In this document: piece after piece, positions 1 through 22,881 of the stretch
Numbering within the stretch: the stretch's first letter is position 1
How the letters are laid out: every line of letters begins with the position of its first letter
From: a virus
Virus record (IMG/VR): IMGVR_UViG_3300048121_001641
Coordinates: 1 to 22,881 of that record
Direction: 5' to 3' (one strand)
DNA: 22,881 nucleotides
Program-made: the position numbers and the translations under genes
Notes under the pieces: generated by a model
Told to the model about the DNA's origin: nothing
The model's input: the letters and a program-made list of their open reading frames with translations, nothing else
Databases searched by the model: none

Positions 1-2
1 CC

Positions 3-212
3 ACATACAAGGGGTCTCCGTATATCTATTCTTTGTATCTTTGGCATATGGATATCACAATAATATTCCAACCACCTTTATCATTGATGGTAGGTTTTGA
101 GTTCTTAAGAAGTGGTAAGGAGGTAGACGGTTTTGTTCTACATCTTGCTCTTTTTAGTATAGAATTAGACTGGAGATCTGATGAGAATAGTGGGGGGATG
201 GTGATAAGATAG
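3..212 (+). CDS. C-terminal end of an unidentified protein (partial)
   Basis: An open frame enters from the left edge and ends at TAG 210-212, giving 69 residues with no stop. There is an internal ATG at 48, but the frame is open before it and composition does not change, so the true start is probably outside the window. The residues are rich in aromatic and hydrophobic amino acids (for example SLYLWHMDITIIFQPP and ALFSIELDW), with no signal peptide or recognisable motif. The pattern resembles small beta-rich hypothetical proteins of phages, but I cannot name a family. It ends 20 bases before groEL and could be read in the same transcript. Confidence 0.5.
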   Translation, partial: TYKGSPYIYSLYLWHMDITIIFQPPLSLMVGFEFLRSGKEVDGFVLHLALFSIELDWRSDENSGGMVIR

Positions 213-232
213 AAATTAAATAAAATAAAATC

Positions 233-1840
233 ATGATCGAGAAGTATGTTGACTTCGGTGCAGAAGCTGGAGACAAATTAATTGAGGGTATCAATACTCT
301 CGCAAACGCTGTGAAAACAACTTTAGGGGCAGCAGGAAAAACAGTAATCATAGAGAACGAATTTGGTAGGGCACACGTCACTAAAGATGGTGTTACTGTA
401 GCTAAGAGCATCAACCTAACTCATCCTGTTATGCACATAGGAGCAGAGATTATTCGTGAGGCATCTATTAAGACCGCTGACAAGGCAGGAGATGGTACAA
501 CCACCTCTGTAGTCCTCGGACAGAAGTTAATCGAACTAGCAGTCGCTAAAGTGCGTTCTGACGACAAGATGAATGTTAGCGAATTCAGAGACAATCTAGA
601 TATGTTATCTAATAAGGTAATCGACTATATAGACGAAAACAAGAAGAAGGTAACAAAAAAAGATCTTGCTAACGTAGCATCGATATCAGCAAACAACGAC
701 AAGGAGCTGGGATCTATTATAGCAGACGCATTTAACAAGGTTGGATCAGATGGTGCTGTGTCAGTAGAGACATCCCCCACAAACAATACATACGTAAAGG
801 TGGTGGAAGGTACAAGAATGAAGAGAGGATATATAAGTCCGTATTTAATAACAGACAAAGAAAAGTCTACCTCAACACTAGAGAACCCATTTGTATTGTT
901 ATCAGACAAGAAGGTGTCTAAGTGGGATGATATTAAATTTTACCTTGAAGTATCTATCACAAAAAAACGACCTATATTAATTGTAGCCGATATTGATCAG
1001 GCTGTAATGGCAAACATAAACACCAACAAGCTACGAGGAGCTCTTGACATTAATGTGGTGGCTCCTGAGGGAGTGGGCAATAATCGCCTGGAGTTACTTA
1101 ATGACTTAGCCGTAATGACAGGGGCTGTCGTAGTTTCTGATGACACTGGTGTGGATTGGAATAATATGAGTCTAGATAACCTGGGTTCAGCGAAGAAGGT
1201 AACCTCATCTGCAGGACAAACTATCATTACATTGAATGGTTCTACCAAAGATGAAGTTAAGAAGCAAGCAGAGACCGTTAGAGCGATTCTAGAGAACAAA
1301 GAAGATAAACCTAACATATGGCACCACAAAGATCGTTTATCACGATTAGCAGGCGGTGTAGCGACTATATATGTAGGTGCGTATACAGAAGTTGAGTTAA
1401 AGGAAAAGAAAGACCGTGTAGATGATGCTATAAGTGCTACACGAGCTGCTCTTGAAGAAGGGGTAGTTCCAGGAGGTGGGTCTTCGCTTCTGCATGCGAG
1501 CTCACATATACTATCAGAGTATAGAGGTAAGAAACTTACTAAGACCTTAGATGCTGCTATAGAAACTATATGCTTCGCATTGTTGTCACCTATTGAAACA
1601 ATAATGACTAACTCTGGATTGGATTTAGTGGATGTAGATGAAAAGGTAAGAGAGATAGGAGAGCGTGGATTTAAAATAGGATACGATGTCAAGAAACGAG
1701 AAATCGTTGACATGTATAAGTCTGGAGTAATTGATCCTGCTAAGGTGACTAAGAATGCATTCTCAAACGCAATGTCTGTTGCACAGATTGTATTACAGAC
1801 AAACTGTATAGTAACTAACAAGAGAGAAGACAAGTCATGA
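233..1840 (+). CDS. groEL: Phage-encoded chaperonin GroEL (Cpn60)
   Basis: A 535-residue group I chaperonin. It would form the ATP-driven folding ring and work with a GroES cap in the host cytoplasm. Seen directly: the equatorial ATP-site signature AGDGTTTSVV puts the catalytic aspartate at D87; TKDGVTVAK gives D52; and DRVDDAISATRAALEEG gives D397/D398. D52, D87 and D398 carry the same numbers as the key E. coli GroEL aspartates. VVPGGGSSLL also matches the family. The apical domain is more divergent: the usual KAPGFGDRRKAML stretch reads VVAPEGVGNNRLELL. The C-terminus ends in TNKREDKS and lacks the Gly-Gly-Met tail of cellular GroEL. The start has an A-rich leader (215-232). Its stop overlaps the groES start by ATGA at 1837-1840, so the two are probably translationally coupled. 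Fully intact, not a remnant. Confidence 0.96.
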   Translation: MIEKYVDFGAEAGDKLIEGINTLANAVKTTLGAAGKTVIIENEFGRAHVTKDGVTVAKSINLTHPVMHIGAEIIREASIKTADKAGDGTTTSVVLGQKLIELAVAKVRSDDKMNVSEFRDNLDMLSNKVIDYIDENKKKVTKKDLANVASISANNDKELGSIIADAFNKVGSDGAVSVETSPTNNTYVKVVEGTRMKRGYISPYLITDKEKSTSTLENPFVLLSDKKVSKWDDIKFYLEVSITKKRPILIVADIDQAVMANINTNKLRGALDINVVAPEGVGNNRLELLNDLAVMTGAVVVSDDTGVDWNNMSLDNLGSAKKVTSSAGQTIITLNGSTKDEVKKQAETVRAILENKEDKPNIWHHKDRLSRLAGGVATIYVGAYTEVELKEKKDRVDDAISATRAALEEGVVPGGGSSLLHASSHILSEYRGKKLTKTLDAAIETICFALLSPIETIMTNSGLDLVDVDEKVREIGERGFKIGYDVKKREIVDMYKSGVIDPAKVTKNAFSNAMSVAQIVLQTNCIVTNKREDKS

Positions 1841-2094
1841 AAGCGTTAGGAGACAAAGTACTACTGAAAAGAGTAGAAGAAGAAGTAAAAGACAGTTTAG
1901 GTTTGGTAGTAACCGAACTAACAGATAAAGACGTTAGACATAAGCGAGCTGCTGTAGTTAGTGTGGGTGACAAAGTAGTTGGACTAAATGAAGGAGACGA
2001 AGTGTTGTATGATATGGCAGCTGGCTCTAGCGTTAGAATTAAAGGACAGACCTATATAATTATACCAGAATTCAAGATAGATATACTGCTCTAG
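1837..2094 (+). CDS. groES: Phage-encoded co-chaperonin GroES (Cpn10)
   Basis: An 85-residue Cpn10-family protein, expected to form the seven-subunit lid of the GroEL chamber. It starts like the family (LGDKVLLKRVEEE, residues 4-16). The segment EVKDSLGLVVTELTDKD (about residues 16-32) lies where the mobile loop sits, with GLVV (22-25) in place of the GroEL-contacting GIVL. It then follows the family fold through VVSVGD, NEGDEVLYD and a terminal IIIPEFKIDIL. Compared with E. coli GroES (97 residues), the stretch between VSVGD and EGDEV is about nine residues short, which removes most of the roof hairpin; T4 gp31 also lacks this hairpin. It is coupled to groEL by a 4-base overlap. The order groEL-groES is the reverse of the usual bacterial groES-groEL operon. 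Confidence 0.9.
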   Translation: MKALGDKVLLKRVEEEVKDSLGLVVTELTDKDVRHKRAAVVSVGDKVVGLNEGDEVLYDMAAGSSVRIKGQTYIIIPEFKIDILL

Positions 2095-2100
2095 TTTCTC

Positions 2101-2841
2101 ATGTTACTATTTGAATTCGAAAACGATGATCTGGTCCTGGAAACTGATCATGATTTCCGAGGACTGGATTTCGTTTTTTATGACAAACCATTTGACCACT
2201 ATTCTTTAAAAACTATATCTAAACGTATACAGTCGTTTGATGAGCTGGAATACTATGCAGAGGTTTTATTGTATTTAAATCCAGATATAGATAAGGATCT
2301 TTTCATTGGTATATTTAGATGGCTCGGTAGCCGAGACAGTAAAAAAAGCATACGAACATATAGTAAAGCCAGAATAGAACACGCTCTGGAAAAAAAATAT
2401 TTTGAACGGCAAAAGCCGTTTTGTAGAAGACCAAGGCGTGTGGTGTTTAATCCTGATATTATTATTCGTGTAGAAGAGAAGATTGCTATCGCTGCCCACA
2501 TCGTAAAACGATCCCCTTCATTTACAAAGGATGATGTTTTTAAGGCTTTGTTATCTTTGAGATCGAGAATGAAAGTCGTTACTGTTAAGACAATATCTAA
2601 GGAGATTCTATGTAGTCCAAGTACTGTGTCTAGAATTTTAGACGATGATTTAAAAAAGACTATGAAAGAATTTAATTACGAAACAAGAAAAGAACTCAAA
2701 TTAAGAGTGTTACTAGAAAACATAGAACTTTTAACAAGCAACGGAGATTCGATCAAGGTGAGGGCATTAAAAGAAATGACTTCTATTAGAGACTACAGCC
2801 TTATAAAAGAAGCTATTGATCGTTATCTTGAGGATCATTAA
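2101..2841 (+). CDS. Helix-turn-helix protein of unknown role
   Basis: A 246-residue soluble protein that I do not recognise as a named family. The middle is basic (KPFCRRPRRVVF, residues 105-116). Residues about 161-190 (TVKTISKEILCSPSTVSRIL and following) read as a helix-turn-helix of the kind in which the second helix follows SPSTVSR, so DNA binding is likely. The C-terminal 55 residues are predicted helical and amphipathic. The N-terminus (MLLFEFENDDLVLETDHDF) is acidic. The start lies 6 bases after the groES stop, so it probably belongs to the chaperonin transcript. Its last 29 bases overlap, antisense, the end of the minus-strand winged-helix gene. It could be a transcription regulator or a phage replication or packaging accessory; the sequence does not decide. 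Confidence 0.75.
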   Translation: MLLFEFENDDLVLETDHDFRGLDFVFYDKPFDHYSLKTISKRIQSFDELEYYAEVLLYLNPDIDKDLFIGIFRWLGSRDSKKSIRTYSKARIEHALEKKYFERQKPFCRRPRRVVFNPDIIIRVEEKIAIAAHIVKRSPSFTKDDVFKALLSLRSRMKVVTVKTISKEILCSPSTVSRILDDDLKKTMKEFNYETRKELKLRVLLENIELLTSNGDSIKVRALKEMTSIRDYSLIKEAIDRYLEDH

Positions 2842-3310
2842 GCTTCCTATTCATCTTCTCTATAATCCTTTTATATATTTTATCTGTGAAGGACGCATCT
2901 TTCGAGAACATAGGATTAGACCTAGGGTTTTCAGATATAGGTTCTTTTTTAGTAAGCTTCTTATAAGTCAGGTTACATATGTATTTAGCCTGGTGTGTTA
3001 GATCATATAGCTTAGACTCCCTTCCTTGCTTTTTCCTGTAGATATATATAAAGCCACGATCCATCATTTTCTTTAACTTACCCTTATCCCAGTCAGATAA
3101 ATTTGCATATTGAAAAAAATAGTCTCTAGTAAAAGGACCACAACTATACAGATGAAGTAGTATCTCTAACTCCCCTAAAGTGATTTCGTATTTTTTCTGT
3201 ATGTAGTATCTTACAACTTTCCAGTCTTTAAGAAAATCTTCTTGCCTTTCATTTAATTGGTATATTTTTTTCTTCCTTCTTTTCTTTTTTACCGAAATTG
3301 TTTTAATCAT
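2813..3310 (-). CDS. Winged-helix (MarR-like) DNA-binding regulator
   Basis: The only minus-strand gene. I choose ATG 3310-3308 (165 residues) over the TTG at 3331-3329, because that TTG lies inside a candidate -7 box. The N-terminus is strongly basic (VKKKRRKKKIYQ). Residues about 20-105 match the MarR layout: a long helix (RQEDFLKDWKVVRYYIQ), then EITLGELEILLHLYSCGPFT, a recognition region (NLSDWDKGKLKKMMDRG) and a wing (FIYIYRKKQGRESKLYDLT), followed by a dimerisation-type helix. The C-terminal part (KEPISENPRSNPMFS, then a basic helix) is an extra tail. It is convergent with the HTH gene and divergent from the small-gene cluster, where a switch-like intergenic region lies. Likely a transcription regulator of this phage; its effector and targets are unknown. 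Confidence 0.82.
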   Translation of the reverse strand: MIKTISVKKKRRKKKIYQLNERQEDFLKDWKVVRYYIQKKYEITLGELEILLHLYSCGPFTRDYFFQYANLSDWDKGKLKKMMDRGFIYIYRKKQGRESKLYDLTHQAKYICNLTYKKLTKKEPISENPRSNPMFSKDASFTDKIYKRIIEKMNRKLNDPQDNDQ

Positions 3311-3328
3311 ACACAGGGTTTTACCTCT

Positions 3329-3336
3329 CAAATGTA
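3329..3336 (-). promoter_or_regulatory. Candidate Bacteroidota -7 box for the winged-helix gene
   Basis: Read on the minus strand this is TACATTTG, a full match to the TAnnTTTG -7 element of Bacteroidota promoters. It would start transcription roughly 10-15 bases before the ATG at 3310. I see no clear TTTG -33 element at the expected distance, so it is a partial promoter. Confidence 0.45.
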
Positions 3337-3345
3337 CGATAAAAA

Positions 3346-3374
3346 TATCCTTATATTTGTAGGATAAAATATAA
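3346..3374. promoter_or_regulatory. Candidate operator: two interleaved inverted repeats
   Basis: Two dyads sit over the plus-strand -7 box. TATCCT (3346-3351) pairs with AGGATA (3361-3366) across 9 bases, and TTATATTT (3351-3358) pairs with AAATATAA (3367-3374) across 8 bases. A third GATA-type half site is at 3338-3341. They lie in the only divergent intergenic region, next to a winged-helix regulator gene. MarR-family dimers bind such palindromes, so autoregulation is a fair inference. The AT-rich base composition makes chance dyads easy, hence the modest confidence. Confidence 0.4.
3352..3359 (+). promoter_or_regulatory. Candidate Bacteroidota -7 box for the small-gene cluster
   Basis: TATATTTG matches the TAnnTTTG consensus and lies 19 bases before the ATG at 3379. 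The expected -33 region (around 3325-3335) has no TTTG. It is positioned to drive the plus-strand cluster starting at 3379 and overlaps the candidate operator. Confidence 0.5.
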
Positions 3375-3378
3375 AGTT

Positions 3379-3552
3379 ATGCCAGACAATTATTATAAGC
3401 CAGTAGGTCATAAAGACTACGGTAAAATGGGACCTTATAACAAAAAGAAAAAAGACTTGGGAACTAGTGAAGGACCTTTTGGAACTATTAGAAGAACTAG
3501 AAAACCAGTCGTTAATGATGTGGAAGTCGTAAAGAAAAGAAAAAGAGGATGA
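3379..3552 (+). CDS. Small basic protein (57 aa), unknown
   Basis: ATG 3379 to TGA 3552. The product is short, basic and rich in Tyr and Lys at the start (MPDNYYKPVGHKDYGKMGPY), followed by NKKKKDLGTSEGPFGTIRRT and a basic end (VVKKRKRG). There is no membrane segment. It is the first gene after the divergent promoter region, and its stop overlaps the next start by ATGA (3549-3552), which strongly supports that it is translated. Function unknown; a nucleic-acid-binding or virion-associated peptide would fit the charge, but this is inference. Confidence 0.65.
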   Translation: MPDNYYKPVGHKDYGKMGPYNKKKKDLGTSEGPFGTIRRTRKPVVNDVEVVKKRKRG

Positions 3553-3710
3553 AACACAAAGGTCTTGGGGATACGGTACATGCAGTGACAAAAGCCACTG
3601 GAATAAAAGCTATTGTAGATGCAGGCTCAAAAGCATTTAACAAGCCTTGTGGGTGTAACAGACGTAGAAAGACTTTAAACGAATTATTTCCTTATGGCAA
3701 AAAGAGCTGA
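3549..3710 (+). CDS. Small CxC-containing protein (53 aa)
   Basis: ATG 3549 overlaps the preceding stop by 4 bases; TGA at 3708-3710. The sequence runs KGLGDTVHAVTKATGIKAIV, then KPCGCNRRRKTLNELFPYG. The combination of a GLGDT-type start, an ATGI(K) helix and a CGCxxRRxxLNxxFPY end resembles a small protein I associate with marine phage genomes, with no known function. The Cys-Gly-Cys pair could bind metal or form disulfides. Its last 17 bases overlap the next gene in another frame. Confidence 0.7.
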   Translation: MKHKGLGDTVHAVTKATGIKAIVDAGSKAFNKPCGCNRRRKTLNELFPYGKKS

Positions 3711-3993
3711 CAAATCATCAATGCCTTGCAATAAACCTAGAAAAAGCACTAGTGCAGGTAAGAAGAAAATGGTAAAGGCTTGTTCAGGAGGTCAAGAGAA
3801 GATCATACACTTTGGTGCTAGTGGTTATGGACATAACTATTCTGCTGCTGCTAGAAAGTCTTTTAAGGCTAGACACAAATGCAGTACAGCAACTAACAAG
3901 CTTACAGCGAGATACTGGGCTTGTAAAAATTTATGGGCTGGAAAAGGAGGGTCCACCAAATCATCTCCTAAAAGTAAAAAAGGAAAATATTAG
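3694..3993 (+). CDS. Small Lys/Cys-rich protein (99 aa), conserved phage type
   Basis: A very basic 99-residue protein with five cysteines (MPCNKPRK, VKACSGG, RHKCSTATNK, RYWACKNLW). The central part HFGASGYGHNYSAAARKSFK and the RHKCSTA...LTARYWACKNLWAG stretch are a signature I recognise from hypothetical proteins of marine phages and some large DNA viruses, where the function is not established. The end is low-complexity Ser/Lys (KSSPKSKKGKY). There is no membrane segment. The start overlaps the previous gene. The spaced Cys residues suggest a small metal-stabilised fold, and the charge suggests DNA or cell-surface contact; both are inference. Confidence 0.75.
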   Translation: MAKRADKSSMPCNKPRKSTSAGKKKMVKACSGGQEKIIHFGASGYGHNYSAAARKSFKARHKCSTATNKLTARYWACKNLWAGKGGSTKSSPKSKKGKY

Positions 3994-3995
3994 TT

Positions 3996-4106
3996 ATGGC
4001 AAGAAAGAAAATGAAAAACCCTTGTTGGAAAGGATATGAAGCTATAGGGATGAAAACAAAGAACGGAAAAAAAGTACCTAACTGTGTCCCAAAAAAGAAA
4101 GGATAA
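3996..4106 (+). CDS. Micro-protein (36 aa) with VPNCVP motif
   Basis: ATG 3996 to TAA 4106, two bases after the previous stop. The peptide is NPCWKGYEAIGMKTKNGKKV followed by PNCVPKKKG. This C-W-x-G-Y...GMK.KNGKxVPNCVP pattern is one I recognise from many marine phage proteins, sometimes as a free peptide and sometimes as the tail of a longer protein. Two cysteines about 20 residues apart could form a disulfide or metal site. The role is unknown. The motif match makes it very likely to be a real gene despite its size. Confidence 0.7.
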   Translation: MARKKMKNPCWKGYEAIGMKTKNGKKVPNCVPKKKG

Positions 4107-4129
4107 TTTAAATCGAAAAAAGAGTGACT

Positions 4130-4444
4130 ATGGAAATTACATATATTTTATTTGCAGTAATCATACTGCTAATCATCGTTAACGTATCTGCTATTTGGTT
4201 GACCAAAAAAGGTTTAACTAAAGACGATAACAATAACATGATCCCAGACATCTTGGAGGAAAAGTTTAATGACCTAAAAGAAGATGTTTCTATCAGGGTT
4301 GATAGAGTTGGTGAAGAGCTAAAGGATGTTGGAAAAGCCATCAAAGAAGTTGGTAATCAAATAGGTGACATTCCTAAAGCTGCTACAGGGAAAACAAGAC
4401 CAGGTCGTAAACCAAAAAAAAATAATAATCATGGAAAAGCCTAA
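4130..4444 (+). CDS. Small single-pass membrane protein (104 aa)
   Basis: I choose ATG 4130 over the GTG at 4124. Residues about 3-23 (TYILFAVIILLIIVNVSAIW) form one hydrophobic helix, followed by LTKKGL, an acidic then amphipathic region with heptad-like spacing (EEKFNDLKEDVSIRVDRVGE, LKDVGKAIKEVG), and a basic tail (GKTRPGRKPKKNNN). An N-terminal anchor with a coiled-coil exterior suits an inner-membrane accessory such as a spanin-like or holin-like protein of the lysis region, but there is no specific family match. Confidence 0.72.
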   Translation: MEITYILFAVIILLIIVNVSAIWLTKKGLTKDDNNNMIPDILEEKFNDLKEDVSIRVDRVGEELKDVGKAIKEVGNQIGDIPKAATGKTRPGRKPKKNNNHGKA

Positions 4445-4505
4445 ATGCACATGTGGAAACACAAGTAGTACCCTTGGGTATTGTGATGGTTCACATAATA
4501 AATAA
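4431..4505 (+). CDS. CDGSH-like mini-protein (24 aa)
   Basis: ATG 4431 starts 14 bases inside the preceding gene; TAA 4503-4505 shares its last A with the next ATG (TAATG). The whole product is MEKPKCTCGNTSS then TLGYCDGSHNK. It contains CxCxxT...CDGSH, the signature of CDGSH iron-sulfur proteins (mitoNEET type), in which three Cys and one His hold a 2Fe-2S cluster. The gap between T and the third Cys is six residues, against five in the classic pattern. At 24 residues it is little more than the motif itself. The tight overlaps on both sides support translation; cluster binding is inference. Confidence 0.55.
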   Translation: MEKPKCTCGNTSSTLGYCDGSHNK

Positions 4506-4660
4506 TGGAAGATTTGAAGATATACGGAATAAGTATAACTGCATTAAGCGGTAGTTTTATTGCTGAATTAAATCCACTTTTATCTACTCTAGTTTTAACT
4601 GCTACCCTAGTGTATACAATAATACAAATAGGAGAGAAACTTAAAAACAAAAAGGAATGA
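4505..4660 (+). CDS. Small membrane protein (51 aa), holin-like
   Basis: ATG 4505 overlaps the previous stop by one base; TGA 4658-4660 overlaps the next ATG (ATGA, 4657-4660). Residues about 7-41 are hydrophobic (YGISITALSGSFIA and NPLLSTLVLTATLVYTIIQI), giving one or two membrane helices, followed by a short basic tail (GEKLKNKKE). The size, charge and position next to an endolysin gene fit a small holin or antiholin, but this cannot be told apart from other small membrane peptides. Confidence 0.62.
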   Translation: MEDLKIYGISITALSGSFIAELNPLLSTLVLTATLVYTIIQIGEKLKNKKE

Positions 4661-4941
4661 GTAGTATAGATATTAATGGAGACGGTAAGGCAGACATTTC
4701 TATTAGTCTTCCACAAATTATTATGATAGCAAGTTTATTTGCTTCAGTAATAGGATCTTATTATACATTAAATAATAGGATAACATTGCTAGAAGAAGAA
4801 GTTTCTAAACTAAAATACAACCAAAAAGAATATACTTGGAAAAACCAAAGAGCATTAGAAGATGAGGTTAAAGCTATGAAGCTAGAGATGAGAGACTTCA
4901 TGAAAGACCTTGAGTGGATTCAGAAGAGTAAGAAAAGATGA
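4657..4941 (+). CDS. Membrane-anchored coiled-coil protein with EF-hand-like start (94 aa)
   Basis: The N-terminus carries DINGDGKADISIS, a calcium-loop-like DxNxDGxxD pattern that recurs at the start of small marine phage proteins. One membrane helix follows (PQIIMIASLFASVIGSYYTL, residues about 20-39), then a long charged coiled coil (LEEEVSKLKYNQKEY, LEDEVKAMKLEMRDFMKD) and a basic end (KSKKR). This is the plan of an inner-membrane spanin or of a holin accessory. It is translationally coupled to the 51-residue membrane protein, and the endolysin starts 4 bases after its stop. Confidence 0.72.
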   Translation: MSSIDINGDGKADISISLPQIIMIASLFASVIGSYYTLNNRITLLEEEVSKLKYNQKEYTWKNQRALEDEVKAMKLEMRDFMKDLEWIQKSKKR

Positions 4942-4944
4942 TAG

Positions 4945-5406
4945 ATGGAAAGGATCTCTAAACACATATCTTATGAAGAAGGAATTAGATCTAACACCGC
5001 TCTTAGAAGAGGCATAGATAATACTCCTGGACGTTATCATAAACAAAACATGGAGATAGTTGCTGATAAGATATTCGAACCTCTCAGGGAATGGGTTGGA
5101 GGACCTATAAAAATAAACAGCTTTTACAGATGTGAGGAATTAAACACCGCTATTGGTGGTTCTTCTAGTTCACAGCATTGCCAGGGTAGAGCGATTGACC
5201 TAGACGATACCTTTGGTCATAAAACCAATGCAGAAATGTTTCAGTACATCAAAGAAAATTTAAGCTTTGATCAACTTATCTGGGAATTTGGTGACGATAA
5301 CAATCCTGCATGGGTCCATGTGAGTTATGTGTCGCAAGACCAAAATAGACTTAGAGCCATGAAAGCTGAAAAAGTAAACGGAAAAACAACCTACTCAATA
5401 ATATAA
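4945..5406 (+). CDS. Peptidase M15-family endolysin
   Basis: A 153-residue zinc peptidase of the M15 (D-Ala-D-Ala carboxypeptidase / L,D-peptidase) type, expected to cut peptidoglycan cross-links at the end of infection. The zinc motif SxHxxGxAxD is seen as SSSQHCQGRAIDLD, giving ligands H78 and D85; the third, H125, lies in AWVHVSYV. Upstream, INSFYRCEELNTAIGG matches the family's conserved S(x)YR...LN..VGG region. There is no signal peptide, so export depends on a holin. It is flanked by membrane-protein genes on both sides, forming a lysis cassette. The length is normal for a single-domain phage M15 lysin, with no separate wall-binding domain. Confidence 0.92.
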   Translation: MERISKHISYEEGIRSNTALRRGIDNTPGRYHKQNMEIVADKIFEPLREWVGGPIKINSFYRCEELNTAIGGSSSSQHCQGRAIDLDDTFGHKTNAEMFQYIKENLSFDQLIWEFGDDNNPAWVHVSYVSQDQNRLRAMKAEKVNGKTTYSII

Positions 5407-5425
5407 ACCTCAAAAAACACTTACT

Positions 5426-5845
5426 ATGACACTTCCTAAAAATGGCGTTGCCAGAGAGTTAAGAAGCTACATTGGTAGCCTTTTTATTTTTGTATTTATA
5501 ATTGGAATTATAATAACGTTTGTACAGTATCCTGTGCTAGAATCAAACAAAGAGATTGTACTAATGTTAATTGGATCTATAGCAGCTTCTATTCCTGTTC
5601 TTATAAGTGCTATAAGCGGTACTAAGCCAGACGATATTAATGCATTGAAAGCTGACGTTCAAAAAAGAGATCACACTATAGAAATGCTAGTTGAATCTAA
5701 AGATCATTTAGAGTCAATGGTTATAAATTTACAAAAAGAGATATTGTCAAACCAAGACACCATGATGGATAAAATCATCTTAAAGGCTGCAATGGATTAT
5801 GATGATAAGAACAATCCAAGCTGTAAATGTAAAGACAAGAAATAA
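5426..5845 (+). CDS. Two-TM coiled-coil membrane protein (139 aa)
   Basis: Two hydrophobic helices (residues about 15-36, IGSLFIFVFIIGIIITFVQY, and about 43-63, IVLMLIGSIAASIPVLISAI) are followed by a predicted coiled coil (about 70-110, DINALKADVQKRDHTIEMLV and on) and an end carrying two close cysteines (PSCKCKDKK). It lies just after the endolysin. The topology resembles holin or spanin-complex subunits, but no family motif is evident. An A/C-rich leader precedes the ATG at 5426. Confidence 0.7.
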   Translation: MTLPKNGVARELRSYIGSLFIFVFIIGIIITFVQYPVLESNKEIVLMLIGSIAASIPVLISAISGTKPDDINALKADVQKRDHTIEMLVESKDHLESMVINLQKEILSNQDTMMDKIILKAAMDYDDKNNPSCKCKDKK

Positions 5846-5848
5846 ATT

Positions 5849-5872
5849 GCTTGTTATACACGATAATCAAGC
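5849..5872. other. Possible hairpin between lysis genes
   Basis: GCTTGTTAT (5849-5857) can pair with ATAATCAAGC (5863-5872) around a 5-base loop, with one bulged T. It sits in the 42-base gap between two lysis-region genes. No T-run follows, so it is not a standard intrinsic terminator. It could be an RNA processing or attenuation structure, or chance. Confidence 0.25.
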
Positions 5873-5887
5873 TTAATAGGAAATAAA

Positions 5888-6265
5888 ATGATTAAAACAC
5901 TGTTATCATTACTTACAAAAGGAAGCGGAGGTAGAACGGCTATCGGAGGTTTAGCAATGGAACTGAGGCAAGCTATAAAAGGTAAGGAGCTTGACCCTAA
6001 TCAGATATTAGAACTTCAGACAAAAATAAACGAAGTAGAAGCTCAACATAGAAGTATGTTTGTGGCTGGTTGGAGACCGAGTGTCGGCTGGGTTTGCTCG
6101 TTGGCATTTGCATATCACTTTGTTGCATTTCCTATAATCAGAACAATATATCCAGAAGTGGATTTCCCAGAACTAGACACTGAACCATTGTTTACTGTTT
6201 TGATGGGCATGCTAGGGTTAGGAGGTCTTAGAACTTTTGAAAAGTTAAAAGATAAAACAAAGTAA
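5888..6265 (+). CDS. 3-TM holin of gene-transfer-agent type
   Basis: A 125-residue protein matching the plan of the 3-TM holin family named for gene transfer agent release. There is an amphipathic N-terminal region, then EAQHRSMFVAGWRPSVGWVC (residues about 51-70). The HRSxFVxGWRPxxGW block is the family hallmark. Hydrophobic segments lie at about 65-85 (VCSLAFAYHFVAFPII) and 101-115 (LFTVLMGMLGLGGL), ending with GLGGLRTFEKLK. It would form the inner-membrane pore that lets the M15 lysin out. TAA 6263-6265 overlaps the next ATG by one base. Confidence 0.85.
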   Translation: MIKTLLSLLTKGSGGRTAIGGLAMELRQAIKGKELDPNQILELQTKINEVEAQHRSMFVAGWRPSVGWVCSLAFAYHFVAFPIIRTIYPEVDFPELDTEPLFTVLMGMLGLGGLRTFEKLKDKTK

Positions 6266-6399
6266 TGGCAAAATCAATTCTAACAGGGCATTATAAAAAA
6301 CCAAGAATAAAAAGACCTGGTGTCCACGCAAAAACAAAGACTTCAAAATGTAAGTCTTCTAAGAATTACGCCAAGAGCTACAGGGGACAGGGTAGATAG
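6265..6399 (+). CDS. Small basic protein (44 aa) with YRGQGR end
   Basis: ATG 6265 overlaps the holin stop by one base; TAG 6397-6399. The peptide is strongly basic: MAKSILTGHYKKPRIKRPGV, then HAKTKTSKCKSSKNYAKSYR and GQGR. The RPGxHxKTKTSKxKxSKxY...YRGQGR pattern is one I recognise from small conserved proteins of marine phages, with unknown function. It has a single Cys and no membrane segment. It closes the small-gene cluster before the promoter of the fibre genes. Confidence 0.72.
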   Translation: MAKSILTGHYKKPRIKRPGVHAKTKTSKCKSSKNYAKSYRGQGR

Positions 6400-6416
6400 T
6401 CCTTTCTTTTTATTCG

Positions 6417-6424
6417 TACCTTTG
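6417..6424 (+). promoter_or_regulatory. Candidate Bacteroidota -7 box for the fibre genes
   Basis: TACCTTTG followed by C matches TAnnTTTG(C). It lies in the 46-base gap before the first fibre gene, 21 bases upstream of its ATG at 6446. No good -33 TTTG is visible. A new transcription unit beginning here, separating late structural genes from the small-gene cluster, is likely. Confidence 0.55.
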
Positions 6425-6445
6425 CATATAACAAAGATTTTATAA

Positions 6446-9400
6446 ATGGCAAGGATATCCACATACGGACTCGATAACACTCCCAGTACTTCGGACAAGT
6501 GGATTGGAACGGATTCAGCTACAGGGCAAACTAAAAACTTTAGTGTCGAAAGCATCATTAACCTGATTAATGACAATGCGTTTATTGATCAGTTTGATGG
6601 AGTAATTTATGAGTTCACACAATACGAGTCTTCGTCATCAACACAAGGAATTATAAGTGTATCTGGAGGCAGTGCGAATGTAACTGACTTTCAGAATGTA
6701 ACCACTATTTACTTATCTAAAAAACATGCTACAGGAGATAGCTTAGATGCATACATTGATGCCTTTTTAGATGGATTCATAAAAATAAATCAGCAAGGTA
6801 ACTTAGGAAATTTTGGTATTTTTCAGGTAAGTGGTATTGAAGAATATGATACTTACTATAAGAAAATAAACGTACTCTTTAATAGTGGAGTTGGACAGTT
6901 TACTCCAAACGCAAGGTATTTTGTTTCTAACTATCAGTCTATTACAGACAGAGACTTTAGTGACGATTCTATTACAGAGTTTGGGGATGTTACAAATGCA
7001 GGTTCTGGTATCATTATATCAGACACAGAAAGAACAAACTATAACGAAGTACACACAAATGCTGTAAGACACTCAGATGTTGTAGACGATGTGACTGGGA
7101 GTGGAACTGATGTGCCTCTATCTGCTAATCAAGGTAGAATATTAAAAGGATACATAGACAATATCAATACGCTATTAGCTAGTGATGATATTAGTTTAGA
7201 TGAATTACAAGAAGTAGTTGATTATATCAAGGCTAATCGAGATGAATTACAAAGCTTAGGTATTAGCAATATTGCTGGACTACAGTCAGCATTAGATAGT
7301 AAGGTAGACAAAATAGTTGGGAAACAACTTTCTACAGAAGATTTTACAACCTCCTTCAAAACTAAATTAGAGGGTATTGAAGACAATGCTGAGGTTAATG
7401 TGCAAGCAGATTGGAATCAAGGAATATCTACTAATGATTCTTTTATACAAAATAAACCTACAGACGTAACTGATCTTTCGTTACATAATGCTACTGAACT
7501 GTCAGATATAAACTCTAGTGGTTCTGGTTATATTATTACAGATGGAGAAAGAACAAGGTTAGAGGATGAGTTAGTTGAAAAGACTCAAACAATAAGAGTA
7601 CATGGAACTACTAGTCAAGTTAATGTAAGTCCAGATACAGCACAGACACTTGCAACTTCAAGATCCTTTCAAGTAAGTCTTACTGACAGCGTAAGCATTG
7701 TATTAGATTTAAATGTAGGTAGAAATTTAGATGTTACAGGAGAAACAGACTTAGGCACAACAAGAATATCAACCTTAACTGATCAAAGAGTTCTTTTAGC
7801 AGGTACGTCTGGTTTAGTTGAGGATAGTGCTAACTTAACATTTGACGGCACAACATTAGGAGTCACAGGTTCGGTGACTATATCAGGAAACTTAGATGTT
7901 GGTACACAAGGAACAATAGCATCTTTAAGGGTATCTGACTTAACCAACAATAGAATTGTATTAGCAGGAACCGCTGGTGAAATAGAGGATGATGCTAACT
8001 TAACATTCAACGGAACTCTATTAGACTTAGGGGGTAGTCAAGATATCTCAGGAGATTTAGACGTAGACGGTCAAGCTACTTTAGCTTCAGCAAATGTAGA
8101 AGACCTTGTAGATAATCAGTTAGTTGTTTCAGGTCCAGCTGGGGAATTAGAAGGTGACGCTAACCTTACTTTTGATGGAACAGAATTAAATGTTGGTCAA
8201 GGTAGTGCTAGTGTAAATGTATCTACTGGAGACATAGAAACAGAAGGGAGTGCTATTATTGGTGGAGATGTTTCTGTTAATGACATTATTAAATTTACAG
8301 GAACACAGACTTCTGAACCAAACATATCTAATGGTATTTACGTAAGCCAGAAAGATAGTCATGACATATTAGAATTTAGATATCACAACCATACACTATC
8401 CGTAGACACGCTTACGGAAGAAATATCTACTGGTATATTAGTTGGAGGTGATCTATCTATCGCAACAGATACAACTCAGTTTACAATTCAAGCAGGTAGA
8501 GGTATTGTCAATCAACTTAATAAAACATCATCTACAGTTCCACATCCAGAAATTAAATATATAGACTGGGACACACAAACAATAACAATATCTAATTTAG
8601 CTTCTGGAAATACAGAACAGTTAAACAGTTGGATATACATTGATGATACTGGTACAGTTCAACAACAAGCAACACCTTTTACAGACGCACAATACAGAAA
8701 CGCAATAACTATTGGTTCTGTAATACATTCCGATGGAGCTGGAAGATTTGCACGAACATTCCCAATAACTGCGTATGGAAGTACAACTCAGTTTAATGAG
8801 TTTATCAGATTCTTCGGACCTCTAAAAAGAGAAGGACATGCTATATCTGCGAATGGAAATAACTTGTCACTAGACAGATCATCTGGTAAGGCGTTTGCTT
8901 TAGGCAGAAACTATTCTGCAAATCCAAATTCACCTTCCGACATTATAGACGGAGCAAAAACCCAATGTGTAATTCATAGATATTACCAAGATAGTTCAGG
9001 AGGATTTATAAAAGATGACGGACCAACTGGTCAAGGTTACACTACTATTGATCCCACAAAGTTTGACAATGGATCAGGTACGCCTGCAAACATGCCAAAC
9101 AACAAGTTTTCTATACAAAGAATTTATTACTTCCCATCAACTCCTGATATACTAGTAGTATATTACGGAAGAGATTATTACGATAACAAAGATGTTGGGG
9201 AAAGAAGTATTTTCTTAGAGGATTTTAAAGAAGCTGACAACACCGCACAGCAAGCAATTCATGTTGCAACAATACTTGTGAAAAAAGAAACTACAGACTT
9301 AACTGTAGCTGATGACGCTCACATTTATCAGGCAGGACTATTTAGAAACTTATCAGCTACTTTCTCTGGAGGTGTCGATGCAGGAGCAGGATTAAATGAT

Positions 9401-9568
9401 TTATCTGATGTAAATGTAACAGGACCAGAAGAAGGTCAAGCTTTAGTTTACGATGCAACTGCACAACAATGGATCAATGGAGCTGGAGGAGGAGGCGGTG
9501 GAGGAGACATCGCACTATATGGCATGGTTGGTCTTGAGGACGTGTACTATGCATTAAACCTATCATAA
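6446..9568 (+). CDS. Tail-fibre / structural protein with repeats (1040 aa)
   Basis: A 1040-residue fibre-type protein. The start (ARISTYGLDNTPSTSDKWIG, then a TGQTKNFSVESI stretch) is typical of virion-attached fibres. Residues about 190-380 hold motifs common in phage fibres: SANQGRILKGYID, LSTEDFTTSFKTKLEGIEDN, then AEVNVQADWN and FIQNKPTDV, and a twice-occurring block (SGIIISDTERTNY and SGYIITDGERTRL). Residues about 438-600 contain three copies of a roughly 55-residue repeat. The C-terminus has LSDVNVTGPEEGQALVYDA followed by an AGGGGGGGDI glycine run. There are no enzyme motifs. It likely forms a trimeric host-contact or baseplate fibre. It has its own candidate promoter. Confidence 0.85.
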   Translation: MARISTYGLDNTPSTSDKWIGTDSATGQTKNFSVESIINLINDNAFIDQFDGVIYEFTQYESSSSTQGIISVSGGSANVTDFQNVTTIYLSKKHATGDSLDAYIDAFLDGFIKINQQGNLGNFGIFQVSGIEEYDTYYKKINVLFNSGVGQFTPNARYFVSNYQSITDRDFSDDSITEFGDVTNAGSGIIISDTERTNYNEVHTNAVRHSDVVDDVTGSGTDVPLSANQGRILKGYIDNINTLLASDDISLDELQEVVDYIKANRDELQSLGISNIAGLQSALDSKVDKIVGKQLSTEDFTTSFKTKLEGIEDNAEVNVQADWNQGISTNDSFIQNKPTDVTDLSLHNATELSDINSSGSGYIITDGERTRLEDELVEKTQTIRVHGTTSQVNVSPDTAQTLATSRSFQVSLTDSVSIVLDLNVGRNLDVTGETDLGTTRISTLTDQRVLLAGTSGLVEDSANLTFDGTTLGVTGSVTISGNLDVGTQGTIASLRVSDLTNNRIVLAGTAGEIEDDANLTFNGTLLDLGGSQDISGDLDVDGQATLASANVEDLVDNQLVVSGPAGELEGDANLTFDGTELNVGQGSASVNVSTGDIETEGSAIIGGDVSVNDIIKFTGTQTSEPNISNGIYVSQKDSHDILEFRYHNHTLSVDTLTEEISTGILVGGDLSIATDTTQFTIQAGRGIVNQLNKTSSTVPHPEIKYIDWDTQTITISNLASGNTEQLNSWIYIDDTGTVQQQATPFTDAQYRNAITIGSVIHSDGAGRFARTFPITAYGSTTQFNEFIRFFGPLKREGHAISANGNNLSLDRSSGKAFALGRNYSANPNSPSDIIDGAKTQCVIHRYYQDSSGGFIKDDGPTGQGYTTIDPTKFDNGSGTPANMPNNKFSIQRIYYFPSTPDILVVYYGRDYYDNKDVGERSIFLEDFKEADNTAQQAIHVATILVKKETTDLTVADDAHIYQAGLFRNLSATFSGGVDAGAGLNDLSDVNVTGPEEGQALVYDATAQQWINGAGGGGGGGDIALYGMVGLEDVYYALNLS
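7757..8215 (+). repeat. Three-copy 55-residue repeat in the fibre gene
   Basis: Three in-frame copies start near 7760, 7930 and 8098. Shared core: L(T/V)(D/N)xx(R/Q)(V/I/L)(L/V)(L/V)(A/S)GxxGxxE(D/G)(S/D)ANLTF(D/N)GTxL, then a short (I/V)SG(N/D)LDV stretch. The protein repeat is clear and the DNA has drifted. It is most likely an array of beta-structured fibre-shaft units. Confidence 0.7.
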
Positions 9569-9575
9569 TATTTAG

Positions 9576-9583
9576 TAAATTTG
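9576..9583 (+). promoter_or_regulatory. Weak candidate -7 box before the 707-aa gene
   Basis: TAAATTTG matches TAnnTTTG and lies 14 bases before ATG 9598 in a short intergenic gap. There is no -33 element, and the fully A/T first half makes a chance match easy. Confidence 0.3.
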
Positions 9584-9597
9584 TAAAAAAATAAAAG

Positions 9598-11721
9598 ATG
9601 GCAAATTCTATAACTTTAAGTCAAAGTCTAGTTGACGACATTGCACAAAAGATAACCGATGGAACAGCTACCGCTGAACAGGTTGTTCTTTATACCAAAG
9701 GTCTTAATCAACTACAAACAGGAAATGATTTTCAATCAGTCGTAATTGGACTGTCTCAATCCGCAGTTGATGCAATTGATTCCGCTAATGCACAATTTCA
9801 AGAGGATGCTCAGAACGCCCTAGACACGTTCTCACAAACAGCAACAAACATAGACACGTCTGCTACAAATGCGGTTAGTGCCATCAATATCGCTAAAGAC
9901 ACTTTAGTTGCTACAGATGCTGAAATAACAAGCACAATAGATTCTCTGCCTAGCAAAACAAGTATTGAGGAATCTCAAAAATGGAGTATTCATGAATACA
10001 CACCTTCTGGTGGTCAATCTGGATATACATCAGGAGCAGGGGTTGGTCAAAACGCTCCTCACTGGGACGGTGTACATGACTTACCAAGAATCTGGAAAGG
10101 ATATGTAGAACATAAAGAATTTGACACTATTCATCCTTGGAACGCACCAGCCTATTTGGTTTGGCATAGATTAAGTGGTGTAAACGGATTTTTCTCTGTA
10201 AGAAATTCATTTAATGAAATCATGGATCAAATAGGTATTGTTGCTACCTCAACAGACGATACTGCTGCTGCTACTGCATATTTATTGCATAAATATAGAG
10301 TACATTATGGATACCATGCATTGACTTCAAGTCATTCTTATATATTTGACTATTTATCTGATAGCCCTAGTTCAAATTCTGGTCAGAGAATAAATGGAAC
10401 CACTCAACTTGGTCCTTATGGTCAGGGTAGATATATGCATATGGGTGAAGCCTGGAGAGGTTTAAGTGAAGGGTTTGTTTATACAACGAACACGACTGGA
10501 AATAACAGCAGGAGATCCTCTTCTATGGGATACGGAACTATAGTTGGAACCACGCATAAGGATTGGACTATTACTAGACCTTGGGCGAATAATCAAGTGT
10601 ATTTATCTTCTTCAAGAAAGATTGCGGATGCACAATACGATTACATGAATAGATCTGATTTTGAAACAGATTCAGGGAACTCACCATTTTCAGATGGAAC
10701 ACAGTCTACAGAGAAAAGTAAAATAGACTTTAGATGGGGCAAGGGTTATACAGGAGATTGGACAAGACACGAAAGATTAAGATTTAATAGCTTTAGAAAT
10801 ACTGGGATGGGGAATCTCTCTTACAACGCAAACACTAACAAGTTTTTGTATGTTGACGTAAACTCTTCTTCTCCATATGAAAAACAGCTAAAATTAATGA
10901 GCGTTGATTCAAGTTTTAATCTCAGAAATATTGCACTTGGAAAACAAAGTATAGGGCAAAAAGATTATGATCCTATTTCAAATAATAAAATGACTGTAGA
11001 GATAGACAGTCAAGTGGATATGAGAGCTGCTGCTGATGCGGTAACTTCAATTAGTAGAACAGACTCTTATGACGATCATATTGGTCAAGTAGTTTTATGT
11101 GACAACGATACAGTGGTTATGGGCTGGCAGTATACGCACTCTGCTAATAGATTCAGAATAGTAAGAGCTATTAAAAATTCTGCAAATGACGACTATCAGT
11201 ATGATACGCAGTGGAATAGAACATTGCAGACTTGCTATCAAGACTACGATTATTATGGACCAACGCATCGTGTGACAAATGACGGAAGATACGTTGCTAT
11301 GTTTACACATGATTATTATTATGGTGGTGGTATAAATGGTGTTTTTATTAGAGTAGCTGATGGAGCTGTACTTCAGTTTGAAGTTCATAACACAGGTGCT
11401 GGAGTATTTGTGGTACCAGTAAAACATGATGAGTTCTATGTTGGGTATCAGAATGATACAAATTATAAATATCGTTTATCTATGGAATACATGTTTGAAA
11501 ATTTTGCAGATGGAACCGATGTTAGTGATCAGTTTTTTAAAGGCACTCAGCATGCTGAATATCCTTATCAGTATGGAGTACCACAACAAAATAATCTAGA
11601 TAGACATAGAAATTCTATGATTTATCCAATCTACCAGCCTTATAATTACTTAACACAGTACTATAATACTGATGGAACTAGAAAGTCAGAATATGATAGA
11701 AACCTTAACTTAATAAGCTAG
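9598..11721 (+). CDS. Large virion/tail-associated protein (707 aa), unknown fold
   Basis: Residues 1 to about 125 are low in aromatics and rich in Ala, Ser, Thr and Gln with helical periodicity (NALDTFSQTATNIDTSATNA), like the coiled-coil stalk of a fibre. From about 126 the character changes to a beta-rich, Trp/Tyr/His-rich domain (KWSIHEYTPSGGQSGYTSG, APHWDGVHDLPRIWKGYV). Later stretches such as THRVTNDGRYVAMFTHDYYY and GVFIRVADGAVLQFEV look like blades of a beta-propeller. It lies between two fibre genes in the same direction. Probably a structural adhesin; no enzyme motif is seen and no named family is recognised. Confidence 0.78.
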   Translation: MANSITLSQSLVDDIAQKITDGTATAEQVVLYTKGLNQLQTGNDFQSVVIGLSQSAVDAIDSANAQFQEDAQNALDTFSQTATNIDTSATNAVSAINIAKDTLVATDAEITSTIDSLPSKTSIEESQKWSIHEYTPSGGQSGYTSGAGVGQNAPHWDGVHDLPRIWKGYVEHKEFDTIHPWNAPAYLVWHRLSGVNGFFSVRNSFNEIMDQIGIVATSTDDTAAATAYLLHKYRVHYGYHALTSSHSYIFDYLSDSPSSNSGQRINGTTQLGPYGQGRYMHMGEAWRGLSEGFVYTTNTTGNNSRRSSSMGYGTIVGTTHKDWTITRPWANNQVYLSSSRKIADAQYDYMNRSDFETDSGNSPFSDGTQSTEKSKIDFRWGKGYTGDWTRHERLRFNSFRNTGMGNLSYNANTNKFLYVDVNSSSPYEKQLKLMSVDSSFNLRNIALGKQSIGQKDYDPISNNKMTVEIDSQVDMRAAADAVTSISRTDSYDDHIGQVVLCDNDTVVMGWQYTHSANRFRIVRAIKNSANDDYQYDTQWNRTLQTCYQDYDYYGPTHRVTNDGRYVAMFTHDYYYGGGINGVFIRVADGAVLQFEVHNTGAGVFVVPVKHDEFYVGYQNDTNYKYRLSMEYMFENFADGTDVSDQFFKGTQHAEYPYQYGVPQQNNLDRHRNSMIYPIYQPYNYLTQYYNTDGTRKSEYDRNLNLIS

Positions 11722-11725
11722 AAAA

Positions 11726-12217
11726 ATGAAATTACTATATAAAGATAAAGACTTAGTCCTGAAGATTATACCTGACAGCAGTCCTGCTTTTGAGGTTCTT
11801 TCCGAAAGCGTTTATTCAGAAATAGTTGCCAACAACACATCTGTCTCTGTTGGACAAACAAAAAAAGACGGAGAGGCTGCTGAAGAAACAACGCTTGACA
11901 TGTACATTTCTATTCATGGATCTCAGTCTAAGTTACAAAAGTTTGAAATAGTTGCAAATTTAGGCTTTAAGTTGGATGAGGCATTGTCAACAGCATCACA
12001 AGAAATACAAGACTATTGGAGCGGAGTTGGAATTGATGATACTGTTGTTCTTGATGATACATGTTTGATACTGTCCCTTTTTGATGACATTACAAAATAT
12101 GTTGCATTAGGAATTGTTTCTGTTGAATCTATTATCACGTCACACAGAGAATTGACAGATGCATTGGCAGAAGCAGAAGAAACAACAACAACTACTACAG
12201 AGGCACCTGCTGAGTAG
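11726..12217 (+). CDS. Virion-associated protein with Thr-rich tail (163 aa)
   Basis: It starts 4 bases after the previous stop. Residues 1-150 form a mixed alpha/beta globular region (LYKDKDLVLKIIPDSSPAF, then LDMYISIHGSQSKLQKFEIV) that I do not recognise. The protein ends in a low-complexity ETTTTTTEAPAE tail, encoded by ACA/ACT repeats. The same type of Thr/Pro sequence links domains in the next gene, so the two products may share an assembly or surface-display context, or have exchanged linker DNA. Likely a small tail or chaperone-like component; function unknown. Confidence 0.72.
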   Translation: MKLLYKDKDLVLKIIPDSSPAFEVLSESVYSEIVANNTSVSVGQTKKDGEAAEETTLDMYISIHGSQSKLQKFEIVANLGFKLDEALSTASQEIQDYWSGVGIDDTVVLDDTCLILSLFDDITKYVALGIVSVESIITSHRELTDALAEAEETTTTTTEAPAE

Positions 12218-12242
12218 TAGAAACATAATAAAATAAATAAGC

Positions 12243-15200
12243 ATGGCAGGCAGTCTATCCGATAAGGCTATATTCATATATGACATTTTCTTTAGTGCAG
12301 ATATCACTCAAGGGCAGCTTGACAGTCAAATCAAACAGTCCTCTTTATTTAGATTAGCATTTGAAGAGGTTATATCTTATCCCAACCTTTTAGACCAAAT
12401 GAAAGCTCACGACAGGTACGATGAGCTTATTGGTATCGGAACCGAGGCATATAATATGATTGCCTCAAACGTTACGAGAGAAGAAAATTCTAAGTTAGAA
12501 GCAAATTGCTTTATTTTTATAACTGACGAAAACCATGATGCTCAGGATTTTTCTGACTTTCTTGGCACAGTTTCAGGACATATTGGATTTGGTACAATTA
12601 TAAATAATCCAAAAACCTCTTATGATATAGCTGATAATTCACATGCAGTTGATTTAATATTAGGTAATGAAGACGCTATAGATGCTTTATTGAACTCTCC
12701 AAATGGACTTAATGCTTTTGGGAAGAACCCAACCTCACAGATAAAAATATATCAAAACGAACAGGTCTTTAAGGCTTTAAGAGCTTCTCTTAGATTTAAT
12801 CAACAGGGTGTAGCTCCTGGGGTATTTTCTACAGGACTTCAGCGTTACATGAAAAAACATGGGGATAAGTACGTATACCTAGAAGGGGGAACAAATATTA
12901 TGTACATATCTGAGGACATGTATAACTGGCAGAAAATAATTGTGCCAAATGACAGTACAGGCAATACGTTTAATCTTGCATACGAACAACATCATGGAGA
13001 CATAGTTGGTTATGATAAATTAAACAGAGCATGGTTTTTCATATCACGGAGAAATACTGCTAAAATAAAATGGACGAAAGATTTTGTTGAGTGGTTTGAT
13101 GTACAACATGTTGTAGGTAACACATACATGAGAACACTTTCAAGTTGGGATGACAAAATATGGTTTTACGACTATACTTCAAGTAATAATTGGCAGCTTT
13201 CTTATTTACAAATGGAAGAAGGTGCTACTGCATATTCTCCTAAAACAGTTCCTAACCCAAATCAAATATCTGTTTATGGTAAAGCTCCAGAAGATGACGA
13301 CTACCCATACATGATATGGCATGACGTAAATTACAACTGGAAGCACATGAATAAACAAGGGGAGTTTCCTTATCGTGTAACAGATCAAAACGATTGGTTT
13401 TATGCCCATGATGGATCTGCCAACAGAAGTACTAGAGGTATAACATTTAATAACGGATACTTCTTTATTACGTTTGGAGTTAGTGGTCAAATGGGGATTA
13501 CAAGACTTGACCTCACACATGACAACGATGTATTGTGGACATGGAGTTCTAGAGATGTAGATGCTTCTGGAGCTAAGGTTACTTACTGGTATAATTACGA
13601 AACAAATGATTATATGCAGGTTAGTTATGCCAATGGAGTCTATATAGTTCCAATAAACGGAGGTTATGCTACTAGTATAAATGGCGTTGTTTGGGATGAG
13701 CAACTTTTTGATGTCACATATATTTTTAATGTAAAAGGAGCTGACGAAAGAGGTTTTTATGGAAATGTTCCAGGAACAAATTTTGTAATTACGTCTTATG
13801 ATGCTAGTATAGCAGCTTCTGGTGAGCCCACAACAACAACCTCTACAACAACAGCAGCACCTACAAATTTACCAGAAGGACTGACGGAACTTGAATGCTT
13901 AATTGACACAACAGAAGCAAGAGTTGTTGAATACAATGGTCTTAAAATGGTCTTTAATGACAAAGACTATTATGAAAACACAAACTATGTTGTAACAAAT
14001 GGACAATACAAGATATTAAACGTACCAGAGCAATATCCTATAGCTGTACTAAACTACGGCAAGTTTAATGAAGTAACTTATACAGGATTACCAACAAAGA
14101 AACATCAAATTAAGGTAAGAGGAACAGATGCTGACTATGTATACGATTTCTTTTATGGAGATGTCACTATAAATGTAAAAGGTAATTTTGAAACAGTAAG
14201 TTTATATTACTACAAAACTCCTACTAAGCAAGGATATCTTGGCATGGAGAAAATATTAGTGCATCAAGATTATTTGACTGCTGATGGGAGCACTGCTTCA
14301 GATATAACAAATAAAGTCAGTGATACTAGCATATATTCATCTTCTGTAAGAAACTTTGACTGTGTAGGAAACGAAGCGTTAGAACAAACGGATTTAACTA
14401 CAATCCCAACATTAGTAACGCCAACTACTACTACAACTCCTGTATATTCTCATGTATTTGATCCTCAAACAACAACCACAAGTACGACTATTAATTTAGG
14501 GGATCAAAATTATACTACACCTATACCATTAACTCCTACAGAGTATGACATTGTTCTTGATGGACCAACTGGTACTGATTTAAAATTACAAGGTCAATCT
14601 GGAACATTTGCAGATTTAAATGCTGCAGGATTTAGAGCTGTATTAAGAGCTGGTACGTACGTATTTAATGCACCAGTAGATACAGATGGTGAGGGTGTCG
14701 CAATCGCTTTTGAAGGAGCAACAAGTTCACCTTATTTTGGACCTCAGCATTCTAACATAAGTTATAGCGGTGATTTTTACAAGAGAAGCACAAAAGGAAT
14801 TGATGGAATTCCATACTATTTTTATCATGGAGAAATTGTTGTCGTAGTTGACGCTCCTTTCCAAACAGTAAACATAGTTCCTTATGATATTGTAACCTAC
14901 AATGCAGCAAACAATGCTTTCAGCTGGGACATAGTAGAAGCAACAACTCCAACAACAACAGCAGCTCCAACAACAAGCACAACAACAGATCCAGGATTGA
15001 CATACACTAAGTGTATGAATTCTCAGCCTGTAATTACGCATGATGGTACAAACGTTTTATTTGATGGAGAATATCAATCAAATGTAAAACAGGGAATGAA
15101 TCAGGGAACATATATATTTAAAAATGTCCCTCAGTCAGCTCCAATGGCTATTTTAAATTATGGCAAGTGGTCATCAATATCTTATACTGGTGAGCCAATG

Positions 15201-15872
15201 AAAAGCATCACACACACAGCAGCAGACGGTCATCAGTATTCGTTTTACTATGGTGATATAACTGTCAATGTAAATGGTGACTTTGGAATTATTAGCTACG
15301 AGACAAGTACGTTTAACTATTCTGGGGGAGAAAACAGACTCATTTATTCTAGTGTATGTCCTGTGTCTAATATACCAACAACAAGCACAACAATAAGACC
15401 CACAACAACAACTACATTGTTATCAAATAGTATTCTTGCTGAACCTACTACAACAATTACTACTGCACAACCTACAACAACTAGTACAACATTAGGGGTG
15501 ATTTCTGAATCAGATAATTGTTTGGTTAGTGGTTCTACAGGAAACACTGTAGCATATACTGGAGGTGTCTATGTGTTTAATGGAGTTAGTGGTGTATATG
15601 GTATGACAACTGGAACATATATATTTAAGAATGTAAGTGCATCACATCCGATTGCATTCCATAACTTTGGAAAAACAACAAACATTTCATATTCTGGACA
15701 ATACAGCCAAGGAACTAAACTAGGACTAGATGGAAACAGTTATCCTTATTACTACGGAGACGTTACTGTTACTGTTAACGGAGACTTTGGTTTAATTAGT
15801 TATGAGTGCTGGTACCACGGATATATGGGAGGACGAAACAACTTAATTTACGATAATACAAACTGTACATAA
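12243..15872 (+). CDS. Giant modular adhesin/fibre with Thr/Pro linkers (1209 aa)
   Basis: Residues 1 to about 200 are a mostly helical attachment domain. Residues about 200-520 are aromatic-rich with repeated Sx(D/N)xxxW-like turns (YISEDMYNWQKI, WTKDFVEWFDV, YATSINGVVWDEQ), as in BNR/Asp-box beta-propellers; this is inference. From about 528 on, Thr/Pro linkers separate four related beta modules of about 110-130 residues, each with GxYxFxNVP...(N)xGK...YxG...YYGD(V/I)TVxVNGDFG features to varying degrees. The last module ends YECWYHGYMGG and keeps His1135 or His1140, Cys1189, His1192 and Met1195, which resembles a type-1 copper (cupredoxin) ligand set; the other modules have lost it. No signal peptide. 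Probably a receptor-binding or cell-surface-binding virion protein. Confidence 0.82.
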   Translation: MAGSLSDKAIFIYDIFFSADITQGQLDSQIKQSSLFRLAFEEVISYPNLLDQMKAHDRYDELIGIGTEAYNMIASNVTREENSKLEANCFIFITDENHDAQDFSDFLGTVSGHIGFGTIINNPKTSYDIADNSHAVDLILGNEDAIDALLNSPNGLNAFGKNPTSQIKIYQNEQVFKALRASLRFNQQGVAPGVFSTGLQRYMKKHGDKYVYLEGGTNIMYISEDMYNWQKIIVPNDSTGNTFNLAYEQHHGDIVGYDKLNRAWFFISRRNTAKIKWTKDFVEWFDVQHVVGNTYMRTLSSWDDKIWFYDYTSSNNWQLSYLQMEEGATAYSPKTVPNPNQISVYGKAPEDDDYPYMIWHDVNYNWKHMNKQGEFPYRVTDQNDWFYAHDGSANRSTRGITFNNGYFFITFGVSGQMGITRLDLTHDNDVLWTWSSRDVDASGAKVTYWYNYETNDYMQVSYANGVYIVPINGGYATSINGVVWDEQLFDVTYIFNVKGADERGFYGNVPGTNFVITSYDASIAASGEPTTTTSTTTAAPTNLPEGLTELECLIDTTEARVVEYNGLKMVFNDKDYYENTNYVVTNGQYKILNVPEQYPIAVLNYGKFNEVTYTGLPTKKHQIKVRGTDADYVYDFFYGDVTINVKGNFETVSLYYYKTPTKQGYLGMEKILVHQDYLTADGSTASDITNKVSDTSIYSSSVRNFDCVGNEALEQTDLTTIPTLVTPTTTTTPVYSHVFDPQTTTTSTTINLGDQNYTTPIPLTPTEYDIVLDGPTGTDLKLQGQSGTFADLNAAGFRAVLRAGTYVFNAPVDTDGEGVAIAFEGATSSPYFGPQHSNISYSGDFYKRSTKGIDGIPYYFYHGEIVVVVDAPFQTVNIVPYDIVTYNAANNAFSWDIVEATTPTTTAAPTTSTTTDPGLTYTKCMNSQPVITHDGTNVLFDGEYQSNVKQGMNQGTYIFKNVPQSAPMAILNYGKWSSISYTGEPMKSITHTAADGHQYSFYYGDITVNVNGDFGIISYETSTFNYSGGENRLIYSSVCPVSNIPTTSTTIRPTTTTTLLSNSILAEPTTTITTAQPTTTSTTLGVISESDNCLVSGSTGNTVAYTGGVYVFNGVSGVYGMTTGTYIFKNVSASHPIAFHNFGKTTNISYSGQYSQGTKLGLDGNSYPYYYGDVTVTVNGDFGLISYECWYHGYMGGRNNLIYDNTNCT
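13824..15492 (+). repeat. Thr/Pro linker-coding tracts (ACA/ACT-rich), five copies
   Basis: Low-complexity tracts lie near 13824-13866 (EPTTTTSTTTAAPT), 14418-14490 (two Thr runs around PVYSHVFDP), 14938-14995 (ATTPTTTAAPTTSTTTDP), 15370-15420 (IPTTSTTIRPTTTTT) and 15441-15492 (AEPTTTITTAQPTTTSTT). They fall exactly between the beta modules. A related tract ends the upstream gene near 12178-12212. They act as extended linkers in the protein, and in DNA they provide short homologies for module exchange. Confidence 0.8.
13868..15869 (+). repeat. Four diverged beta-module repeats (cupredoxin-like?)
   Basis: Module spans are roughly 13868-14275, 14545-14935, 14998-15360 and 15500-15869. Aligned anchors: GQYKILNVP / GTYVFNAPV / GTYIFKNVP / GTYIFKNVS; then VLNYGK / AFEGA / ILNYGK / FHNFGK; then FFYGDVTINVKGNFE / FYHGEIVVVVDAPFQ / FYYGDITVNVNGDFG / YYYGDVTVTVNGDFG. 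The third and fourth are closest. Only the fourth has the C-x2-H-x2-M end. Confidence 0.72.
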
Positions 15873-15890
15873 TAATAAACAAATAGAAAA

Positions 15891-16367
15891 ATGGCAAAAC
15901 AGGACATTGATTTAGGGATAGCAGGTGACCTAACTACTGGAGACAACATTAGAGATGCCTTTGATAAAGTTAACGACAACTTTATTGAAGTGTATTCTGA
16001 TATTGTAAACCTGCAAAATGATGACGCAAATGACGTAACACAGGTTAACGGTAGAACAGGAAATGTTACACTAGACATTAACGATACTAAGTATGCAGTT
16101 AGTGTAATTGGTGCTAATACAACTGCAGTTGCTGGAGGACTATATGTTCTTACAGCTAACCTAACTCTAACGCTACCTGCTTCACCTGCCGTTGGGGATA
16201 GCGTAAAGATTTCTAACTTATCTCAAGTGCAAACTTGTGTGGTAGCTAGAAATGGAGAGGTTATTTTAGGGTCAACTTCAGACTTAATCCTAGATAACCA
16301 ATACAGTTCATTTGAGATGGTGTTTACAGGAGCAGTAAAAGGTTGGGTAATAATCGGACAAAACTAA
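15891..16367 (+). CDS. Small fibre/head-decoration-like structural protein (158 aa)
   Basis: The N-terminus IAGDLTTGDNIRDAFDKVND followed by NFIEVY is the (D)T(L/I)RxAFxKVNxNFxELY attachment motif found at the start of many phage fibre proteins. A turn VNGRTGNVTLDIND follows, also common in fibres. The C-terminal half is a compact beta domain (LTLPASPAVGDSVKISNLSQ, TCVVARNGEVILGS, MVFTGAVKGWVIIGQN) like those of phage structural proteins that cap fibres. No enzyme motif. It starts 18 bases after the giant adhesin and belongs to the same run. Confidence 0.8.
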   Translation: MAKQDIDLGIAGDLTTGDNIRDAFDKVNDNFIEVYSDIVNLQNDDANDVTQVNGRTGNVTLDINDTKYAVSVIGANTTAVAGGLYVLTANLTLTLPASPAVGDSVKISNLSQVQTCVVARNGEVILGSTSDLILDNQYSSFEMVFTGAVKGWVIIGQN

Positions 16368-16374
16368 TAAAAAC

Positions 16375-17208
16375 ATGGCAACACTTTCACAATTTTTTGG
16401 AGACGCAATAGCATCAGGACAATCAGAACACATAACGGACCCTAGAAAAATGGATTGGGTTGTCTTTAGACTTCCCTATACAAAAGTTAGGAGACAAACT
16501 TCTTACCACACTGGGCAAAGTAATTTTTGGGACTATAACCTGTTCTATTGTAATAGAGACACTACATCGACAGATATTGCATTCCCACTTGGCACAACTA
16601 TGACTTTACCAACTAATATGGATCCTACAAAGCTTGCAGATCCGACACTGAAGTGGGGTAACCAGATACGACTAACAGATGCTGATTTAGGAAACTTTGT
16701 TGAGCTTGCTAATGTAAGTGGGAAATCTGGATTTATATCAAGTATTATCGGACCAGGACAGCATGGGTATGTTGGTTCTGACTCTTTTACCGATATTAAA
16801 GTTATTTTAGATGGTGTAGAATATGTTTTTGAAGCACAGCATGCTACTTGGAATAACAGTCAAACTGTAGAGTATCAAAGACTAACTATGGGTTGTGTAA
16901 GTGGATCAGGAACATCAAACGGAGAAAGACACGACAGTTGGTGGGGTTATTGGACAATGGGTAACCAACGATATGATTATAATCCTGGTTTTTGGTATGG
17001 ACACAACAATATAGCCTATCAAATAGGAGCTGATTGTTTTATGCCACATCCATACGGAGCTGGTAAAACATACAAAGGATTGCGTTTTGAAAACTCTTTT
17101 CAGATTTACGTTAAAAACCACGGTGGACCTACAACACAGTCGACAACAAATTACGCTGATTATGCAGGAGCATATTGGAACTTTGATTACACTATTCCAG
17201 GATTTTAA
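16375..17208 (+). CDS. Minor structural protein, paralogue A (277 aa)
   Basis: It begins MATLSQFFGDAIASGQSEHI, a start shared by many phage fibre-region proteins. A central block reads ADLGNFVELANVSGKSGFIS then IIGPGQHG, followed by ILDGVEYVFEAQH, and the end is TTQSTTNYADYAGAYWNFDY then TIPGF. It is beta- and aromatic-rich with no enzyme motif. The next gene is a clear paralogue with the same N-terminus, central block and C-terminus, so this is a tandem duplication. It likely forms or decorates a virion fibre or adhesin. The internal region between the conserved blocks differs most. Confidence 0.78.
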   Translation: MATLSQFFGDAIASGQSEHITDPRKMDWVVFRLPYTKVRRQTSYHTGQSNFWDYNLFYCNRDTTSTDIAFPLGTTMTLPTNMDPTKLADPTLKWGNQIRLTDADLGNFVELANVSGKSGFISSIIGPGQHGYVGSDSFTDIKVILDGVEYVFEAQHATWNNSQTVEYQRLTMGCVSGSGTSNGERHDSWWGYWTMGNQRYDYNPGFWYGHNNIAYQIGADCFMPHPYGAGKTYKGLRFENSFQIYVKNHGGPTTQSTTNYADYAGAYWNFDYTIPGF

Positions 17209-17221
17209 AATATTATAAACT

Positions 17222-18100
17222 ATGGCAACACTTTCACAATTTTTTGGAGATGCAGTAGCTTCAGGACAGTCTGACTTTTTAACAGATCCAAGACAATTCC
17301 CAGCAGTATATTGTAGGTACCCAGGTATTAAAACTGCTGAAAATACATGGAGAAGAGCGGATGAGATATATTTTTGGGATGCTATGCATGCTTACATGAA
17401 TACCGACACCAACAATGACCTTGTTATTAACGGAGGGGACATTGATGGACCTTCGCCATCATGGAGCACAGGTGTTGTGAACACAAGCGTACCAAATTCA
17501 AATCAATCTTTTTTTGATCAAAGAAGAAGAGGTAACATAGTAAAGTTACAAGATGCTGATATGGGTAATTGGGTTGAAGTTGCTAATGTAACAGGTTCTT
17601 CTGGATATTTAGCTTGGGTTGTGGGACCAGGGCAAAACGGTCAGACCATAGGTGATCCAATGACTGGAGTAAAGATAATTGTAGATGGCGTAGAATATGA
17701 ATTTACAGCACAACACACTTATTACGACACACAAACCACAATAAATAGAGGGAGATTGGTTTGGGGATCTATTAGACAAGGCTCTGGAACAGGAAGTTGG
17801 GCTCCATCAATTAACACTTGGGGTGCATATGATGATCACGGTACTTACAGAAATAATGTGGGTAGGGGAATAGGATATGGTCATAATGGAATATACTATT
17901 CACCATATAGCGGATCATTTCAGTTGATTAACCCATGGGGTCTTGGTTTATTTCCAGGCACTACAGGTCTTAGATTTGAAAATTCAGTACAAGTTTTTGT
18001 GATGAATGGAGGTGCAAATGTAACTACACAGTCTACAGCTGAGTATTCACAATATGCATGTGCTGCCTGGACCTTTGATTACACTTTACCTGGATTCTAA
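17222..18100 (+). CDS. Minor structural protein, paralogue B (292 aa)
   Basis: Tandem paralogue of the preceding gene. It starts MATLSQFFGDAVASGQSDFL and keeps ADMGNWVEVANVTGSSGYLA, VVGPGQNG, IVDGVEYEFTAQH and the end TTQSTAEYSQYACAAWTFDY then TLPGF. The first 29 bases of both genes are identical, whereas the variable middle (residues about 40-100 and 165-225) has diverged and is 15 residues longer overall. This suggests duplication followed by specialisation, for example for different receptors or positions in a hetero-oligomer (inference). Only 13 bases separate the two genes. Confidence 0.78.
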   Translation: MATLSQFFGDAVASGQSDFLTDPRQFPAVYCRYPGIKTAENTWRRADEIYFWDAMHAYMNTDTNNDLVINGGDIDGPSPSWSTGVVNTSVPNSNQSFFDQRRRGNIVKLQDADMGNWVEVANVTGSSGYLAWVVGPGQNGQTIGDPMTGVKIIVDGVEYEFTAQHTYYDTQTTINRGRLVWGSIRQGSGTGSWAPSINTWGAYDDHGTYRNNVGRGIGYGHNGIYYSPYSGSFQLINPWGLGLFPGTTGLRFENSVQVFVMNGGANVTTQSTAEYSQYACAAWTFDYTLPGF

Positions 18101-18103
18101 TAA

Positions 18104-18322
18104 ATGAGTTACATTAGAAAAATATCCATAGGAGGAAACTATAAGGATGCAATGCATTATCTTGTGGGTAATTCTGTTATGGACGGAAGTTATAGTATAT
18201 ATGAAATAACTCAAGACAAGGACGGAACTTATAGTGTTTGGATAAAAAAAGATCAAGAAGTCACTAAGTGGAAAGACTTTAAAAATATACCAGTTACAAT
18301 CGAATATAATATAGATATATGA
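18104..18322 (+). CDS. Small conserved phage protein (72 aa)
   Basis: ATG 18104 follows the previous stop by 3 bases and the end overlaps the next start by ATGA (18319-18322). The product starts MSYIRKISIGGNYKDAMHYL, continues with YSIYEITQDKDGTYSVWIKK and ends WKDFKNIPVTIEYNIDI. The arrangement Y(I/V)RKI..G..YKDAMHY..G...W K.F...PV.IE.NI resembles small proteins found in marine Bacteroidota phages, with no assigned function. No membrane segment or Cys. It is translationally coupled to the GroES-like gene. Confidence 0.75.
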   Translation: MSYIRKISIGGNYKDAMHYLVGNSVMDGSYSIYEITQDKDGTYSVWIKKDQEVTKWKDFKNIPVTIEYNIDI

Positions 18323-18870
18323 AGCCACGCTATGGCACTTTAATCAAACCATTAGGACAAGAGTATAACAACACAAAAGAAATAAACGGCATAACATTAA
18401 TACAAAACACATCTATCGAGGATGTGGATTATGTAAACCGTATAGGTGTTGTTGTTAGTCCAAGAGATAACTCAGACCTTGTAGAAGGGGATTTAGTAGT
18501 TACTCATCACAATGTTTTCAGAACATACTACGATATGAAAGGAAACAAAAGAAAAAGCAATGAGTATATTAGAGATGGGTTGTATCTGGTAGAGGATAGT
18601 AAGATATATATGTATAACAGAGATGATAAGTGGAATACATATATGGACTATTGTTTTATAAAGCCAGTAGATTATAAGCAAGATGAATTGCTTTATAGGG
18701 CTGACAAGACAGAAGAGGACCATGTGGGTATTATAAAGTATATAAACCACAAGACACTTAAGCCAGGAGATAAAATAGCTTTTACTAAGAATAGCGAATA
18801 CAAATTTGTTATTGACGAAGAAAAACTATATCGCATGAGAAATAGAGATATTTGTATTAAATTAGATTAA
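18319..18870 (+). CDS. Tandem GroES-like (Cpn10-fold) co-chaperonin-like protein (183 aa)
   Basis: The first half (residues 1-110) follows the Cpn10 order: YGTLIKPLGQEYNNTKEING with ITLIQN (first strands and mobile-loop position), NRIGVVVSPRDNSDLVEGDL (G-V-V...V.EGD as in GroES GEVLAVG...KVGD), the unusual HHNVFRTYYDMKG, then YIRDGLYLVEDSKIYMY. The second half (residues 111-183) repeats it: YCFIKPVD, HVGIIKYINHKTLKPGDKIA, FTKNSEYKFVIDEEKLYRMR, NRDICIKL, very close to the GroES end (VGDKVxF...Vxxxxxxxxx(M)xxxDILA). Two Cpn10 folds in one chain recall chloroplast Cpn20. It is separate from the groES at 1837 and lies before the packaging genes. Role inferred: a co-chaperonin for capsid or fibre folding. 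No enzyme motif. Confidence 0.68.
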   Translation: MKPRYGTLIKPLGQEYNNTKEINGITLIQNTSIEDVDYVNRIGVVVSPRDNSDLVEGDLVVTHHNVFRTYYDMKGNKRKSNEYIRDGLYLVEDSKIYMYNRDDKWNTYMDYCFIKPVDYKQDELLYRADKTEEDHVGIIKYINHKTLKPGDKIAFTKNSEYKFVIDEEKLYRMRNRDICIKLD

Positions 18871-18959
18871 TGGAAAATCACTGGACAACAAATTCAACCT
18901 GGGAAGGATACACCTTTAATTATACACTTAAATGGCTGACACAAGAGAAACAATACTAA
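18870..18959 (+). CDS. Possible mini-gene (29 aa)
   Basis: ATG 18870 uses the last A of the preceding stop (TAATG), as at two other junctions in this window. The product is MENHWTTNSTWEGYTFNYTL then KWLTQEKQY, and it overlaps the next gene by 28 bases. It fills the 61-base gap between two real genes. There is no recognisable motif, so it may be chance. Confidence 0.3.
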   Translation: MENHWTTNSTWEGYTFNYTLKWLTQEKQY

Positions 18960-19231
18960 GAGTAATATCAGCTGGAGAAATAGCCGTAGAGGAGCTTATT
19001 AAGGTTGCAGAAGAGGGTATTATAACAGGACATCCAGATGATGACTTAGCAGCTGACAGATTGAAAAATGCAGCAGCTACAAAGAAACTAGCGATATTCG
19101 ATGCATTTGAAATATTGCAACGGATAGAAAATGAAAGAGAGAAGTTAAATGGCGAGACAGAGTCTAAAGAAAGTAAAGGAAAAGATACAGGATTCCAAAG
19201 CTTTGCAGAATCTAGAGGACGAAAGTCTTAA
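18932..19231 (+). CDS. Probable terminase small subunit
   Basis: A 99-residue, mostly helical, acidic protein immediately before the large terminase gene. Residues about 1-60 are helical (RETILRVISAGEIAVEELIK, then DDLAADRLKNAAATKKLAIF), and a long helix DAFEILQRIENEREKLNG would form an oligomerisation segment. Position, size and helical make-up fit a small terminase, which recognises phage DNA and stimulates TerL. I see no classic HTH, so the call rests mainly on context. The end (82 coding bases) overlaps the start of the TerL gene in another frame, a strong packing sign. Confidence 0.6.
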   Translation: MADTRETILRVISAGEIAVEELIKVAEEGIITGHPDDDLAADRLKNAAATKKLAIFDAFEILQRIENEREKLNGETESKESKGKDTGFQSFAESRGRKS

Positions 19232-21428
19232 CCTTATAAGATTTGTCGATCATATTGATCAAAAAGTAAGAGACAAATTAAATAAAGATAATGCTTGGAA
19301 GTATGGTTATAACCCTGAGCATGACGTAATTGTCATTAGTAAAACTGGTAAAATTGGCGAGGTAGTAGAGATACAAAATCTAAAAATAGCATTACCTTTG
19401 CAGCCGAAAAAAGTATACCAAAGAAGTGATGACAAATCAAAACAGTATTGGGAACCATCAGAGTATCCAAAAGAACTACAAAAGATCAAGACCATATTCC
19501 AGTGGAATGAGTACCCAAATGCATTCAAAGAGTCATGGGTCGATTACATTGAAGATGAGTTTGAAAGAAGAGAGAATGGTTATTGGTTTAAAAATAATGG
19601 TTTTCCTACTTATATCACTGGCACTCACTACATGTACTTACAGTGGACAAAAATCGATGTTGGGAAGCCAGAGTTCAGAGAATCAAACAGAATATTCTTT
19701 ATTTTCTGGGAAGCCTGTAAAGCAGACAACAGATGTTATGGTATGTGCTATCTCAAAAATAGACGAAGTGGATTCAGTTTCATGTCGTCAGGAGAAATCG
19801 TCAACCTTGCTACAATTACTTCAGATGCCAGATTTGGTATTTTATCTAAGTCAGGAGCCGATGCAAAAAAAATGTTCACCGATAAGGTCGTTCCAATATC
19901 AACGAACTATCCTTTTTTCTTCAAGCCTATCCAAGATGGTATGGATAGACCAAAAACAGAACTGGCATATAGGGTGCCTGCATCAAAGCTCACCAGAAGA
20001 TCTATTGCGGACACAGAAAATGAAGAAACGCTTACAGGACTCGATACAACAATTGACTGGAAGAACACTGGAGATAACTCCTACGATGGTGAAAAATTAC
20101 GACTCCTTGTCCACGATGAATCTGGAAAATGGGAACGTCCAGATAATATCCTCAACAACTGGCGTGTCACTAAAACTACACTAAGATTAGGTCGTAGGAT
20201 TATAGGTAAGTGTCTTATGGGATCTACCTGTAATGCAAGAGATAAGGGTGGTGACAATTTTAAAAAGCTTTACGAAGATTCTAATGTATTAGAGCGTAAT
20301 TCTAATGGACAGACTAAGAGTGGAATGTATTCTTTGTTTATTCCCATGGAATGGAATATGGAAGGTTTTATAGATGCATACGGTCATCCTGTATTCCATA
20401 CACCAGAGACTCCAATATTAGATGCTTATGATGAGTATATATACCAGGGTGTATTAGATTATTGGAACAACGAGGTTGATTCACTCAAGAATGATCCTGA
20501 TGCACTAAACGAATTCTACAGACAGTTTCCTAGAACAGAAAGCCACGCATTTAGAGACGAGGCACAAAATAGTCTATTTAACCTAACTAGGATATACGAA
20601 CAGATAGATTACAATGACAGTCTAGAAGGGCAGCGTGTTATCCAAAAAGGTAACTTTTCTTGGAAGGGTGGAGTTAGGGACACTGAAGTTGTATGGACAC
20701 CAGACAGAAACGGATCGTTTCATATAAGCTGGATACCTGATCAAAAGCTAAGAAACAACGTAGTAAAAAGGAACGGACTATTTTATCCAGGAAACGAACA
20801 TATAGGTTCTTTTGGATGTGACTCATATGATATCTCTGGAGTAGTTGGAGGAGGCGGATCTAAGGGTTCTTTGCATGGTCTTACTAAAATGAATTTAGAA
20901 GCCCCCTCAGACGTTTTCTTCTTAGAATATATATCAAGACCACAAACTGCCGAGATTTTCTATGAGAACGTGTTAATGAGCCTTGTATTCTATGGCATGC
21001 CTATACTTGTCGAGAATAACAAGCCAAGGTTATTATATTACCTAAAAAGTAGAGGTTATAGAGCGTTCTCTGTTTCCAGACCAGATAAACATAGAATGGA
21101 CTTATCGAAAACAGAAAAAGAACTAGGAGGTATACCATCTTCTAGCTCTGTAATTTCTATTCACGCTGAGGCAATTGAGTCTTACATTAATGAGCATGTA
21201 GGGCTAACCGAGGATACTATGGGTAAGATGTATTTTAACAGGACTTTATTGGACTGGGCAAATTATGATATTAATAAACGAACTAAGTTTGATGCAACGG
21301 TAAGTTCAGGATTGGCAATCATGGCTAACAACAAGTATGTGGCTAAACCTGCCAAAAACAATAACGAAATAAACATTACCTTTGCAAAGTACAACAATAA
21401 TGGTCGACTTAGTACAATAAGAGATTAA
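19149..21428 (+). CDS. terL: Terminase large subunit (DNA-packaging ATPase/nuclease)
   Basis: A 759-residue motor that pumps DNA into the prohead and cuts the concatemer. The ATPase part has a deviant Walker A, LKNRRSGFSF (residues 202-211, with RRSGFS in place of GKT), preceded by the adenine-side YITGTHYMYLQW region. Walker B LRLLVHDES has D323 and catalytic E324, followed by a coupling motif near GKCLMGSTCNA. The nuclease part begins near GSFGCDSYDISG with acidic D558. The PxF-type FYRQFPRTESHAF stretch is typical of TerL. It is longer than many TerL proteins, mainly through an N-terminal extension. I start at ATG 19149, inside the small-terminase gene; this gives full family coverage. Confidence 0.9.
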   Translation: MARQSLKKVKEKIQDSKALQNLEDESLNLIRFVDHIDQKVRDKLNKDNAWKYGYNPEHDVIVISKTGKIGEVVEIQNLKIALPLQPKKVYQRSDDKSKQYWEPSEYPKELQKIKTIFQWNEYPNAFKESWVDYIEDEFERRENGYWFKNNGFPTYITGTHYMYLQWTKIDVGKPEFRESNRIFFIFWEACKADNRCYGMCYLKNRRSGFSFMSSGEIVNLATITSDARFGILSKSGADAKKMFTDKVVPISTNYPFFFKPIQDGMDRPKTELAYRVPASKLTRRSIADTENEETLTGLDTTIDWKNTGDNSYDGEKLRLLVHDESGKWERPDNILNNWRVTKTTLRLGRRIIGKCLMGSTCNARDKGGDNFKKLYEDSNVLERNSNGQTKSGMYSLFIPMEWNMEGFIDAYGHPVFHTPETPILDAYDEYIYQGVLDYWNNEVDSLKNDPDALNEFYRQFPRTESHAFRDEAQNSLFNLTRIYEQIDYNDSLEGQRVIQKGNFSWKGGVRDTEVVWTPDRNGSFHISWIPDQKLRNNVVKRNGLFYPGNEHIGSFGCDSYDISGVVGGGGSKGSLHGLTKMNLEAPSDVFFLEYISRPQTAEIFYENVLMSLVFYGMPILVENNKPRLLYYLKSRGYRAFSVSRPDKHRMDLSKTEKELGGIPSSSSVISIHAEAIESYINEHVGLTEDTMGKMYFNRTLLDWANYDINKRTKFDATVSSGLAIMANNKYVAKPAKNNNEINITFAKYNNNGRLSTIRD

Positions 21429-21430
21429 AT

Positions 21431-22881
21431 ATGAACGGAACTAAACACCGTATGGCTGTTGGTATACCTGACCCTTTAGTGACTGATTCTAAGAAGTCAG
21501 GAAAGGAGTTTGGACTAAGAGTTGGGCGAGCTATAGAAGAAGAGTGGTTTAGAAAAAGCTCTGGCACATCTAGGTTTGTCAACAATAGAGATGGATACCA
21601 CAGACTAAGACAATATGCTATGGGTGAGCAGTCTGTAAAAAAATACAAAGACGAGCTTGCAGTAAATGGTGACATATCTTATATGAACCTCGATTGGACT
21701 CCCATCCCAATCATCCCTAAATTTGTTGACATAGTTGTAAATGGTATGTCAGATAGGTTGTACGATGTAAGAGCAGAGGCAGTTGACCCTGTATCTTCAA
21801 ACAAAAAAGCCATTTACAAAAATCGTATTGCAACAGAAATGCAAAACAGAGAGGAGTATCTAGAAATGCAAGATATCCTTGGTGCAAAAATGTTTACTAA
21901 CGATCCTGAAAATCTTCCAGAGACAGAAGATGAACTAGAGTTACATATGATAACTGAGTTCAAGGACGATATTGAAATTGCAGAAGAAAAGTCTATAGAG
22001 ACTGTGTTCAAGACAAATAGTTACGAACACCTTAAAACTAGAATAGATACAGACGCTACTGTTCTCGGCATATCTGCGGTCAAACATAGTTTCAATTTAC
22101 ATGACGGAATCAAATTAGAGTATGTAGATCCACAAAATCTTATATGGAGTCCTACTGAGGATCCTAAGTTTGAGGACTGCTACTATTTTGGAGAAGTTAA
22201 AAATGTAAGCATTACAGAGCTTAAAAAGATTGATCCTACATTAAGTAAGGAGCAAATGGAAGAAATTGCCAAGCTATCTTCTAAGGCAGATGTTTACCCT
22301 GGAATCAGACACACATTTAACACAGATAACTTTGACAAAAGTACAGTAACATTATTATATTTCTGTTACAAAACGGACAAGAGCATCGTATACAAGAAAA
22401 AGAAAACCGCTTACGGAGGAGATAAGGTTATAAAGAAAGACGATCAGTTTGCCTCACCAAAAACAGACCAAGCTAAATTTGAAAAACTTTCTAAAAAAAT
22501 TGACGTATGGTACGAAGGTGTTCTTGTTCTAAACACACACTACATTCTCAAGTGGGAATTGATGAAAAACATGGTGAGACCAAAATCAGCAGTACAGAAG
22601 GTGTATGCTCCTTACGTTGTAAGTGCTCCAAAAATGTACAGAGGTCAGATTGACTCACTAGTAAAAAGAATGATTCCGTTTGCTGATCAGATTCAGTTGA
22701 CGCACATGAAGTTACAACAAATAGTATCTAAGATGATTCCTGATGGAGTGTATTTAGATATTGATGGATTGTCTTCTATAAATTTAGGTAACGGTTCAAC
22801 ATATACACCTCAAGAGGCATTAAACCTTTTCTTCCAAACAGGGTCTGTTATAGGTAGAAGTTATACAGAAGAGGGTGAATA
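21431..22881 (+). CDS. Portal protein (N-terminal part, cut by the window end)
   Basis: ATG 21431 lies 2 bases after the TerL stop, and the frame stays open for at least 483 codons to the edge. The start NGTKHRMAVGIPDPLVTDSK, then YAMGEQSVKKYKDELAVNGD, LDWTPIPIIPKFVDIVVNGM and SDRLYDVRAEAVDP match the portal family I know from marine Bacteroidota phages. Mid regions LGISAVKHSFNLHDGIKLEY and DPQNLIWSPTEDPKFEDCYY are characteristic, and KMYRGQIDSLVKRMIPFADQ likely lies near the stem and wing helices. The portal is the dodecameric ring at the capsid vertex through which TerL drives DNA. The gene order TerS-TerL-portal is standard. Confidence 0.87.
   Translation, partial: MNGTKHRMAVGIPDPLVTDSKKSGKEFGLRVGRAIEEEWFRKSSGTSRFVNNRDGYHRLRQYAMGEQSVKKYKDELAVNGDISYMNLDWTPIPIIPKFVDIVVNGMSDRLYDVRAEAVDPVSSNKKAIYKNRIATEMQNREEYLEMQDILGAKMFTNDPENLPETEDELELHMITEFKDDIEIAEEKSIETVFKTNSYEHLKTRIDTDATVLGISAVKHSFNLHDGIKLEYVDPQNLIWSPTEDPKFEDCYYFGEVKNVSITELKKIDPTLSKEQMEEIAKLSSKADVYPGIRHTFNTDNFDKSTVTLLYFCYKTDKSIVYKKKKTAYGGDKVIKKDDQFASPKTDQAKFEKLSKKIDVWYEGVLVLNTHYILKWELMKNMVRPKSAVQKVYAPYVVSAPKMYRGQIDSLVKRMIPFADQIQLTHMKLQQIVSKMIPDGVYLDIDGLSSINLGNGSTYTPQEALNLFFQTGSVIGRSYTEEGE

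Follow-up and report, generated by a model that had tools for sequence, protein, structure and literature searches.

A widespread candidate family of very small CDGSH-like proteins in phages and marine bacteria

The question here is whether an open reading frame of 24 codons that is almost nothing but a CDGSH motif is a gene, and if so, what kind of protein it encodes and what a phage would gain from it. The window, by which we mean the whole stretch of DNA that was analysed, is a virus record of 22,881 bases. Its terminase is akin to those of phages of Flavobacterium, Cellulophaga, Maribacter, and Tenacibaculum; since these relatives infect such hosts, a marine flavobacterium is the most likely host. 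The closest terminase relative is an uncultured 60.9-kb podovirus genome with a P22-like portal. The mini-CDGSH gene, hereafter the mini gene, lies in the lysis region, among the following features:

4130-4444 (+): g4130, upstream neighbour, 104 aa; one N-terminal hydrophobic segment, a DxNxNxIPD loop, and a coiled-coil-like rest
4431-4505 (+): mini-CDGSH gene, 24 aa, MEKPKCTCGNTSSTLGYCDGSHNK; from translation, orthologues in L444, L447, and L448, and pN/pS
4446-4496 (+): 17-codon motif C-x-C-G-x-T-x4-G-x-C-D-G-S-H, with ligands C, C, C, and H; from a pattern match
4503-4507 (+): TAATG stop/start junction, the mini TAA at 4503-4505 and the next ATG at 4505-4507; from alignment, kept in relatives
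4505-4660 (+): T7-type holin-like protein, 51 aa (PF10746, E 1.6e-4, below cut-off; PHROG 920 holin, E 2.5e-4)
4657-4941 (+): membrane and coiled-coil-like protein of the lysis region, weakly spanin- or holin-like (weak PHROG lysis matches, E ~1e-3)
4945-5406 (+): M15 peptidase endolysin (PF08291, E 1.6e-16; PHROG 894 endolysin, E 1.2e-28)
5426-5845 (+): g5426 family, two hydrophobic segments and a coiled-coil-like rest; directly 5' of the mini gene in many relatives
5888-6265 (+): 3-TM holin (PF11351, E 3.6e-12; PHROG 3427 holin, E 1.5e-26)

The stretch 4431-4505 is a real gene. In three related phages (L444, L447, and L448) the frame is conserved between the same two genes as in the window, which answers the check that had been proposed for it, and the product is MKGKPICQCGNTSNAEGYCDGSHKK or a near-identical peptide. 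The surrounding order of GroEL, GroES, g2101, g3694, g3549, g4130, mini gene, and holin resembles that of the window, with g3694 and g3549 swapped. The TAATG junction, which had been read as a sign of translation, is present in the window and identical in all three relatives. Between the window and L444, pN is 0.20 and pS 0.63 for the mini gene (pN/pS ~0.3), close to the values of the holin (0.16 and 0.53) and the M15 endolysin (0.16 and 0.66). The mini gene thus shows the pattern of a protein-coding sequence and changes about as fast as the genes beside it. Pooled over the 17 motif codons of the standalone phage copies listed, pN/pS is 0.26, or 0.45 once the ligand and CDG.H positions fixed by the search pattern are removed. 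The alternative, a chance reading frame in a region of small genes, could appeal to the length of only 24 codons and to a Pfam match below cut-off; it is refuted for practical purposes by the conserved frame, place, and ligands, the synonymous excess, the recurrence at many loci, and a motif with a single occurrence in the window and none in 100 dinucleotide shuffles.

One sign of translation did not hold. The 14-base overlap with the upstream gene exists in the window, where the g4130 stop ends at 4444, but it is absent in L444, L447, and L448, where g4130 stops before the mini ATG, so it lends the gene no support. A frameshift fusion of g4130 with the mini gene at an A-rich tract was also considered and rejected: the relatives end g4130 before the mini gene, and the overlaps of 4, 11, and 14 nt with upstream genes share no single frame. 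The g4130-type family itself adjoins the mini gene in many loci; g4130 and its relatives (the c6 family) are single-TM-like and carry a calcium-loop-like motif, D-x-D/N-x-D/N-x-I-P-D.

What, then, does the gene encode? Translation of 4431-4505 gives CxCxxT...CDGSH within 24 residues, as the original prediction had it: the four ligands C6, C8, C18, and H22 are spaced C-x-C-x9-C-x3-H, with 5 residues before C6 and 2 after H22. The predicted complete 3Cys-1His ligand set is thus present, in a gene under purifying selection. The published CDGSH consensus is C-x-C-x2-(S/T)-x3-P-x-C-D-G-(S/A/T)-H (PMC5859297), relative to which the mini motif is, as predicted, one residue longer. The fuller 17-residue form, PhiCXCXX(S/T)XXXP-Phi-CDG(S/T/A)H, places C2, C4, S/T7, P11, C13, D14, G15, S/T/A16, and H17 at the [2Fe-2S] site and Phi1, P11, and Phi12 at the dimer interface (PMC3174974). 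The same study concluded that an N-strand, a P motif (GP-Phi-X-Phi), and a beta-sandwich dimerisation module are necessary for CDGSH domains, and the type 3 protein solved there has 53 residues (PMC3174974).

Measured against the CISD proteins (mitoNEET, Miner1, and the bacterial types 3-7; PF09360), the mini protein keeps the ligand order C-x-C...CDGxH and the conserved S/T7, D14, G15, and S/T/A16, but departs from them elsewhere. It carries one extra residue before CDGSH, a spacing set by the search. In place of P11, every standalone copy counted has Gly, which the phage pattern did not set, so the exact consensus is not matched. Ahead of the first Cys stands, in most copies, K, P, or some other polar residue, and the hydrophobic dimer-interface positions are largely lost. 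The N-strand, P motif, and beta-sandwich are absent from chains of 22-35 aa. In profile searches, none of the Pfam or NCBIfam profiles scores above its cut-off on the mini protein. For the window copy, zf-CDGSH (PF09360) gives E 0.02 and 15.6 bits, under the 29.5 gathering cut-off, and NCBIfam and PHROGs give no match. A profile search of solved structures returned only an ordinary 11-spacing CDGSH protein (3tbm, E 0.63) and none with the 12-residue spacing, and AlphaFold produced no confident fold (pLDDT 65 for a 33-aa relative and 54 for a tandem form). Because the ligands and their second sphere are kept while the spacing, the proline, and the dimer module are not, the sequence comparison identifies the mini protein as a variant of the CDGSH kind that belongs to no described CDGSH type.

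By the same kind of comparison, the window copy is one member of a widespread family of 22-35 residue proteins common to phages and marine bacteria. A DNA pattern for the 12-spacing motif gave at least 120 matches in IMG/VR, of which 118, the window included, are usable; the matches in L041 and L060 look spurious and were given no weight. Among the usable matches listed, 79 of 118 are standalone frames of up to 46 aa and 60 of 118 are of up to 31 aa. The smallest has 22 aa, so the suggestion that the window might hold the smallest standalone CDGSH unit does not survive. The classic 11-spacing motif in the same scan yielded 5 frames of up to 31 aa among 121 matches listed (Fisher p 2e-17); mini size therefore goes with the longer spacing, in a comparison confined to listed matches from phylogenetically non-independent loci. 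In the 69 distinct standalone phage sequences listed, C, C, G, G, C, D, G, and H are invariant, in part because the pattern imposes them. Position 7 is T in 62 and S in 7, and position 16 is S in 62 and T in 7, where the search had set S/T at position 16 and fixed the D and G.

A sample that does not depend on the motif supports the same picture. Loci were fetched through the g5426-type membrane gene alone, and 77 had enough sequence. The strict mini gene is found in 41, overlapping the g5426-type gene by 4, 11, or 29 nt; a CDSSH variant with all four ligands occurs in 2 (L670 and L674), and the gene is cleanly absent from 34. All 43 copies keep three Cys and one His. The original prediction had named frameshifts, stops, or an unconserved frame as grounds for giving it up; no broken copy and no ligand loss was seen in these 77 loci.

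The gene is also patchily distributed. In L445 the site is empty, with the g4130 stop followed by the holin start (TAATGG), and a copy lies ~4 kb upstream in the same record beside other small genes. One copy is present in 9 of 30 larger lysis-gene relatives. A pattern search of 34 terminase-relative records, many of them short fragments, found the mini gene absent from 33; the pattern was used here because PF09360 gave zero matches in these records and missed even the known L043 copy. With an empty site in L445 and the 34 clean absences among close relatives, the mini gene is an accessory gene able to change place. Its usual phage setting is nonetheless recognisable: in 55 of 77 pattern-found loci listed it has a holin/endolysin-type gene within 3 ORFs, where random placement in the same loci would give 31. 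This test is somewhat favourable to the claim, as the gene clusters were defined from those loci; one of the four clusters, the g5426 type, matches no family in its own right. Other placements include positions before GroEL (L076 and L079) and clusters of small genes (L006, L022, and L043).

Phages are not the only carriers. With Gly required at positions 4 and 11, the pattern gave at least 120 matches in a bacterial and archaeal collection. Those listed come mostly from marine Flavobacteriaceae, Cryomorphaceae, and Polaribacter, with others in Paenibacillus and Opitutae, and most are standalone frames of 24-35 aa. These chromosomal genes, for which we found no name, share the length, the 12-residue spacing, and the Gly of the phage form (MKADRPKCGCGNTSNSEGYCDGSHLNK in L326 is an example); standalone copies in marine Flavobacteriaceae thus provide a homologue in host chromosomes. 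Among 201 sampled Flavobacteriaceae genomes, 13 match the pattern, centre genome included, and none matches the reversed pattern; apart from the centre genome, all matches lie in genomes of up to 2.7 Mb. A plasmid collection contained no match.

The setting of the chromosomal copies differs from that of the phage copies. Whereas the phage gene most often sits in a lysis cassette, the bacterial gene lies directly behind YceI on the same strand in 54 of 98 standalone loci listed (median gap 5 nt), a position held in many Flavobacteria, and it has no lysis context. No YceI was seen beside phage copies. The host neighbours, confirmed by one representative each, are YceI, NADPH-dependent FMN reductase, pirin, and HxlR or MarR regulators; elsewhere the neighbours are nitroreductase (Paenibacillus) and DoxX (other bacteria). 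In Opitutae the unit is doubled within a single chain of 54-63 aa, as CISD types 5/6 are tandem doubles. Such double minis, mostly from Opitutae/Verrucomicrobiota, were noted in L352, L377, L378, L380, L408, L421, L425, L438, and L340.

The unit also occurs as part of larger proteins. In Flavobacteriales (L351:902-1564 (-) and L366) it is fused to the N-terminus of YceI, ahead of the hydrophobic signal segment. It stands at or near the C-terminus of PSP1/RicT-like proteins of Flavobacteriales and of ribosomal protein S16; carriers of these two kinds were noted at L342:2554-3735, L434:5977-7128, L423:4289-4939 (-), and L429. It is C-terminal in phage proteins of the XkdF-type serine protease kind (L028, L047, L053, L054, L057, L061, L111, and L116), the domain being confirmed by Pfam in L028. 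An in-frame ATG just ahead of the unit in these XkdF-type proteins could also start a separate mini gene. There is also a WYL_2/SH3-like phage protein in which 11- and 12-spacing tails swap at the same C-terminal place (L206, L216, L232, and L238 against L004 and L039) while the remainder is ~50-57% identical. The 11-spacing tail is the classic Pro form, and the 12-spacing tail carries Lys, not Gly. Because the two spacings replace each other in one orthologous protein, the longer loop probably forms an equivalent site that does the same job.

These observations suggest a function, which we put forward tentatively and with somewhat less than even confidence: a host-shared redox or Fe-S microprotein used late in infection. 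The product would be a very small cytosolic metal-binding protein, a CDGSH loop without its surrounding fold, whose three Cys and one His most likely hold a [2Fe-2S] cluster, or else zinc. It would probably work in pairs, as a homodimer; this mode is supported indirectly by the covalent tandems of Opitutae. In the host, the gene follows YceI and, in some lineages, also has flavin redox enzymes as neighbours, which points to a role most likely in the homeostasis of iron or of redox state (quinone or oxidative). The copy in flavobacterial phages is an accessory gene of their own. It lies most often in the lysis cassette, where it is closely packed with small membrane-protein genes, and is therefore probably made late. 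The phage peptide would then supplement or replace the host version as a redox/Fe-S accessory during virion maturation and before lysis; both the redox role and the benefit to the phage are conjectural. The conserved second sphere, (S/T), D, G, and (S/T), whose roles are described in PMC3174974, speaks for this reading. The missing beta-sandwich, N-strand, and P motif, the low-confidence AlphaFold models, the phage copies away from YceI, and the patchy distribution count against it. A bolder version seems doubtful to us: that a free-standing peptide of 22-30 residues is a complete [2Fe-2S] protein without a beta-sandwich, a redox microprotein common to marine Flavobacteria (in the YceI operon) and their phages, which would express it together with the lysis genes and so adjust lysis or late infection to host redox or iron status.

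Alternative functions draw on the same data. A single zinc ion can organise the fold of a 24-residue chain, and zinc knuckles and minimal zinc fingers hold tiny CCCH or CCHC sets in short chains that resemble the mini protein. The product might accordingly be a structural zinc loop serving as an adaptor with no redox role, as the absence of the beta-sandwich that supports 2Fe-2S and the loss of P11 and the hydrophobic positions would suggest. However, zinc knuckles differ in spacing, the mini protein keeps the second-sphere residues of the 2Fe-2S module, and several host neighbours are redox enzymes. The kept second sphere and the exchange of 11- and 12-residue loops within one orthologous WYL_2 protein favour Fe-S over a plain zinc site, short of proof, and we consider the zinc reading a serious alternative, though not a likely one. 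The lysis setting invites another idea, a timing regulator acting on the adjoining holin-like proteins, conceivably an antiholin or activator that is sensitive to redox state or metal. The frequent proximity to holin/endolysin-type genes, the short overlaps with the g5426-type membrane gene, and a holin adjoining the mini gene in the window, L444, L447, and L448 all fit. Yet many copies lie elsewhere, as before GroEL or in the small-gene clusters, the host homologue has no lysis genes around it, and phage lysis regions often hold unrelated accessory genes; we regard a timing role as unlikely. Rather improbable, finally, is a portable binding tag, a docking module used alone or attached and possibly packaged and injected with the virion. 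It gains weight from the unit's place at or near the C-terminus of XkdF-type, PSP1/RicT-like, and S16 proteins, to which the phage WYL_2 proteins may be added, and from the window frame at 3996-4106, which aligns with an internal part of one such XkdF-type protein; but a simple tag would not need the four ligands that every copy in the neighbour-based sample keeps.

The family appears to be unannotated and apparently undescribed. None of the profiles scores above its cut-off, and no paper that we found names it in phages or in connection with YceI. A tblastn search of 50,697 phage records turned up no convincing match, although these settings would pick up 108 of the 120 loci already known. 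A literature search that excluded preprints and most subscription journals found nothing that links CDGSH with phages in a relevant way, or CDGSH with YceI. A parallel is offered by the Fe-S assembly genes of marine viruses, which, in the excerpted text of PMC5332604, include IscU and A-type carriers. Like the mini gene, these are patchy marine-phage genes tied to host Fe-S metabolism; unlike the 24-aa unit, which that excerpt does not mention, they encode full-size assembly proteins.

Three of these results go beyond the original prediction: the phage family is large, host chromosomes carry a homologue linked to YceI, and Pro is systematically replaced by Gly. The beta-sandwich requirement concluded in PMC3174974 now meets a large natural family reduced to the loop, in a systematically changed form, so that the minimum for holding a CDGSH cluster becomes directly testable with a synthetic peptide. 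A phage lysis region is linked with a redox-type operon of abundant marine bacteria, and the YceI operon gains a small partner that we have not seen described.

Three further features of the window deserve mention. The frame at 3996-4106 (+), 36 aa (MARKKMKNPCWKGYEAIGMKTKNGKKVPNCVPKKKG), is 67% identical over 27 aa to the inner stretch of the L028 XkdF-type protein; it is a second small gene near the mini gene that recurs as a module of that protein. Overlapping genes at 233-2094 (+) encode a phage GroEL (Cpn60, E 1e-66) and GroES (Cpn10). At 3694-3993 (+) lies a gene for a 99-aa basic protein that matches PHROG 7595 and part of PHROG 220 (minor head protein and DNA pilot), and a 90-nt stretch of this region is 77% identical to cyanophage S-TIM5.

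Follow-up and report, generated by a model that had tools for sequence, protein, structure and literature searches.

We propose that a 183-aa protein encoded in the 22.9-kb virus record analysed here (the window, taken at its whole length) is a co-chaperonin of the Cpn20-like, tandem-Cpn10 type with virion assembly as its dedicated task, a reading to which we assign a probability of about 0.55. The family to which it belongs is a widespread but little-noticed phage version of the fused lid, and its likely job is to help virion proteins to fold. The phage is of the marine Bacteroidetes type. A preliminary description of this DNA had claimed a GroES-like protein of this length and position, made of two Cpn10-like halves as in chloroplast Cpn20 and encoded beside the packaging genes of a phage that already carries groEL and groES. 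The ORF list contains the gene as described, both chaperonin genes were found in the window, and the other elements of that claim were borne out as detailed below. The features discussed are listed in Table 1.

Table 1. Features of the window discussed in the text, with the evidence for each.
Feature	Coordinates	Strand	Evidence
Phage groEL, 535 aa	233..1840	+	PHROG_5725, E=5e-137; NCBIfam GroEL models
Phage groES, 85 aa, single Cpn10 domain	1837..2094	+	Pfam Cpn10, 46.8 bits, over cut-off
Conserved 72-aa ORF, no assigned function	18104..18322	+	directly upstream in 94/97 loci
Tandem Cpn10-like co-chaperonin gene (putative), 183 aa	18319..18870	+	PHROG_13932, AlphaFold2 model, Foldseek, dN/dS
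N-terminal Cpn10-like half, aa 1-110, diverged	18319..18648	+	mainly predicted structure; profile score above shuffles
Mobile-loop-like segment of N-half, aa 19-41, hydrophobic triplet aa 27-29	18373..18441	+	
HHNVFR motif, aa 63-68, after the 'GD' strand	18505..18522	+	alignment of 60 relatives
C-terminal Cpn10-like half, aa 111-183, lacking the mobile-loop hydrophobic triplet	18649..18867	+	Pfam Cpn10, hhalign
99-aa ORF between tandem gene and TerL	18932..19231	+	ORF list
Large terminase (TerL)	19149..21428	+	PHROG_6681, E=1e-169

The tandem gene is real and conserved. Its dN/dS against an 80% identical relative (locus L004) is about 0.08, a rough value as dS is high (about 1.9). The window protein matches PHROG_13932 ('co-chaperonin GroES') over nearly its full length (E=1.9e-17, aa 13-179 against positions 12-196 of 200), and the proteins of Calle_1 and phi18:3 match the same family with E-values of 5.6e-82 and 5.3e-102. 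It belongs to a clade bearing the HHN motif that is larger than the PHROG_13932 set from Callevirus and Baltivirus: a family-profile scan of the viral contigs in IMG/VR retrieved at least 592 loci encoding relatives. Isolate relatives in Callevirus (Calle, phi38:1), Elemovirus and Maribacter phage Panino are labelled 'chaperonin cpn10' or 'co-chaperonin GroES'. The family is already catalogued as 'co-chaperonin GroES', in PHROG_13932 and in RefSeq. That name is silent on the tandem architecture, and no text describing this architecture was found in the literature searched, of which coverage was incomplete. 'Chaperonin cpn10' is also listed among the core proteins of the Pervagoviridae (PMC8776804, 2021), where either of the two Cpn10 proteins may be meant.

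Many relatives, in a clade with proteins of 197-215 aa, carry a C-terminal tail (K..EYNPSWA) that is absent from the window protein and its clade; L062:10001-10603 and similar longer relatives are examples. This tail is possibly a docking peptide. Other relatives lie in contigs assigned to a variety of bacteria and even to archaea (L103-L132), nearly all in records titled as MAGs. These are probably mis-binned phage contigs, and no host was therefore deduced from them. Pfam matches to UPF0300, OB and S24 occurred in single members only and were dismissed as chance.

The tandem architecture is best seen in the predicted structure. A whole-chain AlphaFold2 model built from 60 relatives reached a mean pLDDT of 88.5 and a pTM of 0.80. 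With Foldseek, its best PDB match was chain R of 7EKQ (E=1.7e-5, TM 0.62, 202 alignment columns), followed by chain Q of the same entry (E=3.8e-4, TM 0.55, about 200 columns), in agreement with the Cpn20 analogy of the preliminary description. The matches ranked 3 to 34 were all Cpn10/GroES structures or a third 7EKQ chain, the GroES/Cpn10 structures aligning over about 90 columns each. 7EKQ is labelled CrClpP-S2c (Chlamydomonas) in the PDB; the algal ClpP complex carries CPN11, CPN20 and CPN23 (PMC8889267), and plastid subunits of the Cpn20 type consist of two tandem GroES-like domains (PMC5780408). The named match that ranked best in the viral library was the 'chaperonin cpn10' of phi18:3. 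Searches of the PDB by sequence were less informative: phmmer with the single sequence returned nothing meaningful, and the A2 profile gave weak GroES matches only (E about 0.3), together with an acyltransferase match through HHN.FR that was rejected as chance.

The two halves differ in how readily they are recognised. The C-half is, judged by profile comparison, a Cpn10 domain: it matches a phage-GroES profile with 93% probability (hhalign, E=4.5e-7). In the window protein its Pfam Cpn10 (PF00166) match, over aa 144-179, scores 15.0 bits, below the curated cut-off of 21.1, while the C-halves of Callevirus Calle_1 and phi38:1 exceed it with 24.1 bits. The N-half has no Pfam match, and its hit to the phage-GroES profile is weak (10% probability, score 21.3), although this score exceeded those of all 100 column-shuffled controls (maximum 19.5). 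The HMM-HMM comparison suggested earlier for each half thus gave a clear answer for the C-half and a faint one for the N-half. Modelled alone, the N-half reached a pLDDT of 87.9 and its 12 best PDB matches were all Cpn10/GroES, with E-values of 0.02 or worse; Cpn10/GroES structures were also among the best PDB matches of the whole-chain model, those of the N-half alone being weaker. A strongly diverged Cpn10 fold is therefore supported for the N-half, mainly by predicted structure. Profile comparison of the N-half with the C-half gave 3%, so that an internal repeat is undetectable and the duplication invisible in sequence. Taken together, the presence of two predicted Cpn10 halves in one chain is well supported.

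Two details appear to be new. In the alignment, the N-half seems to keep a mobile loop of the GroEL-binding type that the C-half has lost. In 49 of 60 relatives all three residues of the N-half triplet are hydrophobic, and in all 60 at least two of them are; the corresponding C-half loop (aa 118-135) is variable, with three consecutive hydrophobic residues in only 2/60. The N-half loop segment is among the lower-pLDDT blocks of the model (about 76-84), and its sequence (NT.IE...VN) shows a degree of conservation not usually expected where a loop is simply flexible. The other detail is the HHN.F motif, which appears to be lineage-specific: H63, H64, N65 and F67 are invariant in the 60 relatives and position 68 is R or K, whereas phi18:3 gp096 reads DVNAL at that place. 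The preliminary description had regarded HHNVFR as a conserved insertion. Its conservation stands; we do not call it an insertion, since GroES also has a segment at this place after the 'GD' strand.

The tandem gene lies among structural genes, and its linkage to the packaging module holds throughout the lineage and also in another phage family. A TerL-like ORF is found downstream of it in the window and in at least 96 of 97 loci, and an ORF of 72-75 aa directly upstream in 94/97. Two of the TerL matches (L016, L018) fall on the portal gene, in records that annotate TerL directly downstream of the tandem gene. In the window the stop codon of the upstream ORF overlaps the start of the tandem gene (ATGA); counts of ATGA were not accepted as evidence of overlap, as A is the usual first base of the second codon. 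The 99-aa ORF is, from its position, possibly a candidate small terminase subunit, and a gene of similar size occupies the same place in MW202828 and phi18:3. The 'ds99' matches at about +820 were discounted since they lie inside TerL, whose true start in the window may be further downstream than listed. In phi18:3, a member of another family (Pachyviridae), a short GroES is encoded by gp080, and the tandem gene gp096 is followed by a gene of the 100-aa class and by TerL; no GroEL was found in this phage at E<=1.

Of 27 records, 19 have GroEL, and exactly these 19 also have a short GroES above cut-off. The 27 include five full-length phage genomes, all within these 19, and many of the others are fragments. 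Phage groEL, short groES and the tandem gene occur together in 5/5 full-length relatives searched, as in the window. In the window groEL comes before groES, the two genes sharing 4 bases (ATGA at 1837). E. coli has the opposite order, groES-groEL; groEL comes first in most related loci.

The co-chaperonin reading draws on several of these results: the whole-chain match to the tandem-Cpn10 chains of 7EKQ, the profile homology of the C-half to GroES together with the Callevirus C-halves that pass the Pfam cut-off, the hydrophobic triplet kept in the N-half, the joint occurrence of GroEL and short GroES, the packaging-gene neighbourhood and the listing of a Cpn10 as a core protein of the Pervagoviridae. 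From fold and N-half loop, the N-halves would attach through their mobile loops to GroEL apical domains, of the phage or of the host, and the tandem protein would make up the whole lid or part of it, closing a chamber for the folding of a capsid or packaging protein, by analogy with the role of T4 gp31 for gp23. The preliminary description had raised a mixed or asymmetric cap, and one shared with the short GroES would be plausible. Three tandem chains and one short GroES, joined in a ring of seven domains, would present four loops, because only one of the two tandem domains keeps its loop. This arithmetic is a prediction, and four is the reported minimum: GroES needs at least four of its seven subunits to be functional in order to bind GroEL (Nojima 2008, as cited in PMC4242682). 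That this precise two-protein lid sits on the phage GroEL, making an asymmetric, client-specific chamber for head proteins parallel to and separate from plastid Cpn10/Cpn20, seems to us rather unlikely. It is speculation that the invariant HHN.F residues face the chamber or the client; a metal-binding role for HHN was considered as another possibility.

Several observations count against a co-chaperonin: the N-half can hardly be recognised from sequence; the conservation of its loop region is unusual; the C-half has no loop; a short GroES is already present in the phage; and phi18:3 has a tandem gene but no phage GroEL, a role that the host's GroEL could fill. In the main rival reading the protein has the Cpn10 fold but has given up its partnership with GroEL, and serves as a factor for assembly or packaging that binds the terminase, the portal or the capsid protein directly. 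The near-absolute linkage to packaging genes would suit such a factor, as would the separate canonical groES in every full-length relative, the lost C-half loop, and the lineage-specific invariant motif and highly conserved loop sequence. Gene order alone is a weak argument, however, as a folding helper for head proteins could also sit among head genes; moreover both halves keep the Cpn10 fold, and the N-half keeps a triplet of the GroEL-binding type in 49/60 relatives. We hold a direct factor to be possible but doubtful.

Its place among structural genes might also suggest that the protein is itself a part of the virion, a connector, head or tail component built of Cpn10 folds. The tandem protein carries no MS/MS virion flag in phi40:1 (in the region viewed) or phi18:3, where neighbouring portal and tail proteins are flagged. 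Non-detection is a weak argument, yet it is what would be expected of a folding helper, and we regard a virion component as quite improbable. Still less credible is a cap for another host ring complex such as ClpP, on the model of algal Cpn11/20/23 on chloroplast ClpP. The best structural match is indeed a Cpn20-type chain from that very complex (PMC8889267), but all that this shows is the tandem fold which the two have in common; there is no other pointer to ClpP, and the gene is located with head and packaging genes.

The proposed co-chaperonin resembles the Cpn20 of chloroplasts and apicoplasts in having two Cpn10-fold domains head to tail, in its best whole-length structural match (7EKQ) and in co-existing with single-domain Cpn10 partners. 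It differs by its low identity (about 13-15% in the Foldseek alignment), by the invariant HHN.F motif, and by its loops: apicomplexan cpn20 has mobile loops in both domains (PMC3542282), whereas the phage protein seems to keep one in the N-half only, with no C-half triplet in 58/60 relatives. Similarity is too low for a useful tree, and we assume that the phage and plastid proteins are separate fusions. Tandem Cpn10 proteins have been described as a plastid speciality, cpn20 being located in plant chloroplasts, algae and the apicoplast (PMC3542282, a study of the apicoplast form). Like T4 gp31 and other phage GroES proteins, the tandem protein would be a phage-encoded GroES fold presumed to help head proteins to fold; those have one domain, whereas the window phage has two fused domains plus separate groEL and groES. 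T4 uses the host GroEL. A phage lineage that encodes GroEL and GroES together with a tandem Cpn10 provides a compact and accessible model for three questions: what drives the evolution of fused lids, how a lid functions when its symmetry is mismatched or its loops are fewer, and in what way phages adapt chaperonins to the head proteins that they make.

Two further features of the window were noted. Just upstream of the packaging module, the adjacent ORFs 16375-17208 (277 aa) and 17222-18100 (292 aa) are paralogous, both starting with MATLSQFFGDA.ASGQS and ending with ..PGF, and represent a tandem duplication of possible fibre proteins. A 1209-aa ORF (12243-15872) contains repeated domains that are split by Thr-rich linkers and share GTYIFKNV- and YYGD.TV.VNGDFG-like sequence.
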